64,000 nt of DNA from an uncultured bacterium (GTDB lineage: Bacteria; Bacteroidota; Ignavibacteria; UBA10030; BY39). The position numbers were made by a program, and so were the translations under genes. The notes under the pieces were generated by a model that did no database searches, was not told where the DNA came from, and saw only the letters and a list, made by a program, of their open reading frames with translations. The DNA is taken from positions 1-64,000 of the forward strand of contig CALCJK010000007.1 of NCBI GenBank assembly GCA_937967455.1, in the 5' to 3' direction. Shown one piece after another: positions 1 through 64,000 of the stretch (positions are counted from its first letter, which is position 1; every line of letters starts with the position of its first letter).

Positions 1-1
1 C

Positions 2-2944
2 ACTGCTATTCCTGATAATAAGTATCGTTTCACTACCTGGAGTGGTACTGGTAGTGGTGCTTACAGTGGTTCTAACAATCCTGCTACTATCACAATGAAC
101 TCTCCTATTAGACAAATTGCAAACTTCACAAGAAATCCAGTGTTGATAACAATCAGTACCGAACCAGATGGTAGATCTTTTATATATAATGGTGTTACTT
201 ATACATCTTTACAGACTCGTTCAGTCGAACCTGGTTCACAGCATACAATTTCTGTACAATCGCCCCAACCTGATATTAACCCTGATAAACAATATATATG
301 GTGGTACTGGAGTGATGGTGGCTCACAAACACATAATATTTATCCTATTTCGGATACAAATTTCACAGCGTTTTTCAAGACGCAATATGCGATTACCATA
401 AATTCAACAAATCAAGCTGCTGGTAATGTTGAACCATCAGGCAGAAAATTTTATACAGCAGGAGATACTATACAACTAACAGCCCGAGCAAACAAAGGAT
501 ATATATTTACTGGTTGGAGTGGTTCAATCAATTCAACAGATAATCCAATTCAAATTGTTGTTGATAGCTCCAAGATAATATACGCAAACTTTGCTGAAGC
601 AGTAGATGTCACTTTCAGAACACAACCTGAAAGTTTAAATGTAACAATTGGTAATTTATCTTACAAAACACCAGTAAAACTTACATTCCTTAAAAATTCA
701 ACTCAGTATGTTACTACTACATCTCCACAATATGATATTACTAATAAAATAAAATATGAATGGTTATCCTGGAGTGATTCAGGCGAAATATCTCATGATA
801 TAACATTTATAAAAGATTCAACGATAACAGCATACTTTTTAACTTACCACCATTTATCCACCATTGCAAACCAGGGTGGGAATATCGACATTCAAAGCGG
901 ATGGTATCCAAAAGATACCAGCCTGTTGTTAACTGCCCTACCCGATTCAGGTTATTTATTCAATGAGTGGATTGGCACTGGCGAGGGTTCATATTCTGGT
1001 CCTCAAAATCCAATTACAATAACAATGAAAGCTCCAATTACACAAACAGCTACATTCAGTAAAATACTACCTCCACCAGTACTAACAGGAATTCCTGACA
1101 AAGCTATGAACGTACCGACAAATCCTAATTTAAGCTGGTATACATATCCTGGTGCAACTTATTATACTTTACAAGTTTCAACAGATTCTACTTTTGAAGA
1201 CACAAATAAAATAATCATTTCTACTCAAATTACAGATACTACATTCAAATTAAATAACTTAGCAAATCTTTATACATATTACTGGAGGGTAAGGGCTAGA
1301 GTTGGAATTGATATAACAACATATTCTCAAATCCAACGATTCACAACAATAAACGCAATTATCTTTGTGCAAACACCTCTTATGAACTGGGCATCTGGCT
1401 ATTCATATCAGATAAAATGGACATCAGAAAATTTAAGTGGAAATGTTAATATTGTACTATATATTGATACGACACAAAGAAGAATAATTTTAAAAGAGAA
1501 TCATGATAAAAACAGTTTGTTCAATTATGTTGTCCCTGATTCAATACTACAAAGTAAGCTTAAGGTAGATTTCTGTAAAATTAGAATCGAATCATCCTTA
1601 AATAACATAGTATTTGGTGAAAGTGGAAACTTTTCAATAGTTTCAGGAACTTTACCTAAAAATGTTAGATTGAGCACTTTGATACAATTCCCACAGGAAG
1701 CGTTAAGTTCAACTAATTATCGCTTGGTTAGTTTGCCAGGTATTGTAGATACAATCAAGATAGGCAATTTCATTAGCGGTAAACAAAAATTTGACTGGAG
1801 AATCTTTTATGATAATGGTAATATAGAGAATTTCCTTGAAGAACTATCAACAAATGCATATTTAAAAACGGGACAGGGGTATTGGTTTATTAAGAATGGT
1901 GATCTTGTAATTTCAGATTTTAATATGGAAATGCCAAAGCTTGATAGCACTGCAACATTTGAAATAAATCTAAATCCAGGCTGGAATATCATTGCAAATC
2001 CATTCGATAAGTCAATAACATGGGCATCAATTATAAATGCAAACAATCTCCCATTTTCTACACCACTTTATTCATATGAGAATTCATATAAAATTAGTTT
2101 AACACTTGAACCATTTAAAGGATATTATTTCTTCAACACGAATAATTTAGCTAAATTAAAAATTCCATATCCATTTGGTTGGATAGGTCAACAAAAATTA
2201 ACAAGCGATATAACTTTACAACTACAATTAATATACGAGACAAATGGTATTGTGGACTCAAATAATTATTTGGGAATTATGAATAATACATCTTATGAAA
2301 TTGATGAATTTGATTACTATAAACCTCCAATGTTTAAAGATCAACCATACCTATACTTTGAACGAGACAATATTAAATATCGTTATTTCGCTTCGGATTA
2401 CAGACCACAACTTGGTGAAGGTCAAAAATGGAGATTTACTATAACAAATCCACAAAAACAATCTGGCAAATTAATATTTAGAAATATCGAACAGATACCA
2501 GCAGAATACCAAGTTATTTTAGTAACTTTGGGTAAAAATAACTCAATTAATCTTAAAAATAATGAAGAATATATATTTAATTCGCTATCAGAAACAAATA
2601 TTTTTGAATTAATTATCGGTACAGAAACATACATTCAAAAAGAACTAAAAAAGCTTATACCTGAAAAATTTGAGATTTCACAAAATTATCCAAACCCGTT
2701 CAATAGTACTACAACAATTCAATTAAAATTACCAATTTCAGGTTATTTGGAAATTGAAATATATAATTCAATCGGTCAAAAAATTAATACATTAATCCAA
2801 AAACAACTTGATGCTGGCGCTTACACCTTCAATTGGACTGGTATTGACAACAACAATAATTCCGTCTCCACAGGTGTTTATTTTTACAGAGTCAAATTAG
2901 ATGGTATAATAAAAGAAACAAGAAAAATGATAATTATAAGATAG
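2..2944 (+). CDS. T9SS-sorted multidomain surface protein, 5' end outside window
   Basis: Secreted or surface-exposed protein of unknown function. The frame is open to the left edge; codons before the first ATG (base 95) read into a repeat unit homologous to one near residue 310 of the part starting there, so the true start lies upstream of the window. Visible parts, numbered from base 95: InlB/Flg_new-like bacterial repeats (about 1-325; recurring GYxFxxWSG and ATFSK-like ends), a fibronectin-III-like segment (about 330-425), a long beta-rich region, and a T9SS type A sorting domain over the last 90 residues (NYPNPFN, then GVYFYRVKLDG and a basic end). T9SS export and C-terminal cleavage are inferred from that domain. 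The next gene follows after 8 bases. Function unknown. Confidence 0.85.
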   Translation, partial: TAIPDNKYRFTTWSGTGSGAYSGSNNPATITMNSPIRQIANFTRNPVLITISTEPDGRSFIYNGVTYTSLQTRSVEPGSQHTISVQSPQPDINPDKQYIWWYWSDGGSQTHNIYPISDTNFTAFFKTQYAITINSTNQAAGNVEPSGRKFYTAGDTIQLTARANKGYIFTGWSGSINSTDNPIQIVVDSSKIIYANFAEAVDVTFRTQPESLNVTIGNLSYKTPVKLTFLKNSTQYVTTTSPQYDITNKIKYEWLSWSDSGEISHDITFIKDSTITAYFLTYHHLSTIANQGGNIDIQSGWYPKDTSLLLTALPDSGYLFNEWIGTGEGSYSGPQNPITITMKAPITQTATFSKILPPPVLTGIPDKAMNVPTNPNLSWYTYPGATYYTLQVSTDSTFEDTNKIIISTQITDTTFKLNNLANLYTYYWRVRARVGIDITTYSQIQRFTTINAIIFVQTPLMNWASGYSYQIKWTSENLSGNVNIVLYIDTTQRRIILKENHDKNSLFNYVVPDSILQSKLKVDFCKIRIESSLNNIVFGESGNFSIVSGTLPKNVRLSTLIQFPQEALSSTNYRLVSLPGIVDTIKIGNFISGKQKFDWRIFYDNGNIENFLEELSTNAYLKTGQGYWFIKNGDLVISDFNMEMPKLDSTATFEINLNPGWNIIANPFDKSITWASIINANNLPFSTPLYSYENSYKISLTLEPFKGYYFFNTNNLAKLKIPYPFGWIGQQKLTSDITLQLQLIYETNGIVDSNNYLGIMNNTSYEIDEFDYYKPPMFKDQPYLYFERDNIKYRYFASDYRPQLGEGQKWRFTITNPQKQSGKLIFRNIEQIPAEYQVILVTLGKNNSINLKNNEEYIFNSLSETNIFELIIGTETYIQKELKKLIPEKFEISQNYPNPFNSTTTIQLKLPISGYLEIEIYNSIGQKINTLIQKQLDAGAYTFNWTGIDNNNNSVSTGVYFYRVKLDGIIKETRKMIIIR

Positions 2945-2952
2945 GTGCTATT

Positions 2953-3477
2953 ATGATATTCAAATATATTACAAAAAAGTATAAATGCTTAAAAAACATC
3001 TTTATATTTATTCTTCTAAACGTTTTCCTTTTCGAACCGATACTTGCTCAAGTTACTGCTGAGGATGTTTTAGTACAAAATGTAAAATGGGTTATAAAAA
3101 GTGATGTAATTATTATTAATTATGATTTAGTAGGTTCCTTAAAAACACAGTATGAAATCAAAGTCGTGATGAAAAAACAAGATGATCCTATTTTTGAATT
3201 TACTCCCCGAGCAGTAGAAGGGGATATAGGAGTAGGTAACTTTGCTGGTATAAAAAAAGAAATTACATGGTATTATAGAAGAGATATACCGCAAGGTATA
3301 ACATCAGACGAAAAATATTACTTTGTGATCAATGTAAAAGAAATAAAAAGTTCTAAATCATGGATTTATTACATAGTGGGTGGTATTCTGGCAACTGGTG
3401 CAATTATATTATTATTAAGTGATAAATCGAAAGATCAGGGGCAGAAAGAATTGCCATATCCACCTGGCAGACCATAA
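2953..3477 (+). CDS. Small exported protein with C-terminal membrane segment
   Basis: I do not recognise a named family. It is 174 residues: a basic start and hydrophobic signal segment (about 14-33, ending ILAQ), a roughly 90-residue extracytoplasmic domain rich in alternating hydrophobic residues, one strong transmembrane helix (about 136-156, WIYYIVGGILATGAIILLL) and a short tail ending in a proline-rich PYPPGRP. This suggests a periplasmic domain tethered by its C-terminal helix. It starts 8 bases after the T9SS cargo gene, with AGG about 7 bases before the ATG, so the two are probably co-transcribed. A role as an accessory or anchor of the upstream protein is only a guess from position. 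Confidence 0.7.
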   Translation: MIFKYITKKYKCLKNIFIFILLNVFLFEPILAQVTAEDVLVQNVKWVIKSDVIIINYDLVGSLKTQYEIKVVMKKQDDPIFEFTPRAVEGDIGVGNFAGIKKEITWYYRRDIPQGITSDEKYYFVINVKEIKSSKSWIYYIVGGILATGAIILLLSDKSKDQGQKELPYPPGRP

Positions 3478-3495
3478 CATAATAAGGTAATCAAC

Positions 3496-4479
3496 ATGAA
3501 TTTTTCAAGAGATGTCTTAAAAATAAACGCACAAGAAGAAATATCAAAAATTACAAATGCAATCAAAACTCAGGTAATTTCTGAGCTACATAGAAAAGGT
3601 GCGGTATTAGGACTTTCAGGTGGGATTGATAGCTCAGTTTGTGCAGCACTTTGCGTTCAAGCACTTGGTTCAGAAAACGTTTTTGCAATCTTAATGCCTG
3701 AAAAAGATTCTTCACAGGAAAGTATCGAACTTGGTAAATTAGTAGCCAATTCTTTAAATATCAAATATGAAATTTTTGATATTACCAATTTATTAGAAGC
3801 TAGTGGTTGTTATAAAAACCAGATCGAAGCAATCAGAGAAATTATCCCAGAATATGGTGAAAACTGGAAATGTAAGGTTGTCTTACCTTCTATTCTTGAC
3901 AAAGATAGATTAAACATATTTCAGTTAACTGTTCAATCTCCTGAAGGTAAAACACAAACAAAGCGGTTTACAGCAACAAGTTATCTCAAACTTATCGCAG
4001 CAACAAACTGGAAACAAAGAGTTAGAAAATGCATAGAATACTATCATGCAGATCGATTATATTATGCAGTATGTGGAACACCAAACAGATTAGAATATGA
4101 TCAGGGGTTTTTTGTAAAAAATGGGGATGGAAGTGCAGATTTTAAACCAATAGCACACTTATATAAATCTCAAGTTTATATGTTAGCAAAAGCTTTGGGT
4201 TTACCTGAAGAAATTATCAATCGTCCCCCTACGACTGATACATTCTCACTTTCACAAACACAGGAAGAATTCTTTTTTTCAGTATCCTACGAAATAATGG
4301 ATTTATGTCTATATGCATATAATCACAATATAGAACCTAAACAAGTTGCCCATGAAATTAACTTAACTGAGGAACAATTGAAAAGAATTTATAAAGACAT
4401 TGAATCAAAAAGGAAAGCCACTAGGTACTTACATATGAGACCATTATTAGTAGAAGAAATTTTAAATCAAAACTTATAA
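3496..4479 (+). CDS. nadE: NAD synthase-like ATP-pyrophosphatase (NadE family, divergent)
   Basis: NadE-type enzymes adenylate a carboxylate and amidate it with ammonia; the classic product is NAD+ from nicotinate adenine dinucleotide. The N-type PP-loop SGGIDSS is at 41-47, and GTPNRLE plus KNGDGSADF near 194-215 match the family core. No glutaminase or nitrilase domain is present, so ammonia must come from elsewhere. Two oddities: an extra segment of about 50 residues (about 115-170) before the helix NWKQRVRKCIEYY, and a C-terminal loop reading PPTTDTFSLSQTQEEF instead of the usual SDE-type loop. It begins a three-gene run with an asparagine-synthase-like gene 5 bases on and an ACP gene. 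It may be the only NAD synthase or a paralogue that amidates another acid; the context favours the latter. Confidence 0.75.
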   Translation: MNFSRDVLKINAQEEISKITNAIKTQVISELHRKGAVLGLSGGIDSSVCAALCVQALGSENVFAILMPEKDSSQESIELGKLVANSLNIKYEIFDITNLLEASGCYKNQIEAIREIIPEYGENWKCKVVLPSILDKDRLNIFQLTVQSPEGKTQTKRFTATSYLKLIAATNWKQRVRKCIEYYHADRLYYAVCGTPNRLEYDQGFFVKNGDGSADFKPIAHLYKSQVYMLAKALGLPEEIINRPPTTDTFSLSQTQEEFFFSVSYEIMDLCLYAYNHNIEPKQVAHEINLTEEQLKRIYKDIESKRKATRYLHMRPLLVEEILNQNL

Positions 4480-4484
4480 TAAAT

Positions 4485-6497
4485 ATGTGTGGAATTGCAG
4501 GAAAAATTAATTTTTCTTATGATGCTGAGCCCTCTTCTATCGATTTATTAAAAAATATGGTGAGTGCACTTAAACATCGAGGTCCTGATGAATTTGGTTA
4601 TTATAGAGATAAAAATGCAGGATTAGTTCATGCTCGACTCTCGATTGTTGATATTACCAGTGGTCAACAACCTATGGCGAATGAACAAAATACACTTTGG
4701 ATTGTTTTCAACGGAGAAATATTTAACTACTTAGAACTCAGGAAAATTTTAGAAAATCACAATCATAAATTTAAAACCAAGTCAGATACAGAAGTAATTA
4801 TTCATGCTTATGAACAATGGGGACTAGAATGTTTTACAAAATTCAACGGTCAATGGGCAATTGCAATATGGGATAATAGAAATAAACAGCTAATCCTGTC
4901 GCGAGACCATGTTGGAATTCTTCCATTATACATCAAGGAAGAAAATAATAAGATATGGTTTGCAAGCGAGGTTAAAGCAATTTTCACTGATCCTGAAGTC
5001 AAAAGAGAAATAAATATTATTTCATTACAACAAATATTTACATTCTGGACAACAGTTACCCCAAGCACAATTTTTTCAGGAATATATGAAGTTAAGCCAG
5101 GTACAACTGTAGTTTATTCGATTGAGGGGAAGAGACACGAATATAAACACTGGCAATTATCATTTACAAACGATAAAGAGCTAAAAAATAAATTTTCATT
5201 TAAAGATTCGGTAAAGGAATTCGAGCATAGGTTACTTGAAGCAACTAAACTTAGAATGTTGAGAGCAGACGTTCCAGTAGGAAGTTACTTATCTGGCGGT
5301 TTGGATAGTTCAGTTGTTGCGTGGTTAGGGCGCCAAACAAAATCTGGAACTTTTCAAACATTTTCAATTAGATTTGAAGACCTACAATTTGATGAAACCA
5401 AATATCAAAAAATGTTAGTATCTGCATTAAACAGCACTCATGAAGAAATTTTGGTAACAAAACAGGATATAAGACAAGTTTTCCAGGATGTAATATACCA
5501 TACAGAAAAACCCATTTTAAGAGCAGCTCCAGCACCTTTGTTTATTCTATCTAAACTGGTGCACGATTCTGGTTTCAAAGCAGTAACTACTGGTGAGGGT
5601 GCCGACGAATTTCTTCTAGGATACGACATCTTCAGGCTTACAAAAATACGCCAGTTTATGGCAAATCAACCCGAGTCTAAAATAAGACCGCTTTTATTGC
5701 TACGCCTTTACCCATATCTCTCAGATTCATTATTTAAAGTGAAAGGAGTATCATTTGAGTTCTGGAAAAAGAATTTCACAGAATTAAATCGAATCGATTA
5801 CTCACACATTTTAAGGTGGGAAACAACATCTAAATTGGCAAACTTTTTCTCAGACTCAATTCAATCACAATTACATAACGATGTGATAGAATTCGTTCAG
5901 GACATTTTGCCAGAAAATTTTCTCAATTTAGATCCTGTTATTAGAGCTCAGTTTTTAGAAATCATTATATTATTTTCTGGTTACATTATTTCATCGCAAG
6001 GAGATCGAATGCTCATGTCGCATTCTGTGGAAGGTAGATTCCCATTTCTTGATATTGATGTCATCAATTTTTTAAATAAATTACCAATTGATCATAAACT
6101 TGTGGGATTAAATGAAAAGATAATATTAAAAAATATTGCAAGAGGTAAAATCCCTGATGAGATAATAAAGAGAAAAAAACAACCATACCGAGCCCCCGAT
6201 GCAGCAAGTTTTTTATTAGGTGATCACGAGGATTATGTTACTGAAATGCTTTCAGAAAAAAATTTGAAAAATTTTGGTATATTTGATCCTAAAAAAGTCA
6301 GTTTGCTGTATAATAAATGTTTAAGCAAATTTTCCCAAAATCCAGATGGATCACAAATCAGTAATGTCGAAAATATGAGCTTTATCGGAATTTTATCAAC
6401 ACAATTATTATATAAACAATTTATATTAACCAATCCAAAAACTGATAACAATATTTTATTTAAAACAAAAATAGATTTGGTAAAAGACTATGAATAA
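4485..6497 (+). CDS. asnB: Asparagine synthase (glutamine-hydrolysing)-like amidotransferase
   Basis: Transfers ammonia from glutamine to an adenylated carboxylate. Cys2 (MCGIAGK) is the class II glutaminase nucleophile once the initiator Met is removed; RLSIVD, GQQPM and NGEIFNY are glutaminase-domain signatures (about 1-190). The synthetase domain carries the PP-loop SGGLDSS near 270 and GEGADEFLLGYD near 375. At 670 residues it is longer than E. coli AsnB (554) and in the size range of AsnB-like amidotransferases found in polysaccharide and exosortase-type gene clusters. It lies 5 bases after the NadE-like gene, and its last 8 bases overlap the ACP gene, so coupled translation is likely. 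Free asparagine synthesis cannot be excluded, but the ACP and nearby ligase suggest a specialised amide-forming role. Confidence 0.85.
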   Translation: MCGIAGKINFSYDAEPSSIDLLKNMVSALKHRGPDEFGYYRDKNAGLVHARLSIVDITSGQQPMANEQNTLWIVFNGEIFNYLELRKILENHNHKFKTKSDTEVIIHAYEQWGLECFTKFNGQWAIAIWDNRNKQLILSRDHVGILPLYIKEENNKIWFASEVKAIFTDPEVKREINIISLQQIFTFWTTVTPSTIFSGIYEVKPGTTVVYSIEGKRHEYKHWQLSFTNDKELKNKFSFKDSVKEFEHRLLEATKLRMLRADVPVGSYLSGGLDSSVVAWLGRQTKSGTFQTFSIRFEDLQFDETKYQKMLVSALNSTHEEILVTKQDIRQVFQDVIYHTEKPILRAAPAPLFILSKLVHDSGFKAVTTGEGADEFLLGYDIFRLTKIRQFMANQPESKIRPLLLLRLYPYLSDSLFKVKGVSFEFWKKNFTELNRIDYSHILRWETTSKLANFFSDSIQSQLHNDVIEFVQDILPENFLNLDPVIRAQFLEIIILFSGYIISSQGDRMLMSHSVEGRFPFLDIDVINFLNKLPIDHKLVGLNEKIILKNIARGKIPDEIIKRKKQPYRAPDAASFLLGDHEDYVTEMLSEKNLKNFGIFDPKKVSLLYNKCLSKFSQNPDGSQISNVENMSFIGILSTQLLYKQFILTNPKTDNNILFKTKIDLVKDYE

Positions 6498-6750
6498 AGA
6501 AGAAATCGCTATCACTATTGCCAATTATATTAAGAAAAATTTTTTATTCGACGAGAAAAAGGACATTGATCATAATATATCTTTGTATCAAAGTGGAATA
6601 ATTGATTCTATGGGAACTATAGAATTAGTATCATTTTTAGAAAACACTTACAAAATTCGCTTTGATGATGATGAACTCATCGCTGAAAATTTTGATTCTT
6701 TAAATGCTATATCAAATTTCCTTTATAATAAACTACAAAAAATCACATAG
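6490..6750 (+). CDS. Acyl carrier protein-like
   Basis: An 86-residue carrier protein. Ser40 in IIDSMGTIEL is the expected phosphopantetheine attachment site, where the housekeeping ACP has DSL; helix 2 and the later acidic segment (FDDDELIAENFDSLNAI) fit the four-helix fold. The DSM motif and family resemblance point to a dedicated carrier for an activated amino or hydroxy acid rather than the fatty-acid ACP. It overlaps the amidotransferase gene by 8 bases at its start. Its 3' end overlaps the convergent AMP-ligase gene by 8 bases, with no terminator between them. Loading by that ligase is inferred. Confidence 0.85.
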   Translation: MNKEEIAITIANYIKKNFLFDEKKDIDHNISLYQSGIIDSMGTIELVSFLENTYKIRFDDDELIAENFDSLNAISNFLYNKLQKIT

Positions 6751-8269
6751 CTTTATTAGATTTCAAAAATATTTCTTTTAATTTTATCCGATCTGGTTTA
6801 CCTGTAGTGGTTTCAGGAATTCTATCAACAACCCAAATTTTACCTGGAACCATATAAGGTGGCATAACTTCCTTACAATACGCTAACAACTTACTTTCAG
6901 AAAAATCCTCACTTCTATTTGGAACTACTGCAATAACTATCATATCTTCAACTCCTTCACCGGGCACTGTAAACACAACTGCATGCGATACTTGATTTGA
7001 TTGAAAAATATATGTTTCTACTTCCTCTGGACTAATTCTAAAGCCGCTTATTTTAAACATTTGATCTTTTCTACCGATGTAGTATAAATCCCCATCTTCA
7101 TCGTATTTGACATAATCACCTGAAAATACAACTCTTTCAGTATAATTTCCATCATATTTAGGAATTGATATGGTCTTAAATCTCTCCTCAGTGCTCTTTG
7201 TATCCCTCCAGTATCCAAGCGAAACACATGCACCTCTGTGAACCAATTCTCCAACTTCTCCTGGCTTACAGAATTCACCTTTTTCGTTTATAACCATAAT
7301 CTCAACATTAGGGATTGCTTGACCTATAGAGTTAGGTTTATTATCAACTTTTTCAGGATCAAGGTAAGTTGAGCGAAATGCTTCTGTTAAACCATACATT
7401 AAATATATTTTAAGATTTGGATGGACCTGTCTGAACAATCTTGTGATATGTTCCGGCATCCGTCCACCTGAATTAGTGATATAACGTAGACTCGGAAAAC
7501 TTTTTTTAACAAATGGAGAACGTTCCTGTGCGAGTTGTTGCCACAATAAAGGAACACCAGCTATTCCTGTTACATTTTCTCTTAACAGTGTATTACATAT
7601 ATCTGCAGGGAACATAGAATTTTGTATGACAATCTTTGCTCCAACTAAAATTGTAGTAAGCAATTGATTTAAGCCATAATCAAAGCTAAAAGGTAGTAAA
7701 CTGATGATGATGTCATCTTTCGTTAATTTTAAATAATCTGCAACTATAGTCGCACCTGAAACAAGGTTGGTATGACTTAACATTACACCTTTTGGCATTC
7801 CAGTAGAGCCAGAGGTATAAATTATCAATGCTAAATCACTTCCAATTACATTTATTTTGTTTGAAAATTCAGCTTCAAATTTTCCCTTATCTATGTTAAA
7901 TATTTTCCGTTCATCAAAATTTATAGAACCCGAATTTCTTAAAGCGATTTCGTTAGTAATCAATAAGGATGCTTGAGAATGTTCAAGAATATATTCCACC
8001 TGATTTTTCTTTAATACTTCATTTATAATCACTGCAACCCCACCATTTAACCAAACACCAAACAGAGAAGCTATCATATCAATTGATTTCTTCATATAGA
8101 TAGCTACTCTATCACCTTTTTCAATACCATAAGATTTTAATATATACCGATATAAAAATATCTTGGATTTTAGAGTTTGAAAATCAAACCTGAGATTTCC
8201 ATCAACAATAATCTCTTTTGAACCTGGAATTGATGAGTTATATATAAAATCACATAATGTATATATCAT
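6743..8269 (-). CDS. AMP-forming acyl/aminoacyl ligase (ANL superfamily)
   Basis: Activates a carboxylate as acyl-AMP and passes it to CoA or a carrier-protein thiol. Motifs: YTSGSTGMPKGVMLSH (about 149-164), a YGLTEA-type A5 motif, a GDYVKYDEDGDLYYIGRKDQMFKISGFR-type hinge block, and a C-terminal TGKPDR with the catalytic Lys. I chose the ATG at 8269, not an upstream in-frame codon at 8302, because AGGAG (8276-8280) sits 6 bases before it and the longer form overlaps the preceding gene. That gives 508 residues, usual for the family. It is 13 bases downstream of the GNAT-like gene and meets the ACP gene tail to tail. The substrate cannot be read from the sequence; the closest analogues I know are exosortase-associated ligases and stand-alone NRPS A-domains. 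Confidence 0.87.
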   Translation of the reverse strand: MIYTLCDFIYNSSIPGSKEIIVDGNLRFDFQTLKSKIFLYRYILKSYGIEKGDRVAIYMKKSIDMIASLFGVWLNGGVAVIINEVLKKNQVEYILEHSQASLLITNEIALRNSGSINFDERKIFNIDKGKFEAEFSNKINVIGSDLALIIYTSGSTGMPKGVMLSHTNLVSGATIVADYLKLTKDDIIISLLPFSFDYGLNQLLTTILVGAKIVIQNSMFPADICNTLLRENVTGIAGVPLLWQQLAQERSPFVKKSFPSLRYITNSGGRMPEHITRLFRQVHPNLKIYLMYGLTEAFRSTYLDPEKVDNKPNSIGQAIPNVEIMVINEKGEFCKPGEVGELVHRGACVSLGYWRDTKSTEERFKTISIPKYDGNYTERVVFSGDYVKYDEDGDLYYIGRKDQMFKISGFRISPEEVETYIFQSNQVSHAVVFTVPGEGVEDMIVIAVVPNRSEDFSESKLLAYCKEVMPPYMVPGKIWVVDRIPETTTGKPDRIKLKEIFLKSNKAM

Positions 8270-8275
8270 TTTTAT

Positions 8276-8280
8276 CTCCT
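8276..8280 (-). promoter_or_regulatory. Shine-Dalgarno site fixing the AMP-ligase start
   Basis: On the minus strand AAAAAGGAGATAAA precedes the ATG at 8269. AGGAG lies 6 bases from the start codon, and no comparable site precedes the upstream in-frame start. It moves the start 33 bases inward and removes the apparent overlap with the GNAT-like gene. Confidence 0.75.
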
Positions 8281-8282
8281 TT

Positions 8283-9389
8283 TTAGAAAAACCATAGATC
8301 ACCTTCTAAGCGAGTGAAAAAAGCATTATTTGAATTTAATGCGTTTATAATATCTTTCCTCTTTGAATGAACCAGCATCCAGTTTCTTCCTGGCATAAAA
8401 AGACATTTTCTATCAAAGAAATTTTTCATAAATTGAGGATCTAATCTTCCAATCAATTCTACCGAACCATTTTTAAATGCGTGATAAAAAAGTGCATCTA
8501 ATACAGCTCCTATTGTATGATCATTGGCAACAATCTGCAAAACTTGACTTGAACCTTTCTTGTTTAGATTATACAAAAACCACCCCATTATATCACCAGA
8601 ATTGTTTTTCACAATAATTTTTTGAAATTCTCCAAATCTTTTTTCATTTTTAAGTCTGTTGAACAACCATCCCAATGATTTAGAATCATAAACTGGTTTT
8701 AACGATTTGTTTGCAAAAAATCTATCCATATTCATTATATAATCATCTATTTCCATATCATTAAATTCAAAATTCTTTTCCTCATATTTTTGAGAAAAAA
8801 TTGGCATTCCTTTTAGCATATTATCAGCAACATTAATAATCGGTGAAAATAATTTTGAATTATAAAGATTTGTTTTTAACATTGTGAATAAAAAGCTAAT
8901 AGGTTTCAACGGTTTACGCCAATAAATACTATGTAAATAAATTGTAGCACCACCTAATCTTTCCCATAGTGGTTTACCAATATCCACAGCCATATCGGTA
9001 ATTGAGAATTCCTGTGGTCCGGAAAAAAATTCTTTAAATAGTTGTAAACTTGCTAAAGGTACCTGATCCACCATAAGATGTTGTGCTACGCCTACAAGTA
9101 TTTCTTTACCCTCAAAATTAAACTTTCTTGGAACTACACCTAAAAATCCTTTAATCCTACCATTTGATTCCTCATAAACTAATGAGCTTATCTCTTCATT
9201 AAACCAGGGGTTATTAAAACATACTTCTTTAAAAATTTCATACTGCAATTCACGAGACAATTCTTTACTTCTAACAAATGATTTTATATTAAGATCTATA
9301 ACCTGTTCAATATCTTCTATTTTAAATTTTCGTATTCTACCCACAATATTTATTTTTAATAATTTAACATATTCTGGGTAATTGTTCAC
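8283..9389 (-). CDS. GNAT-like N-acyltransferase
   Basis: A 368-residue protein resembling GNAT/FemAB-like acyltransferases. The N-terminal half (IRKFKIEDIEQVIDL..., then GRIKGFLGVVPRKF) fits the first strands and helices of a GNAT fold; a second GNAT-like part follows around 240-300 (KIIVKNNSGDIMGWFLY). A duplicated GNAT architecture is therefore plausible. The assigned start is a GTG at 9389 that overlaps hypE by 26 bases. A second GTG at 9344 would remove the overlap; neither has a convincing Shine-Dalgarno site. It follows hypE and precedes the AMP-ligase by 13 bases in the same direction. Acceptance of acyl groups from the nearby ACP is inferred. The annotation is at fold level only. Confidence 0.6.
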   Translation of the reverse strand: MNNYPEYVKLLKINIVGRIRKFKIEDIEQVIDLNIKSFVRSKELSRELQYEIFKEVCFNNPWFNEEISSLVYEESNGRIKGFLGVVPRKFNFEGKEILVGVAQHLMVDQVPLASLQLFKEFFSGPQEFSITDMAVDIGKPLWERLGGATIYLHSIYWRKPLKPISFLFTMLKTNLYNSKLFSPIINVADNMLKGMPIFSQKYEEKNFEFNDMEIDDYIMNMDRFFANKSLKPVYDSKSLGWLFNRLKNEKRFGEFQKIIVKNNSGDIMGWFLYNLNKKGSSQVLQIVANDHTIGAVLDALFYHAFKNGSVELIGRLDPQFMKNFFDRKCLFMPGRNWMLVHSKRKDIINALNSNNAFFTRLEGDLWFF

Positions 9390-10428
9390 CTGAAATCATG
9401 TCAACAATTCTATTGCTACCTATGCTCGTTTTCATTATAACAGTTTTTTTATGATTCGCAACAACTTTTCCGATTATTTGAGCATTTTTACCTAAAGGAT
9501 CTGACTGAATTATTTGTAATATTTTTTCAGAATCATTAGGATCAACAAAAGCAATAAATTTACCTTCATTAGCAACATACAGTGGATCAAATCCAAGTAT
9601 TTCACAAGCTGCCCTTACTTGATCTCCAATTGGTAATTTATCTTCATATATTTCAATTCCGACATTTGCACTTTCGGCAATTTCATTCAAAGTACTTGCT
9701 ACACCACCTCTTGTTGGATCACGCAAAACATGGATATTCTGAGAATTTCTAAGTAATTTTTCTATTAAGTGATTTAGTGGCGCTGTATCGCTTTTAATAG
9801 ATGTTTCAAAATTTAAACCACCTCGAGCTGCCATAATCGCAATACCATGCTCACCAATATCACCACTAATGATAATATCATCGCCGACTTTGCAATTGAA
9901 TGGTGATATCTCTGAAATTATTTCTCCAACTCCAGTTGTATTTATAAATATTTTATCTGCTTTTCCACGTTCAACTACTTTAGTATCTCCTGTTACTATT
10001 TTCACACCGCATCTTTTTGCAGCTTTTTGTATAGATAAAACAATACGCCACAATTCCTCAACTTTTAATCCTTCTTCTAGAACAAACCCAAGAGAAATAA
10101 AGCGTGGTTTAGCACCACACATTGCTAAATCATTAACTGTACCATAAACAGAAAGTTCACCAATATCACCACCTGGAAAAAATATTGGCTGTACCACATA
10201 AGTATCGGTGCTAAATGCAATTTTTTTATTTTCAAATTCTAATATCGCGCCATCATGTTGGAGATTAATATATGGATTGTCAAATTGACTCAAAAACATT
10301 TTTTGTATTAACTGATGCATCAGCGTCCCTCCACCACCGTGTGCAATTGTAATTGTATCATATTCCGATATGGGTATTGGGCAAGTTAAAGCAAACTCTT
10401 GTCCATTCTTATTTTGTTTTTCTTCCAT
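9364..10428 (-). CDS. hypE: Hydrogenase maturation protein HypE
   Basis: Dehydrates the carbamoyl group placed on its C-terminal cysteine to thiocyanate, making the CN ligands of the [NiFe] hydrogenase active-site iron. The ATP-binding HGGGG motif (about 30-34), the PurM/AIR-synthase-like body and the C-terminal PRIC, whose last residue is the acceptor cysteine, are all present. Length (354) is slightly above the usual 330-350 because of a short N-terminal extension. It starts 5 bases after hypD ends, and its 3' end overlaps the GNAT-like gene. It acts with HypF in the cytoplasm. Confidence 0.95.
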   Translation of the reverse strand: MEEKQNKNGQEFALTCPIPISEYDTITIAHGGGGTLMHQLIQKMFLSQFDNPYINLQHDGAILEFENKKIAFSTDTYVVQPIFFPGGDIGELSVYGTVNDLAMCGAKPRFISLGFVLEEGLKVEELWRIVLSIQKAAKRCGVKIVTGDTKVVERGKADKIFINTTGVGEIISEISPFNCKVGDDIIISGDIGEHGIAIMAARGGLNFETSIKSDTAPLNHLIEKLLRNSQNIHVLRDPTRGGVASTLNEIAESANVGIEIYEDKLPIGDQVRAACEILGFDPLYVANEGKFIAFVDPNDSEKILQIIQSDPLGKNAQIIGKVVANHKKTVIMKTSIGSNRIVDMISGEQLPRIC

Positions 10429-10433
10429 ATTAT

Positions 10434-11519
10434 TTAAGATTTTTTATAATGATAATATGCAGCACAAGCACCTTCTGAGGAAACCATTGGCGCTCCAAGT
10501 GGATTATCAGGCTTACAAAGCGTGGCAAAAGCTCTACACTCAGTCGGCTTCTTAAAACCTTGAAGTATCTCACCTGCAATGCATAGTTCAGATTCTTTTA
10601 TAGAAACATTTTCAAGTTGAAACTTTTTTTCAGCATCATACATATCGAACTCAGGTTTTAATTTTAAACCACTCGAAGCTATAACACCAATTCCACGCCA
10701 TTGTCTATCTACAATATCAAATGTTTCGATTAAAATTTTTTTTGCGTGAATATTGCCTTCTTTTCGAACAGAACGAGAATATTGATTTTCGACGATGTAT
10801 TTCCCTGTCTCCAATTGTCCTATTGCCATAAAAACGCCCTCAATGATATCCAATGGTTCAAAACCGGTTACAATAATTGGGATTTTAAAACTTTCTGCTA
10901 TCACTTCATAATCTTCATATCCCATAACTGTACATACATGTCCAGCTGCTAAAACTGCTTGTATTTTAGAATATTTTGATGAAATTATTGCCTTTAATGC
11001 TGGTGGAACAAGTACATGCGAGCAAATAATTGAGAAATTATTAATCTGTCTACGCTTTGCTTCATGAACAGCCATTGCATTTGGAGGAGCAGTTGTTTCA
11101 AAGCCCACTGCAAAAAAAACCACTTCTTTTAATGGATTTTCCTCCGCTATTTTCAATGCATCTAATGGTGAGTAAACAATTCTTACATCTCCTCCTTGTG
11201 CTTTAACACTTAATAAATCACATTTCGATCCAGGAACTCTTAGCATATCCCCATAAGATGTAAAAATAACATTTTTCTGTGAGGCAATCATAACTGCCTT
11301 ATCAATCATTTCAAGAGGTGTTACACAAACAGGACAGCCTGGTCCATGAATTAAATTTATACTTTCAGGTAATAAATCTTCAATACCATATTTTAAAATT
11401 GTGTGTGTCTGTCCGCCACAAATTTCCATTATTGTCCAGTTATGTTGAGTAATTTTCTTTATTTCTTTGATCAGAAAATCGACAGCTTTTTTATCACGAT
11501 ATTCATCAATATATTTCAT
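10434..11519 (-). CDS. hypD: Hydrogenase maturation protein HypD
   Basis: Scaffold that, with HypC, carries the Fe(CN)2CO unit for [NiFe] hydrogenase. Cys34 in ICGGQTH and Cys62/Cys65 in GPGCPVC are the conserved thiol motifs, and the C-terminal cysteines (CRAFATLC and GACAAYY regions) fit the [4Fe-4S] ligands. The 361-residue length is typical. Its start overlaps the hypC stop by 4 bases (ATGA), indicating translational coupling with its partner protein. Confidence 0.96.
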
Positions 11520-11770
11520 AAAGTGTTATTATTTTCTTTATTTTGAATTTCTTCTATTTGTTTGAACAGCTCTAATGTTTCTTTTGCTTCTTTTTCATCT
11601 ATTATACTCAATGCAAAGCCAACATGTACAATTACATAATCTCCAATTTTGGCTTCAGGTACCCATTCAAGACAAACATCCCTCACAATCCCACTAAAAC
11701 TTACTTTGCCCATGCGAGGGTTTGAATTATCATTTATTTCAATTATTTTTCCTGGTACTGCTAAGCACAT
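11516..11770 (-). CDS. hypC: Hydrogenase maturation chaperone HypC
   Basis: Small chaperone (84 residues) that binds HypD and the hydrogenase large-subunit precursor. The diagnostic N-terminus MCLAVPGKI is present; Cys2 ligates the iron after Met removal. An acidic, Lys-rich C-terminal helix follows. It lies 11 bases downstream of hypF and overlaps hypD by 4 bases, giving the order hypF-hypC-hypD-hypE. Confidence 0.96.
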
Positions 11771-11781
11771 GTTATAGTCCC

Positions 11782-14064
11782 TTATATTACTTGATAATAA
11801 TTTTTAACTGCTAAAAACGCTTGACCTAGTGAAATTCCACCATCATTAGGTGGAACTCTTTGGTGCCAAAATACTTTTCTTCCATCAGATTCTAGGAATT
11901 CTATTGTCTTCTCCAACAACAGTATATTTTGAAAACAACCACCGCTTAAAACAACTTTTTTTATATCCAATATATCAGCAACTCTTCTAATAATATTAGC
12001 CATGGTGTTATGAAATTTCTTTGCAACTATTTTAGTGTGTTTTCTTGTGGAATCAACAATTAATTCTTTGATAAAATCTTCCCAATCGATAATATAGATA
12101 TCACCATCTCTAATTATAATTTCATAGTAGTCTTCATTAATTTCATTTGTTGCAGCATATTCCAGCATCATAGCTGCTTGTCCTTCAAAAGCGGATATGT
12201 CTTTAATATTCAATATTGATGCAACTGCATCAAAAATTCTACCAGCACTGGTAGTGAGAGGTGAGTTAATTCTATTTACCAGCATATGCTTCAACAATTC
12301 AATTTCCTTATCTGAAAATTTACTTGATATAAATTCCTGGCAGCATTCGAAAATATTTTCCCCATAAATTTGAAATAATAGTCCAAGAGCCGATCGTCTT
12401 GGTTCTTTAATTGCAATTTCTCCACCTGGTAAGTTAAATTCTCTAAATGTAGCAACTCTTTTAAAATTTTTGATATCAGTAATAAAAAACTCACCACCCC
12501 ATATTTTACCGTCCTCACCATAACCGGTTCCATCCCATGAAACACCCAACACTTCCCCATCCAATCTATTCTCTGCATAACACGCAGCTATATGAGCTTT
12601 ATGATGTTGCATTTTTATTGTATTGACTCCGTGATTCATTGCATATTTTGTTGATAAATATTCGGGATGTAAATCACTAACATATATTAAATTTTGTGAA
12701 GGATAAATTTTTTCAAAATCCTTTATAATTCTTGTAAATGCATTGTAAGATTCCTGCGTAGCAAGATCCCCAATATGTTGACTTATAAAAATGTTTTTTG
12801 AATTAGTGAGTGCTATTGTATTTTTTAAATGAGCACCAACAGCTATAAATGTAACATCTTTTCGCTTTGTACTATCTTCAACAGATATTGGTAATGGTGC
12901 ATAGCCTCTTGCCCTTCTTAATACCAATTCTCGATTTCTTACAATCCTAACAATTGAATCATCAACATGGTGAACAATCGGACGATTATGAACTAAAAAA
13001 TAATCAGCAATTCCCTTAAGTTTTATTAACGCTTCATACTCATCAATGCACATCGGTTCTTCTGATATATTTCCACTTGTAGCAACAATTGGTTTATTTA
13101 CTGATTTCATTAATAGATGATGAAGAGGTGTATATGGTAACATTATTCCAAGATATGGATTATTGGGTGCAACTATATCTGATATTAACAGCTTTTCTGA
13201 TCTTTTTCTCAATAAAACAATTGGAGCTTCTGGTGAACAAAGTACCCTTTGTTCAAATTCAGACACATTACACACTTCTTTTACGCTATTAATATCTGGG
13301 AACATCAATGCTAAGGGTTTTTCCTCTCTAACTTTACGTTTACGCAGTTCTTTTACTATCAAATCATTTGTAGCATCAACGATAAGTTGAAAACCACCCA
13401 AGCCCTTTAGTGCGATTATGTATCCTTTTAGTATTAAATCAGCTGCTAATTGTAATGCATCATTAAATTTGGTTATTATTTCCCCATCAGTGTCCCACAA
13501 TTCAAGATGTGGACCACAATCAGGACACGCAATTGGTTGAGCATGGAACCTTCTATTTCCAGGATTTTCATATTCGCTTCTACAATTCTCACACATTTTA
13601 AATTTCTTCATTGATGTATTTGGTCGATCATATGGTAGAGATTCAATAATAGAAAACCTTGGACCGCAATTTGTGCAATTAATGAAAGGATAGAGATATC
13701 TTCGATCATTAACATCAAACATTTCATTCAGACAATCATTACAGACTGCAATATCTGGAAGTATTATAGCAGATTTTTCTTCGTCAGAATCACTTTCTTT
13801 TATAATAAATTCCTTGTATCCACATGGCTCCAGGTATGAGAATTCGAAGCTATTTATGAAAGATATTGGTGGTTTTTCTTTTTCTATCCTGAGAATGAAT
13901 TTTTCTAAGTCAAATTTTTCTCCCTCAGCTTCAATAAACACACCTTTAGATGAATTAAGTACGAAGCCTTTTAAATTAAGCTCTTTTGCAAGTCGGTAAA
14001 TAAACGGTCTAAAACCGACACCTTGAACAGCACCTCGAATCGATATGTTAACACGTATAATCAT
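11782..14064 (-). CDS. hypF: Carbamoyltransferase HypF
   Basis: Makes carbamoyl-AMP from carbamoyl phosphate and transfers the carbamoyl group to HypE. In order: acylphosphatase domain (RGAVQGVGFRPFIYRLA near the start), two Cys4 zinc fingers (about 105-185, CNDC...CTNC and CENC...CPDC), a YrdC-like domain, and a Kae1-like carbamoyltransferase domain with HHKAH near 486. I chose the ATG at 14064 (760 residues) because the acylphosphatase strand begins just after it. The longer form would start at a TTG (14100) and add 12 residues encoded by a hairpin. Neither start has a clear Shine-Dalgarno site, and the ATG lies inside a perfect inverted repeat. hypA, hypB and the hydrogenase itself are not in the window. 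Confidence 0.94.
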   Translation of the reverse strand: MIIRVNISIRGAVQGVGFRPFIYRLAKELNLKGFVLNSSKGVFIEAEGEKFDLEKFILRIEKEKPPISFINSFEFSYLEPCGYKEFIIKESDSDEEKSAIILPDIAVCNDCLNEMFDVNDRRYLYPFINCTNCGPRFSIIESLPYDRPNTSMKKFKMCENCRSEYENPGNRRFHAQPIACPDCGPHLELWDTDGEIITKFNDALQLAADLILKGYIIALKGLGGFQLIVDATNDLIVKELRKRKVREEKPLALMFPDINSVKEVCNVSEFEQRVLCSPEAPIVLLRKRSEKLLISDIVAPNNPYLGIMLPYTPLHHLLMKSVNKPIVATSGNISEEPMCIDEYEALIKLKGIADYFLVHNRPIVHHVDDSIVRIVRNRELVLRRARGYAPLPISVEDSTKRKDVTFIAVGAHLKNTIALTNSKNIFISQHIGDLATQESYNAFTRIIKDFEKIYPSQNLIYVSDLHPEYLSTKYAMNHGVNTIKMQHHKAHIAACYAENRLDGEVLGVSWDGTGYGEDGKIWGGEFFITDIKNFKRVATFREFNLPGGEIAIKEPRRSALGLLFQIYGENIFECCQEFISSKFSDKEIELLKHMLVNRINSPLTTSAGRIFDAVASILNIKDISAFEGQAAMMLEYAATNEINEDYYEIIIRDGDIYIIDWEDFIKELIVDSTRKHTKIVAKKFHNTMANIIRRVADILDIKKVVLSGGCFQNILLLEKTIEFLESDGRKVFWHQRVPPNDGGISLGQAFLAVKNYYQVI

Positions 14065-14096
14065 CGGTTTAAATATAAAATTTAAACCGATGATTA
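14058..14096 (-). promoter_or_regulatory. Perfect 17-bp inverted repeat covering the hypF start codon
   Basis: Arms TAATCATCGGTTTAAAT (14058-14074) and its exact reverse complement (14080-14096) are separated by 5 bases. On the minus strand the hypF ATG (14064) is inside the downstream arm, so an RNA hairpin would hide the start codon. A TATATT element (14100-14105) just upstream could be a -10 box placing the transcription start at the hairpin edge. No T-run follows, so it is not a normal terminator for the gene ending at 14121. It could be an operator, an RNA switch or a 5' stabilising hairpin. Confidence 0.7.
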
Positions 14097-14120
14097 TCAA
14101 ATATAAATGAACATTAACTA

Positions 14121-17100
14121 TTACTTCAGATAAATCATTTTCCTGATTTCTGAATATTCTTTTACTTGATTAGATCCTTCTCTGGACAAAGATGAGACGA
14201 GGAATTTATAGTAATAAATTCCTGAGGCGAGATTCAGACTATTTGCAGATATTTCTATTTCGTTCCAACCCTCTTCAAAGATTTGTTTATTTAAAACGAT
14301 TGCAATTTTTTGCCCCAATACATTATACAATTCGAGCGTAACAGCAGCGTCTTCAGGAATATAGAACTCAACAGTTGTTGATGGATTAAACGGATTGGGG
14401 TAGTTTTGCATTAATATAAATTTATCAGGTTCAAGTTCCCTATCTTCATTAATCAAAATTGCGGAATAGTTGTACAATGAATCTAATTTTAAAAATGGAA
14501 CTTCAGTTAATTTCTTAAATGGTTTTAATCTCAAACCTGTTGCAAAGCTTATTGTATCAATAGGTCCACAAAAAGCATTGTTTATCATTCTAATCTTTGT
14601 ATAGAGTGTCTCGGGATCTAAACCATTCCAGATAGGTGGCATTACACAAGATGGTGTGCTTGAAAAGTCATCATAAGACGACATATAAAGGTCAAGTGTT
14701 GTAGAAATTCCTCTAATAGACATACCATTTAACTGGGAGTTTCCTCCTTCGTTGAATATTAAACTCCCAAAACCTGGTGGAGTTATTCCAAGATCACTTG
14801 CTTTGATGTTAGCTTTTAGCGCAATAGCTTCAGCAAACAATTTATTGTTACCTTTTGTTGGTGTTAGCCTTGATTGTTGTTTCTTGATTGAGATTCCGTT
14901 TGTAAACTTATCCAAACACCTTGCATCACCAATATGCATACGTCTACTTTTTTCGACCAATGACTTCATCACATCTACATAATTACGATGCAAGACAGTA
15001 TGTGGACCACCCACACCTATCATTAAATTACTACCTGCACCAGCAGCTAATACATTTACAGCATTAGGCATAGGATATCTAGGTTCATAATACTCAATCA
15101 AATCAACTTTTCTCTTTACACCTATAGAATCATCATACATAAACATTATCCACTTTGTAGCTTGTGGTTTAGTTTTTATTGATAAACCACTTATCATTAC
15201 ACTATCGTCAGGCTTTAAATATTCTTCAAATATGATTGATATCAACTTAAGATCAATACTTATTGAACAATTTTTTGAGACACTCAAACTATTTTCGATA
15301 GGAGGTCGAATCAGCATAATTTTAATTGACTTAATTGAATCAGTTACTAAAAAATCTGATGGTTTTATCCACTTTGTTTGCCAGTATATCTTATCCGGTT
15401 TTGACTTAATTAGTTTATATGCCAAAGCAAAGCTATCAGGAATAAAACTAGTGAAAGCAAGATCTTGTGTAGAGTCATAAATACTGCCAAAATTTAAATT
15501 TGTTCTAATTTCTTCAGGAGCAAGAACTATAAAATGTGAATGAAGTCCTTCTGGATATGTCTGCCTCCAATTGGGCTTAAGAATTTGATTAATTGTATAG
15601 TTACCAGGATGGAGATTGTCAATAATATATTCACCTTCCGAATTAGTAATTGTTGATTGACTCACAAATGTATTGTAATATGTATTGCCTTCAAGAACGA
15701 CATTCCAACCGGCAAGACCTGTCTCATCACCGTCTTTTATCCCATTATCATTAATGTCATTAAATAAAACTCCAGATACACTCCCAAATCCTATCTGATA
15801 ATTTCCGAAATCAAGAGTATCAAAATCAACTTCAGAAATCATATCCACAATATAAAATGAATCTGGATACGATTGCCACCAACCAATTTTTGGTACCTCA
15901 ATAACTTTGTAAACATTTGGAGGTATGTTTCTAAATTCATAGTATCCATTGCTATCAGTTGTGGTTTGACGATAATTTGCGAATTTATAACCTGAAAGTT
16001 TCATCAATTTTATCTTAAAATCAGATAGTCCTATTTCTGAAGAATCCCTAATTCCATTTCTATTCGCATCAAAAAACTTATAACCTGAAACAAAATTTTG
16101 TAAAGTAGAACCATAATTTCCGAAATCCAATCCTGAAACAACTGTATCAAGATTACTTAGCTCAACTCTGTAAGTTTCCTCTTGAGTTATTCCAACTGGA
16201 TATGTTTGTATCCAACCATATTTAGATACTTCTTCAATCATGTAATTACCAGGCTCAAGAACAAAGAAATTATAACTCCCCAGTGAATCTGTTCTATCAT
16301 AATCTATTTCATAACAACCTGTAATTTGATCACATTTATATAGCCATACCTTCCAACCAACAATTAATGTATCCTCTTCATCCATTTGAAAATTCTGGTT
16401 AATATCACTAAATTTTACTCCACTGATAGTACTTGCCTGAGTATAATTACCAAAATGCAAACTATCGATTAATGTGTCAGGTGTTGTGATTTGAATATCG
16501 TATTCACCAGTCGAAGGACAGGTTTGAGTCCAATTTGGTTTATGCTCTTCACTTATTATGTAATTTCCCATTGGTAAAGGAATTTGATATCGACCACGGA
16601 TATTAGTTTTTGTTGTTATAGTAATTCCATTTCCTGTTGCAGTAATTAACCAATCTTTAATACCTTTATCTTCAATATCTTTAATACCATTCTGGTTAAA
16701 ATCAAAAAATTTTTTACCTGTAATTAAACCACCATTATCATAGATAATAAGATCATCGATAAACCAGCCTGGGAAATAATTAATTAAATCATCACCAGTA
16801 TCAAATAAAAATCTTATCATAATTTCATGACCGATATATTGGGAGAGATCCAGCAAAGTTAACAACCAGCCATCACTTGATCCGTTTGGTGCAGATCCGT
16901 ATCCACCTCTAAGATGGATCCAATTAGTACCACCATCGGTTGAAACATCAACCATACAATAATCCCAACCTTTCTCAGTTTCATACTTCTCAGCAAAAAG
17001 TAGGTGGACTGGAGCATTAGCATTAATCAAATTTATTGAAGGGGATATAAGTGCATTTAATAATCTTTCACCTGTATTATAATTTCCACTATCTTCGATT

Positions 17101-17465
17101 CCACACCAATAACTTGTATTAGGCGATGCTGCATCTACATTTGTTCTGTGCCACAAATCACTACCTAAATAAGCCGTTGTTGTCCAATTGTTAACCGTCG
17201 TTTCAAAATCATCATAAAAGAAAATTGTTGAATTTGTTTTTAAATTATCACTTACGAATATTCCTATTCGTTGTGATAACATAAAACCTTTATACTTTTG
17301 CTGTTTAAAGGTTTCCAAAGATTGGAGTTTATTATAATCAATAAGTTGTTGTTTAGCATTAAAGTCGCGTTGTTCACTAGCCTTCGAATTATTTTGAGCA
17401 AGTGCATAAGACATCATGCTTGCATGCAAAATAAAGCATAAAATAGTAATCACACTCTTTCGCAT
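14121..17465 (-). CDS. T9SS-sorted protein with SdrD B-like domains
   Basis: A 1114-residue exported protein. A signal peptide (about 1-23, ending SYALAQ) is followed by a jelly-roll-like segment with paired aromatic residues (about 80-245, including YFPGWFIDDLIIYDNGG). Four SdrD B-like repeats start near 250, 348, 460 and 565; each begins like GxxFxDxNxNGIxDxxE, typical calcium-binding beta-sandwich repeats. After a unique region, the C-terminal 90 residues form a T9SS sorting domain (NYPNPFNPSTTVEF, then SGIYYYKFLV). Cell-surface display or release is inferred; the ligand is unknown. TAGGAG lies about 8 bases before the ATG, and a promoter is predicted at 17502-17530. Confidence 0.85.
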   Translation of the reverse strand: MRKSVITILCFILHASMMSYALAQNNSKASEQRDFNAKQQLIDYNKLQSLETFKQQKYKGFMLSQRIGIFVSDNLKTNSTIFFYDDFETTVNNWTTTAYLGSDLWHRTNVDAASPNTSYWCGIEDSGNYNTGERLLNALISPSINLINANAPVHLLFAEKYETEKGWDYCMVDVSTDGGTNWIHLRGGYGSAPNGSSDGWLLTLLDLSQYIGHEIMIRFLFDTGDDLINYFPGWFIDDLIIYDNGGLITGKKFFDFNQNGIKDIEDKGIKDWLITATGNGITITTKTNIRGRYQIPLPMGNYIISEEHKPNWTQTCPSTGEYDIQITTPDTLIDSLHFGNYTQASTISGVKFSDINQNFQMDEEDTLIVGWKVWLYKCDQITGCYEIDYDRTDSLGSYNFFVLEPGNYMIEEVSKYGWIQTYPVGITQEETYRVELSNLDTVVSGLDFGNYGSTLQNFVSGYKFFDANRNGIRDSSEIGLSDFKIKLMKLSGYKFANYRQTTTDSNGYYEFRNIPPNVYKVIEVPKIGWWQSYPDSFYIVDMISEVDFDTLDFGNYQIGFGSVSGVLFNDINDNGIKDGDETGLAGWNVVLEGNTYYNTFVSQSTITNSEGEYIIDNLHPGNYTINQILKPNWRQTYPEGLHSHFIVLAPEEIRTNLNFGSIYDSTQDLAFTSFIPDSFALAYKLIKSKPDKIYWQTKWIKPSDFLVTDSIKSIKIMLIRPPIENSLSVSKNCSISIDLKLISIIFEEYLKPDDSVMISGLSIKTKPQATKWIMFMYDDSIGVKRKVDLIEYYEPRYPMPNAVNVLAAGAGSNLMIGVGGPHTVLHRNYVDVMKSLVEKSRRMHIGDARCLDKFTNGISIKKQQSRLTPTKGNNKLFAEAIALKANIKASDLGITPPGFGSLIFNEGGNSQLNGMSIRGISTTLDLYMSSYDDFSSTPSCVMPPIWNGLDPETLYTKIRMINNAFCGPIDTISFATGLRLKPFKKLTEVPFLKLDSLYNYSAILINEDRELEPDKFILMQNYPNPFNPSTTVEFYIPEDAAVTLELYNVLGQKIAIVLNKQIFEEGWNEIEISANSLNLASGIYYYKFLVSSLSREGSNQVKEYSEIRKMIYLK

Positions 17466-17501
17466 AATATAATCTCCTATCTAAATTATTATTTACAATT
17501 T

Positions 17502-17530
17502 AATATATGCTTATAAATTTCTTAAAGCAA
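17502..17530 (-). promoter_or_regulatory. Predicted sigma-70-type promoter of the SdrD-like gene
   Basis: Minus strand: TTGCTT (17525-17530), 17 bases, TATATT (17502-17507). The predicted start is near 17495, 30 bases before the ATG. Confidence 0.55.
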
Positions 17531-17585
17531 GTTAATTATAGCGAGATATATTTATAACTCATTGTATATCAATAAATTATGAATA

Positions 17586-17614
17586 TAAAAAGCCCGGGTT
17601 TTGGGTACCCGGGC
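17586..17614 (-). terminator. Intrinsic terminator of the GspE/PilB gene
   Basis: GCCCGGGT (17592-17599) pairs perfectly with ACCCGGGC (17607-17614) around a 7-base loop. On the minus strand the stem is followed by TTTTTAT (17585-17591), a classic rho-independent layout, about 57 bases after the ATPase stop codon. It is strikingly GC-rich against its AT-rich surroundings. Confidence 0.8.
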
Positions 17615-17615
17615 C

Positions 17616-17674
17616 GGAGGTTTGTTATGAGGGATTTATTGGTGCGATTTACGGCTGTAGGACCGTCTTTTTAA
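17616..17674 (+). other. Candidate 15-codon mini-ORF with strong Shine-Dalgarno site
   Basis: On the plus strand GGAGG (17616-17620) precedes an ATG at 17627 by 6 bases, followed by 15 sense codons (MRDLLVRFTAVGPSF) and TAA at 17672-17674. A short inverted repeat ACGG/CCGT (17651-17654 and 17663-17666) followed by CTTTTT lies inside it. It is antisense to the ATPase 3' leader and abuts its terminator. It could be a real leader peptide, a small RNA, or simply structured 3' UTR read backwards. Confidence 0.25.
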
Positions 17675-19725
17675 AAGTCATCTATTGCTATTCCTGAAAT
17701 TTCCTGTAATGAGGTTACACCAGACTGAGCAAGATTTATAGCTGATTGCCGTAAAGTAACTAAACCATTCTTTATTGCAAGTGCTCTTATAGCATCCTCA
17801 TCTATGAAGTCCTTTGATTTTAATATAAGCTTTCTCATCTCTTTACTCATAGTAAACGCTTCGTAAATTCCAATCCTACCTTTATAACCTTTTATACATC
17901 TACTACAACCAACAGGTTTATAAAACTTTGAATTTCTCAATTCTTCTTCTTTAAAGCCTAATTCAGAATACAGATCATAGTCAATGTCATTATCAATAAC
18001 TTTACATTTATCACATAATCTGCGAACAAGCCTTTGTGCTATAACGATGTTTATTGTATACGCTAACAAAAAGGGTTCTATACCCATATTATATAATCGA
18101 GTTATAGCACTTACTGAATCATTTGTATGTAATGTTGAAAACACCAAATGTCCTGTATTAGCTAACTTGACAGCTATATCTGCAGAGGTCTTGTCTCTCA
18201 TTTCACCTACCATAACTACATCTGGATCATGTCGTAATATACCTCTCAAAGCACTTTCAAAATCAAGTTTATGATTTAATTTAACCTGCCTACAACCCTC
18301 AATTAAGTATTCTACAGGGTCTTCTATCGTAATAATATTAATTGACGGATCCATAATGGTTTTAATTGCAGCCAGCTGAGTAGTACTTTTTCCACTTCCA
18401 GTAGGACCAGTTAATATTACAATACCCTGAGGTTTACGGATAGCTTTATGAAATAATGATGCAGTGTGTTTATCCATTCCAAGAGAATCAAAACCAGTAA
18501 TAACTTCAGAACCTCGTAGTATTCTGATTACAATAGACTCTAATTTACTTCTTAAATCGCCGCCATATATTGGCATCGTAGAAAACCTAAACCTGATAAT
18601 TTGATTATCTATTGTCCTTTGCGCAAATCCGTCTTGTGATAGAAACTTTTCAAATCTATCAACATTTTTTGCTCTGTCTTTAACAACAGCTAAAACACCC
18701 TCAGAACGTATATCTGTGATTGCCGACCAGAGTGTTAATTTCCCATCTATTCTGAAATAAATTTCAGTTCTTAAAACACCTTTAGGAACTACATGTATAT
18801 CACTCGCTCCGGTACGAACACCATCTACAAGAATACTCTCGATCAAATCTGCAAGTTTTCCCTGACCAATACTTTCTTCAATTGACTTCTCAAGCTCAGC
18901 TTCATAGTCGAGTCTTGAAATTTGAATAAAATCCTCTATATCTTCTAATCCGGGTGGTTTTAATCCCTGATCAAATGCAAGCTGACGCCACAATTCACTA
19001 TAATCAGCAAGAGAAATGTATTTAACTTCATATTTTTCATATCTAAAAGCACTTGCAACTTTATGAATATCTGGATGAGTTGGATCTGGTGTAACAAGCA
19101 CCAATTTATTAATTCCATTTGTTGCGAGTTCAAAAGGTAGAACCTTTCTCTGTATAGCTATCTCATAAAAATAAGGATGTAGGTTATTCAGTAATTTTTT
19201 AATAAACTGCAGTCTTTCTTTATCACCAAAAACTTTTGCAGCATCAACGGTTTCAAAGGAATAATGCTTGGCTAAATTTCTAAATATTTCATCTCTATCC
19301 GCAGATAGGTCTTCAATAAGGATATCTACTAATCTTCTTTTTTTCTCATCCTTTTGTCTAATTTCAAGAGCGCGAACAACCATATCCAGTGTAACAACAT
19401 TATTTTGAAGCAAAATTTCAATAAACCGTGGAATATTTCGCGATTCTCCATACTTATTTGAAACCACGCCTTTTTTATTGTAAAGATTTCCTATTTCTGA
19501 TTGGATTGTAACGATTGGCTGATTGAAATCTGTATTAGAAACCTCAGAATCATTTACAGGTTCAACATTTGATTTGTTTATTACTTCCTCAGCAATATCC
19601 TCGCTGAGTTCAGCTTCAAGTTGCTGGTTCAGGAGTTCACTGAAAACCGCACCTTTTGGTAATTCATTACCTATCTTTAATTCCATTTTCAAAGATAGGT
19701 CGTCTTTTGTATCATCCTTATACAT
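17671..19725 (-). CDS. GspE/PilB-family secretion or pilus motor ATPase
   Basis: Hexameric ATPase that drives pilin or pseudopilin assembly at the inner membrane. After a variable 80-residue N-terminus comes an MshEN/T2SSE-N-like domain (about 85-200), then the motor domain with Walker A GPTGSGKSTT (about 438-447), an Asp box (RHDPDVVMVGEMRD), a His box (STLHTNDS) and a C-terminal tetracysteine zinc site (CDKC...CSRC, about 566-608). The 684-residue length is at the long end for PilB/GspE. Minus-strand AAGAGG precedes the ATG by about 6 bases. No other pilus or type II genes are in the window, so it is either part of a scattered system or an orphan. A CRP-like palindrome and a weak promoter lie upstream; a strong terminator follows. 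Confidence 0.88.
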   Translation of the reverse strand: MYKDDTKDDLSLKMELKIGNELPKGAVFSELLNQQLEAELSEDIAEEVINKSNVEPVNDSEVSNTDFNQPIVTIQSEIGNLYNKKGVVSNKYGESRNIPRFIEILLQNNVVTLDMVVRALEIRQKDEKKRRLVDILIEDLSADRDEIFRNLAKHYSFETVDAAKVFGDKERLQFIKKLLNNLHPYFYEIAIQRKVLPFELATNGINKLVLVTPDPTHPDIHKVASAFRYEKYEVKYISLADYSELWRQLAFDQGLKPPGLEDIEDFIQISRLDYEAELEKSIEESIGQGKLADLIESILVDGVRTGASDIHVVPKGVLRTEIYFRIDGKLTLWSAITDIRSEGVLAVVKDRAKNVDRFEKFLSQDGFAQRTIDNQIIRFRFSTMPIYGGDLRSKLESIVIRILRGSEVITGFDSLGMDKHTASLFHKAIRKPQGIVILTGPTGSGKSTTQLAAIKTIMDPSINIITIEDPVEYLIEGCRQVKLNHKLDFESALRGILRHDPDVVMVGEMRDKTSADIAVKLANTGHLVFSTLHTNDSVSAITRLYNMGIEPFLLAYTINIVIAQRLVRRLCDKCKVIDNDIDYDLYSELGFKEEELRNSKFYKPVGCSRCIKGYKGRIGIYEAFTMSKEMRKLILKSKDFIDEDAIRALAIKNGLVTLRQSAINLAQSGVTSLQEISGIAIDDF

Positions 19726-19773
19726 AACAACCTCTTTTTATTTTTTTTAATTTCGCTATAAAAATAATACATT

Positions 19774-19802
19774 AAATTAGATTTAGATGTGATTTATAGC
19801 AA
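19774..19802 (-). promoter_or_regulatory. Possible promoter of the GspE/PilB gene
   Basis: Minus strand: TTGCTA (19797-19802), 17 bases, TAATTT (19774-19779). The -10 box is poorer than at other sites here, as expected for a promoter that needs an activator. The predicted start is near 19767, leaving an untranslated leader of about 40 bases. Confidence 0.4.
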
Positions 19803-19806
19803 GTGA

Positions 19807-19822
19807 TGTGATAATTATCACA
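19807..19822. promoter_or_regulatory. CRP/FNR-family operator-like palindrome
   Basis: TGTGATAATTATCACA is a perfect 16-bp palindrome and matches the established CRP consensus TGTGA-N6-TCACA exactly. Its centre lies about 47 bases before the predicted start of the GspE/PilB transcript and adjoins the -35 box, a reasonable activator position. It could instead serve as an operator for another CRP/FNR-type regulator. Confidence 0.6.
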
Positions 19823-19855
19823 AGGTAAATACTGCTAAATTAAAATATAAAATTG

Positions 19856-21037
19856 CTACTTAGAGGAACAGACTAATACTTGATCAATTAAATTATTTAC
19901 TCCCTCTTGAAATTTGGATGGATTAATAATCAAGCTTAAAACAATGCAACTTTCATATTCAAAATCATAGAAATAACCAGGGTGCACATATACACCGCTT
20001 TTTTTCAAAAAGATTTCCACCCACTCCTCATCTTTATATATGTTAGGTAATCGCAAAATTGCATTCCATCCTCCCTCTACATTGAATAATTGTAAAGGTA
20101 TATTTGTATTAATATTATTTAACAAATAATCATAATTTTTTCTAATCCTCTCACTTAACTCATTAAAAACGTTCTGCATTGTCTCAAACCATTTACTTAA
20201 TGCATTTTGAGATGGTATATTCACGTTTAAAAACGTATCAGAGATAAGCTCAAGTCTATTCATCGCACTCAAACGAAAACTAGCTGGACCGTTTATTACA
20301 ATCCATCCTAATTTCATTTGAGGCAATGCAAGTAATTTAGAAATTCCATTCAAAGTAAATGTAGGTACATCATGGCAATTACTAAAAGATATAATAGAAC
20401 TCATATCAGATATAATATTATAATCCCAGAAAACTTCATCCGATATTATAACCAAATTATTTTGAAGAGCAATTTCAGATATTTGTTCATATTCATCCCT
20501 TTTTATGTACGAACCAGTTGGGTTATTAGGATTTATACATACAAATATTTTAGTCCTTGGAGATAGAGATTTTTTCACTGAATCAAAATCAATATGCCAC
20601 TCACCATCATAAATCAATTTATAATATTTCAAATTAATATCATTTAATTGAGAAAGATATGATAAAAGTGGATAACTGGGGGCAGACACCAAAATTTCAT
20701 CACCTGGATTAGTAATTAAACGAAAAATGTAATTATACGCATCACTACTACCTGAGGTAAGTAGCAAATTTTCAGGTTCTAAAAATACTCCATTCTTTTC
20801 GTAGAATTTACATATTGATTCCCTTGCATCCAGTAAACCTTTTGGATCAGGAGAATATTCCAAATTTTTTATGTTATATAAAGGTTTTAGTGTTTTTTCA
20901 CAAGAATAATTTAAACCAACTTTTGTTGGATTTGATTCAGTTAAATCAATTATAGATTCCCCAACATTTTCAATTTGTTTCAATAATTCAGTTATTCTAT
21001 TAACTTTAAAATCCCAGATCGATCTTTTAGAAAACAT
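19856..21037 (-). CDS. PLP-dependent class I/II aminotransferase
   Basis: Fold-type I aminotransferase; the substrate is not determined. SAPSYPLLSYL, NPNNPTGSYI and ISDEVFWDY are class I/II motifs, and the PLP-binding lysine is expected in NGISKLLALPQMKLGW, with a late arginine in the C-terminal domain for the substrate carboxylate. I prefer the ATG at 21037 (393 residues), preceded by GAAAGAGAG, over the ATG at 21061. It resembles alanine/aspartate-type aminotransferases of the AlaA group, but this is a loose call. It has its own predicted promoter, divergent from the receptor gene. Confidence 0.85.
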   Translation of the reverse strand: MFSKRSIWDFKVNRITELLKQIENVGESIIDLTESNPTKVGLNYSCEKTLKPLYNIKNLEYSPDPKGLLDARESICKFYEKNGVFLEPENLLLTSGSSDAYNYIFRLITNPGDEILVSAPSYPLLSYLSQLNDINLKYYKLIYDGEWHIDFDSVKKSLSPRTKIFVCINPNNPTGSYIKRDEYEQISEIALQNNLVIISDEVFWDYNIISDMSSIISFSNCHDVPTFTLNGISKLLALPQMKLGWIVINGPASFRLSAMNRLELISDTFLNVNIPSQNALSKWFETMQNVFNELSERIRKNYDYLLNNINTNIPLQLFNVEGGWNAILRLPNIYKDEEWVEIFLKKSGVYVHPGYFYDFEYESCIVLSLIINPSKFQEGVNNLIDQVLVCSSK

Positions 21038-21055
21038 ATTCTCTCTTTCATGAAA

Positions 21056-21084
21056 TTGCATATATTTACTAGTTTATCTATATT
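21056..21084 (+). promoter_or_regulatory. Predicted promoter of the receptor-like gene
   Basis: Plus strand: TTGCAT (21056-21061), 17 bases, TATATT (21079-21084). The predicted start is near 21091, only about 23 bases before the TTG start codon at 21114. Confidence 0.5.
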
Positions 21085-21110
21085 TTAAAGAAAATTTTAT
21101 TAAACAGCAA
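21082..21110 (-). promoter_or_regulatory. Predicted promoter of the aminotransferase gene
   Basis: Minus strand: TTGCTG (21105-21110), 17 bases, TAAAAT (21082-21087). It interleaves with the plus-strand promoter at 21056-21084; their -10 boxes overlap, so the two could not be occupied at once. Confidence 0.5.
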
Positions 21111-21113
21111 TAA

Positions 21114-23096
21114 TTGAACAAAATAACAGCTAAAATATTTCTTTATTTTATCATTCCACTATTAATATTTTTTAACCTACCAATCTTTCCACAAAATATC
21201 GATTCAATCTATATTTATAATTCCACAGACACACTCAATGAAAACTACTTAAACATAAATAAGAATTTATCAGCATCTATAATTACACAGAATGAAACTG
21301 TATATGTATTAAATGATTCAATGATAAAATTTTCTTATTACCAGGATCTTAAAGAATTATTATATTATTTCCCCGGTGTTTTTATATATGAATTAGGTAA
21401 TTTCGGATATAATCATGGTATTATGATTAATTACCTTGATCATAGAAGTGTGGAAATTCATAGTAATTCTATCTCCTTAAATGATCCCTTAACTGGAACG
21501 ATTGATATCAACGATTTCCCGGTTGAAGAACTGGACAGAATTGAATATTTGACCACTACAAAATCTTTCTTATATGGATTCAATTCAAACGCCGGAGTTT
21601 TCAATTTAAGAAAAAAGAATTGGTTTTATACAAGAACCTTTTCAAAAATTAGATATAGTGAATCGGCATATGAGGAAACTTCACTAGATGGAATTTTTAG
21701 TAAAAATATTCAAAATAACTGGAATATTATATTAGGATTCAGGCGCAATGCTACAGATGGAAGATATACAAATAGTGAATATGACTCATGGAATTTAAGA
21801 TTTCTAACAAATTATGCCATTAAAAATAACATTAATACATATTTTAGTTTTGTATATAATCAAAATAATGTAGGAACAAATGGTGGTGTAGACTTAGAAA
21901 AAACGAACCCTCTCGACACATATGATAGATTAAAGGCTCATGTGTTGTATAATTCAGCTTACCAAAAAACTTCTCAAAACGATATACAACTCGGTATAAC
22001 TGGTAATTTTTTGAATAATCAAAATCATATTTCATCCTTTATATTGTATCTTAGCAATAGAATGTATTATTTTAATAATCCTGAATCTATTACCGATACG
22101 CAACTAAATCGTATTAAAAATCATACAAGATGGATTGGATTTAAATTAGATCATAACGTAAATTTGACAAATCTGCTATTTAAACCAGAAATTAAAGTAG
22201 GCTTTGAATTTAGGTCATCACAGATTTTGCAAGCCTCAATTTTAAACTATAAACGCTGGGCACAGGGTAAATTAACTGGTGATTTAAAAATCTCGCCGTT
22301 AGATATAATCAAAATAAATATATTCTCTAGATTGTTAAATTTTAAGCACATAAACACCACAGATGCTGGATTAATTGTTGAACTTAATCCATATGATATA
22401 ATTTCATTTAATATTGGCTATTCATACTCACATCGTTTCTATTACGATATTGAACAAGTATTTAGCCTTATACCAGAACAAAGTATATCGAGTGAAAAAC
22501 ATTATACAAGTGAGTTAACATTTTTTTTAAAACCAAATTCAAGTACGAATATTTCATTATCTTACATAAAAAAACATATTTACGATGCCAGTGTAATACA
22601 ACCAAATTTTGAAAACAACAACAGATCGAATTTTAAGTATGCAACATATGATAAAGTCCAGCAAAATTTGATTAACCTTAATATAAATGCTAACATATGG
22701 AAACTTGAGAGTATAATTAATTTCGCATATAACATCAAAGATTTTTATGAGGAACCACTGCAAATACATCCACGCTTCTTTTTATTTTCACAAATATTTT
22801 TCAAAGAAAAATTGTTCAATGATAAACTTTTCACAAAAATTGGACTCAGAACGCGTTTCTATTCTGAGCAAGATAGCTATAGATTGGATAGCAGATATAA
22901 CATTTTATATCCTAATTGGGGTTACATTTTGGGTAACCTGTTTTATCTGGATGCAATACTTTTCCTCCAAATCGGAAATGCAATAGTTAATGTTGCACTT
23001 GAAAATATTTTTGATAACAAATGCTTATTGACCTATTATTTTCCTTTAAAAGACAGGAGTTTGAGATTAGGAATAAACTGGAATTTTGAGGATTAA
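21114..23096 (+). CDS. TonB-dependent-receptor-like outer-membrane protein
   Basis: Probable outer-membrane beta-barrel with an N-terminal plug. A signal segment (about 5-26, ending IFPQ) precedes a plug-like domain (about 65-165: LKELLYYFPGVFIYELGNFG, then DFPVEELDRIEYL and GFNSNAGVFNL, the usual RIE and GG-V-N positions) and a long C-terminal barrel of alternating strands ending LRLGINWNFED. At 660 residues it is short to average for the family. No carboxypeptidase-like domain precedes the plug. The start is a TTG directly after an in-frame TAA, with no ATG upstream, so TTG is the only reasonable start. It is followed after 1 base by the LOG-like gene. The ligand is unknown. Confidence 0.7.
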   Translation: MNKITAKIFLYFIIPLLIFFNLPIFPQNIDSIYIYNSTDTLNENYLNINKNLSASIITQNETVYVLNDSMIKFSYYQDLKELLYYFPGVFIYELGNFGYNHGIMINYLDHRSVEIHSNSISLNDPLTGTIDINDFPVEELDRIEYLTTTKSFLYGFNSNAGVFNLRKKNWFYTRTFSKIRYSESAYEETSLDGIFSKNIQNNWNIILGFRRNATDGRYTNSEYDSWNLRFLTNYAIKNNINTYFSFVYNQNNVGTNGGVDLEKTNPLDTYDRLKAHVLYNSAYQKTSQNDIQLGITGNFLNNQNHISSFILYLSNRMYYFNNPESITDTQLNRIKNHTRWIGFKLDHNVNLTNLLFKPEIKVGFEFRSSQILQASILNYKRWAQGKLTGDLKISPLDIIKINIFSRLLNFKHINTTDAGLIVELNPYDIISFNIGYSYSHRFYYDIEQVFSLIPEQSISSEKHYTSELTFFLKPNSSTNISLSYIKKHIYDASVIQPNFENNNRSNFKYATYDKVQQNLINLNINANIWKLESIINFAYNIKDFYEEPLQIHPRFFLFSQIFFKEKLFNDKLFTKIGLRTRFYSEQDSYRLDSRYNILYPNWGYILGNLFYLDAILFLQIGNAIVNVALENIFDNKCLLTYYFPLKDRSLRLGINWNFED

Positions 23097-23097
23097 C

Positions 23098-23640
23098 ATG
23101 GAACAAAAGATTGTAAGCATATTTGGAAGTGGAAAAGTAAAAGAAAACTCGAACGAATACAAAGAGGCATACAACTTAGGAAAATTAATTGCGGAAGCTG
23201 GGTACACATTATGTAATGGCGGTTACGGTGGTATTATGGAAGCCACAGCTAAAGGGGCAAAATCAAAAGGTGGAAAAACAATAGGTGTATTGGTTGAAAG
23301 TTTTGGAACTGAATCAAACGAATATATCGACGAAAAAATTATCACCAAATCTTTATTTGACCGATTATCAACCTTAATTAAATTAGGACAAGCATATATT
23401 ATATTACCTGGAGCGACCGGAACACTGGTAGAGCTGGCAATTGTGTGGGAGTTTATTAACAAAGGCTTAATGAATATAAAACCAATCATAATAATAGGTG
23501 ATTTCTGGGAAAATATAATCAATACGATAAATTCCAGACTATTATTCGAGGGTAATGAACAATTCGCAAAAGTAGTCAAAAAGGCAAGAAATATAAATGA
23601 ATGTCTGGAATTATTGAATGAGCATTTTTTATCTAAGTAG
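23098..23640 (+). CDS. LOG-like / TIGR00725-type nucleotide-binding protein
   Basis: A Rossmann-like protein of about 180 residues related to the LOG (lysine decarboxylase-like, cytokinin-riboside phosphoribohydrolase) superfamily. SIFGSGKV near the start, GGYGGIMEATAKGA, and PGATGTLVELAIVWEF (in place of the classic PGGxGTxxE) define it. The ATG at 23098 is chosen over an earlier TTG because GAGG (23088-23091) lies 6 bases before it. It starts 1 base after the receptor gene, so it is co-transcribed, although no functional link is obvious. Its stop codon directly abuts the stop of the convergent glycosyltransferase. Confidence 0.75.
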   Translation: MEQKIVSIFGSGKVKENSNEYKEAYNLGKLIAEAGYTLCNGGYGGIMEATAKGAKSKGGKTIGVLVESFGTESNEYIDEKIITKSLFDRLSTLIKLGQAYIILPGATGTLVELAIVWEFINKGLMNIKPIIIIGDFWENIINTINSRLLFEGNEQFAKVVKKARNINECLELLNEHFLSK

Positions 23641-24672
23641 TTATCTTTTCAGCAATTCAAAATAAGCATCCATGGTTTTTTTACCAACATTATCCCAAAG
23701 AAAGTTATTTTTAACAAAGTTCCGTAATTCTTCCGATTTTGGCTTTGTGAGCGCGTTTTTTATACCTTGAACAATAGAATTCACAGAATATGGATCAACA
23801 TATTCGGCATAATCTTTAAAGTATTCTTGCGTCCCTCCATATTTTGTTATAACAATTTTAGCACCAGCTAGAGCAGCTTCAAGGGCTGCGATACCTGGAG
23901 TTTCGAATAAAGATGGTAATACAAAAACATCGCAGGCAGCATAAGCAGAAGCTAACAATTCAGAATCGTTTGATATACTTTCAATGAACAATGTTTGGGG
24001 TGAACTCAACTTCCTTAGCTTTTCATACTCTGACCCGCTTTCTATTCTTCCAATAATTACAGCTGGAATATCAAAATGCTTTAATGCCTGCATCAAACGT
24101 AAAAGATTTTTTCTACCTGGTCCAATATGTCCAACATTCAATATAAAATTCTTCAGATTATAATTCTTAATAAACAGTTCGGAATTTGCATTAAAAAACC
24201 TATCATTTACACCATTGGGAACAACATATATCTTTTCATCACGCACATTGAAACTGTTTTTTATTAAAATTGCTTCACGATGTGTATTAGGTAATATCAT
24301 ATCTGCCCAATTACACATATCTGAAACTAAACGATAATCAATCCAGAAACCTCTGATTTTACTAAATATTAATTTATCAAAAAGTAATACACTTCTAATA
24401 AAAGAAGCTGAGTGTGTTGAATAAAATATTGGAGTGAGCACTGTTTTTATTCCAAGTTTATATAATTCTCTCATGAAATGATAGTTGGAAATTCCAGTTC
24501 CAAATATATGGACTAAGTCATACGACTTAAAATCAAATTTTTCCCACATGTTATATAAAGATACTGAGGCTCCAAGCTTTTCAAGAGCTTTTTTTGTTTC
24601 AAATATTTGAGTTTGCGGACCACCTGATAATAATCTTATAGCTTGGTAAGATACAAAACATACTTTCATCAT
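23641..24672 (-). CDS. Glycosyltransferase family 4
   Basis: Retaining GT-B sugar transferase for surface glycan assembly. The N-terminal domain starts MMKVCFVSYQAIRLLSGGPQ; the nucleotide-sugar domain shows NVGHIGPGRKNLLRLMQAL and the signature E-x7-E region FETPGIAALEAALAGAKIV near 265-285. The 343-residue length is typical. It is the last gene of a six-gene run and overlaps the preceding gene by 4 bases (ATGA). The sugar donor and acceptor cannot be read from sequence. Confidence 0.87.
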   Translation of the reverse strand: MMKVCFVSYQAIRLLSGGPQTQIFETKKALEKLGASVSLYNMWEKFDFKSYDLVHIFGTGISNYHFMRELYKLGIKTVLTPIFYSTHSASFIRSVLLFDKLIFSKIRGFWIDYRLVSDMCNWADMILPNTHREAILIKNSFNVRDEKIYVVPNGVNDRFFNANSELFIKNYNLKNFILNVGHIGPGRKNLLRLMQALKHFDIPAVIIGRIESGSEYEKLRKLSSPQTLFIESISNDSELLASAYAACDVFVLPSLFETPGIAALEAALAGAKIVITKYGGTQEYFKDYAEYVDPYSVNSIVQGIKNALTKPKSEELRNFVKNNFLWDNVGKKTMDAYFELLKR

Positions 24673-26192
24673 ATCATATCTTCTATTTTGTTTATAATTT
24701 TCCAGATATTGAATCTGTAAATTTTTCTATAATCTCTTGGTAATTCAACTGGTGTAGGTTTTGTCTTCCAATTTAATTGCTCCAAATTATAAGTGCCTGA
24801 ATTTCCTATAAATACTTCCTGGTTATTTTTATTTGTTAGTCTTAAAAAATAATTGCTTGATTCTTGAAGCTGTATCGACAATGTATCGCCATCAAGCTTC
24901 GCAGAATAATTTTCTTTAATTCTTTTCTTCCACCACTTAGCAAAATTAATAAATGAATATGAAGGAATCTGTAGATTTTTTATCTTATTAAATATAAAGT
25001 GAATCACTTCAATATTTTCATCATTGGGATGATGATAAAATACTAATGGCTCCTGAACGCTAATTTTTTTCTGTATTACCATATCAAAATATCTAATCAT
25101 ATCCGTAGTAGAATAACCCTGACGTTTCAAGTTTCCTACGCATATTGGATGAATTGGTATCTGAAAATTCATATATTTATCAAAAGAAGGCAGATTATCA
25201 TAATCAAAACCAAACTCAGAAGAATAAGCAAAGTTAAAATCATGTATCATAAGAGCAATCTCTTGATTCCATTTTCCATAAACAACAGCATAACCTTCCG
25301 GATAAATTCCATATTTATAAAAATATTCTATTGCAGTTTTTAAGTCTGACCTAAATTCTTTCATCTTTTTGAATCTTTTATGTTCAAAACAATGTAATGC
25401 TAGCTCATGATTTTTCATCTCCCTATATAAATCTAAATTCTTTTTTTGAGATTTTACATCAATAAACCAACTTACTGGTACTTCATGATCCGATGCTAAT
25501 TTATAGATGTCAATTACATTTCGAGGCGTTCCCATATCTGTATCAACTCTGAATAAAAAAATATTTTTCTCATCAGAGGGGAAATACCACTTATGACAAA
25601 ATAAAAGATTTTGAGAATGGAACAAATATTCCAAAGCATTATTTACAAGTCTGCGCACAGGTCCTTTAGATATCTTAGATACTCTTTCGTGAGGTAAACG
25701 ATTTTTAAATGAATAAAAAGATTTATCTTTAGAATCTGTATCCTCATATAAACTTCCTGGATCAAAAGGCAATAATATTACTTTACCATCGCCATAATTT
25801 ATATCTGAAAGAGTATATTCTGAAGAATTTAATTTTAAATGTTCAGCAAAATCTGAATATTTAATTTTTCTCCACAGATCAATATAATCACCAATATTAA
25901 AATACCCTATATTATCAGGCACTAAATATTTCACATAATTATCTTTTAGATTTTTGGCTGTATTTTTCCCATAAAATATTCCTGTTGAGCAAAGAAGAGA
26001 ACCACCTGTTTCTACATAACTTTTTACCTTAGCTACATCATTTTCATTGGTAAATTCGGAGAGTACAACAACAGGATATTGCAACAATAAATTATTTGAT
26101 ACTTCCTCAAGAATATCAAATTTAATTCCAATTTGGTTGAGAATTTGAATCCAACCATGGCTATTACCAACAAAGCCTATTTTTAGATCCAT
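24669..26192 (-). CDS. Polysaccharide-deacetylase-like protein with N-terminal GATase1-like domain
   Basis: A 507-residue protein. Residues 1-150 look like a flavodoxin/GATase1-like domain (YPVVVLSEFTNEN, then GGSLLCSTG). From about 205 comes a NodB-like (beta/alpha)7 deacetylase region: FLFRVDTDMG in the place of motif 1 and ALHCFEHKRF, which keeps the HxxxH metal pair of motif 2; YHHPND may supply a later catalytic His. The last 90 residues are a small beta domain. It is probably a divergent sugar or glycan deacetylase acting during surface polysaccharide synthesis. There is no signal peptide, so it would act in the cytoplasm. It overlaps the flippase gene by 10 bases and the next glycosyltransferase by 4. 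Confidence 0.65.
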   Translation of the reverse strand: MDLKIGFVGNSHGWIQILNQIGIKFDILEEVSNNLLLQYPVVVLSEFTNENDVAKVKSYVETGGSLLCSTGIFYGKNTAKNLKDNYVKYLVPDNIGYFNIGDYIDLWRKIKYSDFAEHLKLNSSEYTLSDINYGDGKVILLPFDPGSLYEDTDSKDKSFYSFKNRLPHERVSKISKGPVRRLVNNALEYLFHSQNLLFCHKWYFPSDEKNIFLFRVDTDMGTPRNVIDIYKLASDHEVPVSWFIDVKSQKKNLDLYREMKNHELALHCFEHKRFKKMKEFRSDLKTAIEYFYKYGIYPEGYAVVYGKWNQEIALMIHDFNFAYSSEFGFDYDNLPSFDKYMNFQIPIHPICVGNLKRQGYSTTDMIRYFDMVIQKKISVQEPLVFYHHPNDENIEVIHFIFNKIKNLQIPSYSFINFAKWWKKRIKENYSAKLDGDTLSIQLQESSNYFLRLTNKNNQEVFIGNSGTYNLEQLNWKTKPTPVELPRDYRKIYRFNIWKIINKIEDMI

Positions 26193-27583
26193 ACTTTATC
26201 TTTAATTAGATTCAACTCTTCTTTTGATAATATTCTAAACACAATAATACCAAATATATATATTAAAACACTTACTATCAAAGAAAATATTATATCATAA
26301 TATTTTATGTATAATGCGATTAAGCCAGATATACCGGTGAGTAAAATCATCTTTAAAATAAATATTTTAACTTGAATTTCAACAAATCTGTTTAAATAAA
26401 TAAGCAAAGATACCAGTATAAACGCTTCTGAGAATACAATTGCTAAAGCAGCTCCATTAACACCATAAATATTTATTAATAGAAACAGAAAAAAAATATT
26501 AAAGAATATACTACTTAGAATAACTTTTAAATAATATTTTTCTTTTCCAATTGCTATTAAACTAAATGAAAAAATTGAGTTAATAATTGTTAAAATGAAA
26601 TAGAATATTAAAATTCGAAATACAGATATGGAGTTAACATACTTTACACCAAAGATTAGAGTAATTAATTCTTCAGTATAAATAAAACATATTATAGAAA
26701 TGAATATTACAAGAATTATTGTAATTTTCAATGTAATATTGAAGAATATTTCTGCTAATTTCTGTTGGGAACTATAAATTCTTGTAAATGCCGGAAAATA
26801 AATCGAATAATAAAATTTATCTAACAAAAGTAAAAAAAAGATCAATTTATATGCAGCAGAAAATATTCCAACATCATAAGCGTTTGTAAAGATACCAATT
26901 AACAAAATTGGTAAATTTACATTCAATTGTGACAATATGGTTGCAAAAGATAATGGTAAAGATTCTCTTAAAATAACTGACCACTTTTTAAGTGAAATTG
27001 TTGGTAATTTCTTATTAATAGTGAAGTAATAATAAGTAATCAAGTAAATTGAACAGATTACATTTGCTCCGAAAAATGCCAAACCAACAAAAGTAATATT
27101 CTTCTCAAAATATATAGCTAAATATAAAAATAAAAGATATCCAGCAGAAAGTAGAAATTTACTTAAGGCAACCGGTTTCAAATTCTCTCTGGCTTGAAAA
27201 TACCAATCCACAAAAAAAGCACTTGGAATTAAACTTAAAGAAAAATAAAATATCAACTTTTTAAAATCTGATTGAAGATTTAAAAATAAAGTTATTAAAA
27301 AAATGATTATTAAAGCTATAAATGCGAGTGTAAATCTTATTGAAGTGAATCTTGATAAAAAATCATCACTTACTCCTGATGATATTTTTTTAATGCCGAA
27401 TGGATTAAGCCAATGAACACTTAATAAAACTGCATATCCATAAATTGCCGTAACAATACTAATGTTCCCAAAGTCTTCAACGGAGAAAACTCTAACAAGA
27501 ATTATAGTAGTAATAAAGCTTAAGACGCGACTGCTTAATTCACCGAAACTTACAAAAAATATATTTTGAACAAGTTTTTTCAA
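26183..27583 (-). CDS. Wzx-type polysaccharide flippase
   Basis: MOP-superfamily membrane exporter (466 residues, about 12-14 hydrophobic helices throughout) that moves lipid-linked sugar units across the inner membrane. The N-terminus NIFFVSFGELSSRVLSFITTIILVR... followed by FSVEDFGNIS fits the Polysacc_synt family. It overlaps the upstream glycosyltransferase by 4 bases and the downstream deacetylase-like gene by 10, showing a tightly packed operon. No Wzy polymerase is recognisable in the window. Confidence 0.85.
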   Translation of the reverse strand: MKKLVQNIFFVSFGELSSRVLSFITTIILVRVFSVEDFGNISIVTAIYGYAVLLSVHWLNPFGIKKISSGVSDDFLSRFTSIRFTLAFIALIIIFLITLFLNLQSDFKKLIFYFSLSLIPSAFFVDWYFQARENLKPVALSKFLLSAGYLLFLYLAIYFEKNITFVGLAFFGANVICSIYLITYYYFTINKKLPTISLKKWSVILRESLPLSFATILSQLNVNLPILLIGIFTNAYDVGIFSAAYKLIFFLLLLDKFYYSIYFPAFTRIYSSQQKLAEIFFNITLKITIILVIFISIICFIYTEELITLIFGVKYVNSISVFRILIFYFILTIINSIFSFSLIAIGKEKYYLKVILSSIFFNIFFLFLLINIYGVNGAALAIVFSEAFILVSLLIYLNRFVEIQVKIFILKMILLTGISGLIALYIKYYDIIFSLIVSVLIYIFGIIVFRILSKEELNLIKDKVWI

Positions 27584-28569
27584 AACATTATTTTATTAAT
27601 TATATCAACAAGTTCAGATTCTCTTCTTGATTTATGAAAGTTTTTAATTATATAATTTCGAGATTTAAGGCCATAATCTTCAGGAACATTCAAAGCTTTA
27701 TTAAGAGCATCCACTAAACTTTGAATATTTCCATATTCTACAACAAATCCTGTATCGCTAATTGCATTGGGAATACCCCCTCGATTTGTACCAACTGGTA
27801 TACAGCCACATAACATCGCCTCACAAAGTGCATTTGGTAATCCCTCAGTATATGAAACCTGGCAATATACCTTTGCTTTCTGATAATATCTCAGCAAATC
27901 TTTTTGATTCACAAATGTAATTAGTTCAACATTTTGTGGTATACTGTTTTTAATTTTGTTAATTAATTCATGAGAAATACCGATAATTATAAATTTGATA
28001 TCCAGCATTTTTTGAGCAGCTTCAATTAATTTATCGAATCCTTTTTTAACAAAGCGCCACTCGTCTTCACATGCACCAACACTTAATATCAACTTCTGCT
28101 TTTCACCCTGAGGGAACCATTCCTCTGGATCATATCCAGTTGGCAAGTATACGAGATTCTGACCTTCATATTGTGCTAGTCTTTTTGCCTCATCTATCAA
28201 GAACGGATCTACAGCCAATACTTTGGTTGCATTTTTAAGAGAATACCTTACAAGTTTTGCCTTCCACCAGCTTAACCAGATGCCGTAATTAATTTCTTTG
28301 TAATCTGCTACATCAACACCGCCTATAATAATTATAGACTTTTTTTTAAACATTTTTGTTAACAACACCACCCAAGCCGAATAGGTTGAAGCAAACCAGG
28401 TAAAAGTCAAATCAACTTTACGTATAAGGGAAAAAATTTTATAAAGCGCAACAAGACCACTATCTATTACTCTGAAAACATTATAATTATTTTCTAAAAA
28501 ATTTAAATCCCTAATTATGAAACTTGTTTTAAGTGTTGAGGTAAATAAGATATTAAATTTACCTTTCAC
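27580..28569 (-). CDS. Glycosyltransferase family 4
   Basis: GT-B transferase of 329 residues. It shows SVGACEDEWRFVKKGFDKLIEAA (donor domain start), SYTEGLPNALCEAMLCGCIPVG with the family E-x7-E, and GGIPNAI. The N-terminal domain is short and hydrophobic in patches (LTFTWFASTYSAWVVLL), suggesting membrane association. It overlaps the GT9 gene upstream by 11 bases and the flippase downstream by 4. Specificity is unknown. Confidence 0.86.
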   Translation of the reverse strand: MKGKFNILFTSTLKTSFIIRDLNFLENNYNVFRVIDSGLVALYKIFSLIRKVDLTFTWFASTYSAWVVLLTKMFKKKSIIIIGGVDVADYKEINYGIWLSWWKAKLVRYSLKNATKVLAVDPFLIDEAKRLAQYEGQNLVYLPTGYDPEEWFPQGEKQKLILSVGACEDEWRFVKKGFDKLIEAAQKMLDIKFIIIGISHELINKIKNSIPQNVELITFVNQKDLLRYYQKAKVYCQVSYTEGLPNALCEAMLCGCIPVGTNRGGIPNAISDTGFVVEYGNIQSLVDALNKALNVPEDYGLKSRNYIIKNFHKSRRESELVDIINKIMF

Positions 28570-29641
28570 TAATCGCTCCTGTGTTAAACAGCATTTTTTT
28601 CACTTCAATAGCTACCTCTTCAACTGATATTTCGCGTATGCATTTAAATTTGTTATTTTTCAATTTGCATTTCGCAGGTTTTGGAGAATAATAAAAACAC
28701 GGACTACAATCCAGATCATGTCTTATTAGAACATAATTCGTCATCCATGGATGCACACAATTTGGATTTGTATATGCAAAAATAGTTACTATTGGTAGTT
28801 TCAATCCTGAAGCTATGTGCATTAGACCAGAGTCGTTGACGACGAATACTTTACACTGTCGCATTATTGCAGCAGTTGTCATAATAGATTGTGCTTTTAC
28901 AACCACACAACGATTATTCGTCAAATTATTTATATATTCGTTTAATTCATATTCATCAGGTCCACCAAAAAGAAGCACTTTAGCGTGATATTCATTAATC
29001 AGTATTTTTGCCAATTCAGCGAATTTTTCTGGTGCCCATCTCTTATTAATATGGTTTTTCAGAGTTGCTGAACCAGCATGAAAGCCAACAATTAGATCTC
29101 CTACCTCTAACTGATTATTTTTTAACCATTTTTCCGCATTATTTTCATCATCATTATTAACAATTACCTGAAGTGAAGGTATTTTTTCTGGAATATCAAT
29201 ATTAAGAAATTTTAGCAAAGCAACATTTTCTACCACATTATGCTTTGAATCATTTTCTCTAATTTTTCTATTATTTAAAAAATTTAATGAGCGAAAGTTT
29301 GTATGATTATATTCATGACCAATTCTAATAGGAGCACCAATTAGAAAACTTATTAAATTATAAGGCCAACGATTTGATGGGTAAACATTTATGGATACAT
29401 CATATCTTTTTATTCTGAGTTTTATTACATAAATAAGCGATTTTAGAGTATTTTCTTTTAAGAAATTCCAATAATAGACATTTGATATATCTGGATTACG
29501 CGCGTATAATTCTTCCACACCCTTAAACATCGAAAGTAAATCTATTTGGGCAGACGGGTAATTTTGTCTGAGTAGTTTTAGAGCTGGCGAAAACATTAGC
29601 GCGTCACCAATTCCAGAAAGCGCTATTATCAAAATTTTCAT
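28559..29641 (-). CDS. Glycosyltransferase family 9 (heptosyltransferase-like)
   Basis: ADP-heptose:LPS heptosyltransferase family, GT-B fold, 360 residues. ALSGIGDALMFSPALKLLRQ at the N-terminus, GGPDE and NDSGLMHIASGLKLPIVTIF in the donor domain, and the cysteine-bearing block DCSPCFYY...CKLKNNKFKCIREI typical of the family are present. It probably adds a heptose or similar sugar to a lipid-linked core. It lies 21 bases after the DUF2723 gene and overlaps the next gene. Confidence 0.88.
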   Translation of the reverse strand: MKILIIALSGIGDALMFSPALKLLRQNYPSAQIDLLSMFKGVEELYARNPDISNVYYWNFLKENTLKSLIYVIKLRIKRYDVSINVYPSNRWPYNLISFLIGAPIRIGHEYNHTNFRSLNFLNNRKIRENDSKHNVVENVALLKFLNIDIPEKIPSLQVIVNNDDENNAEKWLKNNQLEVGDLIVGFHAGSATLKNHINKRWAPEKFAELAKILINEYHAKVLLFGGPDEYELNEYINNLTNNRCVVVKAQSIMTTAAIMRQCKVFVVNDSGLMHIASGLKLPIVTIFAYTNPNCVHPWMTNYVLIRHDLDCSPCFYYSPKPAKCKLKNNKFKCIREISVEEVAIEVKKMLFNTGAISER

Positions 29642-29662
29642 TTATTGTTAAGCTTGATAAAT

Positions 29663-32347
29663 TTATTTTGACAATGTATCCTTATTTATATTCTTTATTT
29701 TTGCTTCTAATTCCAAGATTCTACTCCGGATTGACGGGTCATTCGGATAGAAAGCTGATACTCTGTTTAGAACATCAATCGCTTTTTTATAATCTTCCCT
29801 ATTTTCATAGATTTCTAATAATATTCTATAGGGATTATAATATGATGAAACTTCAGCTTGATTTGAATTTATTAAATTCCAGCACTCTTTTTCCAGATAC
29901 TTTGCATACTCTTCCTGCTTTGGTCTATCACCTAGTTTTGAATAAATTGACATTACATCAGAAGCAAGTCTCCAATCAAATTTGACTCCGTTAATTGGTA
30001 TAACTTCATCCATTCTATGTAATATATTGAGAGCTTTTTCTGAATTTCTTTCGACGTTCAGATAATAAATTGCCAGTCTAATAAATCCAGATCGATAATT
30101 GACAGTTAAACGTGTAATGTTCTCGTCGAAATATATAGTAGTATCGTTTAGCCCTCTGTAAAGGTATCCGTATTGAGGTTCTTTAGAAGGAATTACATTT
30201 TCTGCGAGTATATTTGCTTCCATTATATCTTTATGAATTCCGGATTCTGGCGAAGTTCGAATTGGTTTCAAACGCCAAGCCAATCCATCCATCCACATAT
30301 AATCGTCTAAACCAATTTTACTGTCCGGCGACACCGTAACTGCAAAATAAATTGGTCTTTCCCATTTATTAGTCATAATTATATCCCGAACCATTATATC
30401 TTGAACTCTAATTAAATTATATTGACCATAAGTCACTGTATGTTTCATTGTGAAAGTTATTTTTCCGGCATTGATAAGAGCTGTATCAGTCACACCAAAT
30501 TTCTGAAATACCTCTTTTGATACAGGTATACTCATCTGTCTTGTGTTCCATTGAATTGGTTGGAGTTTCTCTATCTGTTCATCTGTAAAGCTAATAGGTA
30601 CTTTTTTTGCTCCGTGTGGCTCATAATTTTTCAGTTGTTTAATATACCAGCTGGTATTAACTAAACTTAAGTTAACAATACGAACGTCACGACGAACACC
30701 TTCAACATCCTGTAAATACCAGAGAGGGAATGTATCATTATCTCCGTTTGTGAAAATTATTGCATCTTTTTCACAGGTTTGCAGTATATTGTACGAGTAA
30801 TCCCATGCCACATAGTTTTTGCTACGATCTCTTTCGTGCCAATTAATTCTCAAAAAATTGATTGGAATTGCAAAAATAAAAATAGCTAATACAAAAACAC
30901 TTGATGTATTCTGCAGATTAGTAGATTTCAGATACTTTCTAAGAAAATCAATAATCCCTATTATTCCGATTGAAATCCACATAGAGAATACAAAAAATGA
31001 GCCCACATAGAAATAATCACGTTCACGAGGTTGTGGTTCTTGCTGATTTTGATAAAGAGCCAGAATCACACCCATTATCAAAAACAAAAATAAAAATGGC
31101 ATAGCCATCTTCCAGTCCTTACGGAAATGATAATACAAACCTAAAAGTCCAAGCAAGAAAGGTATCCCCAGGGTATCTTTCCAGCTTACACCTGCATCTT
31201 GCCAATCACCTTCAGTACCTACATAATTCCACAGAAGATATCGTGTATACATATGATTTATTTGATACCTCCACATGAAATCCATATCGCTTGTATAATT
31301 TTGCCATGTAGGAGTATGCATTGGTTCTTGACTATATCTGCGTTTTAAGATAGGCGCCTCTCCATATTGTTCTCTTCCAAGATAACTTACTAATCTTGTT
31401 AAATTACTAGGGTCATTTTCATTCATTGGCATATTTGGAACATTAGCTCTTATTATAACAAGTGTATAAGTAGAATAACCTAACACTATCAATAAAAATG
31501 ATACTAAGGCAATATTAAGCATCTTCATTTTATTTTTTGTAGAATAGTACACGCCATACAATGAGCCAATGATCAAAATTATTGGCACATAGGTTAATAA
31601 CTCAATTCTAGTACCTCTGAATTCGCCATCAAGTATTGATGGAAGATATTTAACAACTCCAGGGTAAATAACAAAGAATATTATTAGTGAAATTACTCCA
31701 AATTTTATGAACGATGAATGATTTACTTCATAATTTTTGAAATAAATAATGGATAGAACTGTAAAAATTGTAAGAACCGCAAGCAGATGAACACCTACTG
31801 ATAAACCGATCAAATATGCAATTATAAAAATATATTTTTCATTATGTGCCTCTTTAGAATGATCATACCACTTAATTATTAACCAAATAATCAATGCTAC
31901 AAATAACATACTCAATCCATAAACTTCAGCTTCAGTTGCATTAAACCAGAAAGTTGTGCTATAAGCTAGTGAGAGTGCTCCAATAATCGATGCACCATAA
32001 ATGATTAAATGATCCAAAGATTTTTGTGGATAACCCCTAAAAGCAATTACGACCCTGACTGTTACCAGATATAATAATGTAACTGTTATAGCGCTTGAAA
32101 GAGCTGATATTAAATGCATTTTGGCAGCAAAATCGCTTATAATTGGTAACCAACCAATAAGTCGTCCTAGTAATAAAAAAAGAGGTGCACCAGGTGGATG
32201 TGGCACCTGCAATAAATAAGAAGCTGCGCAAAATTCACCAACATCCCAGAAAACTAAGGTTGGAGGAAGTGTCAAGTAATAAACTAATAATGACGCAAAA
32301 AATACAAAAAAAGCTGAAAGCTTATAAAATAAATTCTTCTGACTCAT
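29663..32347 (-). CDS. DUF2723 membrane protein with C-terminal TPR-like region
   Basis: An 894-residue multi-span protein. The N-terminal motif FWDVGEFCAASYLLQVPHPPGAPLF (positions about 35-60) is the DUF2723 hallmark; its acidic D/E pair resembles the catalytic loop of GT-C glycosyltransferases. About 11-13 helices run to residue 490, followed by a periplasmic domain and TPR-like helices (about 740-890). The animal homologue TMEM260 is a protein O-mannosyltransferase, so a GT-C sugar transferase role is reasonable but not shown. It leads the glycan operon: a promoter is predicted at 32378-32406, and GAGG lies 5 bases before the ATG. Confidence 0.85.
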   Translation of the reverse strand: MSQKNLFYKLSAFFVFFASLLVYYLTLPPTLVFWDVGEFCAASYLLQVPHPPGAPLFLLLGRLIGWLPIISDFAAKMHLISALSSAITVTLLYLVTVRVVIAFRGYPQKSLDHLIIYGASIIGALSLAYSTTFWFNATEAEVYGLSMLFVALIIWLIIKWYDHSKEAHNEKYIFIIAYLIGLSVGVHLLAVLTIFTVLSIIYFKNYEVNHSSFIKFGVISLIIFFVIYPGVVKYLPSILDGEFRGTRIELLTYVPIILIIGSLYGVYYSTKNKMKMLNIALVSFLLIVLGYSTYTLVIIRANVPNMPMNENDPSNLTRLVSYLGREQYGEAPILKRRYSQEPMHTPTWQNYTSDMDFMWRYQINHMYTRYLLWNYVGTEGDWQDAGVSWKDTLGIPFLLGLLGLYYHFRKDWKMAMPFLFLFLIMGVILALYQNQQEPQPRERDYFYVGSFFVFSMWISIGIIGIIDFLRKYLKSTNLQNTSSVFVLAIFIFAIPINFLRINWHERDRSKNYVAWDYSYNILQTCEKDAIIFTNGDNDTFPLWYLQDVEGVRRDVRIVNLSLVNTSWYIKQLKNYEPHGAKKVPISFTDEQIEKLQPIQWNTRQMSIPVSKEVFQKFGVTDTALINAGKITFTMKHTVTYGQYNLIRVQDIMVRDIIMTNKWERPIYFAVTVSPDSKIGLDDYMWMDGLAWRLKPIRTSPESGIHKDIMEANILAENVIPSKEPQYGYLYRGLNDTTIYFDENITRLTVNYRSGFIRLAIYYLNVERNSEKALNILHRMDEVIPINGVKFDWRLASDVMSIYSKLGDRPKQEEYAKYLEKECWNLINSNQAEVSSYYNPYRILLEIYENREDYKKAIDVLNRVSAFYPNDPSIRSRILELEAKIKNINKDTLSK

Positions 32348-32359
32348 TGAAACCTCATT

Positions 32360-32378
32360 TTAATTACAAATTAATTAA
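32360..32378 (-). promoter_or_regulatory. Inverted repeat in the 5' leader of the DUF2723 gene
   Basis: TTAATTA (32360-32366) and TAATTAA (32372-32378) form 7-bp arms with a 5-base spacer, directly downstream of the predicted -10 box and before the GAGG ribosome site. It is AT-only and could arise by chance. Confidence 0.3.
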
Positions 32379-32406
32379 ATATATCTCTAATATTACAAAA
32401 ACACAA
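32378..32406 (-). promoter_or_regulatory. Predicted promoter of the glycan operon
   Basis: Minus strand: TTGTGT (32401-32406), 17 bases, TATATT (32378-32383). It lies in the only gap (71 bases) between hemW and the glycan genes, so these can be transcribed apart from the lepA-hemW operon. Confidence 0.5.
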
Positions 32407-32418
32407 GAATTTTGATGA

Positions 32419-33543
32419 TCAGATTGCTAAATTTTTAGCTATTTCATCCATAATTAGATATCCTTTTGTTGTTAACTTTAAAACATTTTTTTCAAATGTA
32501 GCATAATTATTTTCAACAAGATTATTAATTTTTTCTATAAAAATATTTAAAAAATCTTTTGTTAAAATTTCACTCATTTTCTGAAAGTTAACACCACCAT
32601 TTCTTAAACCCAAAAATAACATTTCATTTATGATTTGTTCTTCAGTAAGCTCCTCGCTATCAGCAATTGGTTGAAGACCTTTCTCAATAAGAGAATAATA
32701 TTTAACAATTGAATTAACATTCCACCATCTTTTCCATTTCCAGAAGGAATGTGCCGAGGGTCCAAATCCTATATAATTTGAGTGATTCCAGTAATTTTTA
32801 TTATGTATACATTCATAGCCAGGTTTTGCAAAATTTGAGACCTCATATTGAGAAAAACCACTTCCCTTCAAAAAATTAATAACAAATTCCATCATATCCG
32901 CTTCTTGCTCTTCAGAAACAGGAATTACTTTTGAATTCCTTAACATACTTGCAAGTGGTGTACCTTGCTCAATAATCAACGAATATGCAGAAATATGTTG
33001 TAAAGGATATGATACAGCCTGTATTAATGTTTTTTCGAGTGTATCTATACTTTGAGTGGGTAAAGCATAAATTAAATCTATCGAAATATTCTTATACCCC
33101 GCAAATAATGCATCTGAGACACAACGCTTAGCATCTTCCGTTGTATGGATTCTGCTCAAAAATTTTAAATCCTTATCCTGAAAGGATTGTACCCCTATAC
33201 TGATACGATTAATCCCCATTTCATGATATGCTTTCAGCTTATCTTGATTTACTGTCCCAGGATTTATTTCAATAGTAATTTCAGGATTATTATGCAAATT
33301 GAATAATTTACTGATTTCATTAATAATTTTACTGATTTGTTTAGGGTTTAACAGACTTGGAGTTCCACCTCCTAAGTAAATTGTGGAAATTTGTTCATCT
33401 CGATAATCCCTGCCAAAGAGATTAATCTCTTTCAATAAGAATGAAAGATAAACATCAAAATTTTTGTTATCGGCAAGTGAATAAAAATCGCAATATACAC
33501 ACTTCCTCTCACAAAATGGGATATGCACATAAATACCCGCCAT
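32419..33543 (-). CDS. hemW: HemW-type radical SAM protein
   Basis: Radical SAM protein now regarded as a heme chaperone rather than a coproporphyrinogen oxidase. Cys11, Cys15 and Cys18 (CERKCVYC) bind the [4Fe-4S] cluster. YLGGGTPSLL is the SAM-binding GGGTPS motif, and HNKNYW near 243 is the HNxxYW signature distinguishing HemW from HemN. The 374-residue length is normal. It follows the two signal peptidase genes by 4 bases; lepA-lepB-hemW is a common bacterial neighbourhood. Confidence 0.93.
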   Translation of the reverse strand: MAGIYVHIPFCERKCVYCDFYSLADNKNFDVYLSFLLKEINLFGRDYRDEQISTIYLGGGTPSLLNPKQISKIINEISKLFNLHNNPEITIEINPGTVNQDKLKAYHEMGINRISIGVQSFQDKDLKFLSRIHTTEDAKRCVSDALFAGYKNISIDLIYALPTQSIDTLEKTLIQAVSYPLQHISAYSLIIEQGTPLASMLRNSKVIPVSEEQEADMMEFVINFLKGSGFSQYEVSNFAKPGYECIHNKNYWNHSNYIGFGPSAHSFWKWKRWWNVNSIVKYYSLIEKGLQPIADSEELTEEQIINEMLFLGLRNGGVNFQKMSEILTKDFLNIFIEKINNLVENNYATFEKNVLKLTTKGYLIMDEIAKNLAI

Positions 33544-33547
33544 TACC

Positions 33548-34273
33548 TCACCACACCAAAATTCCTAAACGCTCCCATCTAATCTTATGGATAAAATTCT
33601 TCACCAGATTATCCATATTTACTGACCAGTATATAAGTACGACTTTACCAATTAAATCCTTCTCTGGTATTGGTCCGAAATTACGACTATCAATACTATT
33701 AGAATAATTGTCTCCTATGAAATAATAAAAATTGTTCTGGAACACATAGTGATCCACATTTTTTCCATTTATCAAAATCACGCTATCGTTCTTTACATCG
33801 ACTGTATTACCATCTTTGACAATTAAATCTTTTAATTTATCTATATTAGCTTTATTAACATCAAATCTATCTGTCCTCTTTGGTAAATAACATTTAACAT
33901 TATCAACTATCACAGAATCGCCAGGTAGCCCTATACATCTTTTAACAAAAGTTTTAGTTTTTGAATTACTATCATCTATAGAACTTAAATGAAAAGCAAT
34001 CACATCACCCTTTTTGGGTTTATTAAAAGAAAAAATTCTAATTGGTTTTAATTCAATATCTAATAGGGGCAGATATTTCGGAACTTTAAGAGCATAATAA
34101 AATTTATTAACAATTACTAAATCTCCAGGTAACAGTGTTTTTTCCATAGAGGAAGTTGGAATACGAAGAGTATCTATTGCAAACAGCTTCAAAAAATATG
34201 AAACAACCAAGATTATGAGTACTATTTGTATAATATCTTTTAATTTAAGATATTTGATTTTGGTTTCCTCCAT
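33548..34273 (-). CDS. lepB: Signal peptidase I (shorter paralogue)
   Basis: Removes signal peptides on the outer face of the inner membrane. One N-terminal membrane helix (about 14-33), catalytic Ser42 in IPTSSMEKTLLPGD, catalytic Lys111 in FVKRCIGLPGDSV and the C-terminal box GDNYSNSIDSRNFG complete the Ser/Lys dyad enzyme. It has 241 residues. It lies 4 bases after the second peptidase gene, with which it shares the same domain order but limited identity, so this is an old tandem pair rather than a recent duplication. Confidence 0.93.
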   Translation of the reverse strand: MEETKIKYLKLKDIIQIVLIILVVSYFLKLFAIDTLRIPTSSMEKTLLPGDLVIVNKFYYALKVPKYLPLLDIELKPIRIFSFNKPKKGDVIAFHLSSIDDSNSKTKTFVKRCIGLPGDSVIVDNVKCYLPKRTDRFDVNKANIDKLKDLIVKDGNTVDVKNDSVILINGKNVDHYVFQNNFYYFIGDNYSNSIDSRNFGPIPEKDLIGKVVLIYWSVNMDNLVKNFIHKIRWERLGILVW

Positions 34274-34277
34274 TTTT

Positions 34278-35177
34278 CTATTTTACTATTTTACCTATTC
34301 GGTTAAATCTTATTGATGCAAGTTTTTTCCCAATATCCCAGAGTGGGATTTCAGGATTCCAGCTCCAGTATAAAATCAATGGTGTTCCAACTACATCATT
34401 CTCAGGAATAAAACCCCAGAACCTACTATCTAAACTATTATCTCTATTATCACCCATTCCAAAAACATAATCTTTTTCAACCGTGTATTCATATTTTTCT
34501 ATATTATCAATGAAAATTTTCCCATTTATCATTTGTATATTGTGACCTTCTCGTTTTATAAAAATTTCCCATTGCTCATAGTTATCAGGAGTTAGTTTAA
34601 TTAAATCGCCTTTTTTAGGTATTCTAATTGGTCCATAATTATCTTCGTTATAAGGAGCTCCCTTTGGGAAGATTCTTGGATCTGCGTAATTTAGTGGTTT
34701 TATTAGACCAGAATTAAAATTTATATTCCTTGGTGGTTCTGAAACTTGACCATTAACATAAACAACTCTATTAATTATTTGCAAAGTATCCCCAGCTATT
34801 GCAATAGCTCGCTTCAGATAATAAGCGAACGGTTCAGCTTCAACTTCATCACGCATACCAGGAAAGGCAAAAACTATTACATCACCTCTTTCAACCTTCC
34901 ACAATGCTGGTAATTTGAAATAAGGAATTTTAATGTCTGTGAAAGGAATAGTTCTTGGTGTTGTGCCTCCAAAAACAAATTTATTTACAAGTAAAAAATC
35001 ACCAGGTAGAATTTCTTTTTCCATAGATCCGGTTGGTACTTCGAATGATGCTATTACGAAGCTATTTAGCACAAGAAAAATTAATAGTATTGTACCAGTT
35101 TCTTTTAGAAAATGAATTACCTTATCTTTGAACGTTAATTTTACTGATTTCTCTGAGCTTGATTTTTGTTTTTTCAT
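34278..35177 (-). CDS. lepB: Signal peptidase I (longer paralogue)
   Basis: Second type I signal peptidase, 299 residues. Membrane helix about 26-45, catalytic Ser51 in VPTGSMEKEILPGD, catalytic Lys122 in YLKRAIAIAGDTL, and box E GDNRDNSLDSRFWG. It carries a longer insert between the Lys and box E than its neighbour. It lies 15 bases after lepA. Two peptidases may divide signal peptides between them, for example T9SS cargo versus lipoprotein-free periplasmic proteins; that is inference. Confidence 0.93.
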   Translation of the reverse strand: MKKQKSSSEKSVKLTFKDKVIHFLKETGTILLIFLVLNSFVIASFEVPTGSMEKEILPGDFLLVNKFVFGGTTPRTIPFTDIKIPYFKLPALWKVERGDVIVFAFPGMRDEVEAEPFAYYLKRAIAIAGDTLQIINRVVYVNGQVSEPPRNINFNSGLIKPLNYADPRIFPKGAPYNEDNYGPIRIPKKGDLIKLTPDNYEQWEIFIKREGHNIQMINGKIFIDNIEKYEYTVEKDYVFGMGDNRDNSLDSRFWGFIPENDVVGTPLILYWSWNPEIPLWDIGKKLASIRFNRIGKIVK

Positions 35178-35192
35178 TTATGATTCCTGTTA

Positions 35193-36989
35193 TTATTCTT
35201 CGATTGATAATATTGCCAAGAAAGCTTCCTGGGGAATTTCTACTTTACCGACCTGTTTCATACGCTTTTTTCCTTCTTTTTGTTTCTCCAAAAGCTTCCG
35301 TTTTCTTGTAATATCACCCCCATAACATTTAGCAAGTACATTTTTCCTTAGTGGAGAGATTGAATCGCGTGCAATTATCTTACTTCCAATTGCTGCCTGA
35401 ATTACAACTTCAAACATTTGCCTTGGAATTAATTTTCGCAATCTGGCACATAACTTTTTACCCCATTCATATGCTTTATCTCTATGAACAATTGTAGATA
35501 AAGCATCCACTGGTTCTCCATTTAGTAAAATATCTATCTTTACTAAATCAGAAATTCTGTATTCTAAAAACTCGTAATCAAATGAAGCATATCCACGTGT
35601 TGTGGATTTAAGCTTATCATAGAAATCAAAAATAATTTCTGAGAGCGGAATTTCATAACGGAGATCAGCTCTGGTTGGATCAAGGTATGTTGTATTTTTA
35701 TAAATTGCTCTTCTTTCTGTACAAAGTTTCATAATATTACCAATATACTCTGATGGTGTTATAATCTGCGCTGCGATGTAGGGCTCTTCAATATGTTCGA
35801 TATCTCCAATCGGTGGCATCAAAGCTGGATTATCAACCAATACAATTTCTCCATCCTTTTTCAAGACACGATATTCAACGTTAGGTACTGTAGTGATGAT
35901 GTTTTGTTTATATTCTCTTTCGAGTCGTTCCTGAACAATTTCCATGTGCAGCAGACCTAAAAAACCGCATCTAAAACCAAAACCCAGTGCAGTTGATGTT
36001 TCAGGTTGAAAAACAAGAGCTGCATCGTTTAATCTAAGTTTTTCAAGTGAATCCCTAAGGAGCTCAAATTCATCTGAGTTTGTTGGATATAAACCTGCAA
36101 ATACCATAGATTTTACTTCTTTGTATCCTGGTAATGGTTTTTCAGCCGGGTTTTCTGCGTTTGTGATGGTATCTCCAACACGAGCATCGTGAACATCCTT
36201 TATTCCAGCAATCAGATATCCTACATCACCTGCTTTAAGTAAGCCCGTACGCTGTCGTTTCATTTCCAGTATTCCGACTTCTTCTGCTTCATACACCTTG
36301 CCGTGAGTAAAAAACTTGATCTTATCTTTTTCTTTTAGTATTCCCTCAAACACTCTTAGATACACAATTGCACCTCTATATGTATCAAATATTGAATCAA
36401 AAATTAAAGCTCTTAAAGGTAAATTTTCATCTCCAGAAGGTGGGGGAATTCGTTTTACAATTGCCTCTAATATTTCGTCAATGCCTATTTTATTTTTTGC
36501 GCTTGCAAGTATGATATCTTCTTCTTTGCAACCAATTAAATCTATAATTTGTCTTTTAGTTGACTCTATCATTGCTCCAGGTAAATCGATCTTATTTATA
36601 ACTGGTATTATTTCAAGACCAGCGTCTATAGCGAGATAAAGGTTACTTATAGTTTGCGCTTCGACCCCCTGAGAGGCGTCGACTACCAGAAGTGCACCTT
36701 CACAAGCTGCAAGAGATCTGGAAACTTCGTACGAAAAATCAACATGACCAGGTGTATCAATTAAATTCAAAATGTATTTATTTCCATTGGATGATATATA
36801 ATTCATTTGAACTGCATGCAACTTAATGGTAATACCTCTCTCCTGTTCAAGTTCCATATCATCCAGCACTTGATTGACCTTCATTTCACGAGGAGTTATA
36901 GTACCAGTTTTTTCTAACAATCTATCTGCAATGGTACTTTTTCCGTGATCAATGTGCGCAATTATACAAAAATTTCTGATATTATTCAT
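35193..36989 (-). CDS. lepA: Elongation factor 4 (LepA)
   Basis: Ribosome-binding translational GTPase that back-translocates stalled ribosomes and aids ribosome assembly. G1 is in [13 protein letters not shown]3 in DTPGHVDF, G4 in NKIDLPGA; the LepA-specific C-terminal domain with the [20 protein letters not shown] block is complete. I chose the ATG at 36989 (598 residues, normal size) because the extra 11 codons of the longer frame start at a TTG and precede the conserved MNNIRNF start. First gene of lepA-lepB-lepB-hemW; a strong promoter is predicted at 37036-37064. Confidence 0.96.
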
Positions 36990-37015
36990 AAATAAATTCA
37001 CTAAAAATAAAATAA

Positions 37016-37028
37016 CCGCCAATGGCGG
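37016..37028 (-). promoter_or_regulatory. GC-rich palindrome at the predicted lepA transcript start
   Basis: CCGCCA-A-TGGCGG is a perfect 13-bp odd palindrome, GC-rich in an AT-rich gap. It begins one base from the predicted start (near 37029), and a T-rich stretch follows on the minus strand. It could be a 5'-end hairpin that stabilises the mRNA, an operator, or a weak attenuator (CCGC-CATTG-GCGG stem). Confidence 0.5.
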
Positions 37029-37035
37029 ACATTAA

Positions 37036-37064
37036 AATATACAACAATTTGTGCATATTTGCAA
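37036..37064 (-). promoter_or_regulatory. Predicted promoter of the lepA operon
   Basis: Minus strand: TTGCAA (37059-37064), 17 bases, TATATT (37036-37041). The untranslated leader is about 40 bases. This is one of the best-matching sites in the window. Confidence 0.65.
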
Positions 37065-37079
37065 CGAAAAGGAAAAGGG

Positions 37080-37280
37080 CTATGAAGTATAGATAACAGA
37101 TCTGAATGACCAGTTTAGTCTAAAAAATCCATTAAGAAGGTTTGTTTCCAATCGATTGGTTTTTGGAATTACTGCTTTGAAATTTAATAGTTTATTTAAA
37201 TTTCCATACCATGTTTCGATATTTATTTTTCCATTCTGATTATCTTTCCGAATTATGGAATTATTATGGCAATAATTGCA
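37080..37280 (-). pseudogene. Possible remnant of a decayed protein gene
   Basis: One minus-strand frame is open for 67 codons, from just after a TAA (37281-37283) to a TAG (37080-37082), long for such AT-rich DNA. It encodes protein-like text including NGKINIETWYGNLNKLLNF and LLNGFFRLNWSFRSVIYTS. There is no plausible ATG, and the same frame continues above the TAA for about 11 codons before another stop. This looks like the 3' end of a gene eroded by stop codons. The family is not recognised. A chance open frame remains possible. Confidence 0.3.
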
Positions 37281-37379
37281 TTAACGGTATATGCTATCAA
37301 TAAACTTTATAAAGTCTCATCACAAAGAAAGGTCCTCTGTTATATATCTATTATTGTTGCTTTAGAAAATTTAAAAATA

Positions 37380-39830
37380 TTAAAGACTTAGCCAATAATT
37401 TAATTTAACCAGAAACACATTATTAGGTGCGATCCTGAAGATTTTTGAAATATCTTTATTTAGCTCAGTATAATAAATATTACCAATTTCTTCTTTCATA
37501 TGAGTCCAAACAATAAAAATTGTACTACCTGGAATAAATTCCCACCGAAGCACTATGTTTGTATTCATAATTTTATAATTCAAATCTTGATAATAAAAAG
37601 GAAAATCAATTAACTCAAAGGTTTGTGGATCAATCATCCTTTTAAAATTCCGATAGTGCCATTTATAAAACATAAGCTGATTAAAAAATTGAACACTGAG
37701 TTTATTGGATAAAGTTATTATTCCTCTAATTGCAATATCAAAATAATTTAAATCTCTGTCACCAAATATAGTATAGTATTCATTAGTAAGGGGATCATAC
37801 TGTGTTAAATAATTCGAACCAAGAAGCAAACCTGTTTCTTCTATCCATCTCTTTGCGTATGTTATCATAGGAGTTAGTTCAATCCAAGTAGTTGGTCGAT
37901 AGGTAATATCAAATGAGGTTAAAAATTCTTTTTTTTGCTTTGAATCTATTTCATAAATTAAATGAGATTTTACAAAAATTTGTTTTCTAGTATCCGTTTG
38001 TATTATAGCTTGGAATGAGTGGACATTAGGTGTTTTATATTTACCAAGAATGCCCCGTTCGGAACTATTATAAACGGATAACTGATTTATCTGAAAAAGT
38101 GAAAGTGTCCAGAAATTTTTAAATATAAAATTTGATCCCAAACCAATATTTTTAGTAGTGTTTAATTTTTGGTAATTCCATCTATAATCAGCTTGCATCA
38201 AAATACTATATCTTAAAAAAAGTTTTTCAGCCTGATCTTCTTTATAAATAATTTGAGTTGTTCCGCCATGTTCCCTTGGTTGGCTGAAGTAACCAAGTTC
38301 ATCTATTGAAAAATTTTTTGATGCAAAATCGTATGATGTATTAAACAACCAATGTTTAGCTGCAATTCGTCCTAAGAATAATCTACCAGCAGTTCCATCA
38401 TAAGTTTTGCGGTTTAAAAATTCGGTTTGTCGAGAACCTACAATATAACCATCAATAGCATATTGATAATTCATCAACCTGAAATTCCAATCTAATCCAC
38501 CTGCGATTGAGGGTGAGTAATTTTTTAAGAATGCCCCAGTTCCCATAAATCCAATAGATGAATTAGCACCGATTTCTTGAGATAATCTGAGCACATTATA
38601 GGAAGCCATTGGCTCAATTAAAGAATATTTTTTTAGATCAGATATATCTTTGTAAATTAACTTTTCCTCATCGGTTACAGTTGTGAGGAATCCTACATCA
38701 GTGCCAAATTTGCTTTTACCGGTTATTTTTGATGCTGCCAGTATTGTGGTGTTTTTTGGATAACTAATTATTTCCTTTACATCATCCGGTAAATCAAAGC
38801 GAGGATTACGACCAATACGGCGAGTATAAAAAAGGTTAAAATTTTTCTCATCGGCGCTTACACCAAATGCAAAAATATGTCCTCCCTCCAAAAAGAAGGG
38901 CCGCTTCTCAGGGAAATGTGTTTCAAAAACTGTAAGATTCATTACTTCTTGATCAACCTCTACTTGACCAAAATCAGGATTTATCGCAGCATCGATTGTA
39001 AAATTGCTCGTTAATCCATATTTAAAATCTACGCCTAAATTTTTGAAAAAAACTTTATTAAATTTATATGGTTTAAGTTCTTGTTCAAAATTAGTTCTTG
39101 CTAATATATATGGTTGAACGCTTAGATGTAAAGACTGACTAATATTTTTTATTCCGGATAGATTGCCAATTTTTGATATGGAACCTATTTCACTTCTTGG
39201 TATCAAAACCCATTCTATAATTTCCTTCTTTCTAGAAATGTATCTTCTAAAATTAATACCCCAAACATATTCATCATCTTGCTTTTGGAAACGCAATGCA
39301 CTAAAAGGAATTTTAAATTCTGCAGACCAACCTTCAGATGTTACTGAAGCATCAAAATTCCATACGGCATCCCATTGAATGTCATAAAAAGTACCATCAT
39401 GATAGAGTACACCATCTGATTGGACACCTGAAACATTACCAACAAAAACAAAACCTGTTTGGCCATCGTTGTATGAATCGATTGTTATACTAAATCTATC
39501 AGCTTCACTTGATCTATCCCGGCGCGTTAATTGTTGTTTTATTTTAGCTGGTTCAGAATCATAACAAATTACACCAACATATAATGCATCATCATCATAT
39601 AGAACCCTTACAGATGTTTTTTCTGTGGGTTGGGCTCCCTCAATTGGATCATATTGAACAAAATCAGTAACTGGTACTGCTTTTTTCCAATCTTCTTCAT
39701 TCAATAACCCATCAATTTTTATTTTTGACTCAGTTCTCGTTGCAACTATGTTCTTATGACTTGATCCAGAAAAAGCTAAATTATATACAAACAAAAAAAT
39801 AAATACGGCGGACAACTTAGTATACGCCAT
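37380..39830 (-). CDS. DUF5916 outer-membrane protein with CBM9-like domain
   Basis: An exported protein of 816 residues. After a signal peptide (about 1-21, ending LAFSG) comes a CBM9-like beta-sandwich (about 30-215: KIDGLLNEEDW, then DDALYVGVICYDSEP and GWSAEFKIPFSALRF), then the DUF5916 region, rich in amphipathic strands and aromatic ends and probably a beta-barrel (HFPEKRPFFLEGG is a family hallmark). It likely binds or passes carbohydrate at the outer membrane; its function is not established in the family. The ATG at 39830 is chosen over a TTG two codons upstream, with GAGG 9 bases before it. A weak promoter lies at 39870-39898. Confidence 0.85.
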   Translation of the reverse strand: MAYTKLSAVFIFLFVYNLAFSGSSHKNIVATRTESKIKIDGLLNEEDWKKAVPVTDFVQYDPIEGAQPTEKTSVRVLYDDDALYVGVICYDSEPAKIKQQLTRRDRSSEADRFSITIDSYNDGQTGFVFVGNVSGVQSDGVLYHDGTFYDIQWDAVWNFDASVTSEGWSAEFKIPFSALRFQKQDDEYVWGINFRRYISRKKEIIEWVLIPRSEIGSISKIGNLSGIKNISQSLHLSVQPYILARTNFEQELKPYKFNKVFFKNLGVDFKYGLTSNFTIDAAINPDFGQVEVDQEVMNLTVFETHFPEKRPFFLEGGHIFAFGVSADEKNFNLFYTRRIGRNPRFDLPDDVKEIISYPKNTTILAASKITGKSKFGTDVGFLTTVTDEEKLIYKDISDLKKYSLIEPMASYNVLRLSQEIGANSSIGFMGTGAFLKNYSPSIAGGLDWNFRLMNYQYAIDGYIVGSRQTEFLNRKTYDGTAGRLFLGRIAAKHWLFNTSYDFASKNFSIDELGYFSQPREHGGTTQIIYKEDQAEKLFLRYSILMQADYRWNYQKLNTTKNIGLGSNFIFKNFWTLSLFQINQLSVYNSSERGILGKYKTPNVHSFQAIIQTDTRKQIFVKSHLIYEIDSKQKKEFLTSFDITYRPTTWIELTPMITYAKRWIEETGLLLGSNYLTQYDPLTNEYYTIFGDRDLNYFDIAIRGIITLSNKLSVQFFNQLMFYKWHYRNFKRMIDPQTFELIDFPFYYQDLNYKIMNTNIVLRWEFIPGSTIFIVWTHMKEEIGNIYYTELNKDISKIFRIAPNNVFLVKLNYWLSL

Positions 39831-39869
39831 TATCAAATGCCTCTTTTGTATAATATTAATTTTAAGTAA

Positions 39870-39898
39870 AATAAAAGAAATTTTTCATTAAAAGTCAA
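39870..39898 (-). promoter_or_regulatory. Possible promoter of the DUF5916 gene
   Basis: Minus strand: TTGACT (39893-39898), 17 bases, TTTATT (39870-39875). A good -35 box but a poor -10 box. Confidence 0.4.
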
Positions 39899-39953
39899 AT
39901 ATTTTTAAAAATTCGCTAAAAATTATAAAATTTAATCAAAAATCCTAAATTTC

Positions 39954-41360
39954 TTACTCCTTCAATGATTCCAATACCGCAATTGCTTCTATATGATATG
40001 TTTGTGGAAACATATCTACTGGTTGTACAAACAAAACCTGATATTCACTCTCAGAGAGTATTTTTAAATCTCTGGCTAATGTAGCTGGATTACAACTTAC
40101 ATATGTTATAGTTTTTGGTTTAATTTTAGATATAACTTTCAATACCACTGGATGAACACCACTACGAGGTGGATCTAAAATGATAATATCAGGTTTTATT
40201 CCAGACTCATTGAAGTCTTTACCTGTTAATATTTTTTTCAAATCTCCCTGTATAAAAATGCAATTTTTAATATTATTCAATTCAACATTTTTTCTGGCGT
40301 CGTTAACCGCACTTTCTACTAATTCTATTCCAATAACCTCTTTTACACAATCTGAAATATATATTGCAATCGAACCAGTACCACTGTATAAATCATAAAC
40401 TATATCCGACTTTTTTAAATTCGAAAACTCTTTTACCATTTCATACAACTTTTCTGCTTGACGAGTATTAGTTTGGAAAAAAGAGTTTGCTGAAATTTTA
40501 AATAAATATTTACCCAATTTTTCTAATATATATCCATTTCCATAATATACTTTTTCCTCTTCACCTACTGCGACCATTGATTTTCTTGATGTAATATTAT
40601 TAACAATAGTTTTCACTTCTGGAATATTTGTTACTATAAATTCTCTATACTTTTCCATTATTTCAGCATTATGTGATGAAGTAACAAGATTAATCATAAT
40701 TTCATTCGAGTATATACTTGTGCGAATCATTAGATGTCTTAAGTATCCACTATGCGTTTTGGTCGAATAGATAGTTAAATTATTATCTTTAACAAATTCC
40801 TTCGTTAAGCTTAGAATTTTATTAAATTTATCATTCTGAAGCCAGCACTTTTCAATATCAAGCACTTTATCATATCTTTTAGGTATATGAAGTCCTAACC
40901 CAAAGCTATTTTTGATTGATTCATCCTTAGAAAATTCTTCAATCGTAAGCCACTTTTTATTGGAGAATGTGAACTCCATTTTATTCCTATAATGTAAAAT
41001 TTCATCAGCACCAATTATTGGTAATACTTTTGTTTCAGAAAATTTACCTATATATTTAAGTGCATCTATTACTGTTTTTTGTTTATATTGTAGTTGAATT
41101 TCATAATCAATGTGTTGTAATTTACATCCTCCACAAATACCGAAGTGCTTACAGCTTGGAACAATCCTCTTTTCCGAAGGTTTTAATATTTCAATAATTT
41201 CTGCTTGTGAATAATTTCTTTTCGATTTTCTAACCACACATCTAACAATATCTCCGGGTACTCCGCCTTCAACAAAATATACTTTACCTTCGTGTCGTGC
41301 AACTCCCTTACCTTCAAACTCAAGGGAATCAATATTAAGGACTATTTCTCTTAATTCCAT
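39954..41360 (-). CDS. rlmD: 23S rRNA (uracil-5-)-methyltransferase, RlmD/RumA family
   Basis: SAM-dependent enzyme that makes 5-methyluridine in 23S rRNA. An N-terminal TRAM domain (about 1-58), the iron-sulphur cluster cysteines CKHFGICGGC (about 70-79), a RNA-binding insert, and a Rossmann methylase with YDLYSGTGSIAIY, DPPRSGVHP (near 395) and the catalytic cysteine in YVSCNPATLARDL (near 418). The 468 residues match the family. A hairpin sits just upstream at 41373-41404. RlmD versus RlmC/RlmCD specificity cannot be assigned from sequence alone. Confidence 0.9.
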   Translation of the reverse strand: MELREIVLNIDSLEFEGKGVARHEGKVYFVEGGVPGDIVRCVVRKSKRNYSQAEIIEILKPSEKRIVPSCKHFGICGGCKLQHIDYEIQLQYKQKTVIDALKYIGKFSETKVLPIIGADEILHYRNKMEFTFSNKKWLTIEEFSKDESIKNSFGLGLHIPKRYDKVLDIEKCWLQNDKFNKILSLTKEFVKDNNLTIYSTKTHSGYLRHLMIRTSIYSNEIMINLVTSSHNAEIMEKYREFIVTNIPEVKTIVNNITSRKSMVAVGEEEKVYYGNGYILEKLGKYLFKISANSFFQTNTRQAEKLYEMVKEFSNLKKSDIVYDLYSGTGSIAIYISDCVKEVIGIELVESAVNDARKNVELNNIKNCIFIQGDLKKILTGKDFNESGIKPDIIILDPPRSGVHPVVLKVISKIKPKTITYVSCNPATLARDLKILSESEYQVLFVQPVDMFPQTYHIEAIAVLESLKE

Positions 41361-41372
41361 TATTAATAAAGA

Positions 41373-41404
41373 TGGGGTTGTAAATTAACTCTTTCACAAC
41401 CCCA
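41373..41404 (-). terminator. Hairpin between pepD and rlmD (terminator or attenuator)
   Basis: TGGGGTTGT (41373-41381) pairs perfectly with ACAACCCCA (41396-41404) around a 14-base loop. On the minus strand it is followed by a broken T-rich run (ATCTTTATT), and the rlmD ATG is 13 bases further. It probably ends the pepD transcript in part; lacking a full T-run it may leak into rlmD. Confidence 0.5.
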
Positions 41405-41420
41405 ATATTGGATAGAAATT

Positions 41421-42872
41421 CTAATTAATGTTTTTTAATATCTCGATTAGATATTTCCAGAACTTTTGAACAGTATCAATATAAATTTTTTCGTCTGGAG
41501 AATGTACAGCCTCGAGAGTGGGTCCCATTGATATCATATCCATACCAGGAAATTTTTCACCGATTATACCACATTCTAATCCGGCATGGATTGCTTTAAT
41601 ATCTGGTTCCTTGCCAAATAAATTTTTATAAACACTTTTGGAAATAGACAATATCTTTGAATTAAGATTTGGTTTCCATCCTGGATAACCATCTGTATTT
41701 TCAACTTTTGCACCAGCAAGACGAAATACAGAACTCACTTGGCTCACAATATCCGTCTTAGAGCTTGCAACCGAGCTTCTCTGACTTGTAGCAATCACGA
41801 TATTATTATTATTAAAACTGATAATTGCAAGATTTGTTGATGTTTCAACTAAATTTGGTATATCTGCGCTCATTGCAATAACACCATGAGGTAAGCTATA
41901 GATTAAATTAAGTAGTTTATTTGATAAATCTTTTACTAGGACATTGCTTTTCTGAGTTTCCTTAATTGACAATTTGACATTTCCATCTACTTTTGAGTAT
42001 TCTATTGCGAATATATTTTGAAATTTTTGAATTTCATTTTTAATAAAATCGGATTTTTCTTTTGGAATGCAAATAATTGCTTCTGCCTCACGAGGTATAG
42101 CATTTCTTTTACTACCACCTTCAAATTTAGCAAGACGCAAATCCATTAGATTATTTAGATTCCACAATACACGATTTAAAAGTTTAAGAGCATTTGCTCT
42201 ACCAGCATTTATATCGAGCCCTGAGTGTCCACCGCGAAGTCCAGTTAACGATATAGAGAAGGCGTTATAATTTTCTGGTGGATTTTCCCATTGTGTACTC
42301 AAAGTACCAATTGTATCCTGACCACCAGAACAACCAACATAAAGTGCACCTTCTTCTTCAGAGTCGAGGTTTATCAAGATTTTGCCTTTAATAAAATCAC
42401 CTTGTAAATTCTGGGCTCCAGTTAAGCCAGTTTCTTCATCAACGGTAAATAGAAATTCAAGTGGACCATGCACAAGTGATTTATCTTCCATAATAGCAAG
42501 AGATATGGCAACACCAATGCCATTATCAGCACCAAGTGTAGTACCATTTGCTCGAATAATATTCCCTTCTCTAATTAGCTCAATAGGGTCCTTTGTAAAA
42601 TCATGCGTCTTATCTTTATTTTTTTCACAAACCATATCTAAGTGTCCTTGCAACACTACAATTGGGCTATTTTCTTTGCCAGGAGAGGCAGGTTTAAAGA
42701 CAGCTACATTACCAATCTTATCTTTTTTTGCTTCAAGACCTAATTTCTTTGCTATCTCTAAAACATAATCAATTATAGCTGATTCATTTTTTGAGCCTCT
42801 GGGTATTTTGCTGATTTCAGCGAAATATTTCCAAACCAATTCAGGCTTCAATCCATCTATTGCAGACGACAT
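41421..42872 (-). CDS. pepD: Aminoacyl-histidine dipeptidase (PepD, M20 family)
   Basis: Zinc di-/tripeptidase of the cytoplasm. VLQGHLDMVCEK (about 75-86) gives the first metal His/Asp, GADNGIGV (about 112-119) the second Asp, and TVDEETGLTGA the catalytic Glu pair; a lid/dimer domain and C-terminal HAGLECGIIGEKFP follow. The 483-residue length is typical of E. coli PepD. AAAGGAG lies 6-7 bases before the ATG. It follows an OPT peptide transporter and a PqqD-like gene, which fits cleaving imported peptides. Confidence 0.93.
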   Translation of the reverse strand: MSSAIDGLKPELVWKYFAEISKIPRGSKNESAIIDYVLEIAKKLGLEAKKDKIGNVAVFKPASPGKENSPIVVLQGHLDMVCEKNKDKTHDFTKDPIELIREGNIIRANGTTLGADNGIGVAISLAIMEDKSLVHGPLEFLFTVDEETGLTGAQNLQGDFIKGKILINLDSEEEGALYVGCSGGQDTIGTLSTQWENPPENYNAFSISLTGLRGGHSGLDINAGRANALKLLNRVLWNLNNLMDLRLAKFEGGSKRNAIPREAEAIICIPKEKSDFIKNEIQKFQNIFAIEYSKVDGNVKLSIKETQKSNVLVKDLSNKLLNLIYSLPHGVIAMSADIPNLVETSTNLAIISFNNNNIVIATSQRSSVASSKTDIVSQVSSVFRLAGAKVENTDGYPGWKPNLNSKILSISKSVYKNLFGKEPDIKAIHAGLECGIIGEKFPGMDMISMGPTLEAVHSPDEKIYIDTVQKFWKYLIEILKNIN

Positions 42873-42892
42873 ATTATTACTCCTTTTTTTAT

Positions 42893-43246
42893 CTATAAAT
42901 TAAAAGTTATACAATCACTTCTATATAATTGTTGTATAAATTGGGCGACACGTTCATCAGCTGGTTCAACTGCATCACCAAATTGTTTTTTAAATTTTTC
43001 TGTTAATTCTCGAACTGTAGTTTCACCATCACAATTTAACCATACGAAACTACCCAATGTATCTAACTTTACCTTAAAATATTTTTTCTTAATTAAGGGT
43101 TGGAGATATTTACCTAAAATTCTATCTCTAAACTTGGGAATCAGCAAAGTCACTTTATAATCATCCTGTACGACAAACTCAAAAGATCTTACCGGTTTTA
43201 AATCTAAAAGATTAAATCCCTCGTATTTGTTTTTTTTCTTAAACAT
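42893..43246 (-). CDS. PqqD-like (RRE-fold) small protein
   Basis: A 117-residue protein whose last 75 residues resemble PqqD: LGSFVWLNCDGETTVRELTEKF followed by VAQFIQQLYRSDCITF is the winged-helix core that binds leader peptides in RiPP systems. A basic 40-residue N-terminal part precedes it. I prefer the ATG at 43246 over a TTG at 43261. It sits between the OPT transporter (18 bases) and pepD (20 bases). No radical SAM enzyme or precursor peptide is nearby, so a PQQ role is unlikely. PqqD-like proteins of this type occur alone in Bacteroidota with unknown function. Confidence 0.7.
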   Translation of the reverse strand: MFKKKNKYEGFNLLDLKPVRSFEFVVQDDYKVTLLIPKFRDRILGKYLQPLIKKKYFKVKLDTLGSFVWLNCDGETTVRELTEKFKKQFGDAVEPADERVAQFIQQLYRSDCITFNL

Positions 43247-43264
43247 CCCCAAACCACTCAATTT

Positions 43265-45289
43265 TTATATAACTGCCGTTGGTGGAGCTGGTTCATCAGC
43301 TTTTCCAGCATTTTTCAAGGGTATTTGAATTAAAATAAAAGCAATTATGGCAAAGATTACGAGGCTTGTAAGAAATGATGGCTCAGCAAAGATTGCAAAA
43401 AGTGGTATTTCACCAAATGCTAAAGCTGCGAACACCAATCCAATCAAAGCTTCTCCGGCTATGAGTCCAGCAGCTAGCAGAACACCTGTATTTTCCACAC
43501 GAGCTTTTTGAGCATCATTATGTTGTCTTTTAATATTAAATCTTTCCACTATGCCTTTAATAAGACCACCGATAAATATAGCAAATGTAGTTTCAAGAGG
43601 TAAATACATACCAACACTAACAAGCATTGGGCTTCTAACCTGCATCAGTATAAAACCAAACCCCATTAACATACCCACAATTATAAGTGGCCATGCCATT
43701 TCACCTTTTACAATACCTTGCGACAATAGTGCCATTAAACTTGCTTGTGGAGCCGGCAAATTTTTTCCACCAAATCCAGTACCTCCTGTATTTATATCAC
43801 CTTGATGAAGAACCACCAGAGGTAGAAACATTACCAATCCGGCAAGTCCTACTCCAAATAGGTCACCGACTTGCATTTTCCAGGGTGTTCCACCTAGTAT
43901 ATGTCCAACTTTCAGGTCTTGTAACATTTCGCCAGCTACAGCAGCCGATACGCAAACAACTGCAGCTACACCTAAGACTGCCGCAACGCCAGTTGTACCA
44001 GTCATACCTAAAGCAACCATTAACAAAGCTGCTACCAAGAGTGTTGAAAGTGTCAATCCGCTGATTGGATTATTACTTGAGCCAATAATTCCGACCAAGT
44101 AACCTGAAACGGCAGCGAAGAAAAATCCTGCAATTATCATCACAATTGTTGCAACAAGAGCGGCAATTATATCTTGAGCAAAATAATTATAAATAAAAAA
44201 TGTAGCAATTGCAGCAATACCAATTCCTACCATAACCCATTTAAAGTTAATATCCTGTTCAATTCTATTTGTAGTATGTTCACCTGCAGCTGCTTTTTTA
44301 ACATCACTTATTGAACGCCGAATACCTGTAGCGAGACTTTTCCGCATCCTGAACAAAGTAAATCCAGCACCAACAAGCATACCACCAATTGCAATAGGTC
44401 TGACTATAAATCTCCAGATATTAATTGCATTTTCAGTCCAGGTTTTCTCATCTACTGATCCGGATTCTGTTATCATTGTTGGACTAAGAAAATACATTAT
44501 AATTGGAACAAACAAACCCCAAGCTAACAAACCACCGCTAAAGTTTAAAGAGGCTAATTTTGGACCGATAATATATCCAACACCTATGTATGCTGGGGAA
44601 ACACCAGGTGAGCTAAGTAAAATTCCACCCTGTGCAGATGCTTCACCACTTGAACGTAAATTGATGGTTGCTTTAGAAAAATGAATGAATTTTTCCCAGG
44701 ATGTTGCGAAGAATTTAAGCTGACCCAGAGCCTGAATGAGAGCACCTATGCCCATCGCACTAAATAAAAACTTTGCACCTGTTCCACCAGTTCTTCCAGC
44801 TTTATGAATTTCTCCTGCAGCTACTGATTCTGGAAACGGTAATTCAACATCTTCCACCATTACTTTACGCAGAAGTGCAACAAACATAATTCCGAGTACA
44901 CCTCCAGCAATCATAATTGCTGTTGACTCCAGGTAATGACCTGTTGTTGCAAACTCAGGCCAGATACCTGCTATATAGAAAGCAGGTAATGTGAATATAG
45001 CACCAGCTGCAACTGATTCCCCAATTGAGCCAACAGTTCGAGCAAAATTCTCTTCCAATATTGTACCCTTCATTACTCTTAACAAAGCCATACCAATTAC
45101 AGCGGCAGGATAAGTTGCGGCAATTGTCATACCTGCCTTTAAACCCAAATATGCATTCGCTGCGCCCAGTACCACACTCATAATCAAACCGATAATCAGG
45201 GCTTTGAGCGTAAATTCCTTCATATCAGTTGTGGCTGGAACATAAGGTGTGTACTTTAATACAGGACCTTTAGATGTTGGATCTGCCAT
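43265..45289 (-). CDS. OPT-family oligopeptide transporter
   Basis: Large inner-membrane transporter (674 residues, about 14-16 helices) of the OPT/YSL family, which takes up oligopeptides or metal-peptide chelates. GLKAGMTIAATYPAAVIGMALL, ARTVGSIGESVAAGAIFTLPA and the late RSPMLVSVGMYLPLETTFAIFIGG are family hallmarks. AAAGGAG lies 6 bases before the ATG. The downstream genes for PqqD-like and PepD proteins suggest a peptide-use operon. The exact substrate cannot be inferred. Confidence 0.92.
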   Translation of the reverse strand: MADPTSKGPVLKYTPYVPATTDMKEFTLKALIIGLIMSVVLGAANAYLGLKAGMTIAATYPAAVIGMALLRVMKGTILEENFARTVGSIGESVAAGAIFTLPAFYIAGIWPEFATTGHYLESTAIMIAGGVLGIMFVALLRKVMVEDVELPFPESVAAGEIHKAGRTGGTGAKFLFSAMGIGALIQALGQLKFFATSWEKFIHFSKATINLRSSGEASAQGGILLSSPGVSPAYIGVGYIIGPKLASLNFSGGLLAWGLFVPIIMYFLSPTMITESGSVDEKTWTENAINIWRFIVRPIAIGGMLVGAGFTLFRMRKSLATGIRRSISDVKKAAAGEHTTNRIEQDINFKWVMVGIGIAAIATFFIYNYFAQDIIAALVATIVMIIAGFFFAAVSGYLVGIIGSSNNPISGLTLSTLLVAALLMVALGMTGTTGVAAVLGVAAVVCVSAAVAGEMLQDLKVGHILGGTPWKMQVGDLFGVGLAGLVMFLPLVVLHQGDINTGGTGFGGKNLPAPQASLMALLSQGIVKGEMAWPLIIVGMLMGFGFILMQVRSPMLVSVGMYLPLETTFAIFIGGLIKGIVERFNIKRQHNDAQKARVENTGVLLAAGLIAGEALIGLVFAALAFGEIPLFAIFAEPSFLTSLVIFAIIAFILIQIPLKNAGKADEPAPPTAVI

Positions 45290-45327
45290 AATAATCTCCT
45301 TTTTTGTTAGTTTATTTATTATTTAAT

Positions 45328-46239
45328 TCATTTAAATGTATTTCTGGTAAAAATACTTTTAAAAACATACCCAGCAATCTCTGGATTCTCTTTGAATCTC
45401 CTTATTGAATAATTATACCAATGATGTCCATAAGGCACATATACCCTTAAATGATGCCCATCTCTAACAATTTGTGATCTTAACTCTGGTCTTACACCTA
45501 ACAACATCTGAAATTCATACTCATTCTTTTCCAATTTCATTTCTGAAATTAAATTGTAAGAATTTTTAATAAGTTCCTCATCATGCGTTGCAATACCAAC
45601 ATAGGCTTTGTTCTCAAACATAATTTTGAGAACTTTCATAAAGTTTTGATTAATCTCACTCTTTTTTTTAAAAGCAATAGCAGGGGATTCAATATAAATA
45701 CCCTTACAGAGCCGAAAATTCTTCAATCCATTATTCATTAGCATTCTTGCATCAGATTCTGTTCGTTTTAGATATGCTTGTAATACTATACCAACATTCG
45801 AGTAATCTTTCCTTAATTTCATATAAATTTCAATGGTATCATCAGTACAACTTGAATCTTCCATATCGATTCTGACAAAATTTTTAAAATCAGCCGCAAC
45901 TTTTACAATTTCACTTACATTCTGGTAACAAAATTCCTTGTCTAATTTTAAACCTAACTGAGTTAACTTAACTGAAAGATTTGAATCTAACCTCTCAATG
46001 AATATTGTGTTTAACGTTGTAATTGCAGCTTGTTTTGCGGCAATGGCTTCAGCTTCTTTAGTGATAGATTCTCCTAGGACATCCATTGTTGCCATCATAT
46101 TTTGGGAATTTAAAAAACGAACAGTATTAACAGCATCATTTAATTCTTCACCAGCTATATACCTGCTTGCGAAATGCTTGACTATAGGACGTGGGACCAA
46201 AGGAATAGTTGAAACAATAAGCCTATTAAGTATTTGCAT
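45328..46239 (-). CDS. Proline dehydrogenase
   Basis: FAD enzyme that oxidises proline to pyrroline-5-carboxylate. A compact monofunctional form (303 residues) with (beta/alpha)8 motifs: VRIDMEDS, VLQAYLKRT, FRLCKGIY, EFQMLLGVRPE and the C-terminal substrate-binding RVYVPYGHHWYNYSIRRFKENP. The P5C dehydrogenase half of PutA is absent and must be a separate gene. It precedes the OPT-PqqD-PepD genes by 38 bases in the same direction, which fits proline from peptides as an energy source. A promoter is predicted upstream. Confidence 0.92.
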   Translation of the reverse strand: MQILNRLIVSTIPLVPRPIVKHFASRYIAGEELNDAVNTVRFLNSQNMMATMDVLGESITKEAEAIAAKQAAITTLNTIFIERLDSNLSVKLTQLGLKLDKEFCYQNVSEIVKVAADFKNFVRIDMEDSSCTDDTIEIYMKLRKDYSNVGIVLQAYLKRTESDARMLMNNGLKNFRLCKGIYIESPAIAFKKKSEINQNFMKVLKIMFENKAYVGIATHDEELIKNSYNLISEMKLEKNEYEFQMLLGVRPELRSQIVRDGHHLRVYVPYGHHWYNYSIRRFKENPEIAGYVFKSIFTRNTFK

Positions 46240-46285
46240 TATAAATTATACTTTATTTTGGATTTATTTAATTAAAATTTTATTC

Positions 46286-46314
46286 AATATATGTAAGATG
46301 CTTTTAAAAATCAA
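46286..46314 (-). promoter_or_regulatory. Predicted promoter of the proline dehydrogenase gene
   Basis: Minus strand: TTGATT (46309-46314), 17 bases, TATATT (46286-46291). It lies in an 87-base gap after spmB. A 10-bp palindrome TAAAATTTTA follows the -10 box. Confidence 0.5.
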
Positions 46315-46326
46315 ACTTTATAAAAT

Positions 46327-46878
46327 TCATTTGAATAGTAAGTTAACTAACCATATTGACATAAGAATGCCCGCTATATCGGCTATAATACCTGCCGGAA
46401 CAGCATGGCGTGTACGAGTTATACCTACAGAACCAAAATAGACTGCAAGCACATAAAAAGTTGTTTCCCCACTTCCCATCATTACAGATACCATCCGTCC
46501 GATTAATGAATCCGCTCCATGCGTTTTAATAATTTCTGTCATTACCCCCAAAGCACCACTTCCTGAAAGAGGACGCATTATTGCCATCGGTAGCGTTTCT
46601 GCAGGCATTCCTATTAAATTAGTAAGTGGAGAAAGGATAATAGTCAGAATATCCATTGCTCCACTTGCACGAAAAATTCCGATTGCAACCAGCATCGCTA
46701 CAAGATATGGAATTATTCTTACTCCAACATTGAACCCTTCCTTTGCACCTTCAACAAATACCTCATATATTTTCACTTTCTTGATCGTACCATAAGTTAC
46801 TATAAATATTACTAACAAGGGTATTGCTATAACCGACAATATTTCTATAAAGTTTATTATCGAGTCCATATTTATCAA
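46327..46878 (-). CDS. spmB: Spore maturation protein B-like membrane protein
   Basis: Nucleoside-recognition (Gate) family, 183 residues, about five helices. VEGAKEGFNVGVRIIPYLVAMLVAIG and MRPLSGSGALGVMTE are the family core. In Bacillus, SpmA and SpmB act in spore-core dehydration; non-sporulating Bacteroidota carry the same pair with unknown transport function. It overlaps spmA by 4 bases (ATGA). Confidence 0.88.
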   Translation of the reverse strand: MINMDSIINFIEILSVIAIPLLVIFIVTYGTIKKVKIYEVFVEGAKEGFNVGVRIIPYLVAMLVAIGIFRASGAMDILTIILSPLTNLIGMPAETLPMAIMRPLSGSGALGVMTEIIKTHGADSLIGRMVSVMMGSGETTFYVLAVYFGSVGITRTRHAVPAGIIADIAGILMSIWLVNLLFK

Positions 46879-47855
46879 TTTCCCTCCAGTTGTTTTCGAA
46901 ATACTTTCAACTTTGAAAGCAATTTTACCGCGATAATACCTATTATTGTACTAACAGATGTGGCAACAATCACAGGACCCAATATCTCTGTCGGATTTAC
47001 TGAACCACTTGCAGCACGAATAGCTATGACAGTTGCCGGTATCAATTGGACATTGCTCGTATTAATAACCAGGAACGTACACATAGCATCAGTTGCAGTT
47101 CCCAATTTTTTATTTAATTTATTTAATTCTTCCATTGCTTTTAAGCCTAATGGTGTAGCAGCATTTGCCAAGCCAAGGATATTGGCTGAAATATTCATAA
47201 CCATTGCTCCAATTGCAGGATGATCATCCGGAACATCAGGAAAAAGTTTTACCGTAATAGGTTTTAATGACTTAGCGATGATCTTGATTAATCCTGAAGA
47301 TTCAGCTATTTTCATCAATCCAAGCCACAAAGACATTATACCTATTAACCCTATTGAAATTTCTACAGCTATCCGAGCATATTTCACTATACCCTCGTTT
47401 GTAACAGAATTCAATTTCACAAATTTCACAGAATTCAGAACTAATTTTACATCTGAAAAAGTTCCCATTGCTTCTTGAAAATATAATTTGCCCTGGAGTG
47501 TAGATCCATCCACCTTCTGCGCTCTTGACTGTTCAAACCATATATGAGGTGAAGTAGAATCCAGATATATCTCGATATATGCAGATTTATTATCAATAAA
47601 AATCAATGTAGCTTTCTGGATTAGATCCTTGGAGATTTTCACCCCGTAGATTCTTTCAAATTCTGACTTAGAAACTTTAATTGAAAAATTGTAGCGCTTA
47701 TTTTTTTCAACTAAAAAATTAGAATTATCATAAATTACATCAGATTTAATCTCAGCTCCATTACGATATTTATCAGATTTAATATCGTAAAGGTCCCAAC
47801 CAATTGCTGTTAGAATTCCTACAAGTATTAAAGCTAACCAAATATAATTAAGCAT
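46875..47855 (-). CDS. spmA: Spore maturation protein A-like protein with inserted domain
   Basis: Partner of SpmB. The first helix (about 3-20) and the C-terminal Gate region (about 165-320: NISANILGLANAATPLGLKAMEEL) are clear. Between them lies an extra soluble segment of about 120 residues (about 30-150) rich in beta strands (NKRYNFSIKVSKSEF, then SAYIEIYLDSTSP), so the protein has 326 residues against about 200 in Bacillus. If the first helix is a normal membrane anchor, this domain would be extracytoplasmic. Its function is unknown. Confidence 0.85.
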   Translation of the reverse strand: MLNYIWLALILVGILTAIGWDLYDIKSDKYRNGAEIKSDVIYDNSNFLVEKNKRYNFSIKVSKSEFERIYGVKISKDLIQKATLIFIDNKSAYIEIYLDSTSPHIWFEQSRAQKVDGSTLQGKLYFQEAMGTFSDVKLVLNSVKFVKLNSVTNEGIVKYARIAVEISIGLIGIMSLWLGLMKIAESSGLIKIIAKSLKPITVKLFPDVPDDHPAIGAMVMNISANILGLANAATPLGLKAMEELNKLNKKLGTATDAMCTFLVINTSNVQLIPATVIAIRAASGSVNPTEILGPVIVATSVSTIIGIIAVKLLSKLKVFRKQLEGN

Positions 47856-47904
47856 AGAGCTCCATTATTCTTAAATCGAATATAAACAAATTTTAAAACA
47901 ATTT

Positions 47905-50900
47905 CTACTTCAATAGTATAGTTTTTTTCACACCAAGAAATTGATTAACTCTCATCCTTATAAAATACACACCTGATGGCATCACCTTACCCCAATCATC
48001 TCTTCCATCCCAACTTAGATCGTATGTTCCCGGTTCAATTTGATTTTCAAATAAAGTTCTAACTTTTCTTCCTAATATATCATAGATATCTAAGCTTAGT
48101 TTCCCTTTTTCTGGAATCTGTAATTTGATATTAATACTTAAATTAAATGGATTTGGATAACAATTAAATAATTTATATTCATTCACCAGCAAAGTTCTAT
48201 TTTCAACATCTAATAGTTTTAATGGATTGAAAGAAAATTTATCTTTTTCAGTTAATGGAAAGTAGGGAACTATTCTCATAATATCTCCTTCTATAAAAAT
48301 CGAACTACTATCTATCAGTTTTGGCGAAAAAACATAATATACATCAAACTCTTCAAAATTTAATTTCAAATTCCTTTTTGTATAGAAAGTATCCGCCTGG
48401 TCACTGTAAGTTGAAGCAAATATAATTAAAAGTTCTTCTCCTCCATTTGAAGCAATTGTTGGCAACCACTTCCCATCTATGTTACCTCTACCGATATATT
48501 GATATTCACCGTTTACAATTCGGTACAACGAGTCATTATTTTCGACAATCGCAATATTTAGCTGTCTTTCCGAACCAGATCTCACATCAACCTCCCAAAC
48601 TGTAAATGGAACTGTCCAACCAAAAGCAGGATTTCCAAGCGGATGCAATTCATAATCCTGATATATAAATCCTGTCCCATTACTATCAATCACAAATGGT
48701 CTAAATTCTGGGTGTTTAACATATCTAAAAGTAGGTGGAAATGTAGCAAATCCACTTAAATATCTATATGCTTTTTGAACATTCAAATTACTGAATCGAA
48801 CTTCAATTACTCTAAGGTCTTCTACCGACAAAGCACTATTTTTGTTAATAAAGTTGTTAACTTTAGGATAACTAACTCCATAATCAGATACATCAACTTT
48901 ATATTTATCAGATTTTGTAAACCATTTATTCTCAATTGGTAAATAGTTGACAGTTTTAATCCCTGTGTTAGTATGGATATTGCCTCTCAAAATTCTAAAT
49001 CCATCAATTACCGGGGAATTATGACCTTCAAAATCTGGTAGTTCATAAAACTTCAATAGTGTATCTCCTGAGGTCATATTTACCAAGTTGAATCTTAAAT
49101 CTGGCACCTTTTTTAAACTAATCTCATAAATATTATCTTTAAGTTGAGAATAATCTACCAGAGATACTTTAAACAATCCCTCGCTACTACCACTAATATG
49201 ATTTACATTTGTATCAATAGGATTATAGGTAAAACCATAAACAGGGAATTTTAATGTATCGTACCATAAATTTTCATTTTCATCATATAACGAGAATACA
49301 AGCTTTATCTCGTTACCTGGAATTGCTGCAGGCGAAATATCAATTAAGAAGTAACCCTCGGCAGGTATTTGCTTTGATGAACCCGGCAGGATGTAACTTT
49401 CTTTAAATATATCATTTCTTGAAACTGATGCTGAAGAATCCAAACTCGCTGCAATACTAACATTAAGATTTGTAACTGTAAAATTTGTATGGTTTGTAAT
49501 CAAAATTTTGAATCGAATATTCTCACCTGGATTAGGTAATAAATCTTTATTAATATTATCAGAAACCACAACTAATGAATCTGCAGTTAACCTCCCCATC
49601 AAGGTAATATTTGTTGCTATATCATCCCAGGTTTCCTGTCTACCATCTTCATATGTAATATACAAAGAAATAATTGCTGCTGTTGAATCAACAACTGGGT
49701 ATATCCATTTCGCCCAGATATTATCGTTACTCAAGCTGTCGTCATGTAATCCATCATTAAATAATTCTTCATATGCCAATATTTCACCTCTCTTGTTAGT
49801 AACCAGTGCCGTGATATTTGTGGCATCACCAACTCTAACTCTTAAAAGAAATGGAATGCTATATGGTGTTTGATTTAAAATTGAGACATATGGTATATAT
49901 TCAGGTTTGTGAATAAAATAATGTAATCTATTTGATAATTTTCTTAACTTAATGATACTATTAATATTATCTATTCCGCGACTTATCATAGCCGCATATA
50001 CTATATCCTGAGAATCGTTTGGAGCCAAAGTGACTGGACCTGTTGACATAAAAATTCTCATATCACCTGAGGCTAAAATATTACTCTGTATAAAACCCAT
50101 TCCACTGACAGGATCTCCTGCAAATATAAAATGTGTCGAATCCCCTGTTAATGGATCAATCCATTGTGTACCAATTCGGTCCAAACCCATCATAATATTA
50201 TAAGATTGATGATATAAAGACGGATCGAACCAAGCCGGATTAGTGCACCCTCCCTGTCCCGGACTACAAGTAATTATAAAAGAACTCAGATCCAAGTTCT
50301 TATAACTTAAGAAAATTTTCCCGAAGGCGTATGCCGTATCATTTTCTGATGGTACAATTGGGCCCTGGAGTAGTTTAAATCCAACAGCGGGTGGATTTAT
50401 TCCATATCCATTAGGTTGATCATCGTTATCTCCATTATAACAGTATCCTAAGTTGTGCCTTATATCAAATACACCATAAGTAGTATCACAACCCACATTA
50501 TCATCGAATGCATTTCCCAGATCAGGATCAGACCAGAGTGTAAAAAAAGTGCTATCAAGCGTATGATTACTTTTATTATATATCTGAAATCTAATAAAAT
50601 GGACATCTGGAAATAAATTTTTAAATGCCCAAACTGTTTGACGAACCTCCACCCCAAGTGGTTTTGATCTACCCCAATACCAATTATGATATTGTGAATC
50701 GGCATCATTAAAAACACAAAATTGAACTAAATCTGGGTAAATTGTGTCTTTTGCGAATGCAATACCAATTCGATCAAAAAAAGGATTCCATACATTATCA
50801 TTGTCTACATCAATCCATGGCGCACCATATTCAACTGGCCATTGCATATAATCAGGATTTGTAGTGGGCAAATCAGATAATGGTTTCACTTGGTATATTC

Positions 50901-51294
50901 TCACATGTGGAAGAGTGTGATCTTCAGCAATTCCACTACTTAGGATTCGTCCAGGTTTGAATTCACTACCAAAATGTCCAGCTGTTGCAACATGAACCTC
51001 TACTCCAGTATCAGTAGAAACTTTTGCTCCGATCCACAAAGCGGTTGAAAAAATAGCATAAATTCCACTCCCTTTAGGCCATTCAAATCCAGGACCTGTG
51101 TTGAGATGATTGCTGTAAAATTCACCTTGATTTCGAAAAAATCCAGAAATGCGGTTAATATCTACAATTTTAAAGTCGCTTATTTTCGCATTCCCTGATC
51201 TAACATTATTTTCGTTAATTTTAAAATGAACACCGCCAGATAGATTATATAAATAATTAGAAAATACCATTATAAGCATTAATTTTTTTAACAT
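47905..51294 (-). CDS. Large T9SS-sorted secreted protein
   Basis: A 1129-residue exported protein. A signal peptide (about 1-20) precedes a large N-terminal region (about 20-440) of a type common in secreted Ignavibacteria-like proteins (GFFRNQGEFYSN, ALWIGAKV, FCVFNDADSQYH), Ig-like segments around 470-560, a CARDB-like segment (about 585-650, LLPNPGENIRFKILITNH), and a C-terminal T9SS sorting domain (CYPNPFNLSINIKLQIP, PSGVYFIRMRV). AAGGA lies about 9 bases before the ATG. No enzyme motif is recognised; surface adhesion or binding is a guess. Confidence 0.8.
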   Translation of the reverse strand: MLKKLMLIMVFSNYLYNLSGGVHFKINENNVRSGNAKISDFKIVDINRISGFFRNQGEFYSNHLNTGPGFEWPKGSGIYAIFSTALWIGAKVSTDTGVEVHVATAGHFGSEFKPGRILSSGIAEDHTLPHVRIYQVKPLSDLPTTNPDYMQWPVEYGAPWIDVDNDNVWNPFFDRIGIAFAKDTIYPDLVQFCVFNDADSQYHNWYWGRSKPLGVEVRQTVWAFKNLFPDVHFIRFQIYNKSNHTLDSTFFTLWSDPDLGNAFDDNVGCDTTYGVFDIRHNLGYCYNGDNDDQPNGYGINPPAVGFKLLQGPIVPSENDTAYAFGKIFLSYKNLDLSSFIITCSPGQGGCTNPAWFDPSLYHQSYNIMMGLDRIGTQWIDPLTGDSTHFIFAGDPVSGMGFIQSNILASGDMRIFMSTGPVTLAPNDSQDIVYAAMISRGIDNINSIIKLRKLSNRLHYFIHKPEYIPYVSILNQTPYSIPFLLRVRVGDATNITALVTNKRGEILAYEELFNDGLHDDSLSNDNIWAKWIYPVVDSTAAIISLYITYEDGRQETWDDIATNITLMGRLTADSLVVVSDNINKDLLPNPGENIRFKILITNHTNFTVTNLNVSIAASLDSSASVSRNDIFKESYILPGSSKQIPAEGYFLIDISPAAIPGNEIKLVFSLYDENENLWYDTLKFPVYGFTYNPIDTNVNHISGSSEGLFKVSLVDYSQLKDNIYEISLKKVPDLRFNLVNMTSGDTLLKFYELPDFEGHNSPVIDGFRILRGNIHTNTGIKTVNYLPIENKWFTKSDKYKVDVSDYGVSYPKVNNFINKNSALSVEDLRVIEVRFSNLNVQKAYRYLSGFATFPPTFRYVKHPEFRPFVIDSNGTGFIYQDYELHPLGNPAFGWTVPFTVWEVDVRSGSERQLNIAIVENNDSLYRIVNGEYQYIGRGNIDGKWLPTIASNGGEELLIIFASTYSDQADTFYTKRNLKLNFEEFDVYYVFSPKLIDSSSIFIEGDIMRIVPYFPLTEKDKFSFNPLKLLDVENRTLLVNEYKLFNCYPNPFNLSINIKLQIPEKGKLSLDIYDILGRKVRTLFENQIEPGTYDLSWDGRDDWGKVMPSGVYFIRMRVNQFLGVKKTILLK

Positions 51295-51315
51295 GGCACA
51301 AATCCTTTCATTTAT

Positions 51316-54279
51316 CTATTTAATAAATAATATTTTCTTTGATTTTATATATTTTCCTGTTTTAATCCTGATAAAATATGTTCCACTTGAAACTTTTTGC
51401 AAATTATCATCCGTTCCATCCCATATTAATGTGGTTAACTTAGATTTCTCCAATTCATCATAAAGCCTTTTTATGATTCTACCATTAATATCAAAAATAT
51501 CTACTTCCACTTCTTCAAATTTTGGGAAATTACATATTATAGTAACTTTTTCGTTAAAAGGATTTGGATAAATAGCTATAAGTGTTGTATCTTCATTGTA
51601 TTTTTGAATGACATTTGTTATAGTATTTTTGAATTTAATTGTGGTAAACTTCATACTTTCAAATGACTGAACATTCACACACATCACTAAGTCATTGAAA
51701 GAATCCATCATCATTTTAATCGGTTCAAGCTTTGTAATATATGATTCTTTATATTCAGTTTTGGAAACAACATATCCAAATTTATTGTAAACCACCATTA
51801 AAGAAATAAAAGAATTTCCTTGACTGCTAACACCATTAACATAAACATTACCTTTATCATCAACCAATATAGATTTTGCTTCATCAACTTGATTGGAAAA
51901 ATTGTTATATCTACACACCCATTGTTCTGATCCTGCGGAATTATATTTTATTGTAAGAAAATCAAACGATGATCCTACACCGAAACTTTTCCCAGTTACA
52001 TAAACATTCCCGAATTCGTCTGTTGTAATATCGACTGGCAAATCATCTCCATTAGCTGTTCCGTTATAGCTTTTAACCCAAAGAGCTGTTCCATTAAAAG
52101 AAAATTTTATTGTCAGATAATCTTTGCCAGTTGATGAACCCTGAGTAATTCCGGTTACATACAAATAACCCAACTTATCTAAGGTAGCTGCCACAGGAAT
52201 ATCATCTACCTGAGATAATCCGCTGTATCTGGATATCCAAGCTAACTCCCCGTTTGAATTATATCTTACTATAGCAATATCATATGTATTATCTACTCCT
52301 TTACTTTTACCAATAACACTAACATTGCCAGTATGATCAACCAATAAGGAAATTGGAAAATCATCACTATCAGCTAAACCATTATAACGCTTTATCCAAA
52401 TCAATTCCCCACTTGAATTATATTTGATTGTGAGGTAATCAGACGAATGTAATTTACTATAAGAGTAACCTGTGATATAAATATTTCCATAACGGTCAGT
52501 TGATATATAGGTTGGAATATCGTCTTTATTATCATTACTATTGTATCTTCTCAGCCAATCAATGCTTCCATTCTGTAAAACTTTGACTATTAAATAATCA
52601 AAAGATGTTTCATTGGAATAAATAACACCAGCAACATAAATGTTTTGTAGAGAATCTAAGGCTATAGAAATTTTAAAAATTGAAGTATCGTTTGTAACAT
52701 CAAATTTAGAAATCCATAAAATTTCACCAAGTTGATTGTATTTAATTATAATGTAGTCGAAGAATTTTTTTCGAGCGTCATAACTCTTTCCAACGACATA
52801 TACATTTCCAGACTTATCGATTACAAAATCTGATACAAATGCAATACCTCCACCAAAAATATCTTGAATAATTTGCCATTCAAGTGTTCCTGAATTTGTA
52901 TATTTTAATAACAGAATATCTGAAAAAGTTACTTTATTATTACTGCTACCTGCAATATAAATATTTCCAGACTTATCCACTAAAATTCCTGTGGGCAGGT
53001 CAATGTCATTATCAATACCATCAAAAATATTTACCCATTGTTCTGCACCATCTGAAGCATATTTTACTGTAACTATGTCTATAGATGTTGTTGTAGAAAT
53101 ACTTATTCCTGTAATATAAATATTATTCAAATTATCCACTGCAATTGAGGTTGGTTCGTCATTAAAACCATTTCCATCAAATCGTGAAATCCACAATCTT
53201 TCACCAGCCATATTATATTTTATAGTTATGATATCGTACAATTCATCTTCTTCAAAACTTCTACCAGTGACAATTATATCGCCTGAGGAGTCGACAATTA
53301 TACCAATTGCCCCATCATTATTAGAACCTGGATTGTTAAAAGTTCGATTCCATTTAAGGTTACCATATTTATCAAGCATAATTGTAACAATATTATAGTT
53401 ACCCGCAGCAACTTCACTCATCCCGCTTAAATAAATGTTACCATAATTATCTAAAGCCATGCACTCGGCAAAATCATTACCATTGTAAAATCCATTATAA
53501 TGAGAGATCCAAATGACCTTTCCAATTGGATTATATTTTATTGTCGTAAAATCAAAACCACTATTTAATTCGGTACTAAAACCCGAAACGATCACATTAC
53601 CAGCTTCATCAATTTCAAGTGCCACTGGATAATCTATACTATTTGCAGACCCATCATAAATTACTGCCCACTGAATACTACCATTGCTGTTATATTTAAT
53701 TGTCACCCAATTATATGAGTTTGTAATCGAGTAGCTTAAACCTGTGATGTATATATTACTAAATCGATCTAACCTTATAACACGAGGCTCATCATAATCA
53801 TTATTAGGGCCATTAAAATATACATCCCATTCTTTATTGCCAAAACCTGTATATTTTATTAAAACAAAATCAAAATTATTTTCTGATGTGCGACTTACAC
53901 CACAAACATAAACATTACCCTCACTATCCACAGCAATTCCTCTAGCCTCATCGGTACTCTTACCAATACCATCGAATCTTTCAATCCACTCAATAACTCC
54001 ATTAGAATTAAATTTCATAGTAACAATATCATAAGTCCCATTATATAGCCTGCTGTGACCAGCAGCATAGATATATCCATTATTATCTATGGCAGTAGCT
54101 TGAATATAATCAATACTTGGATTTAAAAATTTTTCAGGAATATATTCATGTAACCAATAAATTGGAAGTGAACTGGAATTATTATCAAAATTTTTTAGAT
54201 ATACATTCCTGCTAAATAAATTAACTGGAAGAATGTTAAAAAGAAGAGCTGAAACTACGAATAGTAAAATACCATTCAT
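51316..54279 (-). CDS. SBBP-repeat beta-propeller protein with T9SS sorting domain
   Basis: A 987-residue exported protein. After a signal peptide come 15 tandem SBBP repeats (each about 53 residues, residues about 55-850) with the pattern AVDSxGNVYVTGxS...DFxTIKYNSNGxxxW. SBBP repeats are predicted to form beta-propeller blades, so this may be two propellers of about 7-8 blades. The last 90 residues form a T9SS sorting domain (YPNPFNEKV, SSGTYFIRIKTG). Position 8 bases after the DUF5683 gene suggests one transcript. The ligand is unknown. Confidence 0.87.
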   Translation of the reverse strand: MNGILLFVVSALLFNILPVNLFSRNVYLKNFDNNSSSLPIYWLHEYIPEKFLNPSIDYIQATAIDNNGYIYAAGHSRLYNGTYDIVTMKFNSNGVIEWIERFDGIGKSTDEARGIAVDSEGNVYVCGVSRTSENNFDFVLIKYTGFGNKEWDVYFNGPNNDYDEPRVIRLDRFSNIYITGLSYSITNSYNWVTIKYNSNGSIQWAVIYDGSANSIDYPVALEIDEAGNVIVSGFSTELNSGFDFTTIKYNPIGKVIWISHYNGFYNGNDFAECMALDNYGNIYLSGMSEVAAGNYNIVTIMLDKYGNLKWNRTFNNPGSNNDGAIGIIVDSSGDIIVTGRSFEEDELYDIITIKYNMAGERLWISRFDGNGFNDEPTSIAVDNLNNIYITGISISTTTSIDIVTVKYASDGAEQWVNIFDGIDNDIDLPTGILVDKSGNIYIAGSSNNKVTFSDILLLKYTNSGTLEWQIIQDIFGGGIAFVSDFVIDKSGNVYVVGKSYDARKKFFDYIIIKYNQLGEILWISKFDVTNDTSIFKISIALDSLQNIYVAGVIYSNETSFDYLIVKVLQNGSIDWLRRYNSNDNKDDIPTYISTDRYGNIYITGYSYSKLHSSDYLTIKYNSSGELIWIKRYNGLADSDDFPISLLVDHTGNVSVIGKSKGVDNTYDIAIVRYNSNGELAWISRYSGLSQVDDIPVAATLDKLGYLYVTGITQGSSTGKDYLTIKFSFNGTALWVKSYNGTANGDDLPVDITTDEFGNVYVTGKSFGVGSSFDFLTIKYNSAGSEQWVCRYNNFSNQVDEAKSILVDDKGNVYVNGVSSQGNSFISLMVVYNKFGYVVSKTEYKESYITKLEPIKMMMDSFNDLVMCVNVQSFESMKFTTIKFKNTITNVIQKYNEDTTLIAIYPNPFNEKVTIICNFPKFEEVEVDIFDINGRIIKRLYDELEKSKLTTLIWDGTDDNLQKVSSGTYFIRIKTGKYIKSKKILFIK

Positions 54280-54287
54280 TTAATTTT

Positions 54288-54815
54288 TTAGAGAAATATT
54301 TTTATTTTCATACTGAAGATCTTACCAGTAGAAACATTACTTAAATTTTCTCCAACATCGAACTCAAATAAATTTGCATCAACATAAGCGTCCAGGATGT
54401 TTGCAAAGTAAAGTATACCCAGATACCACGCAAATTTATCTCTTTCAGTTCTATAAAAATCTCTAATAAGTTTGTATTGATAAACACCATCTGGAGGGTA
54501 TAATGTTAAACTTGAAGAATATAAATTTTTATAATTCTTATAATTTTTGTTAAGATCATTCCATTCATAACCCCAATAAGCAGCTAACCCGAGTATAATT
54601 GGAATTTTCCAGTATGATTCATTATAAAACTGTCCAGCACCTGGTAGCAAAGCTGAATATAACATTGCCATACCTGGAGATTTTTTTCTGATTATGCTTC
54701 CCTTAAGTGTATCGGATTTAGGATCAGTGAAACTTAACAAATTTTGAGCATTCGAGGGAATAGAATAAAATGCAATCAAAAATAGAAAAAAAACTCTAAT
54801 TTTTTTATTTTGCAT
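54288..54815 (-). CDS. DUF5683 exported protein
   Basis: A 175-residue DUF5683 protein. Signal peptide about 1-23 (ends SNAQ); the family core KSPGMAMLYSALLPGAGQFYNE and WKIPIILGLAAYWGYEWND, with two hydrophobic segments, follows. Found across Bacteroidota near parB and cell-envelope genes; its function is unknown. It lies between ridA (9 bases upstream) and the SBBP gene. Confidence 0.88.
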   Translation of the reverse strand: MQNKKIRVFFLFLIAFYSIPSNAQNLLSFTDPKSDTLKGSIIRKKSPGMAMLYSALLPGAGQFYNESYWKIPIILGLAAYWGYEWNDLNKNYKNYKNLYSSSLTLYPPDGVYQYKLIRDFYRTERDKFAWYLGILYFANILDAYVDANLFEFDVGENLSNVSTGKIFSMKIKIFL

Positions 54816-54824
54816 AGATATAAT

Positions 54825-55214
54825 TTAAACATTAGTAACAAGTGCAATTGCTTCGATTTCAACTTTGGCATCTCGAGGTAGCTTTGATACTTCTACAGTT
54901 GTTCGTGCTGGTAGTGATTCAGAAAAATATTCACTGTATATTTCATTCATCCCTGCAAAATCTTTCATATCAACCAAATACACAGTTGTTTTTACCACAG
55001 AATGAAGAGTTGCTCCTCCAGCTGCCAAAATAGCTAAGAGATTATCCAATGCCTGTCTGGTTTGTATTTTAATATCACCTTCAACGAGAGCCCCTGTTTG
55101 AGGATCGATAGGTATCTGACCAGCTGTAAACAGAAAGCAACCGGAACTCATTACAGCCTGACTATATGGACCTATTGGCGCAGGTGCATTTTCAGTATAA
55201 ACTTTCTTTCTCAT
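54825..55214 (-). CDS. ridA: RidA-family enamine/imine deaminase
   Basis: Hydrolyses reactive 2-aminoacrylate and related imines to ketoacids. [20 protein letters not shown] and [23 protein letters not shown] (with the substrate arginine) are the full signature; 129 residues is the standard length. It lies 7 bases after parB in the same run. Confidence 0.95.
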
Positions 55215-55221
55215 ATCTGCC

Positions 55222-56145
55222 TCATAAATTATTTTTTATATTCATAATCAATTCTATTAGTCGTTCAAGGTCTTCATTTGAATAAAATTCAATAACTATC
55301 TCACCTTTGTTATCCTTTTTTGGATTAATGTTGACTTTTGTACCAAGAACTTGTCGAAGTTTTTGTTCAATGTCTATTAAGGATGTGTCTTTAATTTCCT
55401 GAATTTTTTTATTTTTATCCTCCGGCTTTTTATTTATGTCACGCACCAGCCGTTCTACCTGTCGGACATTTAAATCATTTTTTAGTATTTTATTAAAAAC
55501 TTTAAGCTGGGTTTTTTCATCTGGTAAACTTACCAGCATTCTTGCATGACCGGCAGAAATTTTGCTTTCTCTTAATGCTTTCTGTATTGGTTCTGGTAAG
55601 CGAAGCAATCTGATAAAATTAATTACGGTAGTGCGATCCTTACCAATTCTTTCTGCGACCTGTTCATATGTTAAATTACAATCTGTGATTAATCTTTGAT
55701 ACGAAATTGCTATTTCTATTGGATTAAGATATTCTCTTTGCAAATTTTCTATTAGTGCAAGTTCTAGCATTTCTTCATCGGTTTTCACATCAATTATGTA
55801 TGCAGGAATTTTTTGCATCCCCGCATCTGATGCAGCCCTAACCCTTCTTTCCCCAGCAATAAGTTCAAAATAATCATCTTTCCTTCTAACAGTTACAGGT
55901 TGAATAATTCCCTTTTCAAGAATCGATTTTTTTAATTCATCAAGGGCTTTTTCATCAAAATCGGCTCGAGGTTGGAAAGGATTTGGTCTAATTTTTTCAA
56001 TATCAATTAATACTACACCTTCAGTTTCACGCACAACGGTTTCAACTTTCACTTCTTTTTTGGGTTCAACTGGTTGAGTCTCTCCTTCAACTGGGCCAAT
56101 TAGGGCAGCTAATCCCTTACCAAGTCCACCTTTAATTTTAGACAT
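55222..56145 (-). CDS. parB: Chromosome-partitioning protein ParB
   Basis: CTP-dependent DNA clamp that loads at parS sites. [10 protein letters not shown] at the start, the CTP-binding/ParB core [17 protein letters not shown] and [14 protein letters not shown], a helix-turn-helix ([22 protein letters not shown]) and a C-terminal dimer domain are present in 307 residues, a normal length. It overlaps parA by 8 bases. No parS-like palindrome was seen near it. Confidence 0.95.
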
Positions 56146-56944
56146 TTTCGCTTACCTGTTCTTTTAAAAAATGATTATTTCTATATAAAAATTCCTGTGC
56201 TAAACCCATATAATTTCTTGCACCACTTGATACAGCATCATACAATAATATAGGTTTGCCATAACTTGGTGCTTCGCTCAATCTTACATTTCTTGAAATC
56301 ACCGTTCGATAAACTTTTTCACCAAAATATTTCTTAACTTCTTCTACAATCTGATTTGATAATCTAAGCCTGCCATCAAACATCGTTAAAACAACACCTT
56401 CTATTTCAAGTCGGTGATTGATATTCTTTTTTACCAAGTTAATTGTATTTAAAAGCTGAGTTAAGCCCTCAAGTGCATAATACTCACATTGAACTGGGAT
56501 TAAAACTGAATCGGCAGCAACAAGTGCATTCAATGTGATTAATCCAAGAGAAGGCGGGCAATCTATAAAAATAAATTCGTATTGGTCTTTTAATTTCTCA
56601 ACCACATTCGCCATTAGTTTCTCTCTTCCATCTATTTCAACTAATTCCACTTCAGCACCAACAAGGTTGATGTTTGACGGGAGTAAAGATAAATACGGCA
56701 TTTCAGTTTTTTTAATTACAGATGCCGGGTCAATGTCGTTTATGAGTACATCATATATACTCGGTTCGATAGATCTATGATCAAAACCTAACCCTGATGT
56801 GGCATTAGATTGAGGATCACTATCAATTAACAATACATTAACTTCGGCAGCAGCAATAAATGCAGAAAGATTAATAGCGGTAGTTGTTTTTCCAACTCCG
56901 CCTTTTTGATTTGCAATGGTGATAACTTTACTCACATGATTCAC
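56138..56944 (-). CDS. parA: Chromosome-partitioning ATPase ParA (Soj)
   Basis: Walker-type ATPase that partners ParB in origin segregation. Deviant Walker A KGGVGKTT (about 14-21), DSDPQSNATSGLG, and FIDCPPSLGLITLNAL (Walker B and switch). The 268 residues match chromosomal Soj. It starts 2 bases after the metallo-hydrolase gene and probably shares its promoter at 57664-57692. The origin of replication may be in the genome region, but no dnaA or oriC signal is present here. Confidence 0.95.
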   Translation of the reverse strand: MNHVSKVITIANQKGGVGKTTTAINLSAFIAAAEVNVLLIDSDPQSNATSGLGFDHRSIEPSIYDVLINDIDPASVIKKTEMPYLSLLPSNINLVGAEVELVEIDGREKLMANVVEKLKDQYEFIFIDCPPSLGLITLNALVAADSVLIPVQCEYYALEGLTQLLNTINLVKKNINHRLEIEGVVLTMFDGRLRLSNQIVEEVKKYFGEKVYRTVISRNVRLSEAPSYGKPILLYDAVSSGARNYMGLAQEFLYRNNHFLKEQVSENV

Positions 56945-56946
56945 TT

Positions 56947-57624
56947 TCAGATTTCAATCGTTTCACCGAAACCTAGTACTTTACCCTTAAAACCTTTTTC
57001 CTGAATTTTTTTAACAAACAAATCGGGATCTGCTTTAATTACAGGAAATGTGTTGTAGTGCATCGGGACGACATATTTTGGATTAACCAATTCAACTGCT
57101 TTTACTGCATCCTCGATACCCATTGTAAAATTATCACCAATAGGTACCAGCATTAAATCCACAGGATTCATTTCACCAATTAATTTCATATCAGCGAACA
57201 AACCTGTATCTCCCGTATGATAAACCGTTTTGTTGTCCATAGTTACGAGCACACCAGAAGGTTCACCAGTATAAGTACCTTCTGCAGAAGAAGAACCATG
57301 ATGTGCAATTGTAAATTTCACCTTTCCAAACGGGAAATTATAACTTCCTCCTATATGCATATTATGAGCACTTGCACCTTTTGAAGCAACATAATTAGCA
57401 AGTTCATTTACTGCAATAATTGTAGCATTATTTCTCTTTGCAATACTTACTGCATCACCCAGATGATCACCGTGTCCATGAGTCACAATAATATAATCAA
57501 CAACAATATCTTTCTCCTTTACTGGAGAAAGTGGATTCCCCTCAATAAAAGGGTCAATAATTAGCTTATATTTTCCGTCATTCAGTAGAAACACTGAATG
57601 TCCGTAATATGTTATTTTTAACAT
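56947..57624 (-). CDS. UPF0173-type metal-dependent hydrolase (MBL fold)
   Basis: A 225-residue metallo-beta-lactamase-fold protein. THGHGDH (48-54), IAHHGSSS, YHTGDTG and VPMHYNTFP supply the metal ligands of the UPF0173/YtkL family, whose substrate is not established. GGAGG (57629-57633) lies 4 bases before the ATG, a strong ribosome site. First gene of a minus-strand run with parA, parB and ridA; a good promoter lies upstream. Confidence 0.88.
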   Translation of the reverse strand: MLKITYYGHSVFLLNDGKYKLIIDPFIEGNPLSPVKEKDIVVDYIIVTHGHGDHLGDAVSIAKRNNATIIAVNELANYVASKGASAHNMHIGGSYNFPFGKVKFTIAHHGSSSAEGTYTGEPSGVLVTMDNKTVYHTGDTGLFADMKLIGEMNPVDLMLVPIGDNFTMGIEDAVKAVELVNPKYVVPMHYNTFPVIKADPDLFVKKIQEKGFKGKVLGFGETIEI

Positions 57625-57663
57625 AAAACCTCCATAAATTGGTAATTAATTAAAATACATTCA

Positions 57664-57692
57664 AATATAATTTTTTTTTAAAACTATTGCAA
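57664..57692 (-). promoter_or_regulatory. Predicted promoter of the hydrolase-parA-parB run
   Basis: Minus strand: TTGCAA (57687-57692), 17 bases, TATATT (57664-57669). The same bases also fit the Bacteroidetes pattern: TTTG, 20 bases, then TATATTTG, so this site could serve either promoter class. Confidence 0.6.
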
Positions 57693-57740
57693 AGATTAAA
57701 TGTAACAGATTTCAATGTAATTTCGTAAATCCTAGCAAAA

Positions 57741-57769
57741 TTGCAAAATTTTCAATTTTTTATTATAAT
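57741..57769 (+). promoter_or_regulatory. Predicted promoter of the MoxR-Bat operon
   Basis: Plus strand: TTGCAA (57741-57746), 17 bases, TATAAT (57764-57769), the best -10 box in the window. The predicted start is near 57776 and the leader is about 48 bases. Confidence 0.65.
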
Positions 57770-57776
57770 TTTAAAT

Positions 57777-57793
57777 TAATTCTTTAAGAATTA
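57777..57793 (+). promoter_or_regulatory. Palindrome at the predicted start of the MoxR-Bat transcript
   Basis: TAATTCTT-T-AAGAATTA, perfect 8-bp arms around one base, begins one base after the predicted transcription start. It could be an operator or a 5' RNA hairpin. Confidence 0.45.
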
Positions 57794-57823
57794 TCTTATC
57801 CATTAAATATTAAAGGAGTGGAA

Positions 57824-58810
57824 ATGACAGATATAAAAGCATTAAGCGAGAAAATACAAAAGGAAAGTGCATTTATCGATTTATTAACAATGGAAATTGG
57901 AAAAGTGATAGTTGGACAAAAATATATGCTTGAACGATTGTTTATTGGATTGTTATCAAACGGACACATTCTTCTCGAAGGAGTGCCTGGATTGGCAAAA
58001 ACACTTGCTATTAAAACTCTTGCAGCAGCTGTACAAACAAAATTTCAGAGAATTCAATTTACTCCAGACCTATTACCAGCTGATCTTATTGGCACTATGA
58101 TTTATAATCAAAGAAAAGATGAATTTACAGTGCGTAAAGGTCCTATCTTTGCAAATTTCATACTTGCTGATGAAATCAACAGAGCACCTGCAAAAGTGCA
58201 ATCAGCATTACTTGAAGCAATGCAGGAACGACAGGTCACAATTGGTGAAGAAACTTATAAACTTGATGAACCGTTTCTCGTCTTAGCGACACAAAATCCG
58301 ATTGAACAAGAAGGGACATACCCATTACCTGAAGCTCAAGTTGATAGATTTATGTTGAAAATAAAAATCTCATATCCCAATCGCGACGAAGAAAGATTAA
58401 TAATCAGACAGAACATTACTGATTCAATCCCAAAAGTAAAGCCAGTTATTAATCCGGGCGATATTTTGAAAGCCAGAAGTGTGGTACAGGAAGTATATAT
58501 GGACGAAAAGATTGAGAAATATATTTTGGATATTGTTTTTGCAACTCGTGAGCCAAAAAACTATAATCTTGAAAAAATTTCTTCACTTATAAGTTATGGT
58601 GCATCACCAAGAGCAAGTATTTATCTTGCATTAGCATCAAAAGCATATGCCTTCATAAAGCGGCGTGGCTATGTAATTCCCGAAGATGTACGAGCAGTTT
58701 GCCACGATGTGCTCAGACATAGAATTGCTGTAACATATGAAGCAGAAGCAGAAAATATCAACTCAGAAGATATAATTAACGAAATTCTTAATACTATAGA
58801 AGTACCATAA
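57824..58810 (+). CDS. MoxR-family AAA+ ATPase
   Basis: Chaperone-like AAA+ ATPase that assists maturation of partner VWA proteins. Walker A GVPGLAKT (53-60 counting two upstream codons), Walker B LADEINRAPAKVQSALLEAM, sensor 1 ATQNPIEQEGTYPLPEAQ. The ATG at 57824 is chosen over a GTG two codons earlier because AAGGAG ends 5 bases before it; this gives 328 residues. It leads the operon with DUF58, BatA, BatB, BatC and BatD, the usual order in Bacteroidota. Confidence 0.93.
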   Translation: MTDIKALSEKIQKESAFIDLLTMEIGKVIVGQKYMLERLFIGLLSNGHILLEGVPGLAKTLAIKTLAAAVQTKFQRIQFTPDLLPADLIGTMIYNQRKDEFTVRKGPIFANFILADEINRAPAKVQSALLEAMQERQVTIGEETYKLDEPFLVLATQNPIEQEGTYPLPEAQVDRFMLKIKISYPNRDEERLIIRQNITDSIPKVKPVINPGDILKARSVVQEVYMDEKIEKYILDIVFATREPKNYNLEKISSLISYGASPRASIYLALASKAYAFIKRRGYVIPEDVRAVCHDVLRHRIAVTYEAEAENINSEDIINEILNTIEVP

Positions 58811-58812
58811 AA

Positions 58813-59688
58813 ATGGAAACATCTGAACTACTAAAAAAAGTAAGAAAAATTGAAATTAAAACTCGTGGATTAGCAAATCAAATATTTTCTGGAGAATACC
58901 ATAGTGTATTTAAAGGTAGAGGAATGGCTTTCAGTGAAGTTAGAGAATATCAGATTGGTGATGATATTCGATCGATAGACTGGAATGTAACAGCCAGATT
59001 CAATCATCCATATGTTAAGGTTTATGAAGAAGAAAGAGAACTAACTGTAATGGTTCTTGTTGATGTTAGCGGTTCAGAAATGTTTGGTACATCTACACAA
59101 TTGAAAAAAGATCTTGCGATAGAATTATGTGCCGTATTAGCGTTCTCAGCTATTCAAAATAATGATAAAGTAGGTATCATTCTCTTTAGTGACATCATCG
59201 AAAAATTTATACCACCAAAAAAAGGCAGAACTCACATTTTGAGAATAATTAGAGAACTGATTGATTTTAATCCTCAACATAGAACTACTAATATAAGCGA
59301 AGCCTTAATTTATCTAAGAAACATAATCAAAAAAAGAAGTATTGTCTTTGTGATTTCGGATTTTATCGATCAGGGTTTTGAAGATCCTTTAAAAATAGTA
59401 AACAAGAAACACGATGTTGTAGCAATTACTATTTATGATCAACGAGAAAGCGAATTGCCTAAAATTGGGTTATTAAATTTATATGACGCAGAAACAGGTA
59501 AATATCAGCTTGTTGATACATCAAATCCAAAAGTTCTAAATATTTATAAAAATTGGTATAATAAAAAGGAAGAGAATCTAAAACAAATCTTTCGGCGCTG
59601 TGGTGTCGATTTTATAAAGATACGCACAGACGAATCTTATATCCAACCACTTATGAACTTCTTCAGAATTAGAGAAAAGAGATGGTAA
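58813..59688 (+). CDS. DUF58 protein with VWA-like domain
   Basis: A 291-residue cytoplasmic protein. The DUF58 signature YQIGDDIRSIDWNVTARFNHPYVKV is followed by a VWA-like fold with a metal site VDVSGSE starting at Asp84. It starts 2 bases after the MoxR gene and overlaps the next gene by 7 bases. In MoxR systems it is probably a substrate or partner of the ATPase; the precise role is not known. Confidence 0.9.
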   Translation: METSELLKKVRKIEIKTRGLANQIFSGEYHSVFKGRGMAFSEVREYQIGDDIRSIDWNVTARFNHPYVKVYEEERELTVMVLVDVSGSEMFGTSTQLKKDLAIELCAVLAFSAIQNNDKVGIILFSDIIEKFIPPKKGRTHILRIIRELIDFNPQHRTTNISEALIYLRNIIKKRSIVFVISDFIDQGFEDPLKIVNKKHDVVAITIYDQRESELPKIGLLNLYDAETGKYQLVDTSNPKVLNIYKNWYNKKEENLKQIFRRCGVDFIKIRTDESYIQPLMNFFRIREKRW

Positions 59689-60656
59689 AAATAAATTTCA
59701 CAATGTTCAGGAGCCGCCTTTTAATAATAACATTTTTATGTCTCTACCATCTTGTATATTTATTAAATTTAAATGCCCAGGAAATTGAAGTATCGGCAAA
59801 GGTCGATTCCAATAATTATCTTATTGGTGATTGGATCAGGTTTCGTATCGATATTAAATATAAATCAGGTATCAAAATTAATTATCCTACAGTTCTAGAT
59901 TCTATACAAGGACTTGAAATTATCGAACGTTCTCCAACCCTTGTAAAAAAACAGGGCGACAATGTTATAGAGACATTACATTTCACATTCACAGCGTTTG
60001 ATACCGGAGTGTATGTTATTCCACAACTAAATTTTGAGTATTACATCAAAAACGATTCAACTAAAAAATTAGTATCTACTTCTCCTATACCAATTTTCGT
60101 TCATAATATTGGAGTTGATCCGACAAAAGACATTAAAGATATCAAACCGCCTTTAAAGGTTCCAATTTCAATTAATGAAATAATCAAATATTTTCTGTTA
60201 GTTCTATTAATTATAATTGTTTTATTTGCTGTCTATTATTATAAACACCGTAAAGAAAAGAACATTCTGGAGGTTTTCAAAACTCCAAAACGACCACCTC
60301 ACGAGATAGCCATTGAAGCTTTACAAGCTCTTGAATCAGAACGTCTCTGGCAAAGAGGTGAAGTAAAACAATATCATAGTAAAATTACAGATATTATCCG
60401 AACATACATTGAAGATCGATATCAGGTAAAAGCACTTGAATCCACAACCGATGAAATACTAGAAGATTTAACTAGTACAAAAAATTTAGATGAAGTCATA
60501 ATAAACAAACTTAGAGAAATGCTGGTTAGAGCAGATCTGGTTAAATTTGCAAAAGCTCAACCTCTTGCAGATGAGAATGAGAAAAGTTTACAATTAGCCT
60601 ACGAGTTTGTAAAAGATACTATTCCAGTTGAACAGTTTGAGGAATCAGCAAAATGA
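59682..60656 (+). CDS. Membrane protein of the Bat operon (DUF4381/BatD-like)
   Basis: A 324-residue protein. N-terminal signal or membrane segment (about 9-30, ending LNLNAQ), a BatD-like beta domain (EIEVSAKVDSNNYLIGDWIRF, about 31-155), one membrane helix (about 168-188) and a cytoplasmic helical tail (about 205-320) with the DUF4381-like LWQRGEVKQYHSKITDIIRTYI. An alternative start is the ATG at 59703. It lies between DUF58 and BatA, overlapping both by a few bases. Probably assembles with the VWA proteins in the inner membrane. Confidence 0.75.
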   Translation: MVKINFTMFRSRLLIITFLCLYHLVYLLNLNAQEIEVSAKVDSNNYLIGDWIRFRIDIKYKSGIKINYPTVLDSIQGLEIIERSPTLVKKQGDNVIETLHFTFTAFDTGVYVIPQLNFEYYIKNDSTKKLVSTSPIPIFVHNIGVDPTKDIKDIKPPLKVPISINEIIKYFLLVLLIIIVLFAVYYYKHRKEKNILEVFKTPKRPPHEIAIEALQALESERLWQRGEVKQYHSKITDIIRTYIEDRYQVKALESTTDEILEDLTSTKNLDEVIINKLREMLVRADLVKFAKAQPLADENEKSLQLAYEFVKDTIPVEQFEESAK

Positions 60657-61645
60657 ATGAAATTTCATTTGCATCGCCACAGTACTTTTATCTTCTAATA
60701 CTTGTTCCATTTTTTATCTACTGGTACATAAAAAAACAAAACAAACAGTTAGTTAAATTACAATTTCCAACAGTTGAATCATTTAAAACAATACCATATA
60801 CACTAAAACAAAAATTCAGACATAGTCTTTTTATCCTTAGAATTCTTGCATTTATATTATTTGTTATTGCACTTGCTAGACCTCAATCTTCTTCTCATAG
60901 AGAAAAAGTAACAACAGAAGGAATCGATATAATTCTTGTTATGGATATTTCTGGGAGCATGCTTGCAGAAGATTTCAAGCCAAACAGAATTGAAGCTGCT
61001 AAAAGAGTTGCTATGGAATTTATTGATGGCAGAGAAAATGACAGAATTGGATTAGTAATTTTTTCTGGCGAAAGTTTTACACAATGCCCATTAACAACTG
61101 ATAGACCTGTTCTAAAAAATCTTTTAAAAGAGATACGCAGCGGAATGATTGAGGATGGAACTGCAATTGGTATGGGACTTGCGACGGCTGTAAGTCGTTT
61201 AAAGGACAGTAAAGCCAAAAGCAAAGTCATCATTTTACTAACGGATGGTATAAACAACAGAGGATTTATAGATCCACTAACAGCTGCACAAATTGCACAA
61301 TCATTTGGAATTAAAGTATATACAATAGGCGTAGGAACTATTGGACTGGCACCCTACCCTGTTCAAACTCCTTTTGGAACTCAATATCAGAATGTACCTG
61401 TTCAAATTGATGAAGAACTTTTACAAAAAATCTCACAAATGACAAACGGAAGATACTATAGAGCAACTGATAACAACAAACTTAAAGCTATTTATAATGA
61501 AATCGATAAGCTCGAAAAATCAAAAATTGAAGTCACTGAATATCGCAAAAAGTCAGAAGAATTTAGATCTGCAGCTATTTTTGCAACATTATTTTTAATA
61601 TTGGAACTGCTCTTTAGATACACAATATTCAAAACAATCCCTTAA
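60653..61645 (+). CDS. batA: BatA-type VWA membrane protein
   Basis: Two N-terminal helices (about 12-24 and 58-77) and a C-terminal helix (about 305-325) flank an extracytoplasmic VWA domain with an intact metal-ion site DISGS at Asp98 and ILLTDGINNRG. In 330 residues it matches Bacteroidota BatA (aerotolerance). It overlaps the preceding gene by 4 bases and precedes BatB by 7 bases. Confidence 0.9.
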   Translation: MNEISFASPQYFYLLILVPFFIYWYIKKQNKQLVKLQFPTVESFKTIPYTLKQKFRHSLFILRILAFILFVIALARPQSSSHREKVTTEGIDIILVMDISGSMLAEDFKPNRIEAAKRVAMEFIDGRENDRIGLVIFSGESFTQCPLTTDRPVLKNLLKEIRSGMIEDGTAIGMGLATAVSRLKDSKAKSKVIILLTDGINNRGFIDPLTAAQIAQSFGIKVYTIGVGTIGLAPYPVQTPFGTQYQNVPVQIDEELLQKISQMTNGRYYRATDNNKLKAIYNEIDKLEKSKIEVTEYRKKSEEFRSAAIFATLFLILELLFRYTIFKTIP

Positions 61646-61652
61646 TTATTAT

Positions 61653-62693
61653 ATGTTGAGGTTTCAAAATACAGAATATTTTTATTTACTAATATTCATT
61701 CCAGTAATCATAATTATTTTTATAATTTCACAGATTATTAAAAATAAGAACTTAAAAAAACTTGGGAATGCTAATTTATTATTTATATTAATTCCAGAAT
61801 ATTCAAAATATAAATCTATTATTAAATTTTCTTTAACTACCATTGCTTTAATATCAGCTATTTTCGCACTTGCAAATTTACAAGTTGGTACAAAACTCGA
61901 AGAGGTAAAACGTGAAGGTATAGATGTGATATTCGCAATCGATGTGTCCAATAGTATGAAGGCAGAGGATATTAAACCAAACCGTTTAGAAAGTACAAAG
62001 CAAGCAATATCTCGACTTGTTGAAAAGCTTCGTGACGACCGAATAGGTTTAATTGTATTTGCTGGAGATGCTTATCTGCAGTTGCCATTGACTCCTGATT
62101 ACTCTGCAGTTAAACTTTTATTAGATGCAATTGATACGGATGTTGTTCCAATACAAGGAACCGCAATAGGTTCTGCAATTCGTTTAGCTATAAAAACATT
62201 CCCACAAGATAATAAAAAACACAAAGTTTTAGTCATAATCACTGATGGAGAAAACCACGAAGACGACGCAATTGGTGAAGCAAAAAATGCATCATCACAA
62301 GGTCTTATAGTTCATACCATAGGTATTGGTTCACCATTAGGTTCGCCTATACCAATTTATCAAAACAATCAATTAGTTGGTTATAAAAAAGACAAACAAG
62401 GAAATATAATAATCACAAAGCTTGATGAATCAGCACTTCAACAGATTGCAGTTGCAGGTAATGGAAAATATTTCCAGGTTTCTTCACAACAAAGAGAACT
62501 AGATAATATACTTACAGAAATTGCCTCATTAGAAAAAAATGAATATTCTGCAAAAATTTTCACTGAGTATGATGATCAGTTCCAATATTTTCTAATCTTA
62601 TCAATAATTTTAATTTCAATTGAGTTCTTCATCTCTGAAAAAAGGAACAAATGGTTGTCAAATTTAAATCTTTTTGGGAAGAATAAAATATGA
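61653..62693 (+). CDS. batB: BatB-type VWA membrane protein
   Basis: Same layout as BatA: two N-terminal helices, VWA domain with metal site DVSNS at Asp97 and ITDGENHEDDA, and a C-terminal helix. The 346 residues fit BatB, which pairs with BatA. It overlaps BatC by 4 bases (ATGA). Confidence 0.9.
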   Translation: MLRFQNTEYFYLLIFIPVIIIIFIISQIIKNKNLKKLGNANLLFILIPEYSKYKSIIKFSLTTIALISAIFALANLQVGTKLEEVKREGIDVIFAIDVSNSMKAEDIKPNRLESTKQAISRLVEKLRDDRIGLIVFAGDAYLQLPLTPDYSAVKLLLDAIDTDVVPIQGTAIGSAIRLAIKTFPQDNKKHKVLVIITDGENHEDDAIGEAKNASSQGLIVHTIGIGSPLGSPIPIYQNNQLVGYKKDKQGNIIITKLDESALQQIAVAGNGKYFQVSSQQRELDNILTEIASLEKNEYSAKIFTEYDDQFQYFLILSIILISIEFFISEKRNKWLSNLNLFGKNKI

Positions 62694-63334
62694 AAATGAT
62701 TCTAATTTTGATACTATCAACAACCAGTATTTTTGCACAATCGGAACGCTCTTTGATCAATTCTGGCAACAAAAAATTTAAAGATAAAAAATATATAGAA
62801 TCAGAAATTGACTATAGAAAAGCTTTAGAAAAAAATAAAGAATCTTTTTATGGAACTTTTAATCTGGGTGATGCACTCTATAAACAAGAAAAGTACTCAG
62901 AAGCAACTGAAGAATTTAAAAGAGCTATCGCAAAAACTTCAGACAAAGAACACAAAGCCAGATCATATCACAATTTAGGCAACTCTCTTCTGAAAGCTCA
63001 AAAAATCCCTGAGAGCATTGAAGCTTATAAAAATGCACTTAAGCTAAATCCTAATGATATAGATACTAAATACAACTTGGAATTTGCTAAATTACTATTA
63101 CAACAACAACAAAATCAGAAGCAGGAACAACAAAAGCAAGATCAAAAAGAACAGGATAAACAAAAAGAAAATCAACAGAACCAGACTCAAAAAAGCGATC
63201 AACAACAGCAACAAAAAATCTCTAAAGAAGATGCCGAAAGAATTCTTGAAGCTCTAAAGAATGAAGAAAAAGATGTTCAAAAGAAATTAAAGAAAAAATC
63301 ACCTGCAAAAATTTTTATCGAAAAAGATTGGTGA
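62690..63334 (+). CDS. batC: BatC-type TPR protein
   Basis: A periplasmic TPR protein of 214 residues: signal peptide (about 1-16, ending IFAQ), three TPR units (about 20-130: ESFYGTFNLGDALYKQEKY, SYHNLGNSLLKAQKIPESI) and a Gln/Lys-rich low-complexity tail (about 140-180, runs of Q, K and E) before a short charged end. Expected to scaffold BatA/BatB. The tail contains CAA/AAA codon runs prone to slippage. Confidence 0.9.
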   Translation: MKMILILILSTTSIFAQSERSLINSGNKKFKDKKYIESEIDYRKALEKNKESFYGTFNLGDALYKQEKYSEATEEFKRAIAKTSDKEHKARSYHNLGNSLLKAQKIPESIEAYKNALKLNPNDIDTKYNLEFAKLLLQQQQNQKQEQQKQDQKEQDKQKENQQNQTQKSDQQQQQKISKEDAERILEALKNEEKDVQKKLKKKSPAKIFIEKDW

Positions 63335-63339
63335 TAATT

Positions 63340-64000
63340 ATGAAACAATTAACATTATACATTTTTTTATTATTCATTATTTTAAATAATTCACTTGGCC
63401 AGGAAGTAAATTTTACTGCATCAACTTCGAGTGAAAAAGTTAATATGGGCGAACAATTTGAAGTTACTTATACAATAAATGCAAGTGGTAAAAATTTTAA
63501 AGCACCTAATTTTGATGACTTTATAGTATTATCCGGTCCTAATCAATCTCAAAGTATTCAGATAATAAATGGGAGATTATCTCAAACGATATCATTTTCA
63601 TATATTTTACAACCTCGCAGCGAGGGTAAGTTCATAATTCCTCCAGCCAGTATTGAGGTTGATGGTAAGAAAATTCAAAGCAACTCCATAACAATAGAAG
63701 TCTTAAAAGGTACAACAAAACCCCAAACAAAAAATCAACAAAAGTCCATAGAGGACGAGAATCTAACAAAACAGATTGGGCAAAATTTATTCATACGAGC
63801 ATCTGTTGATAAAAACGAGTTATATCAGGGCGAACAACTAACTATAACTTATAAACTCTATACTAGATTAAATATTGTAAATTCAGCGATAAGTAAAGTG
63901 CCATCATTTACCGGATTCTGGGCACAGGACATAGAATTAGATAGAAACCAGAATTATACAATTGAAACAATTGATGGTATACAATATAAAAGTATTCCAA
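63340..64000 (+). CDS. batD: BatD-type protein, 3' end outside window
   Basis: Starts with ATG at 63340, 5 bases after BatC, and stays open to the window edge (220 codons). A signal peptide (about 1-21, ending NSLGQ) is followed by BatD beta-sandwich sequence: GEQFEVTYTINASGKNFKAP, FDDFIVLSGPNQSQSIQIING, and FIIPPASIEVDGKK, the family core. A C-terminal membrane helix is expected beyond the edge. It completes the order BatA-BatB-BatC-BatD. Confidence 0.88.
   Translation, partial: MKQLTLYIFLLFIILNNSLGQEVNFTASTSSEKVNMGEQFEVTYTINASGKNFKAPNFDDFIVLSGPNQSQSIQIINGRLSQTISFSYILQPRSEGKFIIPPASIEVDGKKIQSNSITIEVLKGTTKPQTKNQQKSIEDENLTKQIGQNLFIRASVDKNELYQGEQLTITYKLYTRLNIVNSAISKVPSFTGFWAQDIELDRNQNYTIETIDGIQYKSIP

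Follow-up and report, generated by a model that had tools for sequence, protein, structure and literature searches.

A perfect palindrome across the hypF start codon of an uncultured Ignavibacteria bacterium lies on a predicted leaderless promoter and may be an operator

The start codon of hypF in an uncultured bacterium of the Ignavibacteria is covered by a perfect inverted repeat, and this repeat overlies a match to a Bacteroidota-type promoter. What relatives have kept in front of hypF is, to judge from their aligned sequences, the promoter rather than the palindrome. The mRNA made from this promoter would be essentially leaderless and would exclude half of the repeat, which makes an RNA hairpin gate unlikely and leaves the palindrome, at best, as a site where a protein binds DNA. 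With a probability put at roughly 0.45, the reading favored here is that the dyad on the leaderless promoter is an operator specific to the genus, at which protein binding would keep RNA polymerase out. The window is the whole 64,000-nucleotide stretch of contig CALCJK010000007.1 that was analyzed. It was compared within a set of five genomes from one Ignavibacteria family, four of which carry hypF: the source genome of the window (G000), its sister species and the single congener compared (G001), and two members of another genus (G003 and G004). The features listed below are all on the minus strand.

11782–14064 (-): hypF, 760 amino acids, with acylphosphatase, HypF finger, YrdC and Kae1-like domains
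14057–14074 (-): 3' arm of the repeat, ATTTAAACCGATGATTAT, which includes the start codon of hypF and some of the -7 box
14060–14068 (-): ACCGATGAT, 3' half of a 9-bp core shared with G001
14065 (-): transcription start as predicted from the -7 spacing of Flavobacterium, give or take a base or two
14070–14077 (-): -7 element, TATATTTA (TATATTTG in G003 and G004), 20 nt after TTTG and ending 5 nt before the ATG
14075–14079 (-): dyad center of 5 nt, with its axis by position arithmetic at 14077, where the -7 box begins
14080–14097 (-): 5' arm of the repeat, ATAATCATCGGTTTAAAT, in the promoter spacer directly after TTTG
14086–14094 (-): ATCATCGGT, 5' half of the 9-bp core shared with G001
14089–14101 (-): TTTGATAATCATC, an exact 13-mer shared by the hypF upstream regions of the family's four hypF-bearing genomes
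14100–14095 (-): TTGATA, an alternative reading of the -33 element as a -35 element of the sigma-70 type
14098–14101 (-): -33 element, TTTG, invariant in the four genomes
14121–17465 (-): upstream gene with SdrD_B repeats and a T9SS-type tail; 23 nt separate its stop codon from the repeat

The repeat pairs at 18 of 18 positions (arms 14057–14074 and 14080–14097, around a 5-nt loop at 14075–14079), so that an earlier note on this DNA, which had described arms of 17 bp and a 5-base loop, was correct but one pair short. Read along the minus strand, the order is TTTG-ATAATCATCGGTTTAAAT-TTTAT-ATTTAAACCGATGATTAT-ACGTG. Genome statistics for repeats and promoter matches were based on 344 kb of the source genome, in which no other perfect inverted repeat with a loop of 3–20 nt is as long as this one; the runner-up has 17 bp and all others have 14 bp or fewer. 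First-order Markov simulation (5 x 344 kb) produced no inverted repeat longer than 12 bp, composition leads one to expect 1.5e-4 repeats of such length per window and 0.006 per genome, and neither arm has a second copy elsewhere in the genome. The repeat is thus real and not an accident of base composition, and its single genomic copy also rules out a dispersed palindromic repeat of the REP or MITE kind. A plasmid search returned no match. Elsewhere in the genome, a terminator-like perfect inverted repeat of 17 bp with a loop of 4 (ATAAAAAAGGTCTTCCA, G000:C3:132874-132911) was seen; some 190 bp from it lies TTGATGAACATCAA, a perfect FNR-like site.

The hypF gene encodes all of the HypF domains and stands at the head of hypF-hypC-hypD-hypE on the minus strand. 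Its ATG (14064–14062, minus strand) aligns with the start position in relatives and does lie within the 3' arm, as the earlier note had it. Although G000 and G001 have an open in-frame TTG start farther upstream, at 14100, the corresponding site in G003 and G004 is out of frame, and the ATG was therefore retained as the start. The same note had seen no Shine–Dalgarno site, and indeed nothing of that kind precedes the ATG; this says little, however, because the signal is weak throughout the genome, with G only mildly enriched at -8 to -11 (20–28% versus about 12%, 249 genes). The absence fits a leaderless hypF mRNA, though Shine–Dalgarno use is weak anyway.

In the alignment of the four hypF genomes, the invariant blocks are ATTTGATAATCATC and TTTTATATTT, with 8 variable bases between them and the ATG close behind. 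The pattern TTTG-N20-TATATTT(A/G) is found in every one of them, always with a 20-base spacer, and the -7 box ends 5–6 nt before the ATG. TTTG and TAnnTTTG at -33 and -7 characterize the promoters that the primary sigma factor of the Bacteroidota recognizes (PMC7366714, PMC9723704), in which TTTG stands some 19–21 bp before the -7 box. The constant N20 agrees with this spacing, and the -7 consensus is matched completely by TATATTTG in G003 and G004 and in all but the last base by TATATTTA in G000 and G001. A sigma-70-like reading, TTGATA-N17-TATATT, also matches at 10 of 12 positions. The 13-mer TTTGATAATCATC occurs 1, 2, 1 and 1 times genome-wide in the four hypF genomes, with the hypF site always among the copies, and zero times in the one genome without hypF (G002).

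Between G000 and G001, 35 of the 37 positions from -37 to -1 of hypF are identical; farther upstream only 1–6 bases in 10 are, and synonymous codons are identical at 38 of 74. The hypF genes of G003 and G004 have an intrinsic terminator (GAGCCCGGG-N9-CCCGGGCTTTTTT) in front of them whose end is some 58 nt from the ATG; their promoter must therefore sit in the gap, and the conserved element fills that gap. In more distant relatives neither the promoter nor the repeat was found before hypF, which is preceded there by what appear to be other hyp genes (hypB-like C-termini) or by other sequence.

It would follow from this arrangement that TTTG (14098–14101) and TATATTTA (14070–14077), 20 bp apart, drive transcription of hypFCDE from about 14065. 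The mapped -7 box of Flavobacterium extends from -12 to -5 (PMC9723704), and the same spacing predicts a hypF start at -1 relative to the ATG in G000 and G001, or at -2 in G003 and G004, which would make the mRNA essentially leaderless. Messages of this kind account for 5.5% in Flavobacterium (PMC9723704), and 5' UTRs shorter than 10 nt for 3.7% in B. thetaiotaomicron (PMC7366714). Within the 344 kb, promoter matches with an ATG and open frame 3–8 nt downstream number 5, as opposed to 1 for the reversed pattern, an excess that is suggestive, though the numbers are small; the same counts mean that such spacing is uncommon in G000, which speaks against a near-leaderless start. If transcription does begin near 14065, the 5' arm is absent from the promoter's own mRNA and the hairpin cannot form there.

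This bears directly on the view, put forward in the earlier note, that an RNA hairpin gates hydrogenase maturation. Only a transcript reading through from the upstream gene could fold into the hairpin, which is predicted to be stable there (-22.1 kcal/mol over 61 nt, z = -6.1), with the AUG inside it, and in G000 no terminator-like site was found between the upstream stop codon and hypF. A gate could then work by hiding the AUG in readthrough RNA, leaving translation to the leaderless mRNA or to a hairpin opened by some signal. This is an unlikely explanation, as the readthrough is itself hypothetical, the mRNA from hypF's own promoter would not include the 5' arm, and the helix is lost in G003 and G004. 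Nor do the four genomes show covariation: pair types and the covariation score do not rise above shuffles, 11 of the 18 pairs vary by breaking only, and the consensus fold of the four genomes does not include the helix. No Rfam family scored above its gathering threshold, and the sub-threshold matches were at chance level, which excludes a known RNA family; a literature search found no paper on a hypF start-codon hairpin. With a predicted start 1–2 nt before the ATG, no covariation and no repeat in relatives, the gate proposed by the earlier note was not supported. Less likely again is a switch between two transcripts, whereby the leaderless mRNA escapes the hairpin and the readthrough mRNA folds the palindrome and silences hypF translation. 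Were it true, HypF would be made only when its own promoter fires, and the same DNA could also be an operator.

It is very improbable that the hairpin instead acts on the upstream gene's mRNA at its 3' end, whether by forming that end as a terminator or by shielding it as a barrier to RNase. The hairpin does begin 23 nt past the stop codon of that gene, and G003 and G004 have their intrinsic terminator at the equivalent place, though after a different gene. However, no U-tract follows the hairpin and the terminator scan does not report it, a terminator here would overlie the next gene's promoter and start codon, and in G001 the same upstream gene is found without the perfect hairpin. The earlier note had remarked that, for want of a T-run, this is not a typical terminator; both the sequence and the scan agree, and an intrinsic terminator was ruled out. 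As for the gene order itself, the genus of G000 and G001 has the large SdrD_B/T9SS-tail gene between a gspE/pilB-like ATPase gene and hypF (window 14121–17465 and 17671–19725; L146, L147), and in G003 and G004 the ATPase gene is followed directly by the terminator and hypF.

The operator reading takes the repeat as a property of the DNA. The dyad is centered on the -7 box and spans from the -33 box into codon 3, so that a putative protein bound there would block polymerase. The congener G001 retains 13 of the 18 pairs, with its 5 changes uncompensated, and shares with G000 the 9-bp dyad core ATCATCGGT/ACCGATGAT, whose half-sites are 26 bp apart from center to center. The GGT and ACCG bases of the core are no part of the promoter elements, yet both species of the genus have kept them, which lends the operator modest support. 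Against it, the conservation of the core could be that of the promoter alone plus the ATG, and a single genomic site counts against an operator because a regulon would need a second copy. The full palindrome is absent from G003 and G004. The earlier note had named absence of the repeat from close relatives that share the operon as one outcome that would count against it, and that hyp relatives lack the repeat largely tells against the RNA gate on those terms; of its alternatives, an RNA hairpin or an operator, the hairpin is not supported, given the predicted start point, and the operator stands as a candidate, with a dyad centered on the -7 box and a core that is kept.

Nearly as likely as an operator is that the promoter is as described and the palindrome has no function, a weak AT-rich quasi-palindrome that arose by chance and was perfected by template switching during replication (arm correction). 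Template switching is documented to make imperfect inverted repeats perfect in E. coli and for RNA stems (PMC7202029, PMC8794818). All 5 of the 5 arm differences between G000 and G001 pair in G000 and not in G001, they fall in clusters, with 2 neighboring changes in one arm and the other 3 in the opposite arm, and there are no compensatory changes, no covariation above shuffles and no conservation beyond the genus. Yet the changes sit in both arms, and as one switch corrects one arm, two events or a suitable ancestor would be needed. It may also be that G001 has lost pairs instead, as its Ser3 looks derived compared with Ile3 in the other three genomes, and both species still carry the 9-bp core, of which the GGT and ACC(G) bases do not belong to the promoter.

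As to what an operator might respond to, the earlier note had suggested metal, oxygen or hydrogen, and no evidence links the repeat to any of them; the Fur box of the lineage is different and the FNR-like match is imperfect. A Fur operator was rejected since the hypF dyad is without the lineage's Fur box (TTAGAATnATTCTAA before fur); the hypF site of G003 resembles the E. coli 7-1-7 Fur box at 13 of 14 scored positions, a likeness not kept in the genus. An evident Fur box, TTTAGAATnATTCTAAA, lies just before the fur start codon and is conserved in four family genomes (L116, L115, L118, L119). The FNR/CRP-type pattern TTGAT-N4-ATCAA is matched at 9 of 10 positions by TTGATAATCATCAt in G003 and at 8 of 10 by TTGATAATCATCgg in G000, with its TTG overlapping the -33 box. 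FNR-like proteins with E-T-L-S-R are present in the genomes; one such gene (G000:C12:268036, L129), with an N-terminal CxxC and the E-T-L-S-R helix, has an HTH match that ends early and is possibly truncated or frameshifted. No regulator gene was recognized beside the hypFCDE operon, which, like the mismatch to the lineage's own Fur box, counts against an operator. A group-3b-like [NiFe] hydrogenase operon with protease and hypB-like genes (G000:C9:151596-157079, L143; the 3b-like and hypB-like names being assigned by position and by reading of the sequences) is separate from hypFCDE, and a second, Mvh/Hdr-like [NiFe] hydrogenase cluster lies at G000:C3:105375-108242 (L135). The region upstream of the 3b operon has no word of at least 10 bases in common with the hypF site, which speaks against a site common to the two.

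The promoter itself is common to the operator and to the functionless palindrome, and provides a concrete, testable prediction of promoter and start site for the HypF maturation operon of uncultured Ignavibacteria. There is also a caution: however striking a perfect palindrome at a start codon looks, its DNA may lie outside the mRNA, and the promoter should be located before an RNA switch is inferred.

Among known systems, the hypF element resembles Bacteroidota sigma-A promoters in its TTTG, 20-bp spacer and TAnnTTTG (perfect in G003 and G004, with a final A in G000 and G001), but its -7 box is close enough to the ATG to imply a leaderless mRNA, and such mRNAs are uncommon in the phylum. Start-codon-sequestering mRNA hairpins, such as translational gates and thermosensors, likewise have the AUG in the 3' arm of a stable predicted helix; at hypF, however, the 5' arm apparently lies upstream of the transcription start, and the helix lacks conservation. 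With palindromic repressor operators on core promoters, the dyad shares a two-fold symmetry over the spacer, -7 box and +1, but it is unusually long and perfect (18 bp), single-copy and poorly conserved. Corrected quasi-palindromes (PMC8794818, PMC7202029) offer the likeness of a repeat imperfect in the sister species and perfect in G000, with clustered differences, whereas here both arms are changed, perhaps in more than one event, and the change between G000 and G001 may have run in either direction. Both leading readings are of known kinds, the one a dyad that overlaps a promoter and the other a corrected quasi-palindrome over a leaderless promoter.
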